Shown here in pieces: positions 1-64,000 of a stretch of DNA of 64,000 bases (positions are counted from its first letter, which is position 1; each line of letters begins with the position of its first letter). The translations under genes were made by a program, and so were the position numbers. The notes under the pieces were generated by a model that saw only the letters and a program-made list of their open reading frames with translations, was not told where the DNA came from and made no database searches. Location of the stretch: assembly GCF_030818015.1 (NCBI RefSeq), contig NZ_JAUSZX010000001.1, forward strand, positions 4,588,001 to 4,652,000, given 5' to 3'. The DNA comes from Arthrobacter globiformis. GTDB taxonomy: Bacteria > Actinomycetota > Actinomycetes > Actinomycetales > Micrococcaceae.

Positions 1-174
1 GTGGATGAGGACAGCGAATCAATCGGCGTTCTGGCCGCACAGACGCTGACCCGAATCCTGGACGGGCAGCTGGAGGCCGAGCGGCGGGGCGAGTCACCGG
101 TGCCCGACTACCGTCCCGAGGACCGCCGGGAGGTGAACGCGGACTTAATCGTGCGACAGTCATGCGGATGCTGA
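1..174 (+). CDS. LacI-family regulator, C-terminal end (cut by window edge)
   Basis: Frame 1 is open from the first base to a TGA at 172-174 and gives 57 residues. The end reads VNADLIVRQSCG, the usual close of a LacI/GalR effector-binding domain (…LIVRxSxG), preceded by an IGVLAAQTLTRIL helix that matches the last helix of that fold. The DNA-binding part lies outside the window. It sits directly upstream of, and in the same direction as, the sugar ABC operon, so it may be its repressor; that is inference from position. The fragment is too short for subfamily assignment. Confidence 0.75.
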   Translation: MDEDSESIGVLAAQTLTRILDGQLEAERRGESPVPDYRPEDRREVNADLIVRQSCGC

Positions 175-529
175 GCCCCAGCTCCCCCATGACCAAAAGC
201 AACTGACCTCACCGGCACGTGGCTCGGCTGGTGGCCTCGACGGAAAGCCTGTCCTGGTTTCCACGCGCTGGGTCTGACAACGCAACGGGGCCCTGCCCGC
301 CCCGACACAAGCCCCTTGCTTTTGGTACTCCAAAGCGTACCGGCAAGGTTTGGTTCCGGCGGAGCCGACCCGCAGAGCTCCGTCCCCCACGGGAACTGAC
401 CCGACAGCCCCGGTCTTCGCATCGAAGCGAGCCGGCGCAACCTCCACTACCAATTCCATCGACCGCGTTTTTCACGGATCTGGCCGGCCGTCACGGCCTC
501 GCCGGTTCCGGTTCAAAGGAGATCCGAAA
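175..529 (+). promoter_or_regulatory. Upstream region of sugar ABC operon
   Basis: No convincing gene. The open frames here lack family resemblance. An imperfect dyad GGTAC-N8-GTACC lies at 324-341 and could be a regulator site, but it does not match the classic LacI-family operator with a central CG. The real start of the next gene is set by an AAAGGAGAT ribosome binding site at 515-523. I see no clear -35/-10 pair. Confidence 0.3.
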
Positions 530-1492
530 ATGAATCAGCTCGTCAAGAAGTCGGCAGTTTTCACCGCCGCCGCGACACTGGCCGCGCTCAGCCTGACGTC
601 CTGCAGTTCTGGCGACACCCAGGCCGGTACCAACAAGCCGACGAAGATCGAGAAGATCGGCCTCATGGTCCAGGACATGTCCAACCCGTTCTTTTCCGCG
701 ATGGACAAGGGAGCCAAGGAGGCCGCCGCGAAGATCGGCGCCACCGCCAACACCCAGGACGCGCAGCTTGATCTGGCGAATCAGAATACCCAGATTGACA
801 CGTTCATCCAGCAGGGCGTGAACCTGATTGTCATCAGCGCCGTGGACGAAAACGGCATCCAGCCCGCGATTGAGCGGGCGAAGCAGGCGGGCATCATTGT
901 CATCGCCGTGGACACCCCGGCCAAGAGCGCGGACGCCGTGGTGATGACCAATGCAGTCCAGGCCGGCGAAAAATCCTGCCAGTACCTGTTCGAGCAGATG
1001 GGAGGAAAGGGCAATGTTCTCTTGGTGGACGGAACCCCGCTCCAGACGATCCGTGACCGCATCACCGGCTGCAAGAACGTCGTGAAGAAGTTCCCTGATA
1101 TCAAAGTTGTCGGGCAGCAGGCCTCCAAGAACGACCGGGCCTCCGGCCTCGCCGTGACCACGGACATGCTCACTGCTACCCCTGACGTTCAGGGCATCTT
1201 CGGCATGAACGACCCGTCCGCCCTCGGTGCGGTTCTGGCGGTCCAGCAGGCCCACAAGGCGGGGACCGTAAAGGTCACCGGTGTGGACGGCAGCCCGGAG
1301 GCGGTGGCGGAACTGAAGCAGTCCGGGTCGCCGTTCATCGGAACCGCAACCCAGAATCCTGCCGAAATGGTCCGCAAGGCCGTCGAAATCGCGCAGAACA
1401 TCATCGACAACAAGCCCCCGGCGGAGAGCACGATCCTGATCCCCAGCGAGCTCGTGACCCGTGAGACCGTCAGCCAGTACAAGGGCTGGTAA
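530..1492 (+). CDS. Sugar ABC transporter substrate-binding lipoprotein (RbsB/Peripla_BP_4 type)
   Basis: A 320-residue extracellular sugar-binding protein. Residues 1-28 form a lipoprotein signal ending in the lipobox LTSC, so the mature protein is tethered to the outer face of the membrane. The body starts with KIGLMVQDMSNPFF, the first strand of the ribose/galactose-type periplasmic binding fold, and has the VISAVDENGIQPAI and GVDGSPEAV segments of that family. The ATG at 530 follows AAAGGAGAT with good spacing; an in-frame extension to 350 has no signal peptide and is rejected. First gene of an operon with an ATPase and permease. The sugar cannot be told from sequence. Confidence 0.9.
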   Translation: MNQLVKKSAVFTAAATLAALSLTSCSSGDTQAGTNKPTKIEKIGLMVQDMSNPFFSAMDKGAKEAAAKIGATANTQDAQLDLANQNTQIDTFIQQGVNLIVISAVDENGIQPAIERAKQAGIIVIAVDTPAKSADAVVMTNAVQAGEKSCQYLFEQMGGKGNVLLVDGTPLQTIRDRITGCKNVVKKFPDIKVVGQQASKNDRASGLAVTTDMLTATPDVQGIFGMNDPSALGAVLAVQQAHKAGTVKVTGVDGSPEAVAELKQSGSPFIGTATQNPAEMVRKAVEIAQNIIDNKPPAESTILIPSELVTRETVSQYKGW

Positions 1493-1505
1493 GGCTCCCT
1501 GCTGC

Positions 1506-1541
1506 CGTGTGGGGTCGCTCGGCTCCCGCAGCGGCCCCACA
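1506..1541 (+). terminator. Intercistronic hairpin after binding-protein gene
   Basis: Arms 1506-1518 and 1529-1541 pair over 13 bp with one G-T wobble around a 10-base loop. There is no T tract. Such hairpins between a binding-protein gene and its ATPase gene often stabilise the upstream message or attenuate downstream transcription, giving more binding protein than membrane components. That role is inferred. Confidence 0.6.
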
Positions 1542-1565
1542 CAACCGGACTAAGAATAGGCCGTC

Positions 1566-3098
1566 ATGACTACAACAACCTCCCGCCAGCCGCTGCTGCA
1601 GCTGGAAGGCATCACAAAGCGCTTCGGCGCCACGCTCGCTCTCAATAACGTCCACTTCGACCTGCGTGCAGGTGAAGTGCATGCTTTGATGGGCGAGAAC
1701 GGAGCTGGTAAATCCACCCTGATGAAGATCTTGGCGGGGAACGTAGCCCGCGATTCCGGACGTATCCTGATGGATGGCACCGAAATCGACATCCGCTCCC
1801 CGCATGAGGCCGTTGCCCACGGCATAGCCATCATCCATCAGGAGCTGAACACGGTCCCGGCGATGACAGTTGCCGAGAATTTGGCCCTCGGACGGGAACC
1901 TTCGACCAAGTTCGGGGCCTTGGACCGTCGCGCCATGATCGTCCAGGCCCGTGAGAAGCTCGCCCGGGTCGGGGCACGGATTGATCCGCGCACTGAGCTC
2001 GGCCAGCTCAGTGTGGGCATGCAACAGATGGTTGAAATCGCCAGGGCCGTCAGCGAGAACGCCAGGATCCTGGTACTCGATGAACCAACAGCGGCCCTCT
2101 CACGCAGTGAAACCCTCCACCTTTTCCAGATCATCAACGAGCTGCGAGATGCAGGTGTCGGGCTCGTGTACATCTCCCACCGGATGGAAGAGGTCTGGGA
2201 GCTCGCGGACCGTGTGACCGTCTTCCGCGACGGAACGTACGTCGGCACCCGGGGAAAGACCGAGATCAGCCCGCCCGACGTCGTCCGGATGATGGTCGGA
2301 CGCAACCTCGAGGACCTCTACCACCACGACCGGCACAGCCCGGGAGACGTCATGCTGGAGGTCAAGGAACTCACCGACGGTGCCGGCATCGGGCCGGTCA
2401 GCTTCCAAGTACGGTCGGGCGAGGTCGTCGCCCTGTCCGGGCTCATCGGGGCCGGCCGCACCGAAACGGCCCGGATGATCTTTGGCGCCGACAGGCCCCG
2501 CGGCGGCACCGTCACCGTCAAAGGCAAAGCGGCACTGGCCTCCAGCCCGGCCCAGGCGATCGCCCGGGGAATCGCAATGGTCCCCGAGGACCGCAAGGAC
2601 CAGGCCTTGTTCGTCTCCCACACCGTCGAGGACAACATCGCTGTCAGTTCCCTTGGCGGCCACGTGAACGCCGGCGTGCTTCAACGGACCCGAATACGGA
2701 ACGCGGTGAAAAAGCAGATGGAACGCCTGCACCTGCGGCAGAACGCCCTGCGCCTGCCGGTCAGCGCGCTTTCGGGCGGCAACCAGCAAAAAGCGGTTCT
2801 GGCCCGGTGGCTGATGCGCGAATCCGATGTGCTGATCCTGGACGAACCCACGAGGGGCGTAGACATCGGCGCGAAAAGCGAAATCTATGAAGTCATCAAC
2901 GACCTCGCCAAGGCCGGCAAGGCCATCCTGGTCATTTCCTCGGACCTTCCCGAAGCGATCGGCATCAGCGACCGGCTCCTCGTGATGCGCTCCGGACGGA
3001 TCGTCCAGGAACTCAACTCACGCACCGCCAGCGAAGAGGACGTCATGTCCCACGCAACCGGAACAGCAGCACAGACAAACGGAGAATTCCATGACTAA
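1566..3098 (+). CDS. Sugar ABC transporter ATP-binding protein (RbsA/MglA type, two ABC domains)
   Basis: A 510-residue double ATPase that powers sugar import. The first domain has Walker A GENGAGKST, signature LSVGMQQ and Walker B ILVLDEPTAAL. The second has the degenerate P-loop GLIGAGRTE, signature LSGGNQQ and Walker B VLILDEPTRGVD. This asymmetry (one canonical and one degenerate P-loop) is typical of the carbohydrate uptake transporter-2 class, as is the length of about 500. It lies 73 bp after the binding-protein gene and its last 8 bases overlap the permease start, so the two are translationally coupled. Confidence 0.93.
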   Translation: MTTTTSRQPLLQLEGITKRFGATLALNNVHFDLRAGEVHALMGENGAGKSTLMKILAGNVARDSGRILMDGTEIDIRSPHEAVAHGIAIIHQELNTVPAMTVAENLALGREPSTKFGALDRRAMIVQAREKLARVGARIDPRTELGQLSVGMQQMVEIARAVSENARILVLDEPTAALSRSETLHLFQIINELRDAGVGLVYISHRMEEVWELADRVTVFRDGTYVGTRGKTEISPPDVVRMMVGRNLEDLYHHDRHSPGDVMLEVKELTDGAGIGPVSFQVRSGEVVALSGLIGAGRTETARMIFGADRPRGGTVTVKGKAALASSPAQAIARGIAMVPEDRKDQALFVSHTVEDNIAVSSLGGHVNAGVLQRTRIRNAVKKQMERLHLRQNALRLPVSALSGGNQQKAVLARWLMRESDVLILDEPTRGVDIGAKSEIYEVINDLAKAGKAILVISSDLPEAIGISDRLLVMRSGRIVQELNSRTASEEDVMSHATGTAAQTNGEFHD

Positions 3099-4140
3099 CC
3101 AGGCTCTGAACAACCCACAGGGCGCCGGCATCCGGCCAGAGGCCACACCTGCCACCGCCCGCAGCTTTGACTTTGCCTACTGGTGGGACCGCGTCGGCAT
3201 CCTCGTGGTCCTGATCGCCCTCGTTGCCTTAATGGTCGTCATCGCCCCTAACTTCGCGAGCGTCAACAACCTGCTGAACATTGCCCGGTCGATCTCGATC
3301 AACGCGATCCTGGCGGCCGGAATGACATTCGTCATTCTCGCGGCCGGAATCGACCTTTCTGTCGGTTCCATTCTGGCCGTCTCCGGTGTCGCATCGGTCA
3401 TGACAGGCATTGCAGGACTGCCCGCACCCGTCGCGATCCTGGTCGGTGTTGTGACAGGGGCCGTCGCGGGTTTGATCAACGGCCTGCTCAGCGCCTACCT
3501 GGCACTGGCCGCCTTCATCGTTACCCTCGGCACCATGACCTTCCTTCGAGGCCTGGCCTACACCATGACCGACGGGCAACCCATCGTCTCCAACACACTC
3601 AGTTTCCGGGACATCGGCAACGGGTACATGGCGGGCATCCCGGTGCCCGTGGTGATCATGATCATCGTCTACGTCGCAGCGTGGTTCGTCCTTGAGCGCA
3701 CCCGCTATGGCCGGCACGTCTACGCCGTGGGCGGCAACGCCGAAGCCGCCCGGCTGGCAGGCATCAACGTCAAACGCGTCATCACTTCCGTCTATGTCAT
3801 CGCCGGCATCTGCGCCGGGCTCGCCGGTGTCATCTTCTCCGCCCGGGTGGTCTCCGCCCAGCCGACAGCCGGCACCGGCTACGAGCTGGACGCGATCGCC
3901 GCAGTTGTCCTGGGCGGCACAAGCCTCGTCGGCGGACGCGGACGGATCTACGGCACACTGATCGGCTCCATCATTCTCGGTGTCCTCAGCACCGGACTGA
4001 TCCTGATGAATGTCCAGTTCTTCACCCAACTGCTGATCAAGGGCCTCGTCATCATCCTCGCGGTGGCAATCGACAGCCTGAAACAACGCACACTGCGCCT
4101 GCCCTGGTCCAGGGCCATCGCCGCCCAGACACCTGCATAA
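3091..4140 (+). CDS. Sugar ABC transporter permease (RbsC type)
   Basis: A 349-residue polytopic membrane protein with about 8-10 hydrophobic segments. It carries the BPD_transp_2 family hallmarks AAGIDLSVGS (about residue 85) and YAVGGNAEAARLAGI (about residue 210), the loop that contacts the ATPase. A cytoplasmic N-terminal leader of about 35 residues precedes the first helix. The start ATG lies inside the ATPase gene (ATGACTAA overlap). Together with the two upstream genes it forms a complete importer, with the double ATPase and a permease homodimer. Confidence 0.93.
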   Translation: MTNQALNNPQGAGIRPEATPATARSFDFAYWWDRVGILVVLIALVALMVVIAPNFASVNNLLNIARSISINAILAAGMTFVILAAGIDLSVGSILAVSGVASVMTGIAGLPAPVAILVGVVTGAVAGLINGLLSAYLALAAFIVTLGTMTFLRGLAYTMTDGQPIVSNTLSFRDIGNGYMAGIPVPVVIMIIVYVAAWFVLERTRYGRHVYAVGGNAEAARLAGINVKRVITSVYVIAGICAGLAGVIFSARVVSAQPTAGTGYELDAIAAVVLGGTSLVGGRGRIYGTLIGSIILGVLSTGLILMNVQFFTQLLIKGLVIILAVAIDSLKQRTLRLPWSRAIAAQTPA

Positions 4141-4192
4141 GAGCACGCCCGACGAAACCGGCAGCCACATCCTGCCTGCCGGACGGGACAAC

Positions 4193-4217
4193 CCGGCCAC
4201 TTCCCAAAAGTGGCCGG
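4193..4217 (+). terminator. Hairpin after permease gene
   Basis: Arms 4193-4202 and 4208-4217 are perfectly complementary over 10 bp, with a 5-base loop. No T run follows, and the next gene begins 38 bases later, so it may be a partial terminator or an RNA-stabilising element rather than an operon end. Confidence 0.55.
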
Positions 4218-4255
4218 TTCTAGCCCCACGCCCATAACTTGAGAGGAAAAAGCCC

Positions 4256-5605
4256 GTGGCAATGCCCACCATCGCCATCAAGGACGGCCTTCCCGGCCGC
4301 CGAATCAACGAACCAGTGACCTTCACCATCGACGGAGAATTTACCGAAAACCTCTGGACAGCAACTACCAGTGCCGGAGAGACCGTTATCTGCCAGCGGC
4401 TGAACGCCCAGCCCGAACCGGGTAAAACCACGTTCATCACCGTCGTGACCTTCGAGGGAAACCTGCAGCTCACCCTCGCCGCACCGGTCACCGGGCGCGT
4501 TGACGGCATAAACGAACGGGAACCCGTCGAGTCCGACGCCTTCGTCCGCCTGGACACAGGGTACTTCGACCTCGAAATGTGCTCGGGCACGGCTGAAGGC
4601 ACCGGCTCCTCAAAGTGGGGAATTCGTCACTTCGCCACACTGAAAGAAGGCATCGACCTGCTCCCCTCGGGCAACAACGCCATCGGCGGCTTCTACGGCC
4701 CCTTCTTCACCCCCGAAAACGGCCTCATCAACCCGCCCGAACACACCACCGTCGACATCGAAACCCTTGAACACGGTCCTGTCCTGCACCACTACCGGAT
4801 GCACGGCACCGTCCCCGACGGCCTGCTCGAGGAGCTCAAGGGCAAGACGTTTTCCATCGACTGGAAATTCACCCACGGCACCCCCTACTTCACCCGCAGC
4901 TACCGGGTGGACGACTTCCAGACAGTCATCAACGGCCGCTCCATAACCAACAAGATCACCGTCGGCGATGAATTTGAGGCCGGCCAGGGCGACGTGGTCT
5001 TTGACCGCTTCGAAGCATACAGCGGCACACGATACCGCGCCGGGGACCCCTACGCCGCTGAACTCGCACACATGGTCGACGAAACCATCGCGAACTCAAC
5101 GTCCAGCACTGCCAAGTTCCAGGAATTCCGCCGTCAGCTCACCGGCAACATCGAAGCCGCCCACTGGGATCTGTACTGGCGCCTGTTCTGCAGCTGGGAA
5201 GGCGCCTTAGACGAAGAGGAAATCCGCGCACGCCTCGCCCGGGTCAGGGCAACCTCGCACGTGCTCGCTGACCTGCCCGAGCGGCATTGGACGATAGTGG
5301 ATGCCCCCCTCGACGTCTCGGCCGTGCCGCACGAAACCATCTTCCCCGGGCCGGCCTCCAAAACCGCCGAATTCCATTCAGAACTCGACAGAACCATGGT
5401 CTGGTGGACCTCCGAACCCTCCGGCGCCTTCCAGATCGTCCAGCGCCGCCAATCCGGCTGGGTCAACTGGGGAACCAACGGCGAAAACGAATGCCCCGAA
5501 CTTCCCGTCGGCGTCGAGATCAAAACCGCATACGGCATGTTCAGCGACGGCTGGCAGCACGTAGCAGACCAACTGGAGACTGCACCCACGGTCCACCAGG
5601 CCTAA
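4256..5605 (+). CDS. Unrecognised 449-residue protein of the sugar ABC operon
   Basis: I do not recognise this family. The protein is soluble, with no signal peptide or membrane segment, and rich in beta-type alternation in its first 250 residues (for example VTFTIDGEF, TTFITVVTF), followed by a helical stretch and another beta-rich end with aromatic residues (MVWWTSEPSG, SGWVNWG). GTG at 4256 is preferred because GAGAGG at 4241-4246 is 9 bases away; the ATG two codons on is the alternative. It follows the permease on the same strand after a hairpin and precedes a LacI gene, so a cytoplasmic role in processing the imported sugar is plausible but unproven. Confidence 0.8.
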   Translation: MAMPTIAIKDGLPGRRINEPVTFTIDGEFTENLWTATTSAGETVICQRLNAQPEPGKTTFITVVTFEGNLQLTLAAPVTGRVDGINEREPVESDAFVRLDTGYFDLEMCSGTAEGTGSSKWGIRHFATLKEGIDLLPSGNNAIGGFYGPFFTPENGLINPPEHTTVDIETLEHGPVLHHYRMHGTVPDGLLEELKGKTFSIDWKFTHGTPYFTRSYRVDDFQTVINGRSITNKITVGDEFEAGQGDVVFDRFEAYSGTRYRAGDPYAAELAHMVDETIANSTSSTAKFQEFRRQLTGNIEAAHWDLYWRLFCSWEGALDEEEIRARLARVRATSHVLADLPERHWTIVDAPLDVSAVPHETIFPGPASKTAEFHSELDRTMVWWTSEPSGAFQIVQRRQSGWVNWGTNGENECPELPVGVEIKTAYGMFSDGWQHVADQLETAPTVHQA

Positions 5606-5901
5606 GGCTGGCCGATGGGCCTCTGGACATGGCAGCGGCTGCCAGCCCAATCCCCCACAGATGTCGCCGCCATCTCTCTGCAGCCTCGTGCTGCGATTCC
5701 CGGCGCCGACGCCCGGTGGAGAGATCTGTCACCAGGAACTCCGGAACCTGCCTGGCTGTGCAACCAGGACCATGCAATCAGGCGCCTGGCCACCTCCTGG
5801 TCATGGCCAGGCCCATCCGCCAACGGACTCGGGAGCTCAACAAGGGACGCATTCAGGCCCCGACAAGCATATGAATTGAGGTGAGCCAGACGGGCAGAAC
5901 G

Positions 5902-7002
5902 ATGGCCGAGACAACAGAAATCGTAGAGGACGGCTTCAGCGCGTCTTCGGCTGCGGTGCGAGTAGCTAGGCCGAGGATGCGTGATGTGGCTGCTTTGGCC
6001 GGAGTAGGCATCAAAACGGTTTCCCGGGTCGTCAATGACGAACCTGGTGTTTCTGAAGTCACCCGCCAGAGAGTGTTGAAGGCGGCGAAAGGGCTGAACT
6101 ACCAGCTGGACATGACAGCCCAAAGCCTACGCCGGGCCGGCCGACAAACACTGTCCGTTGGGCTGCTGCTTCCCAGCGTCGCCAACCCATTTCATGGCCA
6201 AATCCATCGGGCCCTGAGTGATGTCCTGGCGAGCCACGGCATAGCGGTCCTCGCGGCAAGCCTGGATGATGACGCTGCACGTGAAGAGGAACTGCTCAAA
6301 GCGTTTCTCCGAAGGCGCGTGGATGGACTGGTTCTGACCCCGGTCGCCAAAAGCCAGGGGTACCTGCCCGAACATTCCAAGGACCTTCCGATGGTCTTCA
6401 TCGACAGGGAACCGGTCGGCATCGATGCCGATGCAGTCGTAAGCGACAACGCCGCTGGCGCGGCCAAGGCCGCCGCGCACCTGATTTCCCAAGGCCACAC
6501 CAAACTCGCCTACCTAGGTGGCCGCACGGACATCCAGACCGCCCGGGAACGGCGCCGCGGCTTCATTAATGAGTTGGGCCGCGCAGGTATTTCGACCGAC
6601 ACAATTCCCTTCCTGGAAGGACTCCGCAGTGAGGAATCAGCACGGAAGGCGGCAAGAGAGCTACTCACGGGTGCTGAACCGCCGACGGCCATCTTCTCTG
6701 CACAGATTTTGGTGACCTTCGGCGTAATGCGGGCCTTACAGGAACTGGGGCTGAACCGGGCTGTGGCCTTGGTCGGATTCGGCGACTTCACCCTCTCGGA
6801 CATGATGAACCCCGGTATAACCGTCGTCGCCCAGCACCCCGAGCACCTGGGTAGAGTAGCCGCAGAGCGGATTTTGGCCCGCATCAACGGAGACCGACAG
6901 GAACCGCGAACTTACACCATCCCCTCTGAGCTGATTCTCCGAGGGTCTGGGGAAGTTCCGCCGCCCCGCCCTAATCGGCGACTGCACTATGCCAAACTCT
7001 GA
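5902..7002 (+). CDS. LacI-family transcriptional regulator
   Basis: About 366 residues. A helix-turn-helix (MRDVAALAGVGIKTVSRVVN) begins about 25 residues after the chosen ATG, followed by the hinge helix (TAQSLRRAGRQ) and a sugar-binding domain of periplasmic-binding fold ending IPSELILRGSG. Such proteins repress sugar operons until the inducer binds. The start is uncertain: GTG at 5881 has GAGG touching it, ATG at 5902 has only a weak site, and ATG at 5977 begins right at the helix-turn-helix. It closes the sugar region and borders the accessory island; its likely target is the ABC operon upstream. Confidence 0.88.
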   Translation: MAETTEIVEDGFSASSAAVRVARPRMRDVAALAGVGIKTVSRVVNDEPGVSEVTRQRVLKAAKGLNYQLDMTAQSLRRAGRQTLSVGLLLPSVANPFHGQIHRALSDVLASHGIAVLAASLDDDAAREEELLKAFLRRRVDGLVLTPVAKSQGYLPEHSKDLPMVFIDREPVGIDADAVVSDNAAGAAKAAAHLISQGHTKLAYLGGRTDIQTARERRRGFINELGRAGISTDTIPFLEGLRSEESARKAARELLTGAEPPTAIFSAQILVTFGVMRALQELGLNRAVALVGFGDFTLSDMMNPGITVVAQHPEHLGRVAAERILARINGDRQEPRTYTIPSELILRGSGEVPPPRPNRRLHYAKL

Positions 7003-7020
7003 CGACAGCAGCCGTCTATC

Positions 7021-7095
7021 AGGTTGAGGCACACCCCAACCTGACGCCCAAGACCTGCACCTCTTGACGTTCGTCTGGGAAGGTCCTAGAACTCA
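7021..7095 (+). repeat. Left copy of island-bounding direct repeat (possible resolvase site)
   Basis: The block 7021-7045 contains inverted arms AGGTTG and CAACCT around ACACCCC; a second conserved block spans 7067-7095 (ACGTTCGT, then CCTAGAACTCAA). The same two blocks in the same order and orientation recur at 23590-23660. It lies in the 105 bases before the resolvase start codon, where resolvase recombination sites normally lie. Its function as a crossover site is inferred. Confidence 0.6.
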
Positions 7096-7125
7096 ATCCC
7101 ACATGTAAGAGGGTTGGAGGCAGCG

Positions 7126-7705
7126 GTGGCTGGTCAACGGATTGGGTACGTCCGCGTGAGCACGCTGGATCAGAACGAGAAACGCCAGCTCGACGGCTTG
7201 ATCCTGGACCGGGTGTTCACGGACAAGGCGTCCGGCAGGGACACAGCCAGACCACAACGGGCCGGATTGCTGGGCTTCGCCCGCGACGGGGACACCGTCG
7301 TCGTGCACAGCATGGACCGGCTGGCCCGCAACCTGGATGACCTGCGCGCCCTGGTCCAACGCCTGACCCGCAAAGGGCGTCCGGGTGGAGTTCGTCAAGG
7401 AGCACCTGCTCTTCACCGGGGAGGACTCCCCAATGGCCAACCTCATGCTCTCCGTCATGGGCGCGTTCGCGGAATTTGAACGCTCACTGATCAGGGAACG
7501 CCAGCGGGAAGGTATCGCCCTGGCGAAGCACCGCGGCGCTTATAAAGGGCGGAAAAAGACGCTTACTCAGGAACGGGCGGCGGAGCTGGTCCAGCGGGCG
7601 GCTAGCGGAATTCCCAAGTCCGCCCTCGCCATGGATTACGGCATCAGCCGGGAAACGGTGTACCAGTACCTGCGACAGGCGCGGCTTCCTACCCCCACTT
7701 CTTGA
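7126..7705 (+). pseudogene. Serine resolvase/invertase, frameshifted
   Basis: The first frame starts at GTG 7126 (GGAGG at 7116-7120) with the resolvase N-terminus RIGYVRVSTLDQNEKRQLDG, including the catalytic Ser, and HSMDRLARNLDDL. It then shifts at a GGG run at 7375-7377: with one G fewer it would read on as VEFVKEHLLFTGEDSPMANLML, AFAEFERSLIRERQREGI and a C-terminal helix-turn-helix (GIPKSALAMDYGISRETVYQYL). The total of about 190 residues is normal for a Tn3-type resolvase. The frameshift is either a real inactivation or a base-calling error. It sits beside the left island repeat, so it is the natural candidate for having moved or trimmed the island. Confidence 0.85.
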
Positions 7706-7711
7706 GCCGCT

Positions 7712-8749
7712 CTACTCGGTGTCCGGTTCGGCCCATTCGAGGGCTGCGACGAGGTGCCCTTCGTTGGGAAGGGCTTGTTGCTCTGCTGCGGGGAGTTTGT
7801 CGTAGGTGTAGGCCGCTACGGCCATGGGTGAGGTTGACCGGCCCAGGCTGTAGCGGACACTGCGGTCATTCTTCGTTCCGCAGATCAAGATGCCCACGGT
7901 TTCGTTGTGGTAGTCGCGGCGGAGCATGTCATCGACCAGGGCGACGTAGAAGTTCAATTTGCCGGCGTATTCGGGCTGAAACTTACCGGTTTTGAGCTCG
8001 ATGACCACGTACCGGAGCTGCTCAATGTGAAAGAAGAGCAGGTCGACGTAGTAGTCATCGCCATCGACGTCGAAATGGACTTGGCGGCCCACGAACGCAA
8101 AGCCCGGTCCCAGCTCCTGCAAGGTTTCGCTGATCCGGCTTGTCAGCGCGTTCTCCAGGTCACGCTCTGCGACTTCACCGGAGAGACCGAGGAATTCGAA
8201 GTTGTAAGGGTCCTTTGCCATCTGCTGGGCAAGTTCAGAGTCAGCGGCCGCCAAGTGCCGAGTGAAATTGGATGGTGCTGTCCCGGTGCGTTCCATGGAC
8301 CGGTTCATCATCATGTTCAGCAGCACGTTCCGGGACCAGCCGTACTGGACGGCCGCGGCAGCGTACCAGTCCCGCTCCTCGGCGCTGGCTGCCTTGTCTA
8401 GAATCATCCGAATGTGACCCCACGGCAAATGTGCCACAGCCTGTGGCACATTTTCGTCCTCTCCCCACGCCCGCACCATCGCGGTCATGTACTGCAGACT
8501 CCGGTACGACAGGCCCTTCATATCCGGAAAGGCGGCCGCCAGATCCGCAGCCAACCGCCGGATAACGCCACTCCCCCAGCCCTGGCTTTCCTGCCGGACG
8601 ATGATGTCCCTGCCGAGCGACCAATACAACTCGATGACCAGCGTGTTGACGGTCCTCTGGGCGTGGATCCTGGCACCAGAGATCCGGGTCTTCAACTCCT
8701 CCAGCAGGTCCGCGTAGTCCGCTGGCAGATCGATTTCTGAAGACACCAT
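7712..8749 (-). CDS. DUF1016/YhcG-family PD-(D/E)xK nuclease-like protein
   Basis: A 345-residue protein. The N-terminal part has the YhcG alpha-helical module (VIELYWSLGRDI, PDMKGLSYRSLQYM, QAVAHLPWGH). The C-terminal part is a PD-(D/E)xK nuclease fold with FVGRQ, DDYYVDLLFFH and VVIELKTGKFQPEYAGKLNFYV, carrying the D…ExK catalytic residues. The family occurs next to restriction and other defence genes, and its function is not settled. The stop lies 6 bases from the resolvase stop (convergent). A perfect palindrome lies just upstream of the start, and a shorter copy lies inside the gene in the HLPWGH-encoding stretch. Confidence 0.92.
   Translation of the reverse strand: MVSSEIDLPADYADLLEELKTRISGARIHAQRTVNTLVIELYWSLGRDIIVRQESQGWGSGVIRRLAADLAAAFPDMKGLSYRSLQYMTAMVRAWGEDENVPQAVAHLPWGHIRMILDKAASAEERDWYAAAAVQYGWSRNVLLNMMMNRSMERTGTAPSNFTRHLAAADSELAQQMAKDPYNFEFLGLSGEVAERDLENALTSRISETLQELGPGFAFVGRQVHFDVDGDDYYVDLLFFHIEQLRYVVIELKTGKFQPEYAGKLNFYVALVDDMLRRDYHNETVGILICGTKNDRSVRYSLGRSTSPMAVAAYTYDKLPAAEQQALPNEGHLVAALEWAEPDTE
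8427..8453. repeat. Palindrome inside the DUF1016 gene
   Basis: Arms 8427-8439 and 8441-8453 are perfect 13-bp inverted repeats around one base. They share the sequence of the core of the larger palindrome at 8762-8808. They encode part of the conserved NVPQAVAHL stretch of the protein. Confidence 0.8.
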
Positions 8750-8761
8750 GCCTCAACCCTA

Positions 8762-8808
8762 CCGACCGGCAAAATGTGCCACAGGCTGTGGCACATTTTG
8801 CCGGTCGG
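8762..8808. repeat. 47-bp perfect palindrome upstream of the DUF1016 gene
   Basis: Arms 8762-8784 and 8786-8808 are exactly complementary over 23 bp with a single central base. It begins 13 bases upstream of the DUF1016 start codon, so it would lie in the leader or promoter of that gene. It could be an operator, a cruciform or an RNA hairpin; the central 13+13 bp match the palindrome within the gene. Confidence 0.85.
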
Positions 8809-8827
8809 CCACAACCAGTGCCGGTCA

Positions 8828-8894
8828 GGTTGACGGAATCTCCGTTATCGGCGTTCAAACCACGGGAGTAGAAGTAGCTGCGAATACTCCCGTG
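8828..8894 (+). repeat. Hairpin repeat, copy 1
   Basis: The left part (8828-8855) contains GGTTGACGGAAT and TTATCGGCGTT; the right part is a hairpin with arms 8861-8870 and 8885-8894 (10 bp) and a 14-base loop starting GAAGTAGCTG. The hairpin half recurs at 17411-17454 and the left half at 21570-21598. This looks like a small mobile or recombination-associated repeat; I cannot name its family. Confidence 0.6.
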
Positions 8895-9266
8895 CATCGA
8901 GGAACCGGACGTTTCGCAGGTCGGGTCGCCGACATTAGTCGACCTGTCGAGTTTTTCGCCCGGTGGCACCACCTGCGACGCATCCGAAGCCTCTCCACAG
9001 ACGGGAAACCCACCCGCGGTCCCGTGCACAGCACGAAGCAGGAAATCACCGAAACAATCGAATTCCTCGTCTGGCTCAAACGCACCCCCGGACGGACCGT
9101 CGCCTCCTGCGCGTCGAGGCATATCAGTCGGGGGCTTACGATCCGCGGTGGAGAACTGTGCTACAAGTAGTCCCGTAATTGCGGACCCAGCGACAAATAA
9201 CGGCAGGATACCGCTGGCAACGCCGACCGAAACGACGATCAATGCAGCCAGCAGGAGCACGTTCAC
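8895..9266 (-). other. Possible truncated membrane protein gene
   Basis: On the minus strand the frame from GTG 9264-9266 begins with about 38 very hydrophobic residues (VNVLLLAALIVVSVGVASG, then PLFVAGSAITGLLVAQF), enough for one or two membrane helices. Charged and Gly/Pro-rich sequence follows. The frame then runs into the hairpin repeat and, out of frame, into the DUF1016 gene, so any natural end has been lost. The hydrophobic frame is also open upstream to about 9340. Possibly the stump of a gene cut by the repeat; evidence is weak. Confidence 0.3.
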
Positions 9267-9930
9267 GGCAGTTCGAATACGCGGACTAAATCCGACCCGG
9301 CTGCCTCCGCTTTGAGCCTCCTGGCGCCCCCTATGTCAGCGCAGACAGCAGGCCGAACGCAGGCTTTGCCTGGCCGTACTCGTCCGCCCTTTGGTTGCTC
9401 TTACTGCAGAATACGCCCGGTTGAGATCCGGCACTCTGCTGAGGCGTCGGCGAAGAGGACTCGCTGCTAAAAGTTCAGTTCCCGCTTGTAGAATCGGTTG
9501 ATGACGGTTAGGCCGTTACGACTACTTCTCCGGGCTGACATCGAGCGCGCTGGCGCCATGCGTTGGGTGCTCAGCCGGTCTGACCTGGAGACGTAGTTTT
9601 CAACGCCGTTGGTACCTATGCGCCACAGGCTGCGGCCGCCGTAGATTGCTCGCAGCTCTCCGACTTTGAGCAGCGGCGTCACTGACGTTGCGTTCCGCGG
9701 CGACTTGGTCGATCGTGAAAGAAACCACTTTAGCCAGGGGTGCCGGACATAGCCAGTATCCTAAAGGCCCCTGCTCTGCCAGGTTAGTGCGCAGGACGGC
9801 GCCCCGTCGCACATGGCCCTTCTAACGGGCCCGGTTAGGTGGACCAATATGGCGGCCGTGTTCATCCCGGACATGGATCCTCGGTCCATACCCAAGAGCC
9901 GGGCCCGCTTAGCCAAGCGGAGTCGAAATT
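9267..9930. other. Stretch without a supportable gene
   Basis: Only short open frames with no family resemblance. Apart from the possible 5' extension of the hydrophobic frame before about 9340, I see nothing here. It separates the DUF1016 side of the island from the metacaspase operon. Confidence 0.5.
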
Positions 9931-11302
9931 TCACCGGTTGAAAGGCGTTGATGCCTCCAATGCGGCCGCGGAAGGACCATACGTCATCTTCTGTGGGGTT
10001 TGGTTTGGAGTCATCTGGCCCAAGATGTCCCTATAGAAACCTGTGAAAGAACCAGCGAACGTGTTCTTGGCCCACACTCTATTGAGAGTAGTTGTGAAGA
10101 CCCCCGCACCATTCAGTTCCTGGGATAGCTGCATGTCCGCGCAACCTGATATAGAGAGCACATTGGCCTGCAAGGGGGCACGTGAACTCGATGACCTTTC
10201 CTGTGAATCGTAGTGCTCCTTGCGGGCATTGTAATCAGCCTCATTTAAGTCCCACGGCATCTCACGAGTTGCATAGCCGCCATCCATGCTGCCGGTGCCG
10301 TTGTCCTCGTACGCACGCGTCGCCGCATCCAGCGTTGACTCCCTGTATGCCCTCGCAATGTGCGTATAAGGCTTAGTCCTTGCCCGCCCGCTGTGAGGAT
10401 CTGAGGACCTGCTAGCGGCCCCAGCGGCTACTTGTTCCAAGTCTCGTTGGGAACTCGTTTGCCTCGGCCTTGGAAGGAGCTCAATAGGGGTAACTGGCCG
10501 GTCCAGGACGAGAAAACGTCAGATCCGTGTAGAAGCTCTTCTTGGTCGTGGCGGCAATCTTCTGGTATTCACTGGCTCGGCTTTGATAGCTTCGACTTGA
10601 AGTATCGTTGAGGTACAGGCGCGCAACAGATCCGCTGTGACAGCTGTCGGAAATTATGACGATGTTCGTTCCAGGCGCAAACTTCAGCCATGACTCCCAA
10701 AGAAGATCGTCGCGCAATTGCTCATTCCAAAGCACCCAAGTTGAGTCAGATCCGCTCTCCTCGGGATCGTCCTGAGCATTTAGGTTGGGCAGCTGGCCGC
10801 CATGGCCAGCGTATGTACATACAAAAAGATCTCCGGGCTTCAACCGTTGTGCTGCCTCTCCGATAAACCCGAGGACTGCAGATGACGTGGCCTGACGGGT
10901 GAACATCGTATGGATCTCATCGAAACCTTCAGCTTCAGCAATTCCCACCATTGTTCTGGCATCGTTTTCACACCCGTTCAGCTTTCCGTCCCATCCGCCA
11001 TACTGGCTAGGGTCAACCTGATTCAAACCAATGTGAAGGGAGATGATCTTCCGGTTCCCGGTTGGCTCAGCTGCGGATGGGGTGGACGGAACGGACTCAT
11101 CAAGGCCGAGGGCTCCCAAAGTTTGGGGTCCCGCAACTCCATCGACTACCAGCCCAGAAGATCGCTGGAACGCCTTGACAGCCGTCTCCGTGACGAATCC
11201 GAAGTTGCCATCCACTATGTAGAAGTACCAGCCGGCGCGTTTGAGCGCGCCCTGAAGTTCCCGCACATCGTCACCGCTATCGCCGCGACGCAACGTCCGC
11301 AT
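9931..11302 (-). pseudogene. Metacaspase (peptidase C14) with N-terminal peptidoglycan-binding domain, frameshifted
   Basis: The start ATG at 11302 overlaps the upstream stop as TGATG. Residues 1-70 are a PG_binding_1 domain (LRRGDSGDDVRELQGAL, VDGNFGFVTETAVKAFQ, GVAGPQTLGAL). A caspase-fold protease follows, with ISLHIGLNQVDPSQY, the catalytic His in YAGHGGQ and the catalytic Cys in SDSCHSG. The frame stops at 10481, but the typical metacaspase tail continues in another frame (10440-9931: ANVLSISGCADMQLS, GFYRDILGQMTPNQTPQ). One frameshift at about 10484-10520 therefore splits a gene of about 455 residues. Both catalytic residues lie before the break. Decay, sequencing error or regulated frameshifting are all possible. 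Confidence 0.85.
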
Positions 11303-12282
11303 CAGTCTGCCAACCAACCGAACGTGATCTGCTTGCCTTCCAAACCAAGGCCGGCTGTGGCGAGCCGGTACATCCAGGTGTGCACTCCAAACATCTTTGC
11401 CTTGCCGAATACCAGATAGCGGATTGCGTCCGCTGACACGGTCATCTCACTCACAGGAGCTCTGCCATCAACGCCGATTTCAGCTATCACGTCACCGTTG
11501 TCGTCGAGGGCTTGGATTCCTTTCCACCAACTCTTATGCGATGCCAGCTCGAGGGTCACTTTCAATGACCTCGGGTCCCCTAAGTCCTTTGCGTCCTTAA
11601 CCTCGACGACATCGTTATCAAATAAGCGGTGGGTGGACGTGAAGTCATTCCACGAGAGAGTCATGTCCCGAGACCTGCCGCCTCCGGAAACCAGTTTGAA
11701 AATCTCAGGCAACGTCCCACTTAGTGCAGGAACCAACACTTGAAGCAACGGGCCTAAAAAGCGGGCTGAGACTTCTTGGTCGGCGATGAACACGTCTGCC
11801 GTTGCTTCCTTTCCGTCGCCGTTCATCCCCGGGCCACGGAAGAATCCGGATACCGTCTTGATGGCGGCGGGAAGATTATCAACGACGATCGGAATGGCGG
11901 CGGACAGAAGGGCAGGCCAGAAGCGTTCGATGGCCTCACTGTCGGGTTCCGCAGGTTCTCCTCGGGAAGCTCGCTGACCCGCTTCGTCCCGGAAAATGTC
12001 GACCAGACTGGGAATGAGCGCGTTCATTATAGGCTGAAGACACGTCATGAATTGTGCGATATCCCGCTCCGCCGCTACGCGGGAATCCCGTGAACCGTCC
12101 GAGTCAGCAGAGGTCGCCTGGGAGCGAAATAGGTCGAAGACCACCGGCAGCGTCTGGGTGACGGCCGGCCAGAGGGCGTCCCAAAGGCCGCGTTCGAGTT
12201 CGGCGCTATCCGGTGAGACGGTAACGGGTCCTTCCCGCGTCGCGCCTGGCAGAGCAAAGCTGCTTGTCGTTGTAGTAGTCAT
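11302..12282 (-). CDS. Unrecognised protein with repeated amphipathic segments, coupled to the metacaspase
   Basis: 326 residues, no recognised domain. The first 210 residues hold four related segments of about 25-30 residues rich in Leu, Ile, Pro and Phe: LWDALWPAVTQTLPVVFDLF, LQPIMNALIPSLVDIF, FWPALLSAAIPIVVDNLPA and FLGPLLQVLVPALSGTLPEI. They look like membrane-active or oligomerising amphipathic helices. A beta-type C-terminal domain of about 120 residues follows (MTLSWNDFTSTHRLF onward). ATG 12282 is chosen because GGGAG is 9 bases upstream; ATG 12291 is the alternative. The stop overlaps the metacaspase start, so the two are made together. A substrate or effector released by the protease is one reading. 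Confidence 0.75.
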   Translation of the reverse strand: MTTTTTSSFALPGATREGPVTVSPDSAELERGLWDALWPAVTQTLPVVFDLFRSQATSADSDGSRDSRVAAERDIAQFMTCLQPIMNALIPSLVDIFRDEAGQRASRGEPAEPDSEAIERFWPALLSAAIPIVVDNLPAAIKTVSGFFRGPGMNGDGKEATADVFIADQEVSARFLGPLLQVLVPALSGTLPEIFKLVSGGGRSRDMTLSWNDFTSTHRLFDNDVVEVKDAKDLGDPRSLKVTLELASHKSWWKGIQALDDNGDVIAEIGVDGRAPVSEMTVSADAIRYLVFGKAKMFGVHTWMYRLATAGLGLEGKQITFGWLAD

Positions 12283-13093
12283 AGTGTGCATCTCCCTGAT
12301 GCGAAAGTCGGTATCTTTTTTGGAAGCAAGCCGTCTGGGGACAGCGGCCGGCGCATTAGACTGCGATCGCGAAAGCTTAAGGCATTCGAGTTGTCTCTGG
12401 GATTGTCGATCCAGAGCGCTGCAAGTGTTGCATCACCCGCGTTACTCAGGCGTTACGACCGAACCCTATGGCGCTTCCTCTAAATGCGGGGCCTGCTGGC
12501 TGGAATGTTTCAGCGGTGCCGACAACGACTGTCTGAGTGACCGTCGGTGGTCACGGAGCAGGGCTACTGCTGCCGAGTTCGGACCGGCGGCGGGACCGCC
12601 CATTCCATGGCCACCGCCGCGCCCCGCTGCAGTCCGTATGGGAGCAATTCCGCTTCCGTGCGTTGGTCTAACGCGATGGCACCTTGCCTTAGAGTCCGGC
12701 AAGCGGTCTAGCCAACGGTTCACCTAGTGCACTCACTTTCTTTACACCCAAAAACTCGAAAGACTCAGTTGCTAGTGGATTACAGGAGATCGGCAACGGT
12801 CTCCGAATCGAATCGGGAGGTCTCACCCCAAGGTTCAATTGAAGGTAAGCTTCGTAATGCTTTTGTTAGCGGCCATGAAAAACTGCCCATAGGCGGCGAC
12901 GAAAATGCCCGGGGCGAATTCAAGGGGACGATGCAACACCGGAGATCAGTGGACCATAAGTAGATCCGAGGCGCTCGGCCGGGTGTCCCAGTCGAGTATC
13001 TTGCGTGGTCCGGCGTTGAGTTCCTGGGCGACGTGCTCGATCCTCGGGTCCGTAGTCGTTCAAGTCGGTGCCTTTGGGGCAACCCTTGACCGA
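12283..13093. other. Stretch without a supportable gene
   Basis: Upstream of the metacaspase operon. Several frames are open on both strands but none has a ribosome binding site plus recognisable composition. The promoter of the minus-strand operon should lie in the first 150 bases; I cannot point to -35/-10 hexamers. Confidence 0.5.
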
Positions 13094-13410
13094 TCAGGGA
13101 CCGGCTCCTTCAGTTCCCTCTCGATTCTCGTCCAGCTCCGCAATGGCGGATGCTGTCCTTTCGCTGTCACCTTGGGCGACGACGACGTCGCGCAACTGCC
13201 GGACCGCCGCACGAACGCTGGCCGAGGAAATAGCATTTTCCGCGCCAGCGAAGTGCTGGTTACCCGCCACGATGACGCCGCCGGTTAGTTGCCGATAGGG
13301 CCCTTCTTGACCAGTACAGCGACTAGGGTTTCCGCAGTATCAGCCCTGTGACTATTCTGCAGTCCTGGTCCCAGGGCGTGGATGGTCTCTGGAAGGCATG
13401 CCGAAGCAAC
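13094..13410 (-). pseudogene. Two overlapping gene remnants
   Basis: Minus strand. A frame ending with TAA at 13285-13287 reads …LPETIHALGPGLQNS…ETLVAVLVKKGPIGN and looks like the tail of a helical protein. Overlapping it, a second frame ending at 13094 reads LTGGVIVAGNQHFAGAENAI and then a helical segment (SVRAAVRQLRDVVVAQG), a pattern I associate with small helical modules near conflict-system proteins. Neither has a clear start, so both look like debris. Low certainty. Confidence 0.3.
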
Positions 13411-13462
13411 CTACGGCGTGTGAGCACGGGAGTTGATTGTTCAACATTGCCCAACCACCAAG

Positions 13463-13485
13463 GATATGACTAGATAAGTCATATC
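13463..13485. promoter_or_regulatory. AT-rich palindrome
   Basis: GATATGACT (13463-13471) and AGTCATATC (13477-13485) are perfect 9-bp arms around AGATA. It stands out as AT-rich in a GC-rich setting and could be a regulator-binding site. The nearest intact genes are the small plus-strand gene at 13898 and the metacaspase operon on the other strand; 13486-13897 holds nothing else I can support. Confidence 0.4.
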
Positions 13486-13897
13486 GATTCGAAGACAAGT
13501 CACAGGGGGTGCGCGCCAGATTGCCAAGGCCATTGGAACGCTACGGGGTTTCCGAGCCGCAGCCACGAGCCCGTGTAGCCGTCAATTCCACAGCAAGCGA
13601 GTGCGGCTTGCTGAGGGCCAAGCTGCAACGACGGGACACCCCTCCTGTAAACCATCGCTGGAAGCAGTATGCGGCAACGAATAATCGTAGGGCGGGGGGC
13701 CGCTGCGAATGCCGATATATAAACCCGGGCGGGCATAACCTTGAGCAAATCTTTAGCCAAGACTGGGGGAGTCCTGAGTCACGCACGAAAGCATCAAGCT
13801 ACTGACTCCCTGATGGGACGAGCGGTCGGGGCAACCGAGATTTGGGCGAGGAGCGTCCAATCTTCCAGCATGAAACAGAAGGGTAAAGTGAGTCGCC

Positions 13898-14137
13898 ATG
13901 ACAAACGATAGCTCTCCATCACAGGAGTCCAATCGAGGGATCCCGCCCATGGGTACCTTGGTCATTCGCACTTGGTACGATCGGGACCAGTCGCCTCATT
14001 TTCGCGCCAGGCTAACGTATGGCCAGGGTCCGGACGAAGAACCCCGCCAAGTTGTCACAGCCGACCCTGACGAAGCTCTGCGTATTGTGCGCCGGTGGCT
14101 CGTTGCTCAACCGGGTGGTATCCCCAGCGAAGGGTAA
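13898..14137 (+). CDS. Small hypothetical protein (79 residues)
   Basis: After a short Ser/Gln-rich start, the protein reads MGTLVIRTWYDRDQSPHFRARLTYG, then a VTADPDEALRIVRRWL helix: a compact alpha/beta unit of the kind often found as stand-alone actinobacterial proteins. The alternation of strands and a C-terminal amphipathic helix, and codon use matching its neighbours, argue that it is real. It is convergent with the SARP-type regulator gene. The ribosome binding site is weak (AAAGTGAG). Function unknown. Confidence 0.65.
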   Translation: MTNDSSPSQESNRGIPPMGTLVIRTWYDRDQSPHFRARLTYGQGPDEEPRQVVTADPDEALRIVRRWLVAQPGGIPSEG

Positions 14138-14265
14138 AAGCAGGGGAGCCTACAGCCTAACTCCTGGATCGCCCGGGAACTCGGAGAAAAATCCAAGCCT
14201 TGGCGTCCGAGAGGCACCAACCATTTCCATGGCCGGGGTGGTACGGCCTTAATATTTGAAACTCG

Positions 14266-14991
14266 TTAGCCTGGAGTGTCACCCCAGCGGACAAGCGCCA
14301 TAAGCCCTCGAATTGTCTCCGACGGGACAAGCCCAGTATCCGCCTTCAGCTGCATCTCATACCTCTCGAAAGCCTGATATGCTGCGGCGTTGTTGCCTTG
14401 CTGTCGCTCAGCCTGAATTAGGATCCCTACGGCTTTCTCATAGAGCGGTTCAAGTTCCAGTGCTGCCTCGGAGGCCTCCACTGCCGTTTCATAGTCGCAG
14501 CGGGTGAGTGACTCGGTGGCTATAACGAGAAGGGCGCGCAGCCGCCCCTGCCTAAGCCTGGTCTGCTCAAAAACGATCCAGTCTTCATACCAACCCGGCA
14601 GCAGCTCTGCATCACTTAGCTGCTGAAGGCATGAAGCCGCGTTGCCCTTCAGGCCCTGCTGGCTCAGTTGCCGGATCTGCGCGCGGACGAGGTTGAGATC
14701 CACATCTACTTCGTCGCTCAGGGACAACACTGCTCCACTGTTGATCAACAGCCCTGGCACCTGCTTCCTGACTAGATGCAGGCTCACCCGCAGACTTTCT
14801 AAGGCTCGAGGCTCGGAACACTCGGGCCAAAGCAGCCCAATCAGGTAGCTCCGCGGACGCGGTCCGTATAACGCCAGCGCGGTAATCAGCTTTTGCTGGC
14901 GTGCTGAGACACGCACGATATGAGCGCCCGAAATGAGCTGCCATGACTGAAGCAAACTGAGCCGAAATTCACCATAGTCACCTTTGCCCAT
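14266..14991 (-). CDS. SARP-type regulator with BTAD domain
   Basis: About 241 residues. An N-terminal winged-helix segment (RVSARQQKLITALALYG, RSYLIGLLWPE, ALESLRVSLHLVRKQVPGLL) is followed by a bacterial transcriptional activation domain of TPR-like helices (LLPGWYEDWIVFEQTRLRQ, RCDYETAVEASEAALELEPLYEKAVGILIQAE, YEMQLKADTGLVPSETIRGL). These are classic features of the small SARP/AfsR class that activates secondary metabolism or accessory loci. ATG 14991 follows GGGGGTA; a TTG 26 codons upstream has no advantage. No biosynthetic cluster is adjacent, so its target is not evident. Confidence 0.88.
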   Translation of the reverse strand: MGKGDYGEFRLSLLQSWQLISGAHIVRVSARQQKLITALALYGPRPRSYLIGLLWPECSEPRALESLRVSLHLVRKQVPGLLINSGAVLSLSDEVDVDLNLVRAQIRQLSQQGLKGNAASCLQQLSDAELLPGWYEDWIVFEQTRLRQGRLRALLVIATESLTRCDYETAVEASEAALELEPLYEKAVGILIQAERQQGNNAAAYQAFERYEMQLKADTGLVPSETIRGLMALVRWGDTPG

Positions 14992-15391
14992 GGTTACCCC
15001 CAATCCAGTGGGTTGGAGATCCGAGATAGATCTAGGAACGAGGATCCGTAGTTTCGTCAGCGATGTCAACGATCACTTTTCATATGGCGGCGAGAGAAGG
15101 AAACAATCAACACGATCATGATCCTCATCAAACACCGCCCCACTGCTAGTCGTTTTCACTGGCTTCTCACGAGTTTTCGTCATCAGGGTGCTATAATGCC
15201 GCGGTATCGCTTGCGTGCCAGTCTGGGCTACAACCCAACCACTCGCGGCGGAACGCCCGCGCTTTCCGGACCCATGGACGAAAGCCGGGCACCCACTTAC
15301 TCATTTGAGTATTTGAGTAAGTAGGTGCTCTGTTTGCTAGGCGGTTGCCTGCTTGCAGCCCTAAGAGTTGCTGTGCGAGGTCGATCAGGTG
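14992..15391. other. Intergenic stretch with an inverted repeat
   Basis: No gene supported. CTTACTCA at 15296-15303 pairs with TGAGTAAG at 15314-15321 around an AT-rich loop, a candidate hairpin that could terminate either flanking gene. A TATAAT-like hexamer lies at 15192-15197 but without a matching -35. Confidence 0.4.
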
Positions 15392-15683
15392 CTAGGGTAC
15401 GTTGCCCTCGGAGCCGTAGTGGGTCTCGCCCAGGAACACGACTTTCCCGCAGTACACGTCGGCCGGCACGCCGGTTTCTTCTAGGAGCAGCAGCGCCCGC
15501 GGCGGGTTTGGCGCGAGGTTCAGGATTTTGCCTTCCCCGTTCAGGTAGAGCCAGTCATCCCCGCTAGCGGCTTCGATGTTCCCGACCACGAGGGTTTGCA
15601 GGTTTCCAAACAGGCGTCGATGTTTCCACACGGGCCGGTTTGTTCAGGTCGGCGGGGTTGATCAGGGCGGTGCAGGTGCTCAT
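15392..15683 (-). pseudogene. Small hypothetical gene, frameshifted
   Basis: ATG 15683 follows GAGAGGA with 9-base spacing and begins MSTCTALINPADLNKPARV. After about 25 codons the sensible protein continues in a different frame as LQTLVVGNIEAASGDDWLYL, RALLLLEETGVPADVY and GKVVFLGETHYG, ending at 15392. One missing or extra base near 15600-15625 would restore a protein of about 96 residues. The family is not recognised. Possibly plasmid-type cargo, given the neighbouring decayed genes. Confidence 0.5.
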
Positions 15684-15763
15684 CAGGGTACGTCCTCTCG
15701 AATGATGGTGACTTGGGCGTGCGGTGCCCCGCCGCTCCGGGCGGGCACCGGCTTGCGATGGTG

Positions 15764-16137
15764 TTAGGCTGCTTCGTGGACCCCAGACGGCATCCGGTAG
15801 CGGCTGGGCAGTTCAGCCGCCGCTTCGGGTAGGTCCTCCGGACCTTGGGCCCGTCCGTTCTTCCAGTGGAAAAACGCCTGCTCGCTTATCGCGGTCCAGA
15901 ACCTTGCATTTGTCCGATAAAAGGTCGTTCGTGCATCACCTTCGCAGTATGTGGCCATGTCTGCTGCTGCCGACAGCATCGGCGTTGCGTCTCCCGCCGA
16001 CCATGACGGCCGACCATGACGTAGGGCCACGGGCCAAGGTCCCACCCGTCACAGCCCCAGCTGGGGAGCACGGTCCAGCCGTATTCGCTGATAACATCCA
16101 GTCGTCTCTGATGGGAAAACCACAGTTCAACGTCATG
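15764..16137 (-). pseudogene. Small hypothetical gene, multiply frameshifted
   Basis: Minus-strand fragments in successive frames make one sensible protein: RHDVELWFSHQRRLDVISEY then WTVLPSWGCDGWDLGPWPYV in the first part, and DMATYCEGDARTTFYRTNAR with FWTAISEQAFFHWKN in the second, ending at 15764. This Trp-rich pattern resembles a hypothetical family I associate with actinobacterial mobile elements. A start codon in the first frame is not visible, so the gene is probably dead. Confidence 0.45.
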
Positions 16138-16142
16138 GCGAA

Positions 16143-16697
16143 CTAAATGCCTGCAAAAATAGACGCTGCAGCGAGAACGACCCCGAGGACGAACAAAGAC
16201 AAAGCAACTGAACACAGGGTCAGCCAGTACTTCTGTAACTTCTTGGCACGATAATGAATGTCCTCAGGCAACTCAGTGGGCGCCTTGCGGAGGGCGGGCC
16301 TGAGTCTGGATGATTCCTTAAGCAGGGCATACTCCATCAGCTGCCTACGATATGAGACAGATCGAGTGAACTCCTGCTGGCTGCGATAGCCCAGATAAAC
16401 GCCTGCAGCCGCCGCCACGAGCGCAACAGACCAACTGACGATAGCGGCCACGGTGAAGCCAAGATCAACGCTAAGGCTAGACCCGTTGGCAGACGCAGCG
16501 CCGAGCAGTGTTAGGAAGGCGACGACCGCCCCACCATTCAGCAGGAACAGGGCCGAGACGATGGCATGCTCGAACGCTGCCGTCGCCTTGTTCAACTCCA
16601 GCTCATGCGCCCGCTGCGCTTGATAGACGGCGAGATCGCCACTAGTTGCGACTTGGCCGTCCGACCCCGGCGTATCCAATGGCAGATCTGAGTTCAT
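16143..16697 (-). CDS. Three-helix membrane protein, unknown function
   Basis: 184 residues. A charged N-terminal region (VYQAQRAHELELNKATAAFE) leads into helix 1 (about residues 45-72), helix 2 (78-104) and, after a cytoplasmic-looking helical loop (YRSQQEFTRSVSYRRQLMEY), helix 3 at the extreme C-terminus. The arrangement resembles small membrane proteins carried on plasmids and islands, some of them effectors of defence systems, but I cannot assign a family. The start ATG overlaps the end of a doubtful upstream frame. Confidence 0.75.
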   Translation of the reverse strand: MNSDLPLDTPGSDGQVATSGDLAVYQAQRAHELELNKATAAFEHAIVSALFLLNGGAVVAFLTLLGAASANGSSLSVDLGFTVAAIVSWSVALVAAAAGVYLGYRSQQEFTRSVSYRRQLMEYALLKESSRLRPALRKAPTELPEDIHYRAKKLQKYWLTLCSVALSLFVLGVVLAAASIFAGI

Positions 16698-17008
16698 CCG
16701 CTCATCCTTCCCGCCGCATATAACCGCGGCACATCAATATCTATCCCCCATCGCTCGCCGTGCCGTGCCCGTGGCGGCCCGTGATTTTCGCGAGCGTTCT
16801 CAAATGAGGCATACACCCGTTTCGCGAGCACTATTGGTGCGTCTCGTCGAGGTATTGACTCGCTATTGCCGGACGCCCAAAATTGCGTCACCACACCCGG
16901 GTGTGTTCTCACTCTGATTGGGACAAGCGTATGGCAATCGAGGCAAGACTTTTGAGGCGGTTCAGACGGCAACGGAAAAACGTAGCAAGGGCTGGGGACT
17001 GTTGGCAT
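16694..17008 (-). CDS. Doubtful 104-residue frame upstream of membrane protein
   Basis: The stop overlaps the start of the three-helix membrane protein gene by four bases, an arrangement typical of co-translated genes. The last 45 residues (LAKRVYASFENARENHG, ERWGIDIDVPRLYAAGR) look protein-like; the first half is Cys/Pro-rich and unconvincing, and its 5' end runs into the IS110 remnant. It may be the 3' end of a gene whose front was lost. Confidence 0.3.
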   Translation of the reverse strand: MPTVPSPCYVFPLPSEPPQKSCLDCHTLVPIRVRTHPGVVTQFWASGNSESIPRRDAPIVLAKRVYASFENARENHGPPRARHGERWGIDIDVPRLYAAGRMSG

Positions 17009-17105
17009 TGAGTGTGCGGTAGATCCGACGGGCGAGGTAGCGCTTCACGCATCGATGAATTTCTTTCTTGGCTCGCCCTTCTGCTTGCCGTTTCGCTACG
17101 TATTC
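16962..17105 (-). mobile_element. IS110-family transposase C-terminal remnant
   Basis: Minus strand, about 47 residues beginning EYVAKRQAEGRAKKEIHRCV and KRYLARRIYRTL. This matches the conserved extreme C-terminus of IS110-type (DEDD) transposases (xYVxRRxxEGKxKxExxRCLKRYxAR). The rest of the transposase is absent; upstream sequence in this frame is unrelated. A leftover of an earlier insertion. Confidence 0.7.
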
Positions 17106-18010
17106 AGATGGTCGCTGGATCGAATGCCATCCTTGTAAGAGCAACGATGTGAAGGGCTTTGTTCAGGGTCCTGGTCACTTCGGAACAGCACTGTGACGAG
17201 CCACGCCCCCGCGGGGGCCGACAATCTTCTGATCAAGTCACCGATGTGGGCCGGGCAGGTGCCGGCCGCCCACCCAACGGACGGACGGACAAGTCGATAA
17301 CAGGACACCCGTGCACGGGGTCAAGCGTTTAATGAGTCACGACCGCGGGGTGGAACGGCCTGCACCTACTCTGCCAGCCAATCCCAGACCAGCCACCCCA
17401 ATCCTCACAGGCGTTTAGACAACGGGAGTAGAAGTAGCTGCGAGAACTCCCGTTCCATGGTCGATCCCGGTGTCCCCAGGTCGAAGCTGGGTGCGTGACG
17501 CCGAAAGAGAATGTCGCTACGGTCATCCTGAGGTGCAGCGATCAGGCCAAGACCATAGGTTCAGGCATCTCTCGCACGTTTCCGCGGTAGTTATGTCACT
17601 ACGACAGTCAGGCCTACCTGGGTACTGAACGGCGGATTAGGACTTGAAAACAGGTTCCTAAGCATACTTATTATATTCGTAGCCGAATGTGAACGGCTGC
17701 CAACCTGGGGGGAAACACCATGGGATTGGGCGACAAGATTGAGTAACTACTTATCTAGCGCCTACTTAGGGCAAAGCTCAGCGGCAGCGAGCCAAAATGG
17801 ATCCCAAATTAAAGGCTCTCACGAGTTGTTCAGTTTTAACGACGCAATTACCCGTCTCAAATGCTTCTTGGATTACCGCTACACGGGCATATTTGATGAG
17901 TCACTGCGGCCGGTTGTTTTCGGACTAGGGATCCGCCATCCTTATCGCATCGGATCGAGCTTAGAAGGAAAGTAGTTGATCGTGCCCGAAGGTTCAGCCC
18001 GTATGCGGCG
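17106..18010. other. Gene-poor stretch with a truncated CsbD-like start
   Basis: No intact gene. At 17720-17746 a GGGGGGAAACACC leader precedes an ATG encoding only MGLGDKIE before a stop. Those eight residues match the usual start of actinobacterial CsbD-like stress proteins, so this may be the stump of such a gene, though eight residues is thin evidence. The hairpin repeat at 17411-17454 also lies here. Confidence 0.3.
17411..17454 (+). repeat. Hairpin repeat, copy 2
   Basis: Arms AACGGGAG (17421-17428) and CTCCCGTT (17447-17454) enclose the same loop sequence (GAAGTAGCTG…) as copy 1 at 8861-8894. The loop is conserved and two compensating differences occur in the arms (CACGGG/CCCGTG versus AACGGG/CCCGTT), as expected if the hairpin itself matters. 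Confidence 0.6.
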
Positions 18011-18661
18011 ATGGGTGACACAAGACTAATTCTGTTCGACATCCACAAAGTAATGGTTCAGTCCTCGGGAGACACCTTGAACGGTTTCGATCTGACTTCG
18101 TGGCCAGGCGCCTTCGTTACTGCCGCGGGTGCACTGGCTGTTGCCGTCTTGACTGCAGTCGTGGCCATACTTATTGAACTATCTCGGCACAGAGCAGCGA
18201 GAAGAGCTTTTCACGTTCAGGAAATTAGAAACAGGACGGCCGAAGCTTTCAGCTTAATGTTCACCCTTCAGCACGAAATCGAGTGGATCACGTGGCATGC
18301 GACGAAGGCTCCGGAATTCGTAGGTCAGGGCATGGTCGACAGCTATAACAAGGCGGTTCATGTGACATATCCAAAACTGCTGGGGGCCCTGGCGGTCGTT
18401 GCTGCGCTTGACAAGGGACTCTTTGATCGGCTCAGTCCCATAGCCCGTCACCTCTATGAGCTTGACATGGAGGTTGCTCTGGCGGCCCGGGGACTTGAAG
18501 GAAGGCGTACTCGCAAAAAGTCGCTTGAGGGGCTCAAGAATCACTACCCTGCCGCTAAGGCACTCTATGATGCGTTCCCCCATCTGATGGCCTCCACTTT
18601 GTCGGATGAGAGTGCGGGCAGCCGCCGAACGCGATTTTTGGTTTGTCACGCACGTAGGTGA
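18011..18661 (+). CDS. Hypothetical protein with one membrane helix
   Basis: Up to 216 residues. One strong transmembrane segment (FVTAAGALAVAVLTAVVAI, about residues 35-55) is followed by a basic stretch (ELSRHRAARRAFHVQEIRNR) and a helical cytoplasmic domain of about 140 residues (FSLMFTLQHEIEWITWHA, LSPIARHLYELDMEVAL). The ATG at 18053 would remove 14 unconvincing residues and may be the true start. No family recognised; the architecture resembles small anchored proteins of islands. Confidence 0.65.
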   Translation: MGDTRLILFDIHKVMVQSSGDTLNGFDLTSWPGAFVTAAGALAVAVLTAVVAILIELSRHRAARRAFHVQEIRNRTAEAFSLMFTLQHEIEWITWHATKAPEFVGQGMVDSYNKAVHVTYPKLLGALAVVAALDKGLFDRLSPIARHLYELDMEVALAARGLEGRRTRKKSLEGLKNHYPAAKALYDAFPHLMASTLSDESAGSRRTRFLVCHARR

Positions 18662-19390
18662 AAGAGAATGGATGTTGTTCTCCGCCCCTAGCGCGATGGC
18701 AACCTCGTAGATAAAGCTTTTGGTCACCGCGGCCTCGGCCTATGATTCCCAAGGGCCGGATGGGGTCCATCACAACCTGCGCGAAACACGCAGTACAGAG
18801 GCGCAGCTGAGCCCGGCCCAGGAGCGCCCGCACGCGTGGCCGCGCTTGCGCCGCGGACTGTGGCACAAACGCCCGGCCCTCACCTTCATCCCTAGCAGCT
18901 CAAACCGTTCTTGCTCCGTTCCGACCCTAGGGCTGGACAGCGCAGGTCTTTCTGGCTTTGGCCGCGGCCGTGCCTATTGTGACGGCTGCGCTGGGGTGCG
19001 CCTTCGCTTCGGCCTGCAGCGACGCGACCGCGGATCTGGGCTTCGTTCGCTACAGTGTTCGCGAGGGACGCAGCAAACTCTTGGTTCTGTTCTGCCGAGC
19101 CATAGCTTGAGGCCGAATTCCTCAGCTTCCAGGCCCTGGTCTTTGAGCGGGCTGCTGTCGCTGCCGGTGACCCGGTTTTCGATGTCACGACCGAGGCTTT
19201 CGATGCGGCCGAAGAGCCCTTTTCGGCTCCTTCGTATCGTTGCTCCAGTGGTGAGATCTCGGAGCCTTTGAAGCCGCCCTCGGCCACGAGGGGCGAGGGT
19301 TTCCTGAACGGTTTTCTCGGACGCTGCCAGGGCGGCGGGGTTGTGGCCTTTCCAGCCTTCGACGATGGTTGGCCCTGCTGCTGGATGCGC
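18662..19390. other. Stretch without a supportable gene
   Basis: Long frames are open on both strands but they are low-complexity shadows of each other. I see a possible minus-strand helical fragment near 19100-19290 (LTTGATIRRSRKGLFGRIESL) that I cannot place. No ribosome binding site, no recognised domain. Confidence 0.45.
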
Positions 19391-19774
19391 GCGGCTCAAG
19401 GCCTTATCCCCGATCCTTGGCGCCATTTGTGGGGCCCGACAGTAGCGCCCGCGCCTATGGCTCTACTGTCCCGGAAGGAACCCGTCCGGGCGGTCTTCGG
19501 GCACGTAGAACCCACCTTTGACTGGACACTCCGCGACCCTGAGACCAGGCAGCGATTCACCGGCGACCTTGTCCTTGCTCTATCAAGCAATCTTCACCAC
19601 GGACAGCCACTCGGCTTGATCCTTCTCGATTACAGGGCGGCGGTTGGTGATCTTACCAACCGATGGGTAGAGCTATCCGACAGCTCAGCAGGGATCACGA
19701 CACCTCGGTACTCCGACGATGACCCGGCTTCGCCTAACCGCATGGGATCGTCAGTCCCTCGTTCTGTTGGGTGA
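19391..19774 (+). pseudogene. Fragment of a large CHAT/caspase-like protein
   Basis: In frame, the segment RAVFGHVEPTFDWTLRDPET, then GDLVLALSSNLHHGQPLGL and LLDYRAAVGDLTNRWVELSD. I associate GHVEPTFDW…PxT followed by a QPLGLxxxDYR segment with large actinobacterial proteins of caspase-fold (CHAT) type in conflict loci. Only about 130 residues survive, with no start and unrelated flanks, so this is a remnant. The family assignment is from memory of the pattern and moderately uncertain. Confidence 0.4.
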
Positions 19775-20450
19775 TCCAACCGTCCATCTTCCAGCCGTAA
19801 GGTAACCGGGTGTTGCGGCGGCCAAAAGCAGGTGATCCTCTCGCCCGGCTGCGCATAAGAGGCCAGGACACCACCGGGGGAACCTCGCCAGCGGGACCGG
19901 CGCACGTGCACGCCTGGAATGAATTGGAGAGTTGGCCAACAACGGGTCTTCCCAAAAGCCATCGCAAGGCGACCCCGCCTTGGCACTGATGAGTGTGCCG
20001 GGCTTGGTGGGGTTGCGGTTCGCGTCGAACGTCCCCGGCTCGCTTTTCCCCGGTGGTCTTGGATCAGGCCGTCCTAGTGGTCCTGAATGACGTTGACATA
20101 CTCATCTGCCAACGTCGATAGCAAAACATCCGAGTTTCCCATGACTCTGGGTCATCGGGTCTGGGCGATCAGCCCTCAAGTTGAGCGGGCCGTAAATTTC
20201 GGTTTGTCGATGGTGTCGGACCTTTGTTTCACTGGCAATCCGTCCTGGCGCCAACCGAGATCGAGAGAAGCAACTCCACGGCCCTGGGCTAGCCAGATCC
20301 GATGCGTCGTTCCTCTATGACTCCCCGCTCTAGGATGCCGACGAACGCTCGGCGCCAGCAGCCACCGGCGAGCCAGCCGGTGAGCTGCCGCATGGTCAGG
20401 CGGACTTGGCTTCCGCAAGTTCTGCCCGGGCCAAGCCGCATACTGGAATC
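19775..20450. other. Stretch without a supportable gene
   Basis: No open frame with recognisable protein character. It ends at the AbiTii gene. I see no repeat or strong hairpin. Confidence 0.45.
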
Positions 20451-21242
20451 GTGAATACTCGCTCCGACGACATTTTGAGTCAGATTGAACGTGATCTGCT
20501 CTCCGACCGTGCACTTGCAACAGTCTTGCGAAAGCTGATCTTGTTGGGGGGCAAGTCGGGCTCATCCGAGCTTCAGGATTGGGCCTCCCGTGAACTTCGC
20601 GGCTATGACAACGACGAGAATTTGCCGTCTTATCGCCTACTCCCAGCTCCTATACAGATCGACGGCGTCGTCAGCAATGGCATGGTTAAGCATCAAACAA
20701 TCTCTTTAAGTAGGTTCCCGGACTTCGTTCGGGAAGACCTGCAAGAACGAGTGCCCATTCGAGCCGGAGTGGGCGAAATCCAAGCATTAATAGACTCCAA
20801 CCAGGAAGAGCGCACAGTACATCTTCAGGTACCCGGAGCTATGGTTCTTGCTGAGATGATCGATCACGGCAATCCCAGTCAGCGCACGACGGCAGTTTAC
20901 TGGGCAGTGAGCGTAACGGCACTGGAGGGTCTGCTAGATCAGATTAAGACGCGTTTGGCCGAGCTTATTGCTGAGCTTCGATCAGTCACCTCGCCGTTGC
21001 AAGCTTTGCCCACAGCCTCGCAGGCGACACATGCAGTTAATTTCATAGTTAGGGGCATCGGTTCACGCGTAAACATCACCCAGGCGAGTGGTGGTAGCAA
21101 GATAGAGATGGGCCAACCAACTAAAGAACGGCCGGAACCCAGGTTCTGGACTCTGGGAAAACGGATCTCGGCGATAGCCGTCGGCGCCGCCACAATAGGA
21201 GCCTTCGTTATCAGCTGGTGGCAGTATCAAGCCGGCGCGTAG
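20451..21242 (+). CDS. AbiTii-domain protein with C-terminal membrane helix
   Basis: 263 residues from GTG 20451. The first 90 residues match the AbiTii abortive-infection module: SDDILSQIERDLLSDRA, TVLRKLILLGGKSGSSELQDW, ASRELRGYDNDENLPSYR. A linker with a helical segment follows (LLDQIKTRLAELIAELR). The C-terminus has one transmembrane helix (AIAVGAATIGAFVISWW, about residues 240-257). AbiTii is known as an N-terminal module of predicted phage-defence proteins; here the predicted effector end is a membrane anchor. The upstream in-frame TTG at 20406 adds residues unlike the family, so GTG is preferred. It stands alone, with no partner gene close by. Confidence 0.8.
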   Translation: MNTRSDDILSQIERDLLSDRALATVLRKLILLGGKSGSSELQDWASRELRGYDNDENLPSYRLLPAPIQIDGVVSNGMVKHQTISLSRFPDFVREDLQERVPIRAGVGEIQALIDSNQEERTVHLQVPGAMVLAEMIDHGNPSQRTTAVYWAVSVTALEGLLDQIKTRLAELIAELRSVTSPLQALPTASQATHAVNFIVRGIGSRVNITQASGGSKIEMGQPTKERPEPRFWTLGKRISAIAVGAATIGAFVISWWQYQAGA

Positions 21243-21321
21243 CACCCCCTCAGAGGCGTTAGGACGCGACATCGCGGCAATCAGCTGGCCAACGGAGAGC
21301 TGCCCACGTTGGGATTCTGTA

Positions 21322-21346
21322 TGGTGAGCTACACCCCGACCTGACA
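21322..21346 (+). repeat. Third, partial copy of the island repeat core
   Basis: GGTGAGCTACACCCCGACCTGACA resembles the core at 7021-7045 and 23590-23614 (ACACCCC then ACCTGAC), but the left arm is changed and the second conserved block is absent. Probably a decayed copy or a related site. Confidence 0.4.
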
Positions 21347-21569
21347 CAGGGGGCCTTGTTGCCGGAATTAAGGGACTTCAATCCGAGTCCATTGAGAGGC
21401 CGGCCACGCCGCCGCCCACACCGAGAGACAACTCTCTCATGGGTTATCCACCGCTACTGCTACTCCGGGAGCTAGTCCAGGGGCCCCCAATATCCAGCCG
21501 TGATTACCCGAATTGACCCGAACTGTGGACGGAACAGAGTCACCCAGCGCGGCTTCTCCCAGCCTCGCC

Positions 21570-21598
21570 AGGTTGACGGAATCGCGGATATCGGCGTT
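21570..21598 (+). repeat. Left half of hairpin repeat, copy 3
   Basis: GGTTGACGGAAT followed by ATCGGCGTT, as in 8828-8855, with about five differences over 29 bases. The hairpin half does not follow. The stretch 21243-21897 otherwise holds no gene I can support. Confidence 0.45.
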
Positions 21599-21897
21599 TG
21601 GAATCGGGCCAAAACAGCCGTGTTCATCAAACGGTTGTCCTGGAATGTATCAGGGCACCGCGGCGCTGCTGCAACGATGCGTAACCACTTTCCGGTATAC
21701 CTCTTGAATCAATTTTTGGGCTGTATCGAGTTTGGCGGAGCGTTTGACGGCAGCAGGACAGCAACCGCGGAAGGGGACTGGAATTACGCACGAGGCGGAC
21801 GATGGTAAGCATGCGAACAAATATTCTCTGGACGTGTTCCTCCTCCGGGCATATTCTGATCTCGCATTGCTCTTGGGGGGTGAATGGAATCGGCAGC

Positions 21898-22991
21898 ATG
21901 CTTCGCTATTGCCGCGCGGTTTCTGTGCGCGCCCTTCTGGTCCCCGCCCTGCTTGCACTGGCGTGGCTCGTGTGGGGTGCGGGCAGCGCGCAGGCGTCAA
22001 CGGACCCTTCTAAGGCCGTCGTCTCTGAAAGCGCCCTGGACCTCGGCCTCTCCAATGCTCCGTCTCTCCCCGCTGTTCAGGTTCTGCGGGCCGGGCAGGA
22101 TCCGGCCGGTTCCGCCGCGCACCACGTTGCAGCTGCCGCCGATGCGGTCGTGGGCAGGGCCGCGCCTGCTGTTTCCACAGTGGCCCGGACCACCGAACCG
22201 GTGGCCCTCCCAGTGCCCCGGGCCGCGGCGCCGGCAGTCTCCACTGTCACCAAGACCGCCGGACCGGCAGTCTCCGCCGTTTCTCCGGCAGCCGCATCGG
22301 TGGCGGCCACCGTGAACAGGACTGTGGCCCCGGCAGTTTCCACTGTCCACCATGCGGTTGCAGCTATGGACGGCCCCGTTGCTTCCGTGGCCCACTGGCT
22401 ACCGCGGCTGCCCTTTCCGGCGGTCAAACCTCCACAACTGCCCAGCCCGGACGTTCCTGTCGCTACCGTTCGCAAGAGGCCACCGGCGGTGGTGTCCACT
22501 GTGCCGCGATCACCCGTTGCGGCGGCCCGGCGGCCCGTCCCTGGTCATCGGTCCGGGGAGGTTCATCCGCCCCCGGCCGCAGCAGTTTCCGCAACCGCAG
22601 AAGCTTCTAGCCCTGCTTCGGCTTCGGCGCTCTCCGGCACAGCAACCCCGGCCCCCCCGCCCCCTCGAACCTGGCCACGGTCCAAAACATTAATTCGCCG
22701 TTCAAGACACTCACCCAGCTGAAGATCACTGCCTCAACCCGCCCTGTGGCCAGCGCTATCCAGCCGCCGGCCCAAGGGCCGCTGCACGAACACCCCGCCA
22801 CAGGTCGGCTGAATATTGCCGCGACGCACGGCGAGTCGGGCTCCTCCGGCTCGGACAGCTCCGGCTCAAACACGGCCGATATCGCCGCCTCCTGGAACGG
22901 GCTGTCCCCCGCCGCCAGCGCCCTCGCCGTCCGAGCAGCGGTGATACCGCCCTCCGGTCCCGCCGCCGATCCGGGGTCTTCCCCCGACTGA
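21898..22991 (+). pseudogene. Secreted Ala/Val/Pro-rich protein, frameshifted in a C7 tract
   Basis: From ATG 21898 a signal peptide (VRALLVPALLALAWLVWGAG then SAQA) leads into a low-complexity region with repeats of APAVSTV (about residues 80-160) and Pro-rich sequence. At C7 (22652-22658) the frame runs into a poor tail. Reading with one more C continues sensibly as SNLATVQNINSPFKTLTQLK, ASAIQPPAQGPLHEHPATGR and a Ser/Gly-rich end at 22991, giving about 364 residues. Export to the cell surface is likely; function unknown. GTG 21880 is an alternative start. The C7 tract could be a sequencing error or a slippery, phase-variable site. Confidence 0.65.
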
Positions 22992-23081
22992 ACAGGTCAG
23001 CTCTGCCTTCACACAGGCAGATAAGACCAGCCGTACGCCGCACTCGGCCTACGGACCCAACGTTCAGTCAGGAGAAATGCC

Positions 23082-23255
23082 ATGTCCAACCGCACCCCGC
23101 TTTCCGTTGCCCCAGACCAGTCCCGCCGCTCCCACATCGGCAACTGGCCAGATCCCATGGGACGTGCAATCGGCAACTGGCCGGATCCCATGCGTGCACA
23201 CATCGGCTGGTGGCCCAACCGCAACGCCCAGAGCAGCCTCCCCTCGGGTTCATGA
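23082..23255 (+). CDS. 57-residue protein with tandem IGNWPDPM repeats
   Basis: ATG 23082 follows AGGAG with 8-base spacing. The protein reads MSNRTPLSVAPDQSRRS and then HIGNWPDPMGRA, IGNWPDPMRAH and IGWWPNRN: two near-perfect copies and a third degenerate copy of an 11-12-residue unit. No signal peptide or known domain. It lies 90 bases after the end of the secreted Ala/Val-rich protein and may share its transcript; a strong hairpin follows. Repeated short units in a small gene recall peptide precursors or ligand-binding repeats, but no modifying enzyme is adjacent. Confidence 0.65.
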   Translation: MSNRTPLSVAPDQSRRSHIGNWPDPMGRAIGNWPDPMRAHIGWWPNRNAQSSLPSGS

Positions 23256-23281
23256 TCCAGATCGGAAAAGGACACCAAGTA

Positions 23282-23323
23282 ATGTTGTTCCCGCACTGCC
23301 ACGAGGCTGTGCGGGAACAACAT
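23282..23323 (+). terminator. 15-bp perfect hairpin
   Basis: Arms 23282-23296 and 23309-23323 are exactly complementary over 15 bp with a 12-base loop. It lies 27 bases after the tandem-repeat gene. No T tract, but the stem is strong; likely a terminator for the preceding genes. Confidence 0.65.
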
Positions 23324-23589
23324 CACGATGCTTAGCTCTAAATCATTGGGCGGCTGGACAGTCCGCGCAAACGGAACACAAAAGCCTTGGACAGACGCCT
23401 GGCCGACACAGACGGCACCCCACAACTCAAGGTGTTGCGCTCACCACCTGAACTCGTCATCTATGGGGCACACCAACTTGAGACACAATGTTGCGAGCCA
23501 CTCCCCTCTTACTTGCGAGCCAGGTCTTTGTCTTACGCAAACATGTCTCGCAACCCCGCAGCTTGCGAGACGGCATGTCGACGGTTGGC

Positions 23590-23660
23590 AGGTTGAAGTA
23601 CACCCCAACCTGACATCATTCCATCTGGTGTCACGTTCGTTTGGAGGCCCTGGAACTCAA
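23590..23660 (+). repeat. Right copy of island-bounding direct repeat
   Basis: The core 23590-23614 matches 7021-7045 in 23 of 25 positions, and ACGTTCGT (23633-23640) and CCTGGAACTCAA (23649-23660) follow in the same order and orientation as on the left. It lies 94 bases from the end of the LysR gene, where normal gene density resumes. The other sequence at 23324-23753 holds nothing I can support. Confidence 0.65.
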
Positions 23661-23753
23661 GCTGACAGGTTGATGGCAAGGCCTCGCCCTGGCCAGGCAG
23701 CGCCCAGAGCGCTCGGCCAATTGGGGGTGGGCGGACAGTGGGCCCAGCCCCTG

Positions 23754-24653
23754 CTATGCCGCTTCAAGGACTCCGATCGTCTGTCGACACGCTTCTCTGA
23801 CTTTCGAGACCAGAGGCGAGTCGTTCATGTCATTGCTGCAGACCAGGCTGACGCGGGAGATAGCGCTGGCGTCCTGGATGTTCAGGTAGGCGAGGCCCGG
23901 GATGGTGTAGGCACGGAGGGATTCCGGGACAACCGCGATGCCCAGCTGGGCGGCCACTAACCCCAGGATGGTTGGGAACTGGACGGCTTCCTGGGCGAGA
24001 TCAAATTCGACGTCGGCGGCGTGAAGTAGTGCGGCGATGTGGTCAAAGAGCCGTGAAATCCTGTCCCGCGGGAAGGCAATGAATCTCTCCCCCTTCAATT
24101 CTCCCAACGCGACTGAAGCGCGGGACGCCAGGGGGTGGCCTGCGGCGACTGCTAGCACGAGGCGTTCGTTTTGCAGAAGCGTGGAACTGAGGTCCGCCAC
24201 GGTCCGGACTTCTCGTGCGATACCGACGTCGAGGGCACCGGCGGTAATGAGGTCGATCTGGGCGTCGGTGGTTTCCTCGCGGAGTTCGAGGTCGATGCCG
24301 GGCCATTGGGACCGGAGTTCCCGAACCACTGGTGGAAGGGCTGAAATGGCTGCCGAGGAGACGAAACCGAGACGCAGCTTGCCGATTTCGCCGTCTCGGG
24401 CCTGCCGAAGGGCTGCGGTCATGGTCCCGTATTGGGTCAGGAGTTTCCTGGCGTGTTTGAGGAGCAGTTCACCGTCGGCGGTGAGCTGCACGTTGCGGGA
24501 GTTGCGGACGAACAGTTGGGTCTTGCATTCCTCTTCGAGTTTGCGGATCTGCTGGCTCAGGGGCGGCTGGGCCATGTGCAGCCTCTCGGCGGCACGGTTG
24601 AAGTGCAGTTCTTCGGCCACTGCGACGAAAAGCTCCAAGCGACGAAGGTTCAT
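23754..24653 (-). CDS. LysR-family transcriptional regulator
   Basis: 299 residues, the usual LysR length. N-terminal winged helix MNLRRLELFVAVAEELHFNR, AAERLHMAQPPLSQQIRKLE (residues 1-60), then a linker helix and an effector-binding domain of periplasmic-binding type (LRLGFVSSAAISALPPVVRE). Divergent from the aldehyde dehydrogenase operon with 119 bases between the genes, the standard layout for a LysR activator and its target. The inducer is probably an intermediate of that pathway. Confidence 0.93.
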   Translation of the reverse strand: MNLRRLELFVAVAEELHFNRAAERLHMAQPPLSQQIRKLEEECKTQLFVRNSRNVQLTADGELLLKHARKLLTQYGTMTAALRQARDGEIGKLRLGFVSSAAISALPPVVRELRSQWPGIDLELREETTDAQIDLITAGALDVGIAREVRTVADLSSTLLQNERLVLAVAAGHPLASRASVALGELKGERFIAFPRDRISRLFDHIAALLHAADVEFDLAQEAVQFPTILGLVAAQLGIAVVPESLRAYTIPGLAYLNIQDASAISRVSLVCSNDMNDSPLVSKVREACRQTIGVLEAA

Positions 24654-24671
24654 ACGAACAAGACTAAACGC

Positions 24672-24690
24672 ATATTGATGCGCGTCATAT
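24672..24690. promoter_or_regulatory. Candidate LysR operator in divergent promoter
   Basis: ATATTGATGCGCGTCATAT is an imperfect dyad between the LysR gene and the aldehyde dehydrogenase operon. It contains a T-N11-A core as in LysR recognition sites. Assignment is by position and symmetry only. Confidence 0.45.
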
Positions 24691-24772
24691 AGATACTTCA
24701 GTGGATGACTCTGCGGGTCTACCGTTGATCGTGAGGACAGTCACAGATCAACAAACACTAAGAGGTTCGAGA

Positions 24773-26239
24773 ATGCCCGTCATGACTAAGCCCGCCAGCA
24801 GCTTCATCAACGGAAGCTGGGTTGAAGGGACCGGGGACGCGACGTCCCGGTTCAACCCGTCGGCACCGGGGGAAGCGGTCACTACCTATCATCAGGCCGG
24901 TTCCGTGGAGCTGACCCAGGCGATCCAGGCGGCTACTGCGGCGACGGCGGCCTGGGACCGGCTGGGAATTCTGTCCCGGGGCCGCATCCTGTCGGCTGCA
25001 GCTGCACTGATCCGGGAACGCCGTGACGAGATAGCCCGCGTCATGACGGCCGAACACGGTAAAACACTGACGGAGTCCAGGATGGAAGTCGACGCCTCCG
25101 CCGACACGTTCGACTACCACGCGGGTTCGGCCCGGAACCCGGTCGGCACCGAATACCCATCCAGCCACCCCGATGAGCGGATCCTCACCGTGCGACGCCC
25201 GCTGGGCATCGTTGCTGTGATCACGCCGTGGAACTTCCCGCTGCAGATCCCCGCTTGGAAGATCGCACCGGCACTGCTGCACGGCAACACGGTGGTCTGG
25301 AAGTCCGCAAGCCACACCCCCGGAGTATCGGTCCTGCTGATAGACATCCTGGCAGAGGCCGGTGTTCCGGCAGGTGTCGCGAATCTTCTCCTTGGGCCGG
25401 GCCCGCTGGGCTCCGAACTCGTGTCCCATCCGTCCGTCGCGGGCGTGACCTTTACCGGGTCCGTCCCTGTTGGGCACCACATCCGCGGGATCGTCTGCGG
25501 ACGCGGCGCGAAACTGCAGATGGAACTGGGCGGACACAACGCCACACTTGTCCTGCCCGACACCGACGTCGAACTGGCCGCATCCAGCGCCGTCAACGCT
25601 GCGATGGGGTCCACGGGCCAGAAGTGCACGGCCACCAGGCGGATCATCCTGGTCGGCGACGGGCATGAGGAATTCCTGGCAGCGGTGAAGGAGAAAGTCT
25701 CCGCTCTGGTCGTGGGCCCGGGCACAGACCCGTCGGTGCAGATCGGCCCTGTGGTTTCCGCCTCCGCCCGCGATGACATCAACGCAGCGATTGACCTGGC
25801 CATCACCGAAGGCGCGGAAGTCCTCGCCCAGGCCCCTGCCCCCGCATCTGCATCGGAGGGGCACTACGTCCGGCCCACCGTGCTGACCGGCCCGGCATCG
25901 ATGACGATCTGCCGCGAAGAGGTCTTCGGTCCCGTTGTCACCATTCTTCGTGCAGCCACCCTCGATGAAGCCATCACCTTGGCGAACAATACGGACTTCG
26001 GCCTCACTGCCGCGGTATTCACCAGCGATGAGCGCGCTGCCCGGCAGTGCGTCACTTATCTGGACGCCGGCCTCGTCAAGGTCAATGCGCCCTCGACCGG
26101 GTCCGAACTCCATGCCCCCTTCGGCGGAATGAAGGATTCAACCTTCGCCGGCCCCCGGGAACAGAACAGTGCCGCCGCAACTGCCTTCTTCACCCACGAA
26201 AAGACCGCCTACCTCCGCCTGGCACCCGAGAAGGCGTGA
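24773..26239 (+). CDS. NAD(P)-dependent aldehyde dehydrogenase
   Basis: 488 residues from ATG 24773 (AGAGG upstream). Class-typical motifs: PWNFPLQIPAWKIAPAL, the NAD-binding FTGSVPVG, general base Glu in MELGGHNA and nucleophilic Cys in GQKCTATRR, then EEVFGPVVTI near the end. This oxidises an aldehyde to the acid; the sequence is closest in style to semialdehyde dehydrogenases acting on alpha-ketoglutaric or succinic semialdehyde. First gene of a tightly packed operon controlled by the divergent LysR. The exact substrate is unknown. Confidence 0.9.
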   Translation: MPVMTKPASSFINGSWVEGTGDATSRFNPSAPGEAVTTYHQAGSVELTQAIQAATAATAAWDRLGILSRGRILSAAAALIRERRDEIARVMTAEHGKTLTESRMEVDASADTFDYHAGSARNPVGTEYPSSHPDERILTVRRPLGIVAVITPWNFPLQIPAWKIAPALLHGNTVVWKSASHTPGVSVLLIDILAEAGVPAGVANLLLGPGPLGSELVSHPSVAGVTFTGSVPVGHHIRGIVCGRGAKLQMELGGHNATLVLPDTDVELAASSAVNAAMGSTGQKCTATRRIILVGDGHEEFLAAVKEKVSALVVGPGTDPSVQIGPVVSASARDDINAAIDLAITEGAEVLAQAPAPASASEGHYVRPTVLTGPASMTICREEVFGPVVTILRAATLDEAITLANNTDFGLTAAVFTSDERAARQCVTYLDAGLVKVNAPSTGSELHAPFGGMKDSTFAGPREQNSAAATAFFTHEKTAYLRLAPEKA

Positions 26240-26241
26240 TC

Positions 26242-27960
26242 ATGACACTTCAGGATGAACGAACCGCACACCAGCTCCGTGCGCCCGAAGAAGTACTCTC
26301 CAGCGCCGATATGAACGGCGCCTGGGCCACCCGGCACAGCTTCGCCCGCAGCATGCTCCGCCGTGCCGCAGGCCGGGGATGGTCCGTGGCCAGGACCCGC
26401 ATTGAGCTTGACCCTGACGCCCGGGGCACCGCCGTCTACACCGTCGACGCCGAAGGCCGGCAACTGACCTTCATCGCTTTCTGCCGCACTCTGAAAGAAA
26501 GCGAACGCACCGACAGGGTCATCGCCGATGCCTGGGACGTCACCGCCGCCCTCATCGAAGGAGACCTCACGCCCGAGCGCGAAGCTGAACTGCGGCTCAA
26601 CGTCCCCGTCCAGGAACGCGGCCGCGTCGATCCGGACACCATCATCCTGACCCGGGCGAACCGCAGCGCACGCTTCTTCGACTACGTCAGCGACTGCCTG
26701 GCCTCCGGGTCCCAGCCCGACGTCGACGCCATCGGCCCCAGCCCATACCTGATCCGCAGCACCGCGTTCTACGGCAACGGAAAATTCGGGCTCAAGGAAT
26801 TCACGGACATCCCCGCCGACCACCCGCTGGCCGTGCCGTACCGGTCCCAGATGCTCACCGCCTGGCTGCTGCGTGAACTGAGCATGGACATGGTTGAACA
26901 TGTCGCCCGCGCCAAAGCCGCGGCCGCCGGGACGAAAGCCGTCCCGCTGGATGCGGCGTGGGGCCGTTACCTCGGACTGGGCAACGCCACCGGGCTGGGC
27001 ATGGTCCCGTTCGTGATCAACCATCCGGACTACCTTGATGCCTGGTGCCGGCTGCGGGAAATCCCACTCGCCGCCGGACTCGGCCGCAACTACGCACCGG
27101 ATCATCCGGACGTTGCCCGCGTTGGGGAGCTGCTCGCCAAGGCGGACCGCCACCTCGAGGAAAAACACGCACTCAACACCACCCCCTTCCTGCCAACCGA
27201 CGCACTCCGGCCCCAGCTCCGGCAACTCCTTGAAGACCTGCGCTCCCACCAGGCCTCTGCTACCGGACCCGCGCCCGTGCTGGCACGCCTGCACGAGAAG
27301 GCCGCCAACCTCAGTCCCGAGGCCCGGGGGATCTTTGCCTCCATCGTCATTGAACTCGGCACCGACTTCGATGAGGCCGCCGAGTCCCTGCTCAGAGTCG
27401 GCGGCCCCGCACCATTCGAACCGGCCATGCCCTGCTGGGAACTGAAGGAACTGCTGGAAACCAGCTACGCCTGGGCCCGCGGCTACGACTTCACCGATCC
27501 GGAGAGAACCCGGTACTACTGGTTCTCTTCCGCAGCCAACGAAGAACCCCGCCGCGCACTGCGCTCAACCCGGCCCGCGGGCACGGCCGAGCACTGCACA
27601 GATATCGCCCGCCGGATCAATGACCTCGCCGCCGACCTCGAGCAGTTCCCGCCCCACCGCAGCATCGCGGACTTCCTCCTGGCACACCCCGGGCACCGCT
27701 TCGCTGCGGCCCGGGTCCAGCAGACACGGCACTATCTGTACGGGGAGCTGCAGGACAACCTCATCGACGGGGAATTCCTGCCCCTGAGCACCCAGCGCTT
27801 TCAGCTGGCCACATACGGCATGAACAACTTCAGCCCGCAGTCCACGGACTGGCTCCGGGTGACCCTGTTCAGCGGCGCCCCACGTGCGGTGGACATCAAC
27901 CACGGAACGGACGAAGACGACTGGCTGTTCCCCACGGCACCGAAGGGACCCGAACAATGA
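26242..27960 (+). CDS. Unrecognised 572-residue protein of the LysR-linked operon
   Basis: Starts 2 bases after the aldehyde dehydrogenase stop and overlaps the next gene by ATGA, so it is co-translated. Soluble, no signal peptide. Notable segments: RYLGLGNATGLGMVPFVINHPDYL, split as RYLGLGNATGLG and MVPFVINHP (about residues 240-265), YRSQMLTAWLLRELSMDMVE before it, and YGMNNFSPQSTDWLRVTLFSG near the C-terminus. I know no function for it, though its context with a dipeptidase-like protein and RidA seems to recur in proteobacteria. A catabolic enzyme is likely from position. Confidence 0.85.
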   Translation: MTLQDERTAHQLRAPEEVLSSADMNGAWATRHSFARSMLRRAAGRGWSVARTRIELDPDARGTAVYTVDAEGRQLTFIAFCRTLKESERTDRVIADAWDVTAALIEGDLTPEREAELRLNVPVQERGRVDPDTIILTRANRSARFFDYVSDCLASGSQPDVDAIGPSPYLIRSTAFYGNGKFGLKEFTDIPADHPLAVPYRSQMLTAWLLRELSMDMVEHVARAKAAAAGTKAVPLDAAWGRYLGLGNATGLGMVPFVINHPDYLDAWCRLREIPLAAGLGRNYAPDHPDVARVGELLAKADRHLEEKHALNTTPFLPTDALRPQLRQLLEDLRSHQASATGPAPVLARLHEKAANLSPEARGIFASIVIELGTDFDEAAESLLRVGGPAPFEPAMPCWELKELLETSYAWARGYDFTDPERTRYYWFSSAANEEPRRALRSTRPAGTAEHCTDIARRINDLAADLEQFPPHRSIADFLLAHPGHRFAAARVQQTRHYLYGELQDNLIDGEFLPLSTQRFQLATYGMNNFSPQSTDWLRVTLFSGAPRAVDINHGTDEDDWLFPTAPKGPEQ

Positions 27961-28949
27961 GCCTGCACGAGCAGCTGACCGTCGTGGACGGGCTGCAGAT
28001 CAGTAACTGGAGCCGCCCGGTCCTGGAAGAACTGCGCACCGGCGGCGTCAGCGCGGTCAATGCGACCTGCGCCGTCTGGGAAAACGCCGCAGACACCCTC
28101 CGGTCCGTCGGCCAGTGGCTGGAACTCGTCAACCGCAACCCGGACCTGGTGTTCCTCGCCGCAACCGGTGCAGACATCGAAACCGCGAAAGAACAAAACA
28201 GGATCGCCGTGTTCCTCGGGTTCCAGAACACCAGCCCCTTCGAAGACGACTACCGCTACGTTGAACTCTTCCACCGGCTCGGCGTACGGATCGCCCAGCT
28301 GACCTACAACAACCAGAACCTGATCGGCAGCGGCTGCTTCGAAGCCGAAGACGCAGGCCTGACCCGCTACGGGCGGGTGATCGTGGAAGAGATGAACCGG
28401 GTCGGCATGCTCATCGATCTCTCCCATGTCGGATACCGGACCAGCCGCGACGCCATCGAGGCTTCCTCAGTTCCGGTCTCCGTCACCCACTCCAACCCGC
28501 TCTGGTTCTTTGACACACCGCGGAACAAACCCCACGACGTCATCCAGCCCCTCGTGGACCGCGGAGGCGTCATCGGCTGCTGCCTCTACCCCACCGTCAG
28601 CGGCGGTGAACACGTCACCATCGAGAGTTTCTGCACGATGGTTGCCCGCATGGTGGACCAATACGGTCCCACGAGCATCGGGATCGGCAGCGACTGCACC
28701 CGCGGCTGGGACCAGGAATTCGTCGGCTGGCTCCGCAACGGCCGCTGGCAACCAACCGATCCACAGCACGCACCGGCCTGGCCGCTGTGGCCGGACTGGT
28801 TCACAGGCCCGCTGGACTTTCCCCGGCTCACCGACGGCCTCGCAGCGGCAGGCCTCACCGACCACACCATCACCGCTGTGATGGGTGGCAACTGGGCTCG
28901 GCTGTTCACAGAAGTCATGGACACAACAAAGGAACACGCGCATGTCTGA
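27957..28949 (+). CDS. Membrane-dipeptidase-like (peptidase M19 fold) protein lacking the HxD motif
   Basis: 330 residues. The M19 fold is shown by GGVSAVNATCAVWENAADTL, AVFLGFQNTSPFEDD, LTYNNQNLIGSGCFE, GMLIDLSHVGYRT and VTHSNPLWF. The two His of LSH and VTH are kept, but the N-terminal zinc ligands HxD are replaced: the protein reads VVDGLQISNW where dipeptidases have DGHxD. It therefore belongs to a divergent subgroup whose metal site and reaction may differ, for example another amide or ring hydrolysis. Overlaps its neighbours by 4 and 8 bases, so it is fully coupled within the operon. Confidence 0.85.
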   Translation: MSLHEQLTVVDGLQISNWSRPVLEELRTGGVSAVNATCAVWENAADTLRSVGQWLELVNRNPDLVFLAATGADIETAKEQNRIAVFLGFQNTSPFEDDYRYVELFHRLGVRIAQLTYNNQNLIGSGCFEAEDAGLTRYGRVIVEEMNRVGMLIDLSHVGYRTSRDAIEASSVPVSVTHSNPLWFFDTPRNKPHDVIQPLVDRGGVIGCCLYPTVSGGEHVTIESFCTMVARMVDQYGPTSIGIGSDCTRGWDQEFVGWLRNGRWQPTDPQHAPAWPLWPDWFTGPLDFPRLTDGLAAAGLTDHTITAVMGGNWARLFTEVMDTTKEHAHV

Positions 28950-29682
28950 CAGCATCACCGCCTCGGGCTCCGGCGGGCAGCAGACGGCACGCATCATCGC
29001 CGTCCAACCCCGGGAAATCAAGGAAGCGGCCTTCCGGTCCCTCTGCGCCGCCGGGGCTGACCCCGTCGAAGCCCAGGAAGGTGGCCTTGCCGTCCTCCGC
29101 GCCGAAGCCGAAGCGCACGCCGGTCTCCGGCTCCTCGAAGAACTGCTGAACGCAGACTGGACAACACCCACCCGGCCGACAGCGGCCAAGGACTCGTCGT
29201 GGGTGGGCGGCACCCTGCGCGAGCTTGACTGCACCGGCCAACCTGCCCTGCGGACCGCGCTGCAACTCCTGGACCTCGCCGCAGACGCCCCTGACGGTGA
29301 GATGTCCGTGACCCGCACAGCCCAGGCCCGCATCCCCGGACTTCTCTGGAACGACCTGGTGCTCAGACGCACCGCCTCCCTGGGCCGCCGAATCATCATC
29401 GCCACCACCCATGGCGGCGAGGCACGCGACTACGAAGACACCACCAACTACCTCACCGTCCGAAACGGGGCGCTGTCGGCCACCCAAAGCCCGGCGTCGG
29501 AGGCGGTCACCGCCCTCATCCCGCAAACAACGGGCCACGGCACCGTCGTCGTGGTGTTGCCCGAACCGGTCCACACACATCCCGAAACAACCAATATCCC
29601 GCCCAAAGCACTAAAAATGCGTGAGAAAGAATGGCAGAGCATGTACCAGATGTCCCGGAAATACCTGGTGCCGGACGCATGA
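28942..29682 (+). CDS. Unknown protein with DUF3726-like N-terminus
   Basis: 246 residues; ATG 28942 lies within the end of the dipeptidase-like gene. The N-terminal helix pair (REIKEAAFRSLCAAGADPVE, AQEGGLAVLRAEAEAHAGL) resembles DUF3726, a family of unknown function. The C-terminal half has strands and an NYLTVRNGALS segment. No signal peptide. It overlaps the RidA start by ATGA. Probably a pathway protein; the DUF assignment is tentative. Confidence 0.75.
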   Translation: MSDSITASGSGGQQTARIIAVQPREIKEAAFRSLCAAGADPVEAQEGGLAVLRAEAEAHAGLRLLEELLNADWTTPTRPTAAKDSSWVGGTLRELDCTGQPALRTALQLLDLAADAPDGEMSVTRTAQARIPGLLWNDLVLRRTASLGRRIIIATTHGGEARDYEDTTNYLTVRNGALSATQSPASEAVTALIPQTTGHGTVVVVLPEPVHTHPETTNIPPKALKMREKEWQSMYQMSRKYLVPDA

Positions 29683-30059
29683 GCACCATCGCCCGGACCC
29701 AGTTCACCGACGGCAAGCCCCGGCCCTACTCCGCTTCCGCCACAACCGGCGGCATCATCTACCTGTGCGGGCAGATACCGGCGCGCAAAGACGGCACCGT
29801 CGATGCCGACATGGCCGGCCAGGTAACACAGGCCTTCGACAACCTCGAAGCCGCACTCAAGGATGCAGGGTCTAGTCTGTCCCACCTGCTCAAAGTCACC
29901 GTCTTCCTGTCCGACCTTGACGAATTTGATGACTACAACGCCGCCTACCTCACCAGGCTCAGCGGCCACCCACTGCCTCCCAGGACCACCGTCGAGGTGG
30001 CCCGGTTCAGAGGCGAAAAACGCATCGAGATCGATGCGGTCGCAGCCGTGGCAGCCTGA
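29679..30059 (+). CDS. RidA-family (YjgF/Rid) deaminase
   Basis: 126 residues. Rid fold motifs: YSASATTGGIIYLCGQIPA, GQVTQAFDNLEAALKDAG, HLLKVTVFLSDL, YNAAYLTRLSG, PPRTTVEVARF with the conserved Arg-Thr. RidA hydrolyses reactive enamine/imine intermediates; within catabolic operons, paralogues act on pathway-specific enamines. ATG 29679 overlaps the preceding stop. Its presence suggests that the pathway passes through an imine or enamine, fitting a nitrogen-containing substrate. Confidence 0.92.
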   Translation: MSTIARTQFTDGKPRPYSASATTGGIIYLCGQIPARKDGTVDADMAGQVTQAFDNLEAALKDAGSSLSHLLKVTVFLSDLDEFDDYNAAYLTRLSGHPLPPRTTVEVARFRGEKRIEIDAVAAVAA

Positions 30060-30126
30060 CCGCACCCCGGCCACGGATCTATTGGGTTACCAACGTCGCT
30101 TTCCCTCCTCCCAGATCGGAACCACC

Positions 30127-31487
30127 ATGCTTTCCCAAGCGCCAGCACCAGCGTCCCAAATGACCATCGATTCAGCCCCGCTGAACTCCTTCCACAAACG
30201 CCTCACCCTCTTCAGCTCAGGCGGCCCATTCCTCGACGGCTACATCCTCGCCATCATCGGCATCGCCCTCGTCCAAATCATCCCCGCGTGGCAAATGAAC
30301 GACTGGTGGAACGGCCTCATCGGCGCCTCCGCCCTGGTCGGAGTCTTCCTCGGCGGCATCATCTTCGGGAACATCACCGACAAAATCGGCCGCAAGCTCA
30401 TGTACACGATCGACCTCATGGCCATCATCGTGTTCTCTGTCGCCCAGTTCTTCGTTCAGGAACCCTGGCACCTCTTCGTCCTGCGGCTGCTCATCGGCAT
30501 AGCAGTCGGCGCCGACTACCCCATCGCGACCTCCCTCGTCGCTGAGTTCGTCCCTAAGAACTGGCGCGCACGGCTCCTGGGCGGCCTGAACGCCATGTGG
30601 TTCGTCGGCGCCACCGTCGCCGCCTTCGTCGGCTACTGGCTCCTCTCACTCGAAGACGGATGGCGCTGGATGCTGCTGTCATCCGCCGTGCCCGCAGTCC
30701 TGATCCTCATCGCCCGAGCCACCATCCCCGAATCCCCCACTGGCTCGTCGGCAAAGGCCGCCATCAAGAGGCACTGGAGATCCTGAGGAAAACCATCGGC
30801 GAAGGCGCCACCCTGGAAGGCATCACCGCCCACGACCCGGACGCGGCCAAGCTCAGCACCGCCAAGGCCTTCAAACTGGTCCTCACCGGCGGCTACCTCA
30901 ACCGGGTCGTCTTCATCTCCATCTTCTGGACCTGCACCATCGTCACTCTGTTCTCCATCTACGCCTTCGGACCTCAAATTTTGGCCCTGTTCAACCTCCA
31001 GTCCGGCGACGAGGCCAACATCGGCTACGGCCTGATCAACCTGTTCTTCCTCGTCGGCAACATCGTCGCCCTCCTCGTCGTGGACAAACTCGGTCGCCGG
31101 CCCGTCCTGATCTGGGGCTTCACCCTCTCCGGCGTCGGACTCGTTTTCCTCGCCGTCTTCCCCAACGCACCCCTGGCCCTGATCGCCCTGGCCTTCGCCT
31201 TCTACGCCATCTTCAACGGCGGCCCCTCAATCCTGGAATGGATCTACCCCAACGAACTCTTCCCCACCAAAGTGCGGGCCACCGCCGTCGGACTCTGCAC
31301 CGGAACCAGCCGCATCGGCGCCGCCATCGGCACCTTCGCCACCCCCCTGGCCCTAACCCACCTCGGACTCTCCGGCACCATGTGGATCGCCGCAGCCATC
31401 GCACTGCTCGGCGCAGCCGTCAGCTTCTTCATGGCCCCCGAAACCAAAGGCCAGAACCTCGAACAAGCAGCCGCCCTCCACCCCTGA
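30127..31487 (+). pseudogene. MFS transporter (sugar-porter type), frameshifted
   Basis: From ATG 30127 the first six membrane helices include GGPFLDGYILAIIGIALV, the MFS signature DKIGRKL, and FVLRLLIGIAVGADYPI. At C5 (30734-30738) the frame breaks: with six Cs it would read IPESPHWLVGKGRHQEALEIL, the sugar-porter central loop. The second half follows in the shifted frame (VDKLGRRPVLIWGFTLSG, WIYPNELFPTKVRATAVG, FMAPETKGQNLEQ). The restored protein of about 453 residues is normal length. It would import the operon's substrate. One base separates it from being intact, so sequencing error is possible. Confidence 0.88.
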
Positions 31488-31612
31488 CACCACCACCCAC
31501 CAACCCAGCGGAACGGGAGCGACTGTCCTTCCGAGGTCATGCCGCTCCCGGCCGCGCGAGGCGAACCCACTGCATCCACGTCCGCTTCCGCCACCGAAAG
31601 AAAGCAAGAACC

Positions 31613-31840
31613 ATGCGCCCGACAACCCTGACCCTGGAAGTCAGCGGCAAAGACCCCGACACGATCCAAACCAACCTGACCGCCGCCGTCGACACAGCCA
31701 TTACGCAGGCCATGGCCGCGGGAGGTCACGGAATCCTGGTCACCCAGCACACCTACAACGACTTCACCGTCACCCTCCACCCCGACGTGCCGTACGGACA
31801 AACACGCGAGGAACGACGGCTCGACAAAACCCCCGGATAG
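31613..31840 (+). CDS. Small hypothetical protein (75 residues)
   Basis: Starts at ATG 31613, 126 bases after the transporter. It reads LTLEVSGKDPDTIQTNLTAA, then TAITQAMAAGGHGILVTQHT and NDFTVTLHPDVPYGQTREER: a compact beta-alpha-beta pattern. The weak ribosome site (GAAAGAAAGCAAGA) is the main doubt. No family recognised. Composition matches the preceding operon, so it may be its last gene. Confidence 0.6.
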   Translation: MRPTTLTLEVSGKDPDTIQTNLTAAVDTAITQAMAAGGHGILVTQHTYNDFTVTLHPDVPYGQTREERRLDKTPG

Positions 31841-31909
31841 ACAACCCCATCGAGAAAGCCGATCCGCGACTGGCCAGCTAACCCGACAATCCCGGCTGCC
31901 ACCACCAGG

Positions 31910-32182
31910 ATCCTGTCCGAGGAAGTCTTCGGACCGTCGCCCCGATCATCACCTTCGATACCAAGGATGAGGCCCTCCGGCCCGCAAACAGCACCAAATA
32001 CGGTCTCGTGCGTACGTCTTCACCTGGGACCTGAACCGGGGGATCCCCATCGGCGAACGGCTCGAGACCGGCATGCTCGGCCTGAACGCTGGGTCATCTC
32101 AAACGCTGCCGCCCGGTTCGGCTGCGTCAAGCAGTCCGGACTGGGCCGCGAAGGCGGCTTCCAGGGCATCATCGAGGAATAC
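31910..32182 (+). pseudogene. 3' fragment of a GabD-type aldehyde dehydrogenase
   Basis: Across several frames the sequence reads ILSEEVFGP…APIITFDTKDEALR…NSTKYGL…YVFTWDLNRG, ERLETGMLGLN…ISNAAARFG and VKQSGLGREGGFQGIIEEY. That is the last 90 residues of a succinate-semialdehyde-type dehydrogenase, with at least three frameshifts. Compare the intact gene at 51138, which has the same end layout (GLGREGGRLGIEEF). A decayed leftover. Confidence 0.8.
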
Positions 32183-32199
32183 CGTTACGCCCGGCATAG

Positions 32200-32228
32200 A
32201 GCACTTTGGACCAGAACGAGAAACGCCA
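32200..32228 (+). mobile_element. Resolvase N-terminal scrap
   Basis: Encodes STLDQNEKR and, at DNA level, matches the resolvase start at about 7157-7186 closely (GGACCAGAACGAGAAACGCC versus GGATCAGAACGAGAAACGCC). It abuts the aldehyde dehydrogenase fragment. Likely trace of a second resolvase-bearing element that cut the dehydrogenase gene. Confidence 0.5.
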
Positions 32229-32563
32229 TTGCGGTCATACCACTGCTCCAGCCAGGTCTGCATTTGGTTGCAGCCAGCTGAACGTCCCAGATCTCTGAGC
32301 AGAGTCAGATCAGTTCGACGTGTTCGGCGGTGTCGAGGCATTCCTCGGCCTTCCGGACAGCGCCCTTTGAGGACCGATCATGGACTGCATTAAGCGGAGG
32401 ATCCCGCGCCGCGAGCACGCGCTGGCGTCTTCTGCAATGGAAGGCCGGGCCGAGTTCCTCCAGGACGCTTGAACACGCACAGATCCTGGTGATCACAGAA
32501 GAAATGCCGCTCCACAACTTGCATGAAGGGTCCCAAGCACGCTTCGAATCGAGAACCAGTTAG
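32229..32563. other. Stretch without a supportable gene
   Basis: Between the resolvase scrap and the IS256 element. A minus-strand frame ends KAEECLDTAEHVELI and looks protein-like but too short to place. Nothing else seen. Confidence 0.4.
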
Positions 32564-32571
32564 TTTCTTGC

Positions 32572-33892
32572 GGGACTGTCCGATTTTCGGTGGATCCACA
32601 GTTGGCATTTAGTTGATTCTTCCGTCGAAGCTGATGGCGAAGGCATTCAGGGCCGGCTTCCATCGTGCGGCCCATCGTGCCCTGCCTTTGCCGGTCGGGT
32701 CCAGTGCACGGGTGGCGAGATAGAGACATTTCAGGGCCGCCTGCTCGGTGGGGAAATGGCCACGGGCCCTGACCGCGCGCCGGTAGCGGGCGTTGACGGA
32801 TTCGATGGCGTTGGTGCTGCAGATGACCCGACGGATTTCGACGTCGTAGTCCAGGAACGGCACGAACTCGCTCCAGGCGTTTTCCCACAGCCGGGTGATC
32901 GCCGGGTACTGCCGGCCCCATTTGGTCGAGAACTCCACGAATCGCTCCTTCGCCGCGGAAATCTCGTCCCAGTACTGCCGGGCCGCGTAGCGGAAGGTGT
33001 TGCGGATCAGGTGCACGATGCAGGTCTGGACCACCGCCAGGGCCCAGACCGTGGTGATCGCCTCGGGAAGGCCTTTGAGCCCGTCGCAGACCGTGATGCA
33101 GACGTCCTCGACGCCGCGGTTCTTGATCTCGGTCAGCACCGAGAGCCAGTACTTTGCCCCTTCGCCGCCATCCCCAGCCCATAGCCCCAGGATGTCCCGT
33201 TCCCCGTTGACGCTGACACCGATAGCCACGTAAACGGGCCGGTTCGTGACCTGCCCGTCGCGGACCTTGACGTGAATCGCGTCGATGAACACCACCGGGT
33301 AGACCCGGTCCAGCGGCCGGTTCTGCCACTCGGTCATCTCCCCAATGACCTTCTCCGTGATCCGCGAGATGGTGTCCTTGGAGACCCTGGCGCCGAACAC
33401 TTCCGCAAAGTGGGCCGCGATCTCCCCGGTCGTGAGCCCTTTCGCGCTCAGTGACAACACGATCTCGTCAACGCGGTCAGCCGGCGCTGCCGCTTCTTGA
33501 CGATCTGCGGATCGAACGTCGAACCGGTGTCCCGCGGCACGTCGATCTCCACAGTCCCGATCTCCGTCAGCACGGTCTTCGTGCGTGTGCCGTTGCGGGA
33601 GTTCCCGCTCCCGCGCCCGGACACGTCGTGCTTTTCGTATCCCAGGTGTTCGTCCATTTCGGCTTCCAAAGCGGTCTCCAGGACGTTTTTTGTGAGCCGG
33701 TTCAACAGCCCGTCCGGGCCGACGAGGTCGATGCCCTGCTCCCTGGCCTGGGCCAGAAGCTGCTGCGCTAACTCTTGCTGATCCACATCAGTCGCCATGG
33801 GATCCATGGTGTCGCTCATGATCAGTCCTCCCCGCCAGGCAACGCCCGGCGTGTCAGGCCAGCCATGAATCCACCGTTATTCAGACAGTCCC
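32572..33892 (-). mobile_element. IS256-family insertion sequence, complete with ends and target duplication
   Basis: The left end (32572 onward) GGGACTGTCCGATTTTCGG and the right end read inward on the other strand (from 33892) GGGACTGTCTGAATAACGG are imperfect terminal inverted repeats, extending through GTGGATxCA. Flanking TTTCTTGC at 32564-32571 and 33893-33900 is an 8-bp direct repeat, the usual IS256-type target duplication. The element is 1321 bp, a standard size. It contains one transposase gene on the minus strand. The intact target duplication indicates simple transposition without later rearrangement. Confidence 0.9.
32609..33819 (-). pseudogene. IS256-family transposase (mutator type), frameshifted
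   Basis: The N-terminal frame (33819 to about 33470) has LLNRLTKNVLETALEAEMDE, HLGYEKHD and EIDVPRDTGSTFDPQIVKK. A missing C/G near 33472 shifts the frame; the rest continues as LTTGEIAAHFAEVFGARVSK, with catalytic Asp in VVFIDAIHVKV, Asp in VCDGLKGL and Glu in STNAIESVNARYRR. The restored length of about 403 residues is normal. One base short of intact; whether the copy is really dead cannot be judged. Confidence 0.9.
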
Positions 33893-34139
33893 TTTCTTGC
33901 GGGACAGCTGACCAATGTCGGGAGTGAATCAGTCCGGATACAGTGGAATCCAGATTGCTGGAGCGGGGCAGGCGTTCTAGGCATGACCTTCTGTACGAGT
34001 GGGGGCTATGGCATCAGCGGGCAAGCAAGCGTAGCGTCTATTGGAGAATTGGCGGCGACGGCAGCAGCCTGACCTATAGGGCCCGTGGATGCTGGTGTTG
34101 GTTTCGTAGCCGGTGTTGGTTTTCTTGAGGGAGCCCGGG

Positions 34140-36296
34140 ATGGCTGGATGGAACGCTGATACGGCGGCAGGTCCTCTAGGGGCGGGGACCGTCACTTTGG
34201 TCGAGGGGTCGTCTTTCTGCATTTCCTTACCGAACGGGGACATCCATCCTGAACACCCGCATGGTCTCTTCGTCCAGGACACCCGCATTCTGTCCGGCTG
34301 GAGTCTCGCCGCTAATGACCAGCCCCTTGAGCCTCTGGTGGCGGAGACGAAGGAACCGTACCGGGCTCTGTTTGTCGGCCGCGTTCCCCGCAGCGACGGG
34401 TATGCGGACAGCCCGCTGATCGTGGAGCGGTTGCGCGAAGTGGGGACCGGCATCCAGGAGCAGGTCACCGTTCGCAACTACTCCTCAGGGCCGGCCGAAT
34501 GCGTGGTCTTCCTGAGGATTGAGGCGGATTTCGCGGACCTTTTCGAGGTGAAGGAGGCGCGGATCCAGCGGCGCTGGGACGAAACCCGCCTAGCGGACGG
34601 TGAGACGCTGACGATCCGGGCTGTCTGGCAGCACATCCGCAAGGGTGTTGTTATCCAAGCCCCTGGTGCGAACATTACGCCGGAGGGCCTCACCTACCGG
34701 GTGTCCGTCCCGCCGCACGGTCACTGGAGCACGGTCCTGACCGTGGTGCCCGCCACGGAGGGAGCCAGTCCAGCGGATGCTTTCGTCCATACTGACGGGG
34801 ACGGCTTGTCCCCCCGGGACCGGCGCCGACGGGAGTGGGTGGCCAAGATTCCGGTGCTGCAAATCGGAAACCGGTCCATCGAACGGACCCTGCGTCGCAG
34901 CTACGACGACCTGGGCGCCCTCCGCATCGAGGACCCGAACCATCCGGACCGGGTCGTGGTTGCCGCGGGCGCTCCCTGGTTCATGACCCTGTTCGGCCGC
35001 GACTCGCTGTGGGCCTCGGAAATGGCCATGCCCGTGGATCCGTCCTTGGCTCTGGGCACGCTGCAGACGCTCGCTGATCGCCAGGGTGCCGTAGTGGATC
35101 CCATGAGCGAGGAAGAACCAGGGAAAATCCTGCACGAGGTCCGGCTCGATGTCTCCAGTGGGCTTTCCCTGGGCGGCAAGTCAACCTACTACGGCAGCAT
35201 CGACGCCACGCCGCTGTTCGTAATGATGCTCGGATCGGTCAGTCGCTGGGGATTCGCCAAGGACACCATCGCCGCCCTGCTGCCCCACGCCGACCGTGCG
35301 CTGGAGTGGATTCGCGATTACGGGGACAAGGACGGCGACGGGTTCGTCGAGTATGAGCGCCTCAATCCCCAAGGGCTGATTAATCAGGGCTGGAAGGACT
35401 CCTGGGACGGGATCAATTTCGCGGACGGAACCCTGGCCGAGCCGCCGATCGCACTCTGCGAGGTTCAGGCCTATGTCTACGTAGCGTACATGGCTCGCGC
35501 CTGGATGGCGTACGATGCCGGTGACGCGCGCTTGGGGGACGAGCTCGCTGATCAAGCGGCACAGTTGAAGAAGCGTTTCAACGAGCAGTTCTGGATGCCC
35601 GAGCGTGGGTACTATGCCATCGCCTTGGACGGACAGAAGCGGCAGGTCGACGCGTGCGCTTCCAACATGGGCCACTGCCTATGGCAAGGCCTCGTGGACG
35701 AGGACAAGGCCCCGCAGATGGTCGAACGGCTGATGTCCCCGGAAATGTTCAGCGGCTGGGGCGTGCGCACCCTGGCCAGCGACATGGGCGCCTACAACCC
35801 CGCCAGCTACCACAACGGCTCAGTCTGGCCCCACGACAACGCGATAATCGTGGCCGGCTTGCTGCGCTACGGATTCGTGGCGGAAGCACAGCGGATCGCG
35901 ACAGCCATTTTGGAGGCGGCCGAGTACTCCGGCGGCCGGCTGCCGGAGTTGTTTTGCGGCTTCAGCCGGGAGCAGATCGCCGAGCCGGTGCCCTACCCCA
36001 CGGCCTGTTCACCACAGGCCTGGGCAGCCACCACACCGATCTTGCTGGTGACGAGCCTGATGCGGTATGACACCCATGTCTCCCGCAATGGCCTGTGGAT
36101 GGATCCCGTTCTCCCGGAGTCCTACGGCGACCTGCACATCACCAACGCGCCAGTGGGCGGCGGCCGGATCACCATCGACATTGCCAATTCCGTCCCGTCC
36201 GTTCACGGATTGCCTGAAGGAATGGTATTTCACCGCGGGCACCGTCCGTGGATGACAGAGCTGGTGGAGCAGGCCGGCCACGGCCGAAAGGCCTAG
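34140..36296 (+). CDS. Amylo-alpha-1,6-glucosidase / glycogen-debranching-type enzyme
   Basis: 718 residues from ATG 34140 (GAGGGAG upstream; an in-frame extension to 34113 is rejected). N-terminal glycogen-debranching domain: FCISLPNGDIHPEHPHGLFV, QDTRILSGWSL. C-terminal (alpha/alpha)6 barrel of the GH63/GDE type: FMTLFGRDSLWASEM, GLINQGWKDSWDGINFADG with acidic catalytic candidates, YHNGSVWPHDNAIIVAGL. Acts on alpha-glucan branches or related glucosides in the cytoplasm. It stands alone after the IS element; relation to neighbours is not evident. Confidence 0.9.
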   Translation: MAGWNADTAAGPLGAGTVTLVEGSSFCISLPNGDIHPEHPHGLFVQDTRILSGWSLAANDQPLEPLVAETKEPYRALFVGRVPRSDGYADSPLIVERLREVGTGIQEQVTVRNYSSGPAECVVFLRIEADFADLFEVKEARIQRRWDETRLADGETLTIRAVWQHIRKGVVIQAPGANITPEGLTYRVSVPPHGHWSTVLTVVPATEGASPADAFVHTDGDGLSPRDRRRREWVAKIPVLQIGNRSIERTLRRSYDDLGALRIEDPNHPDRVVVAAGAPWFMTLFGRDSLWASEMAMPVDPSLALGTLQTLADRQGAVVDPMSEEEPGKILHEVRLDVSSGLSLGGKSTYYGSIDATPLFVMMLGSVSRWGFAKDTIAALLPHADRALEWIRDYGDKDGDGFVEYERLNPQGLINQGWKDSWDGINFADGTLAEPPIALCEVQAYVYVAYMARAWMAYDAGDARLGDELADQAAQLKKRFNEQFWMPERGYYAIALDGQKRQVDACASNMGHCLWQGLVDEDKAPQMVERLMSPEMFSGWGVRTLASDMGAYNPASYHNGSVWPHDNAIIVAGLLRYGFVAEAQRIATAILEAAEYSGGRLPELFCGFSREQIAEPVPYPTACSPQAWAATTPILLVTSLMRYDTHVSRNGLWMDPVLPESYGDLHITNAPVGGGRITIDIANSVPSVHGLPEGMVFHRGHRPWMTELVEQAGHGRKA

Positions 36297-36446
36297 CGAG
36301 CCGCCGGACCCGCCCCGTGTTGGCGGGCTTCCGGGGCTCACTGGCGCATGGGTGTCCCGCGACCGGATCTTGCCTCGTGAATCGGCGGCCGTGGCTGCGG
36401 CACATGACAGTGACAGCTGGCCCCCCTATCTTCAAGGGAGGAGAGG

Positions 36447-37913
36447 CTATCGCTCGGCGAGCAGCTCTTTGGCCACATCGCCCATCCGGACCATGCCTTC
36501 GGCAATGGAGCGGGTCGGAATAGCGCCGAAGCCGATCCGGAAGCAGTTCCGCGGGGGGCTGGACTGGAGATAGTAGATATCACCACGCTCAATTAGCACG
36601 CCCTGCTCTTCGGCATGGGAGACCAATTCAACGGCGTCAAGATTCGGGGGTCCTTTCATCCAGAGACTGACCCCGCCGGGCGGGTAAGGGGCTTGGTCCC
36701 ACGGAAGGCATTCAACGGCAAGTTGGCTGAGCATTTCCCAGCGGGTCTTCATCTGGCGGCGGTGATAGCGCAGGGCGCGGTGGTAGTCGCCGCTTTCGAT
36801 CATGAGGGCGAGCGCACGCTGGGTGTGGCCCGGCGGGTGACGTACCTGGTATCGCCGCACTCTTCTCAGTTCCTTGATTAGTTCCGCAGGTCCCACCAGG
36901 AAACCGAGCCTCAGTCCGGGGGAAAGAAATTTGGAGAATGTGCCCAAATACAGCACGTCGCCGGTCGAGTCGAGAGCCTTCAGCGCCGGGCTGGGGCTGC
37001 CTTCATAGCGAAATTCGCTGTCGTAGTCGTCCTCAATGACGATTGTTCCGGAGGCAGCGGCGATTTTAAGCAGGCGACGGCGGCGTTCCATACTCAGTGT
37101 GACGTTGGTGGGGTGCTGGTGGCTGGGCGTTACATACACCAGGGCGGTGCCGCTGAGCGTCTCCGGGAGGCAAAGTCCATCCTGATCTACATTGATTCCG
37201 TACACCTGCGCGCCGGTGCGCAGGAAGATGTGGCGGGCGTCCAAGTAGCCGGGGTTCTCGATGCCGACACGGTGGTGCGGGCCGAGCAGGGTCCGCCCGA
37301 GCAAGTCGAGTCCTTGCTGGGAGCCAACGGTGATTAGGATTTCATCCTGCCCGGCCTCGATACCGCGCGCCGTAAGTATCTCGCGCCTGATCATCTCGAC
37401 CAGCAGGGGATCGTCTGCGCCTACGCTGTCCTGAAGGCTGGCGAAGGCATGCGGCTGGTAGAGGGCTTCACGAAGGCTTCGTATCCATGCGGTGGCAGGA
37501 AAGCTGTGGACATCGATCTGGCCGGCGATGAACGGGTACGGGTACGTGTACCAGTCTGCCCTCTTCTCAACGTCGGGGACACCCTCATCAGCGTAGCGCC
37601 GCATCCTGGAGGGCCAGTCGATGACAGGCTCGCTCACCGCCTCCTCGGCTGCGACGGCTGCCAGCATTTCCGGGTTCACAAAAATCCCCCGGCGTTCATG
37701 GCTGAGCACCAGGCCCTCGTTGAGCAGTTCCTGGTAGGCGAGGTTTATAGTGTTGCGGGCAACCGAGAGTTCAGCCGCCAGCTCCCGGGAGCTTGGGAGC
37801 CGACGGCGCGGATCGAAGATACCCGTTGCAATACTGTGCTCTATGACCCGCCGCACCTGCCGGTACAGCGGTTCGTTAGAACCGCGATCTACCTCGATCA
37901 TTGTCCTTGGCAC
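36447..37913 (-). CDS. MocR-type regulator (GntR helix-turn-helix plus aminotransferase domain)
   Basis: 488 residues from GTG 37913 (AGGAGG, 6-base spacing). Residues 12-75 are a GntR winged helix (PLYRQVRRVIEHSIATGIFD, PSSRELAAELSVARNTINLA). Residues 120-480 form a type-I aminotransferase fold with the PLP-binding Lys in GTFSKFLSPGLRLGF. Relatives include PdxR (activates pdxST) and GabR/TauR (activate GABA or taurine genes). It follows ald on the same strand, and a decayed homologue follows the second ald copy too. Given the taurine genes and pdxS nearby, a TauR- or PdxR-like role is likely; sequence alone does not decide. Confidence 0.92.
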   Translation of the reverse strand: MPRTMIEVDRGSNEPLYRQVRRVIEHSIATGIFDPRRRLPSSRELAAELSVARNTINLAYQELLNEGLVLSHERRGIFVNPEMLAAVAAEEAVSEPVIDWPSRMRRYADEGVPDVEKRADWYTYPYPFIAGQIDVHSFPATAWIRSLREALYQPHAFASLQDSVGADDPLLVEMIRREILTARGIEAGQDEILITVGSQQGLDLLGRTLLGPHHRVGIENPGYLDARHIFLRTGAQVYGINVDQDGLCLPETLSGTALVYVTPSHQHPTNVTLSMERRRRLLKIAAASGTIVIEDDYDSEFRYEGSPSPALKALDSTGDVLYLGTFSKFLSPGLRLGFLVGPAELIKELRRVRRYQVRHPPGHTQRALALMIESGDYHRALRYHRRQMKTRWEMLSQLAVECLPWDQAPYPPGGVSLWMKGPPNLDAVELVSHAEEQGVLIERGDIYYLQSSPPRNCFRIGFGAIPTRSIAEGMVRMGDVAKELLAER

Positions 37914-38006
37914 GCATTGCCTCCTCGATCGTGCAGTGGGCTATAGCAGCCCAGATGGTAGGAGTTCCGCGACTCCCGCAACGCCCGCCAGAAACCTCTC
38001 TTCACT

Positions 38007-39128
38007 CTAACGATGCGCGTCCGCTGTCGATGGATCAACCACGGCGATGCCATGGGCTGCACCGACTGCGGCGTTGGTGAGGCTTCCACCGAGGGTGCTC
38101 AGGCCCGCCTGGAGTGCTGCGTTTTCTGCGATAGCACGTTCGATGCCCTTGTCGGCCAGCTGCAGCACGTAGGGCAGGGTCACGTTTGTCAGGGCGTAGG
38201 TGGAGGTATGCGGAACAGCGCCCGGCATGTTCGCCACGCAATAGAAAACCGAACCGTGCACCCGGAAGGTGGGTTCCTGATGCGTCGTCGGGCGAGAATC
38301 TTCGAAGCATCCGCCCTGGTCGATGGCGATGTCAACAAGAACGCTGCCAGGCTTCATCCGGGAGACCAGCTCGTTGGAGATGATCTTGGGGGCTTTGGCG
38401 CCGGGGACCAGTACCGCACCGATCACCAGGTCCGCTTGCAGCACTTCCTGTTCGATGGCCAACTGGTTTGCCGCGAGCGTTCGGACACGGCCCTGGTACA
38501 TGCGGTCCGCGGCGCGCAGCTTGTCCACGTTCTTATCGAAGAGGACCACGTCTGCCCACAGTCCGGCTGCCACCGAGACAGCATTCATACCCGAGACCCC
38601 GGCGCCGATAATCACCACGCGTGCGGGCGCCACTCCGGAGACCCCGCCGATCAGGATCCCACGGCCGCCCTCAGGACGGGTCAGGCATTGAGCACCGACC
38701 AGCGGAGCAAGCCGGCCGGCTACTTCACTCATCGGAAACAGCAACGGCAAAGAGCCGTCTTCAAGCTGCACCGTCTCATACGCTATGGAAGTACTCCCGG
38801 CATCCAGCAGTGCCCGGGTGCAGGCCTCGTCGGCGGCCAGGTGCAGATAGGTGAAAATCGTCAGGTCCGGCCGCATCCGGTGGTATTCCTCGGCGATCGG
38901 CTCCTTGACCTTCAACAGCAGATCGGCCATGTCCCACACCTCATCGGCCGTGTCCATGATGACGGCTCCGGCCAGCGTAAACGCATCGTCGGAAATGGAT
39001 GACCCAGCGCCCGCGCCGGCTTCAATGAAGACCTCGTGCCCATGGGCCAGCAGTTCATGTACTCCCGCGGGAGTGACGGCCACGCGGTATTCGTGGGACT
39101 TTACTTCTTTCGGGACGCCGATCTTCAT
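38007..39128 (-). CDS. ald: Alanine dehydrogenase, copy 1
   Basis: 373 residues from ATG 39128 (GGAGGTCCC before it). Motifs: MKIGVPKEVKSHEYRVAVTP, LLLKVKEPIAEEY (Lys), FTYLHLAADEACTRAL (active His), NAD-binding VVIIGAGVSGMNAV, and the C-terminal VANMPGAVPHTSTYALTN. Oxidatively deaminates L-alanine to pyruvate and ammonia. In taurine degradation by the aminotransferase route it regenerates the pyruvate acceptor. Nearly identical to the copy at 53810 except for the last few residues (here TADAHR). Confidence 0.95.
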   Translation of the reverse strand: MKIGVPKEVKSHEYRVAVTPAGVHELLAHGHEVFIEAGAGAGSSISDDAFTLAGAVIMDTADEVWDMADLLLKVKEPIAEEYHRMRPDLTIFTYLHLAADEACTRALLDAGSTSIAYETVQLEDGSLPLLFPMSEVAGRLAPLVGAQCLTRPEGGRGILIGGVSGVAPARVVIIGAGVSGMNAVSVAAGLWADVVLFDKNVDKLRAADRMYQGRVRTLAANQLAIEQEVLQADLVIGAVLVPGAKAPKIISNELVSRMKPGSVLVDIAIDQGGCFEDSRPTTHQEPTFRVHGSVFYCVANMPGAVPHTSTYALTNVTLPYVLQLADKGIERAIAENAALQAGLSTLGGSLTNAAVGAAHGIAVVDPSTADAHR

Positions 39129-39231
39129 TGGGACCTCCGTGCGGTAGTTGCGTGTTCTCAATATTCGCCGTGCGGACGCACAGCCTCATCGAAGTATGTG
39201 CCTGGACCGGACGGGTCCAGAAGAACCAGAC
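38029..39231 (-). repeat. 1.2-kb duplicated segment, copy 1 (ald)
   Basis: Matches 53832-55034 in the same orientation. I see only two mismatches (38052 region and 39211). It starts just inside the end of ald and runs through its promoter. Flanks on both sides differ, and the MocR genes beside the copies are clearly diverged, so the near-identity is confined to ald. Confidence 0.9.
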
Positions 39232-39414
39232 GCATGCCACTTGGTGGGTCCAGACTGGTCCCTTCAGCCCGCCCCTTCGTGGCCGGATGGGCTGCCGCGC
39301 GTGGTCCCTCGCCGGAAATTGCCACAATTGACGCTGGGCCAACGCCCAGATGATCGAAGCAGAGAATTAGACATCTGGCCTGCCTGGACCCAGCCGCGGC
39401 CTGCCCGTGCGCAG

Positions 39415-39620
39415 GCCCGCACCGGACCGTTGCGAACACGACAGCCCCGGGGACTTGGTCCTCCTGGACTTCAAGAAGCTCGGACGCCTCCCGGCTTGCG
39501 GAGGGCACCGTGCCGTCGGATCGTTTCAAGAGCAGACGGAACCGCAAACCGGGAACCACGCACATACATTACGCCGCCGTTGATGGCCACTCCCGTCTGG
39601 CGTACTTGGAGAAGAGAAGC
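39415..39620 (+). mobile_element. IS481-type transposase remnant
   Basis: Across frames the strand reads CEHDSPGDLVLLDFKKLGRL, GGHRAVGSFQ and then NRKPGTTHIHYA…VDGHSRLAYLE. HxxDxKKLGR and HxAVDGHSRLAY are hallmarks of the IS481 DDE core. Several frameshifts and no ends; a dead fragment between ald and the small gene at 39812. The rest of 39621-39811 holds nothing clear. Confidence 0.75.
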
Positions 39621-39811
39621 CCCTGGAACCGATCCTTCAAGCTCTGGATAACGAGTTCGACATTCAATCTCCCCGCACCACGGCTACTTTGCAGTCCAAA
39701 CCAAGGAGGCGTTCAAAGAAGACAAAGTTGGCGGGTTTGTAACCATGGGGTCAACTTTTCGATGGCCTGCTCCCATACGAGTGTGCTTAAGGCATCCACG
39801 AATGCATCAAA

Positions 39812-40060
39812 CTAGTTGATTTCAAGGGAGACACCATCGATCCTATAGAAAACCCGCCGTTCACCAAGATCCTTGAGCACTATCCAGACAAGCGATCCAT
39901 CGGGTGTGGCGCAGTCTATCGTTCCATACGTTATATATCGTCCGCCGCGTGTAATCCGCACATCTTGGCCCTCCGCCAGCGCGTCCCATGAGACTGGTCG
40001 CCAGTGAGACTTCACCCGTGATTCAGGGGCCAGCCCGAATGAAGCGGTGTTTATTGCCAT
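39812..40060 (-). CDS. Small hypothetical protein (82 residues)
   Basis: ATG 40060 follows GAGGAGCACCA. The protein reads SHWRPVSWDALAEGQDVRIT, GGRYITYGTIDCATPDGSLV and LKDLGERRVFYRIDGVSLEI, a beta-barrel-like pattern. A 22-codon frame (MSRTKLGAKAAAFGINEEHQWQ, split here as MSRTKLGAKA and FGINEEHQ) at 40051-40119 overlaps its start and may be a coupled leader. No family recognised. It lies downstream of pdxS on the same strand. Confidence 0.75.
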   Translation of the reverse strand: MAINTASFGLAPESRVKSHWRPVSWDALAEGQDVRITRGGRYITYGTIDCATPDGSLVWIVLKDLGERRVFYRIDGVSLEIN

Positions 40061-40225
40061 TGGTGCTCCTCATTAATGCCGAAAGCCGCGGCCTTGGCGC
40101 CGAGCTTTGTTCTGGACATGAGCGGGACTTCACCTTTCCCGGTTTTTCGGGTGATACCGGTTGAGGCTGGTTCCAACCCAAGGTATTGACGCTGCTGATC
40201 AACCTGTCGTGGGGTAAAACTCGTG

Positions 40226-41153
40226 TTACCAGCCGCGCTCGGCGAGGCGGTGCGGCTGCAGGATCTCGTCGACGTTGATACCGACCATCGCTTCGCCCAG
40301 GCCGCGGGAGGCCTTGGCGATAACGTCCGGGTCATCGAAGAAGGTGGTGGCCTTCACGACGGCGGCTGGGCGCTGGGCGGGGTTGCCGGACTTGAAGATG
40401 CCGGACACGATGAACACGCCGTCCGCACCGAGCTGCATCATCATGGCGGCGTCCGCCGGGGTGGCGATGCCGCCGGCGGTGAACAGCACGACAGGGAGCT
40501 TGCCGGTGGCGGCGACTTCCTTGACCAGTTCGTACGGTGCCTGCAGTTCCTTGGCCGCGACGTACAGCTCGTCCTCCGGCAGGGAGGTCAGGCGGCGGAG
40601 TTCTGGGCGGATCTGGCGCATGTGAGTGGTTTGCGTTGGAGACATCGCCGGTGCCGGCCTCGCCCTTGGAGCGGATCATCGCCGCACCCTCGCTGATGCG
40701 GGGCAGCGCCTCACCGAGGTTGGTGGCACCGCAGACGAAGGGAACAGTGAATTCCCACTTGCCCATGTGGTTGGCGTAGTCGGCCGGGGTCAGGACCTCG
40801 GACTCGTCAATGTAGTCCACGCCCAGAGACTGCAGAACCTGCGCCTCGACGAAGTGGCCGATACGTGCCTTGGCCATCACCGGGATGGAAACGGCCTCAA
40901 TGATCCTGTCGATCATGTCCGGATCGGACATACGGGACACGCCGCCCTGGGCGCGGATGTCGGCCGGCACGCGTTCGAGCGCCATCACGGCAACGGCACC
41001 GGCGTCTTCGGCGATGCGGGCCTGTCCGACATTGACGACGTCCATGATGACCCCTCCCTTGAGCATCTCAGCCATGCCCCGCTTGACCCCGCTGCTGCCC
41101 GTTGCATTCTTGATGGTGGTTCCGGAACTGAGGGATTTCCCTGGTATTGGCAT
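40226..41153 (-). pseudogene. pdxS: PdxS, pyridoxal 5'-phosphate synthase subunit, frameshifted
   Basis: ATG 41153 follows GGAGGAG. The protein starts with [20 protein letters not shown] and contains [33 protein letters not shown] (active Lys), and [11 protein letters not shown]. There the frame shifts at TTT (40630-40632 plus strand; one extra base); the remainder continues in the next frame as [33 protein letters not shown] and [19 protein letters not shown]. The restored length of about 300 is normal. PdxS makes PLP with the glutaminase PdxT, which is not adjacent here although it usually is. PLP demand by the aminotransferase fits the context. Confidence 0.9.
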
Positions 41154-41326
41154 GAGTACTCCTCCCGGAAGTAGCTGAACTTCAGCTTTAGTAATGGAAC
41201 CGGCTAGCTCTGGGCGGGTCTCCTACAGCTCGAGCGGAAAACCTGGTAGGCGCCGCTGCCGCGCTGCCTAAGAATAGGGAGAGGACATTCAGGTTCATTC
41301 CAGAAGCGTTTCCTCTCCTGCGATGG

Positions 41327-42145
41327 TCAGGCGAGCATGGCAATGCCCCTAAAAAGGATTAGAACGGCGCCGGTGAACGCAAGAACCAGGACAGCGGTCA
41401 TGCTCGCCCTAGGCGGAACTCGTGGCCCCAGTACATTTCCCAGCAGTATTCCCCCCGTGAGGGCCAGGCCGCAGGATAACCATTGGAGGCCGTCAAGAGC
41501 CGGCATCTCGCGCTTGGCGGCGAGGGAGGCAAGCCCCACCCCTAAGAAGTAAAGCTGTGCGCTGGCTGCAAATGCTCGGTGCTGCCAGCGGCTGGCCTGC
41601 GCGTATGCCGCCACAGCCGGTCCCCCCACGCCTGCCGTGACATTCATGAAGCCAGAGATAAATCCAGCGATCCCGGCCCCGAGCCTGCCGCTAAGAACTG
41701 CCGGCGGCGTGCGTACCGTAAGACTTGCAGCCAGGGCAACGATGATCATGGCGCCGACAATGATTGAGAGCAGGGAAGACGGCATGTGGATGGCAACCCA
41801 CGAGCCGGGAAGAATAGCCACGATGGCGGGTCCCATCATGAGGAGCACCCGGCGAAACTCCACTTCCCTGAAAACTTGGACCAAGACCAGCAATGACGTA
41901 ACAGTGCCCAACGCATTTACCAGCAGCACGCCGTTAAATGGTCCGAGGAGCATGCTCAGGAATGGTGCGGCGACGAGCGCGAATCCGACACCCGTGATGC
42001 GCTGTGTGGAGGCTCCAAGAAAGGTTGCTCCTCCCAGCGCTGCAAGTGCCCACACGTATTCGGCGTCGACCGGAATCCAGTCCAGGGCTACCCCGTCAAT
42101 CACTATCGGCTCCCGCGCAAAACCGCTGATCGACCAAGGCAACAT
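41327..42145 (-). CDS. TauE/SafE-family transporter (putative sulfite/anion exporter)
   Basis: About 272 residues from ATG 42145, with 7-8 membrane helices. The family repeat is seen as FLGASTQRITGVGFALVAAP and again as GFISGFMNVTAGVGGPAVAA. TauE/SafE proteins are associated with export of sulfite or organosulfur anions, and one is encoded in several taurine loci. An in-frame extension to 42256 is Cys/Arg-rich and lacks a ribosome binding site. Divergent from the permease gene at 42819. Substrate is inferred from context. Confidence 0.85.
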   Translation of the reverse strand: MLPWSISGFAREPIVIDGVALDWIPVDAEYVWALAALGGATFLGASTQRITGVGFALVAAPFLSMLLGPFNGVLLVNALGTVTSLLVLVQVFREVEFRRVLLMMGPAIVAILPGSWVAIHMPSSLLSIIVGAMIIVALAASLTVRTPPAVLSGRLGAGIAGFISGFMNVTAGVGGPAVAAYAQASRWQHRAFAASAQLYFLGVGLASLAAKREMPALDGLQWLSCGLALTGGILLGNVLGPRVPPRASMTAVLVLAFTGAVLILFRGIAMLA

Positions 42146-42465
42146 GCACGAAGGCCTGCCCCGGCTGCCCTGTGAGTCTGTGCCGCATACGTTGATCACG
42201 GCCGGCAGCAAGACTTTTAAGCCCCGCGGGCGGAACAGCATGTGCTGCGGCATCACCGGACACGTTGCAGCCCCACCTTCCTGCCGCTCCCTTCGTTGCC
42301 CGTGTTTCTAGAGGACGCCTCCGCTGCTCCTGGATGCGCCCACTTACCTGCTTCACGGACACATCCTTTCGCTTGAAGTTAGGGGCACTTCCCCTGAGCA
42401 CGCTGCTCAGGGCTATTGAGGACAGCAACGCTTCCTGAGCAGAATTCCATTATATAGCAGAAAAT

Positions 42466-42482
42466 GTTCCAGAAACCGGAAC
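42466..42482. promoter_or_regulatory. Dyad GTTCC-N7-GGAAC in divergent promoter region
   Basis: Lies in the 670-bp region between the TauE/SafE and permease genes, which otherwise holds no gene. Its half-site recurs in the palindrome GGAACGTGGCGTTCC before xsc, so the IclR regulator might act at both. A minus-strand TATAAT overlaps 42450-42456, pointing toward the exporter gene. Confidence 0.4.
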
Positions 42483-42818
42483 CTAGCGGAATCACAAGTG
42501 GCCAGTAGCCTGGCACCTTCCGAACCCTCACCACGGGCACGCCTTGCGTAGGCGACCGAGTGGGGGCTCCCTGGCGTCGGCCTCGATTGTTGGAGTTATT
42601 CACGGGTGGCTGGCTCCCTCTTTTCCATTCCATCTGGTTCTGTGAACCACAACGTCGGCTACGTAGGTTTGGGCTACACCAAAAGAAGTGGGCTGGATCA
42701 CTCGCAGTTAGACTGTATGGACAGATCCTTCAAGATCCTTTCGTTGCCCATGGTCTTCCGCCTCTTAGCGCAGGCGAAAAGCGCACTTCAACTGGTTCCG
42801 TCAATTATTGGAGGAAAC

Positions 42819-44324
42819 GTGGACAGCGCCGAAACTCGGCAAGCCGAGAGCCCAGGCCTTAGCAAGGGCCTGAAAAACAGACACATGAACCTGATCGCCA
42901 TCGGAGGTGTCATTGGGGCCGGCCTTTTCGTCGGCAGCGGAGTGGTTATCAGCAGCACTGGCCCCGCCGCAATCATTTCCTTCGCCATCGCAGGCCTTAT
43001 CACCTTGCTTCTGATGCGCATGCTGGCCGAAATGGCAGTGGCTCGCCCAGTGGTCGGATCTTTTTATGTTTATGCGCGGCAGGCCCTAGGACAACGGGCT
43101 GGGTTTGCCACCGGGTGGATGTATTGGTATTTCTTCGTGATCGTTGTTGCTATTGAGGCGATCGCTGGCGGCCGGATAATCCAGCTCTGGTTCCCCGATA
43201 TTCCGCTGTGGATACTCAGTCTGGGCCTTATGGTTATCTTAAGCGCCACTAACATGGTTTCAGCCCGGTCCTTTGGAGAGTTCGAATACTGGTTCTCCTC
43301 CATTAAAGTGGTGGCCATCGTGGTTTTCCTGAGCCTGGGGGCCCTCTGGATAACCGGCATCTGGCCTGGTTCCACGCCAGGAATCGGTAACCTCTTCGAC
43401 CACGGGGGCTTCACGCCGCTGGGGTGGGGAGCGGTTCTGGCCGCGGTCGTGCCTTGTGTCGCCTTCTACACTGGGGCAGAAATTGTCACGATTGCAGCCG
43501 CCGAATCCGAAGACCCGGAACGGTCCGTGAGGCGGGCGATGCGTTCAATCGTCGCGAGAATCGTGACGTTCTATGTGGGTTCGATCTTCGTGGTGGTTTG
43601 CATCCAAAGGTGGGATGCCGAGAGCGTTGGGATCAGCCCTTACGCTGCAGTACTTGATGTGATGGGTATCCCGGCCGTAGCCGTCATTATGAACGGCATT
43701 GTGCTGACCGCGGTCCTTTCCTGCCTGAACTCTGCGCTGTACACCACTTCGCGTATGCTTTTCGCTCTAACCCGCAACGGCGATGCCCCCAAATTCTTCA
43801 CGAAACTCTCCAAAGGCGGGGTTCCGCGCCGGGCGATTCTGCTTGGAACAACGGTTGGCTATGTCTCAGTTGTATGCGTCTACTTGTGGGGAGAAGTGGT
43901 TTTCACCTTCCTGGTGAACTCCTATGGCGCCGTGGCTCTGTTCGTTTATTTGGTGATTGCCATTTCGCAAGTAGTGCTGCGTAAGAGGCTCGACCGGGAC
44001 GATCCCGCAGCTCTTAAACTAAAGATGTGGTTGTTCCCGTGGCTAAGCTACGCGACGATAGCGCTAATGCTCACCGTCATAGCCGCAATGGCTATCCTCC
44101 CCACTACCCAGTCCCAGTTCCTGATGAGCGGCCTGACACTGATTGTGATCCTGCTCGGATACGAGATGCGCAGAAGATACGGAAGCCGCCCGGAAAGCGA
44201 GCCAACCGAGCCGACACAGGCGGAGGTGGCCCCTGGCGCAGCCCAGCCCAACCCAAAAGATGCAGAAAAGCCTGAGAACATTGACGCGGAACCTGACAAG
44301 GACGCTGTAATAATCCGCCGCTAA
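42819..44324 (+). CDS. APC-family amino-acid permease (GABA-permease type)
   Basis: 501 residues from GTG 42819 (GGAGG, 4-base spacing); the open frame upstream is not used. Twelve membrane helices. Motifs: KNRHMNLIAIGGVIGAGLFVG in helix 1 (read as RHMNLIAIGGVIGAGLFV), PAAIISFAIAGLITLL, YWYFFVIVVAIEAIAGG and the helix 8 region RMLFALTRNGDAPKFF. This is the amino-acid transporter family containing GabP. In this locus taurine or a related omega-amino compound is a plausible substrate. The last 50 residues are a hydrophilic Glu/Pro-rich tail. A strong terminator follows. Confidence 0.9.
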   Translation: MDSAETRQAESPGLSKGLKNRHMNLIAIGGVIGAGLFVGSGVVISSTGPAAIISFAIAGLITLLLMRMLAEMAVARPVVGSFYVYARQALGQRAGFATGWMYWYFFVIVVAIEAIAGGRIIQLWFPDIPLWILSLGLMVILSATNMVSARSFGEFEYWFSSIKVVAIVVFLSLGALWITGIWPGSTPGIGNLFDHGGFTPLGWGAVLAAVVPCVAFYTGAEIVTIAAAESEDPERSVRRAMRSIVARIVTFYVGSIFVVVCIQRWDAESVGISPYAAVLDVMGIPAVAVIMNGIVLTAVLSCLNSALYTTSRMLFALTRNGDAPKFFTKLSKGGVPRRAILLGTTVGYVSVVCVYLWGEVVFTFLVNSYGAVALFVYLVIAISQVVLRKRLDRDDPAALKLKMWLFPWLSYATIALMLTVIAAMAILPTTQSQFLMSGLTLIVILLGYEMRRRYGSRPESEPTEPTQAEVAPGAAQPNPKDAEKPENIDAEPDKDAVIIRR

Positions 44325-44345
44325 CTTATGACAGACGTCGCGAAG

Positions 44346-44395
44346 GAAACCCGCTGTGGGAATCGGCAATGGAGCTGCTCCCCACGGCGGGTTTC
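44346..44395 (+). terminator. Terminator hairpin after the permease
   Basis: GAAACCCGCTGTGGG (44346-44360) pairs with CCCACGGCGGGTTTC (44381-44395) over 15 bp with one G-T wobble. The loop is 20 bases. No long T tract. Confidence 0.65.
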
Positions 44396-45037
44396 GCGTG
44401 CCAGGGGCTATGTACCAAGGGCTACGATGCTCCCCCGCTCCTTCCAAGAATGCAAAGCTGCCCCGCTGACTCACGACACGCAGACTGCATGAGACCAGAG
44501 CGCAGCCCGTCCATCCGCCAACGGTAATCGAGCCGTTGGACACGTCCCGGGCTCGTCATTGATTCCGTCCGCTGGACTCTCAGGTGCGTTCAGGCATCGC
44601 TCCTCCGACCCGGCCGGCGAAACCTCCGAGATAGCAACATCAAGGAAAACATCCCAAAGTTGCCGTCTGCCCCTGCGCAGATCCCTGACGGGACGTATTC
44701 GCGCCGGCCGCGCCCGCGCCGGCCCGGGCCCCGCGTCGTCGCACGGACCACCGTCCGGAGCCACAAACCGCAGGGCGCTGATCTTCTCCCTGACTGTGAC
44801 TCGACTCCTTACGCTTGTAGGGTTCGCCGGGATGTGGCGCCAGCAAACGCACAACCTCTGACGTGAACAGGTTGAACCCCGCCAGTACACTCTTCCTGCC
44901 GCCAGGCAGGGATAGTTCTACCAAGGGGTCGGTGATCACAGCGGAGCTGCCGCCGATGCAGGACTTCCTACAGAGTGAGGGTGAGGAACGGCGTCCTAAT
45001 GAGGCCCAATCGGAGATCCATCCACCGCCACAACCGG
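44396..45037. other. Stretch without a supportable gene
   Basis: Overlapping minus-strand frames at 44471-44939 contain protein-like pieces (MITDPLVELSLPGG, FTSEVVRLLAPHPGE) but no ribosome binding site or known domain. Possibly remains of a gene; I cannot say which. Confidence 0.4.
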
Positions 45038-46825
45038 TTAGCGGGACCTGAGCAGCAGCCCGAGCACTTGGTTGACGACGGCAGGAGTGGTTCCCTGGCT
45101 CAGATCTAACGCGAGGTTTCTCCGGTAGTAGGGGGACAAATCCAGCCCTACCCCCAGTCCAAAGATCTCGGCGCTGCCGGAGACCTCGTGGGCCGTCACC
45201 ACATCCTTCAGGTGTTGTTCCAGGTAATGGCTGTCGTTGGCCAGTCCGGTGGCACCATCCATCGGGCTGCCATCGGAAATCACCAGCAGGATCCGGCGTC
45301 CGGAATCATCGTTTCCGGTACCACATTCGGCGAGGCGTGCGCATGCCCAGTCCACGGCTTCGCCGTCGACCCCCTCGCGGAACAGGTCCTTTTTCATCAA
45401 CCCGGCAATCCCGGAGCGTGCCCGACGCCAAGGAGTGTCACCATCCTTGAAAACCAGATGCCGCACTTCGTTGAGCCGTCCCGGATATGCTGGTCTTCCC
45501 GCACGGATCCAGTCCTTCCCGGCTCGGCCGCCGTTCCATGCGGCGGTAGTAAAGCCCAGGACCTCACACCGCGCACCGGCCAGTTCTAATGCGCGGGCGT
45601 AGACGTCCACCAGTGCGGCGACGGCGGCGCTGTACTCTTTCATGGATCCGGAGCAGTCCACGAGGAACGTCACCTTGGCCTCTGTGCGACGTTCGATGCG
45701 TTCAGTCCTGAAGACCCTGCGATCCCCTGAGGATGTGACCAACCGGGCAAGTCTGCTGCCGTCGAGTCGGCCCTCCAGGGCGTCGCCGTCCCAACCATCC
45801 TGACTGTCCTCGGCCAGTATCTCACTCAAGGCCCGGCCCAGCCGGGGTACGTTGATGCCCTTCCGGGCGATGTCGTCATCGAGCTGTTGCCGATAGCCGC
45901 GCAGCAGTTCGGCACGGATCAGATCTGAGGCCTGGAACTGCCTGTCATATGAGGTGGTGTACTGCCGATAGAGGCCCTGGCCATCCTGGAGGGCGTCGCT
46001 TTGCCCGTATCCGGCGGTGGGGACGTGGTCGTCATCGCCGTCTTGGTCGAATAGTAGCTGGAACTGTGGCACCCGACTTTTGGGGCGGGCAGGTTTCGCT
46101 TCCCGCGATTCCAAGTGCTCGCTTATGGCCCCGACAGTTTCGGCGATGGCAAGGGCATGAGGGGCGAAACCGGTCTGCGAGAAACGTTCGCGGCGCAGGG
46201 CGGCAAGGTGAATGCCGATATACGGGGCAAGGTCCATCCGCGTTGATTCGATCCTGTCCTCGAAGTCCGGTGGCATGGGTTCGGCGGTGATCCGCGCGCG
46301 GCAGACCTGGGCCACGGTGAATAGGATGATTCCCAACGCGGTGTCGATAAGAGGGGAAGCCTCGAACTCCCGGGACCACTGCTGGAAACGGTCATTTAGA
46401 TTCGCCCTTACCCCCGGCATGGCAGGATCGACCAGTGATTCGGCGCGGAACTGCTCGAGCATCTCGAACACCAGAACGCGCGTGGCAGTATCCGGGCAGA
46501 GTCGTTTATGCAGGGTGGCATCGCTCTTCTTCAGCCGCAGCGCCATGCCGTCGGCTGCGCCGCGGAACGACGCCGGCGCAGAATCGCAGGTGGGCGGGTG
46601 AAGATGTGGCGCCGGCATTACCACCGGTTTCTCCTCGTGATAGAGGACCGTGCCGCGAAAGTGCAGGCCACGCCGGCCACTGAGCGCGCGCATGGCGGCG
46701 GCCCCCAATTCCATAGTCTGCTTGCGGCGGCGTAATGATAAAGCAGCGAAACGCCGGGAGGCGGCTGCCGCCCGATCCCGGTCCGCCTGCTCCGTCTGTT
46801 CTGTCAGCGAGGCCATGGGCGGCAC
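45038..46825 (-). CDS. CobT-like VWA-domain protein
   Basis: Up to 595 residues; GTG 46825 overlaps the CobS-like stop by one base (TAGTG), and ATG 46816 is the alternative. It shows the CobT layout: an N-terminal helical region (MALRLKKSDATLHKRLCPDT), an acidic linker (FDQDGDDDHVPTA) and a C-terminal von Willebrand A domain with the MIDAS motif DCSGSMKEYSAAV and LLVISDGSPMDG. In cobaltochelatase, CobT works with the AAA+ protein CobS to drive CobN. No CobN or cobalamin gene lies here, so the pair probably serves another metal-insertion or remodelling job. Confidence 0.88.
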   Translation of the reverse strand: MPPMASLTEQTEQADRDRAAAASRRFAALSLRRRKQTMELGAAAMRALSGRRGLHFRGTVLYHEEKPVVMPAPHLHPPTCDSAPASFRGAADGMALRLKKSDATLHKRLCPDTATRVLVFEMLEQFRAESLVDPAMPGVRANLNDRFQQWSREFEASPLIDTALGIILFTVAQVCRARITAEPMPPDFEDRIESTRMDLAPYIGIHLAALRRERFSQTGFAPHALAIAETVGAISEHLESREAKPARPKSRVPQFQLLFDQDGDDDHVPTAGYGQSDALQDGQGLYRQYTTSYDRQFQASDLIRAELLRGYRQQLDDDIARKGINVPRLGRALSEILAEDSQDGWDGDALEGRLDGSRLARLVTSSGDRRVFRTERIERRTEAKVTFLVDCSGSMKEYSAAVAALVDVYARALELAGARCEVLGFTTAAWNGGRAGKDWIRAGRPAYPGRLNEVRHLVFKDGDTPWRRARSGIAGLMKKDLFREGVDGEAVDWACARLAECGTGNDDSGRRILLVISDGSPMDGATGLANDSHYLEQHLKDVVTAHEVSGSAEIFGLGVGLDLSPYYRRNLALDLSQGTTPAVVNQVLGLLLRSR

Positions 46826-47826
46826 TACCCGGCGGCAGCGAAGGCATTGTCCGGCACATGCCCCGGAGAGCTCGGGCCTTCCAGCTCACGGTCGAAGCAG
46901 CGCTGGAAGTACTCAGCGATGATTCCGTGCTCGGCTTGGTCGCACTTGTTGACGAAAGACAGCTGGAATGCCTTGCCGGGGTCGCCAAAGATTCCGATGT
47001 TCTCGGCCCAGGTGATCACGGTGCGTGGGGACATCAGGGTGGACAGATCACCTACCTTGAAGCCGTCCCGGGTGAGCTTTGCTACGGCCACCATGGAGGC
47101 CACTAGATCTCGCCCGGCCGGATGGTCCATCTCCGGAACCCGCGCCAGCACGATTTCAATCTCGTCCTCGGCCGGGGGATGGTTCAGTGCGGCGACGATA
47201 TTCCAGCGGTCGATCTGGGCGTGGTTAAGTCGCTGGACGCCGTGGTACATCCCGTTAAGATTGCCCAGTCCTACAGTGTTGGCCGTGGCAAAGAGGCGGA
47301 AGCCGGGATGTACGTCCAGCACCCGGTTCTGATCGAGCAGTGTCAGTTTGCCGTCACGCTCCAGAAGCCGCTGAATTACGAACATCACGTCCGGCCTCCC
47401 GGCGTCGTACTCGTCGAGAATCAGGGCCACTGGCCGTTGGATGGCCCAGGGGACGATGCCCTCCTGGAACTCCGTTATCTGTTTGCCATCCTTAAGGACA
47501 ACGGTGTCGCGCCCCACCAGGTCCAGCCGACTGATATGCCCATCCAGGTTGACGCGCACGCACGGCCAGTTCAGCCGTGCCGCCACCTGCTCAATGTGTG
47601 TGGACTTGCCCGTTCCATGGAGTCCCTGGAGCAGCATCCGCCGGTTCCGGGTAAAGGCCGCCAGGATGGCCAGCGTGACGTCATGGTTAAAACGGTAGGC
47701 CGCGTCGGCCTCAGGAACGTGGTCATCCGCCTCACGGAAGGCGGCCACCATGAGATCCGAGTCAAGGTTGAACACCTCCCGGACAGAGACCATATGGTCC
47801 GGCATCAGTCGCGTCAGCTGCTCCAA
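46825..47826 (-). CDS. CobS-like AAA+ ATPase
   Basis: About 333 residues from TTG 47826 (GGGGGAG upstream), or 326 from ATG 47805. MoxR/CobS-class AAA+: Walker A GLHGTGKSTHIEQVAARLNW, the CobS signature VRVNLDGHISRLDLVGRD, Walker B ALILDEYDAG, sensor 1 LFATANTVG, and VREVFNLDSD at the N-terminus. It overlaps the IclR gene end by 13 bases and the CobT-like start by one, so iclR-cobS-cobT-like form one operon divergent from xsc. Forms a hexameric motor with the VWA partner. Confidence 0.9.
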   Translation of the reverse strand: MEQLTRLMPDHMVSVREVFNLDSDLMVAAFREADDHVPEADAAYRFNHDVTLAILAAFTRNRRMLLQGLHGTGKSTHIEQVAARLNWPCVRVNLDGHISRLDLVGRDTVVLKDGKQITEFQEGIVPWAIQRPVALILDEYDAGRPDVMFVIQRLLERDGKLTLLDQNRVLDVHPGFRLFATANTVGLGNLNGMYHGVQRLNHAQIDRWNIVAALNHPPAEDEIEIVLARVPEMDHPAGRDLVASMVAVAKLTRDGFKVGDLSTLMSPRTVITWAENIGIFGDPGKAFQLSFVNKCDQAEHGIIAEYFQRCFDRELEGPSSPGHVPDNAFAAAG

Positions 47827-48695
47827 AGCTCCCCCTCAAAATCGCTGGCCGATCCTTCAGTGGCATCCCCACTGTCGCTCCTGCCCGTATATGACTCCGT
47901 TTCAATGCGACCTATCTCCGCCGCCGCCCGCTGGAGCGCGGGGAGCAGTTTCAGACCTTTTTCCGGCGTCAGCCGCATGACGGGGGCCTGCACAGCAACA
48001 CACAGATTGGACACTGCGTTCGTAGTGGGGACCAACACTGCGACGCAGACCAACCCCGGAAGGAACTCCTCGTCATCGATGGCATAACCATCCCTGCGGA
48101 CGTGCTGTAGTTCGGCCTCGATCATTTCCGGATCTGTCACGGTCTTGTTCGTGTAGCGCTCAAGCGGAGCGGCTGCAATTAGCCGCTTCCGCTGGGCCGG
48201 GCTGAGCTGCGAGAGGATCATTTTTCCACTTGCCGAGCAGTGAACAGGCACCCGTGAACCAGGCTGAAGCGTGATCCGCAACGGCTCAGACGTTTCGATC
48301 CGGTCCAGATATACCACCTCGCTTCCTGATACGGCGGTGACATTGCAGCTCTCCCCCAGCTCACTCACCAGATTACGGAGCACTGCGCGACGGGCGCCGT
48401 GGTGAGTGTCATTGATCAGGAGGTCCTCCGCCATTCGCCGGAGACGGTTTCCTGTCCCATAGTGTCTGCCGTTGTTCTCTCGGATCAGCAGCCCGGAGCT
48501 TTCGAGCTGGTGGAGCATGCGGTGCAGGGTCGGCTTAGGTGTGCCTGTCTCGTCTGCAAGCCCCTGAAGCGTGAAGAGCTGGTCCTTGGTGGCAATTAGT
48601 TCCAGCAGGGAGAACAGCCGCATGGTGGGTGTCTCCCCCACCAGCTCAGTGAGCGGTTGACCCTCCTGGTTGTTGAGCCTGCGGATCTCAGCCAT
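47814..48695 (-). CDS. IclR-family transcriptional regulator
   Basis: 293 residues from ATG 48695 (GGAGGAACGACA before it). N-terminal winged helix: LFSLLELIATKDQLFTLQGL, ADETGTPKPTLHRMLHQLES. C-terminal IclR effector domain: VYLDRIETSEPLRITLQPGS, VPVHCSASGKMILSQLS and FLPGLVCVAVLVP. Divergent from xsc with a 214-bp intergenic region carrying dyads that suit a repressor. It heads the operon with the CobS/CobT-like genes. Its effector is probably taurine, sulfoacetaldehyde or a related compound (inference). Confidence 0.93.
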   Translation of the reverse strand: MAEIRRLNNQEGQPLTELVGETPTMRLFSLLELIATKDQLFTLQGLADETGTPKPTLHRMLHQLESSGLLIRENNGRHYGTGNRLRRMAEDLLINDTHHGARRAVLRNLVSELGESCNVTAVSGSEVVYLDRIETSEPLRITLQPGSRVPVHCSASGKMILSQLSPAQRKRLIAAAPLERYTNKTVTDPEMIEAELQHVRRDGYAIDDEEFLPGLVCVAVLVPTTNAVSNLCVAVQAPVMRLTPEKGLKLLPALQRAAAEIGRIETESYTGRSDSGDATEGSASDFEGELWSS

Positions 48696-48747
48696 TGTCG
48701 TTCCTCCACATGATCGCAGCAACTGCACTTTCTACGGTTTATTGTAC

Positions 48748-48839
48748 GCCACGTTCCGAATTTTCGAATAACCGTTGACCGCTAGTGCGTTTTGCCATAA
48801 TCTCAAACTTGACCTTCAAAAAAAGGAACGTGGCGTTCC
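48748..48839 (+). promoter_or_regulatory. xsc promoter flanked by inverted operator sites
   Basis: A -35 TTGACC (48775-48780) is followed after 17 bases by TAATCT (48798-48803), or after 15 bases by CATAAT. GCCACGTTCC (48748-48757) upstream and its exact inverse GGAACGTGGC (48825-48834) downstream flank this promoter. The downstream site is itself part of the palindrome GGAACGTGGCGTTCC (48825-48839). Two inverted sites about 77 bases apart across a promoter suit repression by IclR dimers or looping. Confidence 0.55.
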
Positions 48840-48909
48840 GTTTTTTGTGTTTCTAGCGACAGCGGCCAGTCCTGTAGGACTAGGCCAGTCCTACAGGAGG
48901 AGCAGCAAT

Positions 48910-50796
48910 ATGAGCCAAGACACAGCCGAAATCTCTGACGTCACCGGCGGCGGAACGGATCCGTTCATCAACGGCCAGTCAGTCAGGGAAGCCCCCGCCA
49001 CGGCACCCCGGTCAGTGGTCCAAGGTGCTCAAAAGATGACACCATCAGAGGCATTCGTGGAGACCCTCGTCGCAAACGACGTCACTGACATCTTCGGCAT
49101 CATGGGTTCTGCATTCATGGACGCCATGGACATCTTCGCGCCTGCAGGTATTCGTCTGGTTCCCGTCGTCCATGAGCAAGGTGCGGCGCATATGGCAGAT
49201 GGCTATGCCCGCGCCAGTGGTCGCCACGGCGTGGTCATCGGCCAAAATGGACCTGGCATCAGCAACTGCGTTACCGGCATTGCTGCCGCCTTCTGGGCGC
49301 ACAGTCCAGTTGTCATTGTGACGCCTGAGGCCGGAACCACCGGGATCGGTCTCGGAGGGTTCCAAGAGGCCAAGCAGTTGCCCATGTTCCAGGAATTTAC
49401 CAAGTACCAGGGCCACGTGACGCACCCCGCCCGCATGGCCGAATTCACCGGCCGCTGCTTCGATCGCGCTATGTCCGAAAACGGCCCCACCCAGCTGAAC
49501 ATTCCGCGCGACTACTTCTACGGCGAGATCACAGCCGAAATCCCGCACCCGCGCCGGGTGGACCGCGGCGCCGGCGGCACGAAGAGCCTGGACGAGGCCG
49601 CTGCACTGCTGGCCACCGCGAAATTTCCAGTAATCGTTTCGGGCGGCGGCGTGGTCATGGCGGACGGGGTCGAGGAATGCAAGGCCCTCGCCGAGCGCCT
49701 GGGCGCTCCCGTCGTCAACAGTTATCAGCACAACGACTCCTTCCCGGCCAGCCACCCGCTCTGGGCCGGGCCGCTCGGCTATCAGGGATCCAAGGCGGGC
49801 ATGAAGCTCATCTCACAGGCCGACGTCGTTGTCGCCCTCGGCACCCGTCTGGGCCCGTTCGGCACCCTGCCCCAGTACGGCCAGGCTTACTGGCCCACCG
49901 ATGCCAAAATCATCCAGATCGACGCCGACCACACCATGCTAGGCCTGGTGAAAAAGATCAGTGTAGGCATTTGCGGTGACGCCAAGGCCGTGGCACTCGA
50001 ACTGAGCAACCGCTTGGACCAGCTAACCCTTGCATGCGATGCCACCAAGGCAGAGCGGGCCGCTACCATCAAGGCGGAGAAGGAAAGCTGGGAAGAAGAA
50101 CTGTCAGCGTGGACTCATGAAACGGATGAGTACAGCCTCGACATGCTTGAGGAACATAAGAACGAGGAGGGCAACTGGCTGTCCCCGCGTCAGGTGCTGC
50201 GCGAGCTGGAAAAGGCCATGCCGGAGGACGTCATGGTCTCCACCGACATCGGAAACATCAACTCGGTTGCTCACAGCTACCTCCGCTTCGAGAAGCCGCG
50301 CAGCTTCTTCGCGCCAATGAGCTTCGGCAACTGCGGCTACGCGTTGCCCACCATGATTGGTGCCAAGGCAGCCGCTATGCACAGGCCGGCGGTTGCCTAC
50401 GCAGGAGACGGGGCGTGGGCGATGAGCATGGGAGAGGTCCTCACTGCTGTTCGCCACGACATTCCTGTCACAGCGATCGTGTTCCGTAACCGGCAATGGG
50501 GCGCGGAGAAGAAGAACCAGGTCGAGTTCTATAACCGACGCTTCGTTGCCGGTGAACTCGACAATGAGAACGAGAGCTTCGCCGCCATGGCTCAGACGAT
50601 GGGAGCCGAAGGCGTTGTTGTCGATCAGCTCGACGAGGTGGGCCCTGCCCTCAAGCGTGCCCTCGCGGCACAGATGGACGAGGGAAAAACCACTGTCATT
50701 GAAATCATGTGCACGCGTGAGCTTGGTGACCCCTTCCGTCGCGATGCGCTGGCCAAGCCGATCCGTCTTCTCGAGAAGTACAAGGACTACGTCTAA
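48910..50796 (+). CDS. xsc: Sulfoacetaldehyde acetyltransferase
   Basis: 628 residues. ThDP-dependent enzyme converting sulfoacetaldehyde plus phosphate to acetyl phosphate plus sulfite. The family core starts at about residue 43 (MTPSEAFVETLVANDVTDIF) with GIMGSAFMDAMDIFAPAGIR, VHEQGAAHMADGYARASG, and the C-terminal ThDP/Mg motif YAGDGAWAMSM…VFRNRQWGAEKKNQ. These residues separate Xsc from acetolactate synthases. ATG 48910 is chosen for GGAGGAG at 48896-48902; it adds a 42-residue N-terminal extension rich in Ala, Thr and Pro that most relatives lack. ATG 49036 is the alternative. Central enzyme of the taurine route. Confidence 0.95.
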   Translation: MSQDTAEISDVTGGGTDPFINGQSVREAPATAPRSVVQGAQKMTPSEAFVETLVANDVTDIFGIMGSAFMDAMDIFAPAGIRLVPVVHEQGAAHMADGYARASGRHGVVIGQNGPGISNCVTGIAAAFWAHSPVVIVTPEAGTTGIGLGGFQEAKQLPMFQEFTKYQGHVTHPARMAEFTGRCFDRAMSENGPTQLNIPRDYFYGEITAEIPHPRRVDRGAGGTKSLDEAAALLATAKFPVIVSGGGVVMADGVEECKALAERLGAPVVNSYQHNDSFPASHPLWAGPLGYQGSKAGMKLISQADVVVALGTRLGPFGTLPQYGQAYWPTDAKIIQIDADHTMLGLVKKISVGICGDAKAVALELSNRLDQLTLACDATKAERAATIKAEKESWEEELSAWTHETDEYSLDMLEEHKNEEGNWLSPRQVLRELEKAMPEDVMVSTDIGNINSVAHSYLRFEKPRSFFAPMSFGNCGYALPTMIGAKAAAMHRPAVAYAGDGAWAMSMGEVLTAVRHDIPVTAIVFRNRQWGAEKKNQVEFYNRRFVAGELDNENESFAAMAQTMGAEGVVVDQLDEVGPALKRALAAQMDEGKTTVIEIMCTRELGDPFRRDALAKPIRLLEKYKDYV

Positions 50797-50819
50797 GCCA
50801 GAAGCCAGTCCTGTCGTGC

Positions 50820-50852
50820 CTGTGGAGGTCTTCCCTGAGGAGGCCTCCACAG
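50820..50852 (+). terminator. Hairpin after xsc
   Basis: CTGTGGAGGTC (50820-50830) pairs with GGCCTCCACAG (50842-50852) over 11 bp with one wobble. No T tract. Probably ends or attenuates the xsc transcript before the gabD-like gene; 50853-51137 holds no gene. Confidence 0.55.
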
Positions 50853-51137
50853 GCCTTGCCGGGCAAGTAGTTGCAGTCCAGGCTCAGACAGGATGGCGTG
50901 GCGAATTCAGACGCCTTGCCCATGCATGGCCTACCCCTTCCTGACCATCACCCGGCAAGCTGGCCCGTGCGGCGCGAAGTGTCGCGGTGCCTGGAGCAGT
51001 CGCTGATCCCTCTGATCCAATCGCCGGACCTCGGCGGAGACCATGCCCTGTCTTACTGGTTTAGTTCCTCAGTCGTGCCAAACCCTGTAGCTGCCAGACC
51101 ATCTTCCGTTCTCCCCATAGAAAAAGGACTTCTCGAC

Positions 51138-52631
51138 ATGACATCCCACACCATCCGGAACGTCCGCGCCTCGCAGCATGCTCTTGATGCAATTGCCAGG
51201 GTCAGCACTGGTTTGTACATCGATGGTGAGTGGGCGGAATCCTCGACCGGTGTCCGTTTCGACGTAGTCAATCCCGCTACTGAAGAGGTCATAGCGACAG
51301 TGGCCGACGGCAGTCCTGAGGACGCCCGCCGGGCGATCGAAACAGCCGGCCGGGCACAGAAGGAGTGGGCCAAGACCCCGCCGCGGGAGCGGAGCGAAAT
51401 CCTGCGGCGCGCCTTCGACCTGATCATGGCCCGGCAGGACGAGCTGGCCCTCATCATGACCACGGAAATGGGCAAGCCCTTCGCCGAAGCCAAGGGTGAG
51501 GTGGCCTACGCGGCCGAATTCTTCCGCTGGTTCTCCGAGGAGGCCGTCCGCATCGGCGGCGACCTGACCACCACCGGTGACGGCAAGAACCGGATCCTCG
51601 TCTCGAAGGAGCCGGTGGGCCCCTGCGTGGTGGTGACGCCGTGGAACTTCCCCCTGGCCATGGGCACCCGCAAGATCGGCCCTGCCATCGCGGCCGGCTG
51701 CACCATGGTCTTCAAGCCCGCCAGCCTCACCCCGTTGTCCTCACTGGCGCTGGTGGACATCCTGATCGAAGCCGGACTGCCCAAGGGCGTGCTGAACGTC
51801 GTCACCACCACCAAAGCATCCGAGGTGGTCACGCCCTGGATGGAGAGCGGCATTGCCCGTAAGGTCAGTTTCACCGGCTCCACCACAGTGGGCGTCCGGC
51901 TCCTGGAACAGGCGGCCAAGAACGTCATGCGCTCCTCGATGGAACTCGGCGGCAACGCTCCCCTGATCGTGTTTGAAGACGCGGACCTGGACCGCGCCGT
52001 GGAAGGCGCATTCGCGGCGAAGATGCGGAACATGGGCGAGGCCTGCACGGCCGCCAACCGGATTTTCGTCCAGCGCTCGGTCGCCGCCGACTTCTCGGCA
52101 CGGCTCGCCAAGCGTCTCGGCGCTCTCAAGGTGGGCGACGGCGCGGAGGAAGGCACCGATGTCGGCCCCCTGGTGGAAGAGAAGGCACTGAACAAGGTCC
52201 AGGAACTGGTAGACGACGCCGTTGCCAAGGGTGCCACCGTGGTCTGCGGCGGCTCCCGGCCCGAGGGCAACGGGTATTTCTACTCCCCTACGGTTCTTTC
52301 GGACGTCAGCCCGGACGCGGCACTGATGAGTGAGGAGATCTTCGGCCCGGTGGCCCCGGTGATCCCCTTCGACGCCGAAGAGGAAGTAGTCCGGCTCGCC
52401 AATGACACCCCCTGGGGCCTGGCCAGCTACCTGTTCACTCAGGACCTGGACCGCGCCTTCCGCGTGGGAGAGGAGCTGGAGGTCGGCATGGTGGGCTTGA
52501 ACACCGGCATTGTTTCCAACCCCGCGGCTCCCTTCGGCGGCATCAAGGCCTCGGGGCTCGGCCGCGAAGGTGGACGCCTTGGTATCGAGGAATTCCTCGA
52601 GACCAAGTACATGGCCATTCCCCGTCGCTGA
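51138..52631 (+). CDS. NAD(P)-dependent succinate-semialdehyde-type dehydrogenase (GabD-like)
   Basis: 497 residues from ATG 51138 (AAAAAGGA upstream); the open frame back to 50871 is not used. ALDH motifs: TPWNFPLAMGTRKIGPAIAA, FTGSTTVG, Glu in MELGGNAPLIVFEDAD, Cys in NMGEACTAANR, EEIFGPVAPV, and GLGREGGRLGIEEFLETKY at the end, all typical of GabD. In a taurine locus it might oxidise a semialdehyde or sulfoacetaldehyde-like side product; GABA use is equally possible given the GabP-type permease. No partner aminotransferase for GABA is adjacent apart from the one at 55157. Confidence 0.9.
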   Translation: MTSHTIRNVRASQHALDAIARVSTGLYIDGEWAESSTGVRFDVVNPATEEVIATVADGSPEDARRAIETAGRAQKEWAKTPPRERSEILRRAFDLIMARQDELALIMTTEMGKPFAEAKGEVAYAAEFFRWFSEEAVRIGGDLTTTGDGKNRILVSKEPVGPCVVVTPWNFPLAMGTRKIGPAIAAGCTMVFKPASLTPLSSLALVDILIEAGLPKGVLNVVTTTKASEVVTPWMESGIARKVSFTGSTTVGVRLLEQAAKNVMRSSMELGGNAPLIVFEDADLDRAVEGAFAAKMRNMGEACTAANRIFVQRSVAADFSARLAKRLGALKVGDGAEEGTDVGPLVEEKALNKVQELVDDAVAKGATVVCGGSRPEGNGYFYSPTVLSDVSPDAALMSEEIFGPVAPVIPFDAEEEVVRLANDTPWGLASYLFTQDLDRAFRVGEELEVGMVGLNTGIVSNPAAPFGGIKASGLGREGGRLGIEEFLETKYMAIPRR

Positions 52632-52799
52632 GGACATCGCGCCAGTCTTCCGCAAACCTATAGGACGGTTCGCTATTCAGCTGCCCACGCCCTGTTATGT
52701 GAGCGGCCCTCGGAACAGCAAGTCTTGGGCGCCCTGTTGCGTCCCCGATCATCGACCCACGCACAAGCCCTCCCGGCGTCCAGATCCGCCATCACCGTC

Positions 52800-53725
52800 A
52801 TCCAGTATGTACCGCCCAATCATGAAGCAGTTCCGGGGTGCATCCGGGCTGGATGAAGTAGATAGCCCCCCGTTCAACGAGGACTCCCCGCCGTCCAACG
52901 CCTTTAGGGCTGGGCGGATGCTGCCTTCATAGCGGAACCCGCCGTAGTAGTCATCCTCCATCACCACCGTTTCATCGGCTGCCGCAAGCTTGAGCAGCAC
53001 CGCTCCATGCTCAGTGTGACGTTGGTGGGTGCTGGTGGCTTGGCGTTACATGCACCAGGGCGGGCGGTGCCGCTGAGCGTCTCCGGGAGGCAAAGCCGGT
53101 CCTGATCTACATTGATTCGGTAAACCTCGGCGCCGGTGCGCAGGAAGATGTGGCCACCGTCAAGGCAACTGAGAATCTCGATGCCTACACGCTGGTGCGG
53201 GGCGAGCAGGGTCCGGGCCAATAGGTCCAAGCCCTGCTGCGACCCGATGGTGATAAGTATTTGGTCTGCGCCTGCCGATCCCGGCGGGCTGGAAGTATTC
53301 GGCGCCTCACCATGCCAATCAGCATGGGGTCGTTCGCGCCCACGCAGTCCTGGATGCTGGCGAAGCGATGGGGTTGGTAAGAGCCTGTAGAAGGCTGCGC
53401 ACCCAAGCCCTTGGCGGAAAGCTCTGGACATCAACCCGGCTGGCCACAAAGGGGTAGGGATACTTATGCCAGTCGGCCGTCTTTTCCACTTCCGGCACAC
53501 CCGGCGTTCATGGCTGGAGCACCAGGCCCTCGTTGAGCAGTTCCTGGTAGGCGAGGTTTATAGTGTTGCGGGCAACCGAGAGTTCAGCCGGCAACTCCCG
53601 GGAATTGGCATGCTGCGTGAGTCGAAAACACCGACCGCAATACTGTGCTCAATCACGCGCCGGACCTGCCGGTAGGGCCTCGGAGCTACGATCAATTTCA
53701 ATGAATGTCCGTGCCACGATGGCCT
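52800..53725 (-). pseudogene. Decayed MocR-type regulator
   Basis: Minus-strand pieces match the intact MocR protein at 36447-37913: PYRQVRRVIEHSIAVGVFD at the front (about 53690), QILITIGSQQGLDLLARTLL, IFLRTGAEVYRINVDQD, TNVTLSMER, EDDYYGGFRYEGSIRPALKA and, after a deletion of the PLP-Lys region, the tail PRNCFMIG near 52830. Frameshifts and the deletion make it non-functional. Divergence from the intact copy is obvious, in contrast to the near-identical ald genes beside both. Confidence 0.85.
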
Positions 53726-53809
53726 CCCAGATTGGAAGCTGAGGTATCGGAACTGGAAGACGCGGAGGAGCTCGCACTGAGCTCCCCCGCCCATGACCTC
53801 GCTATTACT

Positions 53810-54931
53810 CTAGCTACCTGCCATTGCTTTAGATGGATCAACCACGGCGATGCCGTGGGCTGCACCGACTGCGGCGTTGGTGAGGCTTCCACCGAGGGTG
53901 CTCAGGCCCGCCTGGAGTGCTGCGTTTTCTGCGATAGCACGTTCGATGCCCTTGTCGGCCAGCTGCAGCACGTAGGGCAGGGTCACGTTTGTCAGGGCGT
54001 AGGTGGAGGTATGCGGAACAGCGCCCGGCATGTTCGCCACGCAATAGAAAACCGAACCGTGCACCCGGAAGGTGGGTTCCTGATGCGTCGTCGGGCGAGA
54101 ATCTTCGAAGCATCCGCCCTGGTCGATGGCGATGTCAACAAGAACGCTGCCAGGCTTCATCCGGGAGACCAGCTCGTTGGAGATGATCTTGGGGGCTTTG
54201 GCGCCGGGGACCAGTACCGCACCGATCACCAGGTCCGCTTGCAGCACTTCCTGTTCGATGGCCAACTGGTTTGCCGCGAGCGTTCGGACACGGCCCTGGT
54301 ACATGCGGTCCGCGGCGCGCAGCTTGTCCACGTTCTTATCGAAGAGGACCACGTCTGCCCACAGTCCGGCTGCCACCGAGACAGCATTCATACCCGAGAC
54401 CCCGGCGCCGATAATCACCACGCGTGCGGGCGCCACTCCGGAGACCCCGCCGATCAGGATCCCACGGCCGCCCTCAGGACGGGTCAGGCATTGAGCACCG
54501 ACCAGCGGAGCAAGCCGGCCGGCTACTTCACTCATCGGAAACAGCAACGGCAAAGAGCCGTCTTCAAGCTGCACCGTCTCATACGCTATGGAAGTACTCC
54601 CGGCATCCAGCAGTGCCCGGGTGCAGGCCTCGTCGGCGGCCAGGTGCAGATAGGTGAAAATCGTCAGGTCCGGCCGCATCCGGTGGTATTCCTCGGCGAT
54701 CGGCTCCTTGACCTTCAACAGCAGATCGGCCATGTCCCACACCTCATCGGCCGTGTCCATGATGACGGCTCCGGCCAGCGTAAACGCATCGTCGGAAATG
54801 GATGACCCAGCGCCCGCGCCGGCTTCAATGAAGACCTCGTGCCCATGGGCCAGCAGTTCATGTACTCCCGCGGGAGTGACGGCCACGCGGTATTCGTGGG
54901 ACTTTACTTCTTTCGGGACGCCGATCTTCAT
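53810..54931 (-). CDS. ald: Alanine dehydrogenase, copy 2
   Basis: 373 residues; identical to the copy at 38007 as far as I can compare, except for the C-terminal end (here KAMAGS) and one silent-position difference near the 3' end. All motifs kept, including the NAD-binding glycine loop and the active-site Lys and His. Same promoter and ribosome binding site. It is divergent from the taurine:pyruvate aminotransferase gene, the enzyme whose alanine product it would recycle to pyruvate. Confidence 0.95.
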   Translation of the reverse strand: MKIGVPKEVKSHEYRVAVTPAGVHELLAHGHEVFIEAGAGAGSSISDDAFTLAGAVIMDTADEVWDMADLLLKVKEPIAEEYHRMRPDLTIFTYLHLAADEACTRALLDAGSTSIAYETVQLEDGSLPLLFPMSEVAGRLAPLVGAQCLTRPEGGRGILIGGVSGVAPARVVIIGAGVSGMNAVSVAAGLWADVVLFDKNVDKLRAADRMYQGRVRTLAANQLAIEQEVLQADLVIGAVLVPGAKAPKIISNELVSRMKPGSVLVDIAIDQGGCFEDSRPTTHQEPTFRVHGSVFYCVANMPGAVPHTSTYALTNVTLPYVLQLADKGIERAIAENAALQAGLSTLGGSLTNAAVGAAHGIAVVDPSKAMAGS

Positions 54932-55034
54932 TGGGACCTCCGTGCGGTAGTTGCGTGTTCTCAATATTCGCCGTGCGGACGCACAGCCTCATCGAAGTAT
55001 GTGCCTGGACCGGCCGGGTCCAGAAGAACCAGAC
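53832..55034 (-). repeat. 1.2-kb duplicated segment, copy 2 (ald)
   Basis: Direct repeat of 38029-39231, offset 15,803 bases. Homologous recombination between them would excise or duplicate pdxS, the exporter, permease, CobS/CobT-like, IclR, xsc and gabD-like genes. Confidence 0.9.
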
Positions 55035-55156
55035 ACCGGCTACCTGATGAGTCCAAACTGGACCTATCAATCATGAGGTGCTTGGCCCTGACGCGCAGAA
55101 GAATCCCGGCCTAGGCTTTCGCTCATTGCTATTCACCCCGAAAGAAGGAGATGGTC

Positions 55157-56521
55157 GTGGACGCCACCACCCTCCGGGCTCAGGCCCGACGACACCTCGG
55201 ACCGCATTTCACACGCAAGGACACCTGGGACAGTGAATTCCCCATTTTTGTCCGTGGAGAAGGAAGCTACCTCATCGACACTGAGGGTGACCGTTATCTC
55301 GATGGTTTGGCGGGGCTTTTCTGCGTCAACATGGGACACGGGCGAGCCGACATAGCCCAGGCCGCCAGCGAACAAATCAGCACCCTGGCGTACGCCTCCA
55401 ACTGGGGGGCCGCGCACCCGCCTGCCATCGAAGCTGCTGCTCTTATCGCTGAGCTGGCTCCCGGTGATCTTGGTACGACCTTCTTCGTTAACTCCGGCTC
55501 AGAGGCCGTAGAGACGGCCCTGAAATTCGCCCGTCAGTACTTCCGCAGCCAGGGCCAGCCGCAGCGGACCAAGATCATCAGCCGGAACATGGCCTACCAC
55601 GGCACTACCATGGGCGCGCTCTCCATCACCCAATTACCTAAGATCAAGGACCCCTTCGGCGAACTTCTTCCCGGCATCCGCAGCGTTCCGAATACGCTCG
55701 GCTTCACCGGGGACTGTGGCCCCGTCACAGAACTGGAATGCTTCCAGGCCATCGAACGAACCATTCTCGCCGAGGGTCCCGACACGATCGCAGCTATCTT
55801 CGCCGAGCCAGTGCAGAACGGCCGCGGCGCCCTGGTGGCGCCGACTGGCTACTGGCCGGCGCTGCGTGCGTTGTGTGACAAGTACGGAATCCTGCTGGTA
55901 TCAGACGAGGTGATCTGCTCCTTCGGACGTCTTGGTCATTTCTTCGGCTACGGAGTGACAGGCGTAGTTCCGGACATGGTCACGTTTGCGAAGGGGTCCA
56001 CCTCTGGTTACGCGCCCCTCGGCGGCATGATTGTGCGGGAAAAGCTGGTCCAGGAGCTGTTCAACTCCTCCAAGGGCGGTGTCTTCACTCATGGAGCCAC
56101 GTGGGGCGGGCACCCGGTCTCAACGGCAGTCGCAGTCGCCAACATCACCGCCATGCGTGACGAAGGCGTCCTGGGCAACGTCCAGGAAAACGGGCCGAAA
56201 ATAATGGCCGCGCTGGAGTCCCTGAAGGACTCACACCGCTGTGTCAAGGCCATCCGGGGCACGGGCTTCTTCTACGCGATCGAACTCATGGCCGATAGTT
56301 TCAGCGGCCGGGAACTGACTGACGCGGAATCGCTGACGGTACTACGTGAAGTGCTGCCCGAATCCTTTAAGCGGACGAAGGTGATCCTGCGGGGCGATGA
56401 CCGCGGCGCAACCATGATCATGATCTCCCCGCCGCTGGTCGCCGACAGCGATGTGCTGTCCGAGCTGCTCCATGGCGTGGATGGAATGCTCAACGACATC
56501 GAAAAGGCCATTCAGCCTTAG
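55157..56521 (+). CDS. tpa: Class-III aminotransferase, probable taurine:pyruvate aminotransferase
   Basis: 454 residues. PLP-dependent class III fold: YLDGLAGLFCVNMGHGRADI, TTFFVNSGSEAVETALKFAR, ISRNMAYHGTTMGALS, LLVSDEVICSFGRLG and the PLP Lys in VTFAKGSTSGYAPLGG. GTG 55157 is preferred because AAGGAG ends 6 bases before it; ATG 55151 touches that site. Together with ald, xsc and pta this fits conversion of taurine and pyruvate to sulfoacetaldehyde and alanine. Other omega-aminotransferase substrates (beta-alanine, GABA) cannot be excluded from sequence. Confidence 0.85.
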   Translation: MDATTLRAQARRHLGPHFTRKDTWDSEFPIFVRGEGSYLIDTEGDRYLDGLAGLFCVNMGHGRADIAQAASEQISTLAYASNWGAAHPPAIEAAALIAELAPGDLGTTFFVNSGSEAVETALKFARQYFRSQGQPQRTKIISRNMAYHGTTMGALSITQLPKIKDPFGELLPGIRSVPNTLGFTGDCGPVTELECFQAIERTILAEGPDTIAAIFAEPVQNGRGALVAPTGYWPALRALCDKYGILLVSDEVICSFGRLGHFFGYGVTGVVPDMVTFAKGSTSGYAPLGGMIVREKLVQELFNSSKGGVFTHGATWGGHPVSTAVAVANITAMRDEGVLGNVQENGPKIMAALESLKDSHRCVKAIRGTGFFYAIELMADSFSGRELTDAESLTVLREVLPESFKRTKVILRGDDRGATMIMISPPLVADSDVLSELLHGVDGMLNDIEKAIQP

Positions 56522-56596
56522 CCCACGCCTTCCGGTGTAACCCTTGGGGGTCCTCCGCATCACGGACCCCCAAGGCTCGATTTAAGAAGGGGAGCC

Positions 56597-57658
56597 ATGG
56601 GAATCGCTCTAATTGATAGGCATTGGCCCCAGGCAGCGGCGCTTCCAGGCAGCGCGACCTCCGAACGCTGGCGCCAAAAACTTTCCGGCCAAGAGAAGGT
56701 CGTTGGATTCGCCGACGGAGAAGATCCACGGGCCGTCCTTGCCGCAAGCGCACTGGCGGCCGAAGGAATCATCAAACCCCGACTGATTGGCAGAAGCGCC
56801 AGGATCCGGCAGACGGCCCAGGACGCCGGCTGTGTCCTGCCAGAAGGCACAATTCTCGATTGCTGCGCTCTCGCCCACGACGCAACCATCAGGTCATCCT
56901 TGGAGGAGGCCTACGCAAGCAGGCCCGAACAGCTCGCCATGGCCCGACATGAAACAGTCCATCTCGCCGCCGCCGCATTGCGCGCTGGGTACGTGGACGC
57001 CTCCGTCGCTGGTGCAGGAAGCCCTACGGCACACGTCCTGCGGGCAGCTCTCCGGGTTGTGGGGCTCGCTCCTGCCTGCACAACTTTGAGCGGCTCCTTC
57101 CTGATGCTGCTTCCGGACGAACGAGAACTTACTTTCGGAGACTGCGCCGTCGTACCCAACCCTTCTGCCGAACAATTAGCAGACATAGCGGCTTCCGCAG
57201 CCAACACACATCACGTTCTAACGGGACAGGACCCGAAAGTGGCCATGTTGTCCTTCAGCACCCAAGGCAGTGCTGCCCATCCAGACGTGCACAAGGTTAC
57301 GGACGCAATGAGGATCCTGCGCGACCGGCACCCGCTGCTGCAAGTCGACGGGGAACTACAGTTTGATGCTGCCCTGGTTCCTCACATTGGGGCATCGAAG
57401 GCGCCAGACTCAGAAGTCGCAGGCCACGCAAACGTCCTGATTTTCCCCACCCTAGATGCAGGAAATATCGGATACAAGATCGCGGAGCGACTCGGCGGAG
57501 CTGTTGCCGTCGGACCCATATTGCAAGGCTTGAAAGCCCCCATGAACGACCTATCCCGGGGCTGCAGGGCGGAAGACATCATGTTCCTCGGTCTGTTGAG
57601 CGCCGTCCAATCACTTCCCAGCCCCCATAACAGAGCGTCATCCGGCTCCACGTCCTGA
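56597..57658 (+). CDS. pta: Phosphate acetyltransferase
   Basis: 353 residues, the short Pta form. Motifs: [87 protein letters not shown] and [20 protein letters not shown]. Converts acetyl phosphate from Xsc to acetyl-CoA. GGGGAG lies 4 bases before ATG 56597. It follows tpa by 75 bases on the same strand. Its place here is strong support for the Xsc route. Confidence 0.95.
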
Positions 57659-57782
57659 CCTGTCATCCTCCTCAAGCCGCCGGAACCAGAGAAGCCCCCG
57701 GCACTCACACATTTTCTGTCCTCAAGAAAGGAGATTCGGTCCGACCTTGTATTTGCAGGTCCGGGGCGAATTGTAGAGAACC

Positions 57783-58850
57783 ATGACCCAAGACGTGGCC
57801 ACATCGGCAAAAAGCGGAAGACAGGACTCCTTCCCCATACGAGCCCTGCGGCAGAAGTCGCTACCCGGGCTGGCGGCGGCTGCCGTGGCCGTGTCCATCG
57901 CCTGGCTGATTCACTCCGCGGTCCCGATGCTGCCATTCCTCACCGTGGCCGTCATCCTAGGAATTCTTTCCGCTAATCTTCCAGGAATGAGCGCGGCTGT
58001 TGAAGGAGTTCTCCAGCCTGGGCTGGCACTCTCCGCAAGACGGCTCATGCGGATGGGCATCGTCCTACTTGGCCTCAAACTCAGCCTCGTTGACGTGGTC
58101 GCGCTGGGTTGGACAACGGTAGGGATTGTAGTCGGCATCGTCCTCCTAACCTTTATAGGAACACTGCTGCTGGGCAAGGCACTTAAGCTTCCGGGCAATC
58201 AGCCCCTGCTGCTTGCAACCGGGTTCTCAATTTGTGGTGCATCCGCCATTGGAGCAATGGGCGGAGCGACCAAGACGGATCACCGGGACACCGTTGTCCC
58301 CATTGCCCTGGTGACCCTTTGCGGAACTCTGGCAATCGGTGTCCTGCCGGCACTTAAGGGGCCGCTGGGGTTGGACAACGTTGAATTCGGATATTGGGTG
58401 GGAGCGAGCGTCCATGACGTTGGCCAGGTTGTAGCAACGGCCCAAACGGCAGGAACGGCCGCCCTGGCTGCGGCCTTGATTATAAAACTAACCCGTGTGC
58501 TCTTGCTTGCCCCCATGGTGACGGGAGCCGCGCTCGTGGAACGTCACCGCCGACGACGAACGGGGACCAGCGCTGACGAAGGTGACGTCAAACTTCCGCC
58601 GTTGATCCCGATCTTCGTGGCCGGGTTTGTGGCTGCGATAGTTCTACGCACCTTTGGGATCCTGCCTCCTGCAGCTCTCCAAACCGCGGGACTGATTCAG
58701 GACCTTCTTCTAGCCGCCGCGCTTTACGGGCTGGGAGCGTCGGTGCAAGTCCGGTCCATGTTGAAGACCGGTGGGAGAGCAGTGATCGCCGCAATGTTGT
58801 CATGGGGACTTATAGCCACCGCGGCTTACGTGGGCGTCCAGCTCATCTAG
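57783..58850 (+). CDS. UPF0324/YeiH-family putative sulfate exporter
   Basis: 355 residues with about 10 membrane helices. Family features: LMRMGIVLLGLKLSLVDVVA, LLATGFSICGASAIGAMGGA, and GASVHDVGQVVATAQTAGT. Members are annotated as putative sulfate exporters and occur in sulfonate-degradation loci. Here it would remove sulfite-derived sulfate from the cell. It follows pta by 124 bases; an unused AAAGGAG lies at 57726-57733. Biochemical function of the family remains inferred. Confidence 0.85.
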   Translation: MTQDVATSAKSGRQDSFPIRALRQKSLPGLAAAAVAVSIAWLIHSAVPMLPFLTVAVILGILSANLPGMSAAVEGVLQPGLALSARRLMRMGIVLLGLKLSLVDVVALGWTTVGIVVGIVLLTFIGTLLLGKALKLPGNQPLLLATGFSICGASAIGAMGGATKTDHRDTVVPIALVTLCGTLAIGVLPALKGPLGLDNVEFGYWVGASVHDVGQVVATAQTAGTAALAAALIIKLTRVLLLAPMVTGAALVERHRRRRTGTSADEGDVKLPPLIPIFVAGFVAAIVLRTFGILPPAALQTAGLIQDLLLAAALYGLGASVQVRSMLKTGGRAVIAAMLSWGLIATAAYVGVQLI

Positions 58851-59096
58851 TTGAAGCATTCCCGCCGGCATTCCTTCCAATGGTTTCCAACGAGACCTCG
58901 ATCAGCACGCTTTCGATGCTTTTCCTGCCAAATGGGAAGTGTTCATGTACTTTCCGAGCCCTAATCCAAAAAGCTCCATGAAGTGCATAGAAGTAACGAT
59001 TACAGAAGAAGCACCACACTCGATCCACCAACCGTAACTGCCAGGGAGCAGATACGCGGGCCAAGGATCACACGACGAATCAACAAGGAGACAACG

Positions 59097-60428
59097 ATGA
59101 CTGCAGCATTTGAGCCCACCCAGCAGACGCCCGAGCAGCAGGCCGCCGCCCTGGAGCTCGAGTGGTCCGCCAACCCGCGTTGGGAAGGCGTCACCCGGGA
59201 CTACAAGGCAACGGACGTCGTCCGTCTCCGCGGTCGGGTCTCTGAAGAGCACACCCTTGCCAGGCGCGGCTCCGAGAAGCTGTGGAAGCAGCTCACCGAG
59301 GAGCACAAGGAAGGCAAGTACACGAACGCACTCGGCGCCCTGACCGGCAACCAGGCCGTCCAGCAGGTCAAGGCCGGCCTGCGCGCCATCTACCTTTCCG
59401 GCTGGCAGGTTGCCGCGGACGCCAACAACTCCGGCCACACCTACCCGGACCAGTCGCTGTACCCGGCCAACTCGGTACCCACGGTGGTCCGCCGGATCAA
59501 CAACGCACTGCTCCGCGCCGACCAGATCGAGTTCTCCGAAGGCATCCAGACCGTCGGGGACTGGCTGGTGCCGATCGTCGCCGACGCCGAGGCCGGCTTC
59601 GGCGGGCCGCTGAACGCCTATGAGCTGATGAAGTCCATGATCCAGGCCGGCGCCTCGGGCGTGCACTGGGAGGACCAGCTCGCCTCGGAGAAGAAGTGCG
59701 GCCACCTCGGCGGCAAGGTCCTGATCCCCACCCAGCAGCACGTCCGGACCCTGAACGCGGCCCGCCTGGCCGCCGACGTCGCCGGCACCCCGTCCGTCGT
59801 CATCGCCCGCACCGACGCCGAGGCAGCAACCCTGATCACCTCCGACGTCGACGAACGGGACCAGGAATTCATCCTCCGCGAAGGGGGACAGCCGGTCCGC
59901 ACCCCGGAAGGCTTCTACAAGGTCCGCAACGGCATCGAACCCTGCATCGCCCGGGCCAAGGCCTACGCCCCGTACTCGGACCTGATCTGGATGGAAACCG
60001 GTACCCCGGACCTGGAGCTGGCCCGCAAGTTCGCCGAGGCCGTCAAGGCGGAGTTCCCGGACCAGATGCTCTCCTACAACTGCTCGCCGTCGTTCAACTG
60101 GCGCAAGCACCTGGACGACGCCACCATCGCCAAGTTCCAGCGTGAACTCGGTGCCATGGGCTTCACGTTCCAGTTCATCACCCTGGCCGGATTCCACGCC
60201 CTGAACTACTCGATGTTCGACCTCGCCCACGGCTACGCCCGCGAAGGCATGAGCGCCTACGTCGAACTGCAGGAGAAGGAATTCGCCTCCGAGTCCCGCG
60301 GCTACACCGCAACCAAGCACCAGCGCGAAGTCGGCACCGGCTACTTCGACGACATCTCCACTGCGCTCAACCCGAACGCATCCACCCTGGCCCTGGTGGG
60401 ATCCACCGAAGAAGGCCAGTTCCACTAG
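59097..60428 (+). CDS. aceA: Isocitrate lyase
   Basis: 443 residues from ATG 59097 (AAGGAGACAACG). Motifs: [35 protein letters not shown], the catalytic loop [11 protein letters not shown] with its Cys, [15 protein letters not shown] and NCSPSFNW. Splits isocitrate to glyoxylate and succinate, first step of the glyoxylate shunt. The upstream frame from 58983 lacks family similarity. High GC and strongly biased codons suggest high expression. It supplies carbon from the acetyl-CoA made by Xsc/Pta. Confidence 0.97.
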
Positions 60429-60539
60429 TTCACCACTTTCGACGGGCTGGCCCAGATTGCTCGTGGGAGGGACCGATGGCGGTTGGCATCGAATCCGCCA
60501 ACCGCCATCGAACATTGCTTTCCGAAGGAGAGATTTGAA

Positions 60540-62192
<1,653 letters not shown>

Positions 62193-62314
62193 TAGAAAAG
62201 AACGCCAGTCAGCCCCAGCAATCCAATCGCAACAGGACACCCGAAAGCCGGGAGCTGGGCTGACTGCGTTAGGTGATGCCTACTTTGCCCCAATTGGCGA
62301 GAAAGCATCCTCCT

Positions 62315-62352
62315 AACTCCGCGTACCGTTCACACGGACGGTACGCGGAGTT
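62315..62352 (+). terminator. Terminator hairpin after aceB
   Basis: AACTCCGCGTACCGT (62315-62329) and ACGGTACGCGGAGTT (62338-62352) pair perfectly over 15 bp with an 8-base loop, followed by a T-containing stretch (GTTCTTT). Convincing end of the aceA-aceB transcript. Confidence 0.8.
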
Positions 62353-62414
62353 GTGGGAGTTCTTTCGGGACTTTGAACAGGCCTGACGTCCCATCCAAGA
62401 ATGAAAGAATTGAC

Positions 62415-62624
62415 ATGACCCCCGAATCCACAGAGTCCATAACGCTGAAGATATGGGACCGGTCAGCTATTTTCAGCACCCTTGAGGGTGTCGTGCAGGA
62501 GCTAGCGACACGGGCCGGGACCACTAAAGACAGCGTCGTAGTTGGCCGCAGCGGCCCTGATACGTTTACTGTCCGCCTGATCGGGGATTCCTACCTTGAT
62601 CCGCTCCAGGAGGTCCCCTGCTGA
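62415..62624 (+). CDS. Small hypothetical protein (69 residues)
   Basis: ATG 62415. Reads ITLKIWDRSAIFSTLEGVVQ, ELATRAGTTKDSVVVGRSG and PDTFTVRLIGDSYLDPLQEV: an alpha/beta pattern. The ribosome site is poor (GAAAGAATTGAC). An in-frame TTG at 62373 is possible. No family recognised. Follows the glyoxylate-shunt terminator. Confidence 0.55.
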   Translation: MTPESTESITLKIWDRSAIFSTLEGVVQELATRAGTTKDSVVVGRSGPDTFTVRLIGDSYLDPLQEVPC

Positions 62625-62822
62625 CAAACCTGGTTCATCCAGCCCACCCAGAATCCAAAGCGGGACTGCCCTGGCTTAGCTGACTCGGGGTTAGGCCGCG
62701 GTGCGCGGTCCAGTTAATGGTTTCACCTTCTACGCGCGTTAATTTCGTCGTTATGGCCGGGAGCCGGTCTGTGGCGCCGCAATAATCACTTCTCCATTTG
62801 TAAGCCGAGCCGAGGAAGAATC

Positions 62823-63515
62823 ATGATGAAAATTAGTAATCGTCGAATTGCCGCTGTTGTTGGCTCTGTGGGGGTGTTGGGCGCGATCGTGGCCGGTGCT
62901 GCAAGTGCCAGTCCGACGTTGGAGACGTCTGTCCCTGCCGCATCAGAAAAGCATCCCGTGGAGATCGAGGTGCTAGCCCCTGGAAAGGGAGACAACGCCG
63001 GAATCTCTGGTGCCGGATGGTTCGTAGATCTACGCGTGCGGTACGACGGCGGCCTGGCCACAGCAGGCTTCAGCGGCCTGCAGCTCACCGGGCCCGCCGC
63101 GCATGTGAACACGGCACCCTTTCCCGGGTCTTTCTCCACCGGTCGGGATGATCGTCTGCCGGGCCTCGTTGTACTCGCCTCCACCACCACTAGCACCATC
63201 AAGGGCTTCTCCGGGCCCGGCACGAATCTCGCCAACCTGTTCAATCTCACCGGCGTGACCGACCGCTCGAACAAGGGCGCTGAAGTTTGGGATTCCTGGA
63301 TCGTAGGCGCCCCGATTGCCGGTCAGGATGTGGACAGCACCCTGACCGTCGCTGTGATCGCCGACCTCAACCACGATGGGCTCTATAACGATGCCCCGAG
63401 CGTCGTGCCGGATGCCAACGGCGATGGCACGATTGATGCACGAGATCTCGAAGCCATCGGAGTCGCATCCAAGATCACAACGATCCCGTTCCACATTTCG
63501 GGCGACCCCAGGTAG
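62823..63515 (+). CDS. Secreted protein with C-terminal EF-hand/dockerin-like loops
   Basis: 230 residues, ATG 62823 (GAGGAAG upstream; a second ATG is adjacent). Signal peptide with VVGSVGVLGAIVAGAASA and likely cleavage after ASA. The mature part is beta-rich (GWFVDLRVRYDGGLATAGFS, LVVLASTTTSTIKGFSGPG). Near the C-terminus DLNHDGLYND and DANGDGTIDARDLEAIG look like two calcium-binding loops, as in dockerin or EF-hand repeats. Exported, probably calcium-stabilised; function unknown. Confidence 0.8.
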   Translation: MMKISNRRIAAVVGSVGVLGAIVAGAASASPTLETSVPAASEKHPVEIEVLAPGKGDNAGISGAGWFVDLRVRYDGGLATAGFSGLQLTGPAAHVNTAPFPGSFSTGRDDRLPGLVVLASTTTSTIKGFSGPGTNLANLFNLTGVTDRSNKGAEVWDSWIVGAPIAGQDVDSTLTVAVIADLNHDGLYNDAPSVVPDANGDGTIDARDLEAIGVASKITTIPFHISGDPR

Positions 63516-63641
63516 CGCGAACAGCTGCACAGGTCGCCAACCGCGACGTGATCCCCCGGCAGAAGAGTCGAAGGCACCCCACCGGGGCCGGGTCGGCTGC
63601 CCTAAAGGTTTTGCGGCTGTTGATCAAAACCGTCGAAATCG

Positions 63642-63937
63642 GTGATCTGCAGGCGGCCGGAGACTTCTTTTCCGCCCAGCTCGCTGCTGCTGATATGGCT
63701 GAAACGACCGGCCCCGTGGGCCACCGTCAACCGATGGTGGCCCGAGATCGAGACATTGATGAAAACACGGGTAAGGACGGCCAAGGTTGGGGCAGCGTAC
63801 ACGATGGTCAAATACATCAAGCGCATTGGACCGGGGTTCCGGAACGCGAAGAACTATCAAACACGTATTCCGTAGCCAGCGCCCCCGGACGGTTGCATGA
63901 ATATTATCCCCAGCGGGGTTTTCACGACGAACCGTGA
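63642..63937 (+). mobile_element. ISL3-like transposase C-terminal remnant
   Basis: Reads WATVNRWWPEIETLMKTRVR, TAKVGAAYTMVKYIKRIG, GFRNAKNYQTRI: the conserved C-terminal part of ISL3-type transposases (…TxxEAxNxxIKxIKRxGxGFRNxxNYxxRI). The frame then shifts and ends. Upstream pieces in another frame (LLIKTVEIGDLQAAGDFFSA) may belong to it. No intact transposase. 63919-63940 forms an 8-bp hairpin (TTTTCACG/CGTGAAAA) that may be part of the element's end. Confidence 0.65.
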
Positions 63938-64000
63938 AAAGCCATGTCACTGGCGCGATGGTTTGGTTCTCAGCTGGGAGCTGAGCCTATGTGTCCCTCA

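What the first reader, a model, noticed from the sequence alone, without database searches (positions are those of the whole stretch)
9931..12282. Metacaspase translationally coupled to a protein with four amphipathic repeat segments
A caspase-fold protease with an N-terminal peptidoglycan-binding domain starts on the stop codon of an unrecognised 326-residue protein. That partner has four Leu/Pro/Phe-rich segments of about 25 residues that could insert into or disturb membranes. A protease plus a candidate membrane-acting partner in a mobile island recalls caspase-activated cell-death modules such as bacterial gasdermin systems, but the partner does not look like gasdermin. This is the best candidate for an undescribed system in the window.
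Basis: partly seen in the sequence, partly recalled or inferred. Interest (0 to 1): 0.75.

Follow-up and report, generated by a model that had tools for sequence, protein, structure and literature searches.

The report
SARP-controlled caspase and helical-protein operon
A soil Arthrobacter carries a caspase-type protease gene (broken in this copy) joined to an unrecognised four-helix protein, apparently under a dedicated switch whose relatives also sit over other protease, nuclease and injection-machine genes, which suggests a protease-gated attack or self-sacrifice module.

Summary
The partner (326 aa, 11302-12282, minus) and a PG-binding/caspase protein overlap by TGATG at 11300-11304. But the caspase frame stops at 10481 and its p10 half lies in another frame (9931-10518), so this copy is frameshifted. 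Intact pairs occur in two other Arthrobacter genomes; in Nonomuraea a relative of the partner is coupled to PG-binding plus clostripain, another clan CD protease. A low-confidence model of the partner shows four long helices, a disordered basic linker and an eight-strand beta domain. No Pfam, NCBIfam, PADLOC or PDB sequence match was found for the window partner.

The larger result lies outside the coordinates. A BTAD (SARP-like) regulator gene belongs to the module, and heptamer repeats GTAACGC-N4-GTAACGC, the SARP operator layout, lie upstream of the partner. This operator occurs in 44 of 204 Arthrobacter genomes, all 44 among the 87 with the regulator. In sampled sites it precedes trypsin, subtilase, CHAT, nuclease, TIR, caspase and contractile-tail genes.

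Best reading: a SARP-induced protease plus protease-gated, membrane-acting effector; cleavage and membrane action are inferred. The EACC1 caspase model is not met; gasdermin could not be settled. New variant of a known kind.

The parts
11302..12282 (-). Partner gene, 326 aa (329 aa from ATG 12291)
   Evidence: relatives in G023, G060 and Nonomuraea
11686..12207 (-). Partner residues 26-199: four predicted long helices
   Evidence: mean pLDDT 63.8
11656..11682 (-). Partner residues 201-209: low-confidence basic linker, proposed cleavage region (inferred)
11314..11613 (-). Partner residues 224-323: predicted eight-strand beta domain with the conserved HKSWWKG stretch
11300..11304 (-). TGATG overlap of partner stop and protease start
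10481..11302 (-). Protease, first frame (273 aa): PG_binding_1 (aa 9-65) and caspase p20 with His and Cys motifs
9931..10518 (-). Protease, second frame: caspase p10 half, out of frame with the first part
12439..12456 (-). SARP-type operator: GTAACGC repeated after 4 bases, 165 bp upstream of ATG 12291
14266..15069 (-). BTAD (SARP-like) regulator; start codon uncertain
   Evidence: Pfam BTAD 41.1 bits, cut-off 22.1; relatives
13898..14137 (+). Small ORF of 79 codons, convergent to the regulator, with relatives beside other regulator genes

Best explanation
This is one member of a family of regulated effector operons in Arthrobacter. Step 1 (well supported by sequence, not by experiment): a small BTAD/SARP-type activator binds heptamer direct repeats upstream of the partner gene and switches on the two-gene operon. 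Step 2 (sequence and model): the operon makes a partner with four long hydrophobic helices, a basic low-confidence linker and a beta domain, and, by translational coupling, a clan CD protease with an N-terminal peptidoglycan-binding domain. Step 3 (inferred): the protease, whose relatives prefer Arg or Lys, cuts the partner in the basic linker and frees the helical part from the beta domain. Step 4 (inferred): the helical part inserts in or disturbs the membrane and the cell lyses or stops growing; the peptidoglycan-binding domain places the protease at the wall or senses wall fragments. The copy in this window has a frameshifted protease and is probably not active as a pair.
For: Pair kept in 4 of 4 partner loci found: G000, G023, G060 and Nonomuraea, where the protease is PG_binding_1 + clostripain C11. 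A 4.1-kb block (84% identity, flanks unrelated) in G023 and G060 spans partner, protease and BTAD gene; dN/dS 0.24, 0.13, 0.15. Operator: 24 RTAACG-N5-RTAACG sites (overlapping ones included) in 244,614 bp of 16 regulator loci, none at spacers 1-4 or 6-11, 1 reversed-pattern control; 13 of 16 loci. GTAACGC-N4-GTAACGC: 114 sites in 44 of 204 genomes, 3 control sites; all 44 among the 87 regulator-positive genomes. SARP operators are heptamers with 4-nt spacers (PMC5930380, abstract and passages). Model: four helices, low-confidence linker, eight strands; K or R between helices and beta domain in all four partners. C11 cuts after Arg, metacaspases after Arg/Lys (PMC4357240, passages); GCEND and SDSC present. 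Other proteins downstream of the operator include trypsin, S8, CHAT, endonuclease, TIR and C25 matches.
Against: No experiment. The model has mean pLDDT 63.8 and pTM 0.46 from two sequences, and no fold comparison ran. The helices are not exceptionally amphipathic, and no 19-residue mean in this copy exceeds 1.56. Segment 1 is replaced by a glycine zipper in G023 and G060. A basic linker is common; no cleavage site is shown. A peptidoglycan-binding domain is odd for a cytoplasmic protease (no signal peptide by eye; no predictor run). The partner is rare (3 of 206 genomes). The window protease is broken. In whole genomes the loose patterns were no commoner than their controls: RTAACG 7 against 7, TTAGCG 3 against 3. 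19 of 62 genomes with a close regulator lack the strict operator. Cargo also includes families with no clear link to killing (FG-GAP, tyrosinase, GDSL).
Confidence: 0.4

Rival explanations
1. Lysin-and-permeabiliser pair: the helical partner opens the membrane by itself, like a holin, and lets the protease with its peptidoglycan-binding domain reach the wall, where it acts on wall proteins or neighbours. The partner is not cut.
For: PG_binding_1 is kept at the N-terminus in all four proteases. Phage lysins share this domain (matches annotated lysin A or endolysin). In L099 the operator precedes a caspase followed by a PG_binding_1 + phage lysozyme protein. Glycine zipper in the G023 and G060 partners.
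Against: No 19-residue mean above 1.56 in the window partner. Partner is larger than typical holins (recalled) and ends in a beta domain.
Confidence: 0.2
2. Partner as scaffold or inhibitor of the protease: the beta domain or helices hold or silence the protease, and the real target is another host or invader protein.
For: Tight coupling and co-inheritance with two different clan CD proteases fit a binding partner as well as a substrate.
Against: Hydrophobic helices and basic linker fit a gated effector better; proteases of the two families would have to share a binding surface.
Confidence: 0.2
3. Payload of a contractile injection system: the pair is a cargo delivered by tail-like particles that share the regulator.
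For: Sheath and tube genes lie directly behind the operator in G109 and G137; by coordinates sheath genes lie within about 8 kb of an operator or regulator in eight genomes.
Against: No sheath relative in G000 or G023 at E 1e-30, and G060 is not among the 44 matching genomes.
Confidence: 0.1
4. Window copy is a decaying remnant without function, whatever the pair does elsewhere.
For: Frameshift in the protease; gene-poor, lower-GC stretch and out-of-frame debris between partner and regulator.
Against: Partner frame, operator, regulator and catalytic motifs are intact; a sequencing error would look the same.
Confidence: 0.6

Closest known systems
Bacterial gasdermin (bGSDM) with its neighbouring protease
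   Same: Candidate membrane-acting protein encoded next to a caspase-like protease; cleavage would free a membrane-active part
   Different: Predicted four helices plus a beta domain; no match to any PADLOC model (whether that library holds a gasdermin model was not checked); control by a SARP-like activator
Canu (caspase-nuclease) and the nuclease-protease pairs of PMC12799240 (abstract and passages)
   Same: Protease paired with a gated pro-effector; caspase family; transposases nearby
   Different: Effector there is a metallo-beta-lactamase-fold nuclease; here a helical protein without an enzyme family match
EACC1-caspase two-gene system (PMC7159879, section 33)
   Same: 5' membrane-linked protein, 3' caspase, actinobacteria
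   Different: EACC1 is a single-helix domain; the EACC1-type caspase model scores 21-23 bits against a cut-off of 140
SARP regulators such as PimR (PMC5930380)
   Same: SARP class; heptamer direct repeats with 4-nt spacers
   Different: Genes behind the operator here include proteases, nucleases, TIR and tail genes rather than an antibiotic cluster; many other cargo families remain unread

Membership tests
Peptidase C14 (caspase/metacaspase), clan CD | C14 profile over cut-off, His and Cys motifs | tested here: met
   40.5 bits, cut-off 21.4; YAGHGGQ and SDSCHSG present; best solved relative of the EpRS71 protein is GSU0716, 3bij, E 6.6e-62
Peptidase C14 (caspase/metacaspase), clan CD | p20 and p10 in one open frame | tested here: not met
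   Window copy only: p10 in another frame; met in G023 and G060
Metacaspase-type Arg/Lys specificity | Acidic pocket residues as in TbMCA2 (Asp95, Asp211) | tested here: inconclusive
   GC-x-ND and SDSC line up with plant metacaspase-4 in the PDB alignment; equivalence to TbMCA2 numbering is by eye; activity not tested
Bacterial gasdermin | Match to gasdermin sequence models | tested here: inconclusive
   No PADLOC match at E 0.1 for the window, G023 and Nonomuraea partners; presence of a gasdermin model in the library not checked
Bacterial gasdermin | Gasdermin fold | not tested
   Fold search never ran
Bacterial gasdermin | Protease cuts the partner and frees a pore former | not testable with these tools
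   needs biochemistry
EACC1-caspase system | NCBIfam caspase_w_EACC1 over 140 bits | tested here: not met
   21.2 and 22.6 bits for window and G023 proteases
SARP/BTAD regulators | BTAD domain over cut-off | tested here: met
   41.1 bits, cut-off 22.1
SARP/BTAD regulators | Heptamer repeats at 11-bp period at the target promoter | tested here: met
   DNA binding itself not tested
Contractile injection system component | Tail sheath gene in the same genome | tested here: not met
   No match in G000 at E 1e-30

The most novel reading that the evidence does not exclude
A genus-wide conflict regulon in Arthrobacter: one family of small SARP activators, reading GTAACGC repeats, controls interchangeable cargo operons of protease-gated effectors and injection machines, and the four-helix partner with its exchangeable clan CD protease (C14 or C11) is a previously undescribed class of protease-activated membrane effector.
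Probability: 0.3. Interest if true: 0.85.

Novelty: new variant of a known kind. Interest (0 to 1): 0.62.

Why it matters
If true, it adds an effector type to the bacterial caspase-activated proteins and suggests that the activating protease can be exchanged between families C14 and C11 while the partner stays. The operator gives a sequence tag that finds further cargo operons directly, so unknown effectors in Arthrobacter can be listed and tested. It also gives a SARP-type regulator family a place over protease, nuclease, TIR and contractile-tail genes. I saw no paper linking these: the seven searches covered caspase or metacaspase with peptidoglycan binding, SARP, BTAD or gasdermin, SARP operators, and Arthrobacter with contractile injection or SARP. 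They searched open-licence papers only, and I judged them by their listings.

Tried and rejected
Partner relatives: genome contigs with the single protein gave none and with alignment A1 one, Arthrobacter sp. EpRS71; viral contigs none; of 394 genomes of the class only the window's own; plasmids one record, Nonomuraea. In the genus 10 of 206 genomes matched A1, 7 of them only in the glycine-zipper part (model positions 104-168), and I did not count these as partner relatives. A profile search of the ORFs of the loci fetched by then found only the four partner loci. PDB profile search with the partner: nothing. The G023 partner had Pfam matches below cut-off only (C19orf12 E 0.001, glycine zippers). 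The phylum search with the protease was swamped by PG_binding_1 matches; so was the phage search. Caspase relatives on 110 plasmid records include rhizobial, Deinococcus, Rhodococcus and Synechocystis ones; five regions viewed have other neighbours.

Rejected: EACC1-type caspase; strong amphipathicity as evidence. Programmed frameshift of the protease considered: the relatives have one frame, so mutation or sequencing error is likelier. The two large ORFs upstream of the G219 caspase gave no Pfam, NCBIfam or PADLOC family, and no convincing PDB match (weak ones at E 0.15 or worse).

Selection and weak points: the 16 regulator loci were chosen by hand, four (L096-L099) also because or 16 had hits nearby. 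40 of 114 operator sites were fetched, chosen by hand; an ORF started within 400 bp in 37 of 40. 59 of the 82 downstream ORFs were given to Pfam; 23 short, doubtful or similar ones were left out. Pfam counts are at E 0.001, the first 25 of 47 families. Gene models are mechanical. The 1.2e-20 ignores kinship of genomes and assumes that searches drew the same 204. Genome names and regulator identities were copied by hand. The counts 114 and 3 were made by hand. Whole-genome counts of the loose patterns equal their controls. Exact heptamer repeats at 11 bp are not enriched in the window as such (3, against 3-24 at periods 8-15), and L005 has a second such repeat inside the upstream gene.

Full report
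What is there. On the minus strand, a 326-codon gene (ATG 12282, stop 11304-11302) is followed by a gene that starts inside its stop codon, TGATG. The second product has PG_binding_1 at aa 9-65 and the first part of a caspase domain at aa 99-228. Its frame ends at 10481. The rest of the caspase domain is in a different frame, open from 10518 to 9931. The G023 and G060 relatives have a single frame, so the window copy is frameshifted in the linker between p20 and p10; I cannot tell a mutation from a sequencing error. The His and Cys motifs are intact.

The pair is real. Of 206 genomes of the genus, three carry the partner: the window's (G000), G023 and G060 (seven further matches are only to a glycine zipper). 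G060 is Arthrobacter sp. EpRS71, by equal contig length. In G023 and G060 one base separates the partner's stop from the protease ATG. These two share one DNA block of 4.1 kb at 84% identity, with unrelated flanks. The block spans partner, protease and a third gene with a BTAD domain. dN/dS between the two is 0.24 for the partner, 0.13 for the protease and 0.15 for the BTAD gene. In Nonomuraea gerenzanensis a relative of the partner (31% identity over 80% of the window protein) overlaps a gene for PG_binding_1 plus clostripain, Peptidase_C11. C11 and C14 are both clan CD (PMC4357240). So the coupling is kept in 4 of 4 loci found while the protease family changes. No further partner was found.

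The partner. No Pfam, NCBIfam or PADLOC family matches the window protein, nor does a profile match a PDB sequence. The model, from only two sequences, has mean pLDDT 63.8 and pTM 0.46: helices 26-59, 65-106, 115-147, 169-199, a stretch 201-209 under pLDDT 50, then eight strands between 224 and 323. The fold comparison could not be run. Their hydrophobic moment is not exceptional against shuffles. In G023 and G060 the first segment is replaced by a glycine zipper. The stretch between helices and beta domain contains K or R in all four partners.

Expected specificity. Metacaspases cut after Arg or Lys and clostripain after Arg (PMC4357240, passages seen). The GC-x-ND and SDSC stretches, which by eye hold the pocket residues named in that review, are present. 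A change between two protease families with basic specificity, next to a partner with a basic linker, is what a cleavage model predicts. It is not proof.

The regulator and its operator. The window has a BTAD gene at 14266-15069, 53% identical to one in G219. In G219 that gene lies next to another caspase with a PG-binding domain, preceded by two large ORFs of unknown family. Upstream of the window partner, at 12456-12439, is GTAACGC-CTGA-GTAACGC. It is one of three exact heptamer repeats at 11 bp in the 64-kb window, and that number is not above other periods. Upstream of the G219 operon is an array of related repeats at the same period. G023 and G060, whose BTAD proteins are 32-33% identical to the window's, have a different heptamer with TTAGCG at the same period and place, once in each genome. 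SARP operators are heptameric direct repeats with four-base spacers (PMC5930380, abstract and passages). Counted in four whole genomes the loose patterns are no commoner than their reversed controls (7 against 7, 3 against 3), so the case rests on place, on the regulator loci and on the strict pattern.

Test across the genus. Relatives of the window regulator occur in 87 of 204 genomes at E 1e-20. In 16 fetched neighbourhoods (244,614 bp) there are 24 RTAACG-N5-RTAACG sites, overlapping ones included, none with spacers of 1-4 or 6-11, and 1 reversed control; 13 of 16 loci have a site, L089, L092 and L100 have none. For 21 of the 24 the next same-strand predicted ORF starts within 200 bp. The strict operator GTAACGC-N4-GTAACGC occurs at 114 sites in 44 of 204 genomes, with 3 control sites. 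All 44 genomes have the regulator: 43 of 62 with a close relative (47% identity or more), 1 of 25 with a distant one only, 0 of 117 without. I take the operator assignment as very likely (about 0.9); binding is not shown.

What else lies behind the operator. Of 59 downstream proteins scanned (of 82 predicted at 37 of 40 fetched sites), Pfam at E 0.001 finds Trypsin_2 in 5, S8 in 4, CHAT in 4, Endonuclease_NS in 3, GDSL lipase, FG-GAP, M6, FHA, tail sheath and alpha/beta hydrolase in 2 each, and one each of tail tube, eCIS core, TIR, C25, M28, radical SAM, sortilin and tyrosinase, among 47 families of which 25 were shown. PADLOC at E 1e-5 matches 12 models, among them subtilase, NACHT, ThsB-like and SAVED-CHAT. 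In other loci the operator precedes a caspase followed by a PG_binding_1 + phage-lysozyme protein (L099), and a short ORF followed by an M14-S8 peptidase (L102). In L117 a subtilase is followed by what reads as a trypsin-endonuclease fusion (by eye with the Pfam counts). This company favours a conflict role for the pair. The window genome has no tail sheath relative, so the injection reading does not fit the pair itself.

Comparison with the known. The nearest ideas are bacterial gasdermin with protease, canu and the nuclease-protease pairs (PMC12799240, abstract and passages), and the EACC1-caspase system (PMC7159879, section 33). The EACC1-type caspase model was tested and not met. For gasdermin there is no PADLOC match, but I did not check that the library holds such a model and no fold search ran, so that test is open. 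The pair may still work like them. I call it a new variant of a known kind: protease plus paired effector, with an unrecognised effector family and a new mode of control.

Certainty by step. Conserved pair: shown by sequence. Operator and regulator: very likely. Partner cut by protease: inferred, about 0.5. Membrane action: inferred, about 0.45. Whole chain: about 0.4. Window copy active as a pair: unlikely unless the frameshift is a sequencing error.

Noticed in passing
L096, L097, L098 (e.g. L098:3351-4643 and 11832-13262): The GTAACGC-type operator lies upstream of an ORF that in L098 is a sigma-54 activator by Pfam (the L096 and L097 ORFs look alike), and in L096 also upstream of an ORF like the L098 sigma-54 gene. 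Sigma-54 is unusual in actinobacteria (recalled).
   Followed up: partly
L103:1031-3074 and L121:22-2650: Contractile tail sheath and tube-like genes behind the operator in genomes G109 and G137.
   Followed up: partly
L117:129-3666; similar starts in L131 and L134: Operator followed by a subtilase and a trypsin-endonuclease-like protein.
   Followed up: partly
L072:4278-10783 and L066:86-7515: Two large ORFs of unknown family upstream of a caspase with PG-binding domain in an Arthrobacter (G219); a Deinococcus plasmid has the same order (first ORF 49% identity).
   Followed up: partly
window 13898-14137 (+): Small ORF (79 codons) that matches small ORFs beside the regulator in all 10 loci tried (the 10 picked by eye). 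Function unknown.
   Followed up: partly
window 12700-13560: Out-of-frame debris between partner and regulator; one part resembles an IS30-type transposase end (by eye, recalled), another the end of the small-ORF family (L101 match).
   Followed up: no
window 38007-39161 and 53810-54964 (-): Two ORFs of the same length with the same first 75 residues shown (alanine-dehydrogenase-like by eye): a probable duplication within the window.
   Followed up: no
window 7114-7705 (+) and 7712-8749 (-): A resolvase that appears split over two frames (C-terminal part by Pfam) next to a YhcG-type nuclease gene.
   Followed up: no
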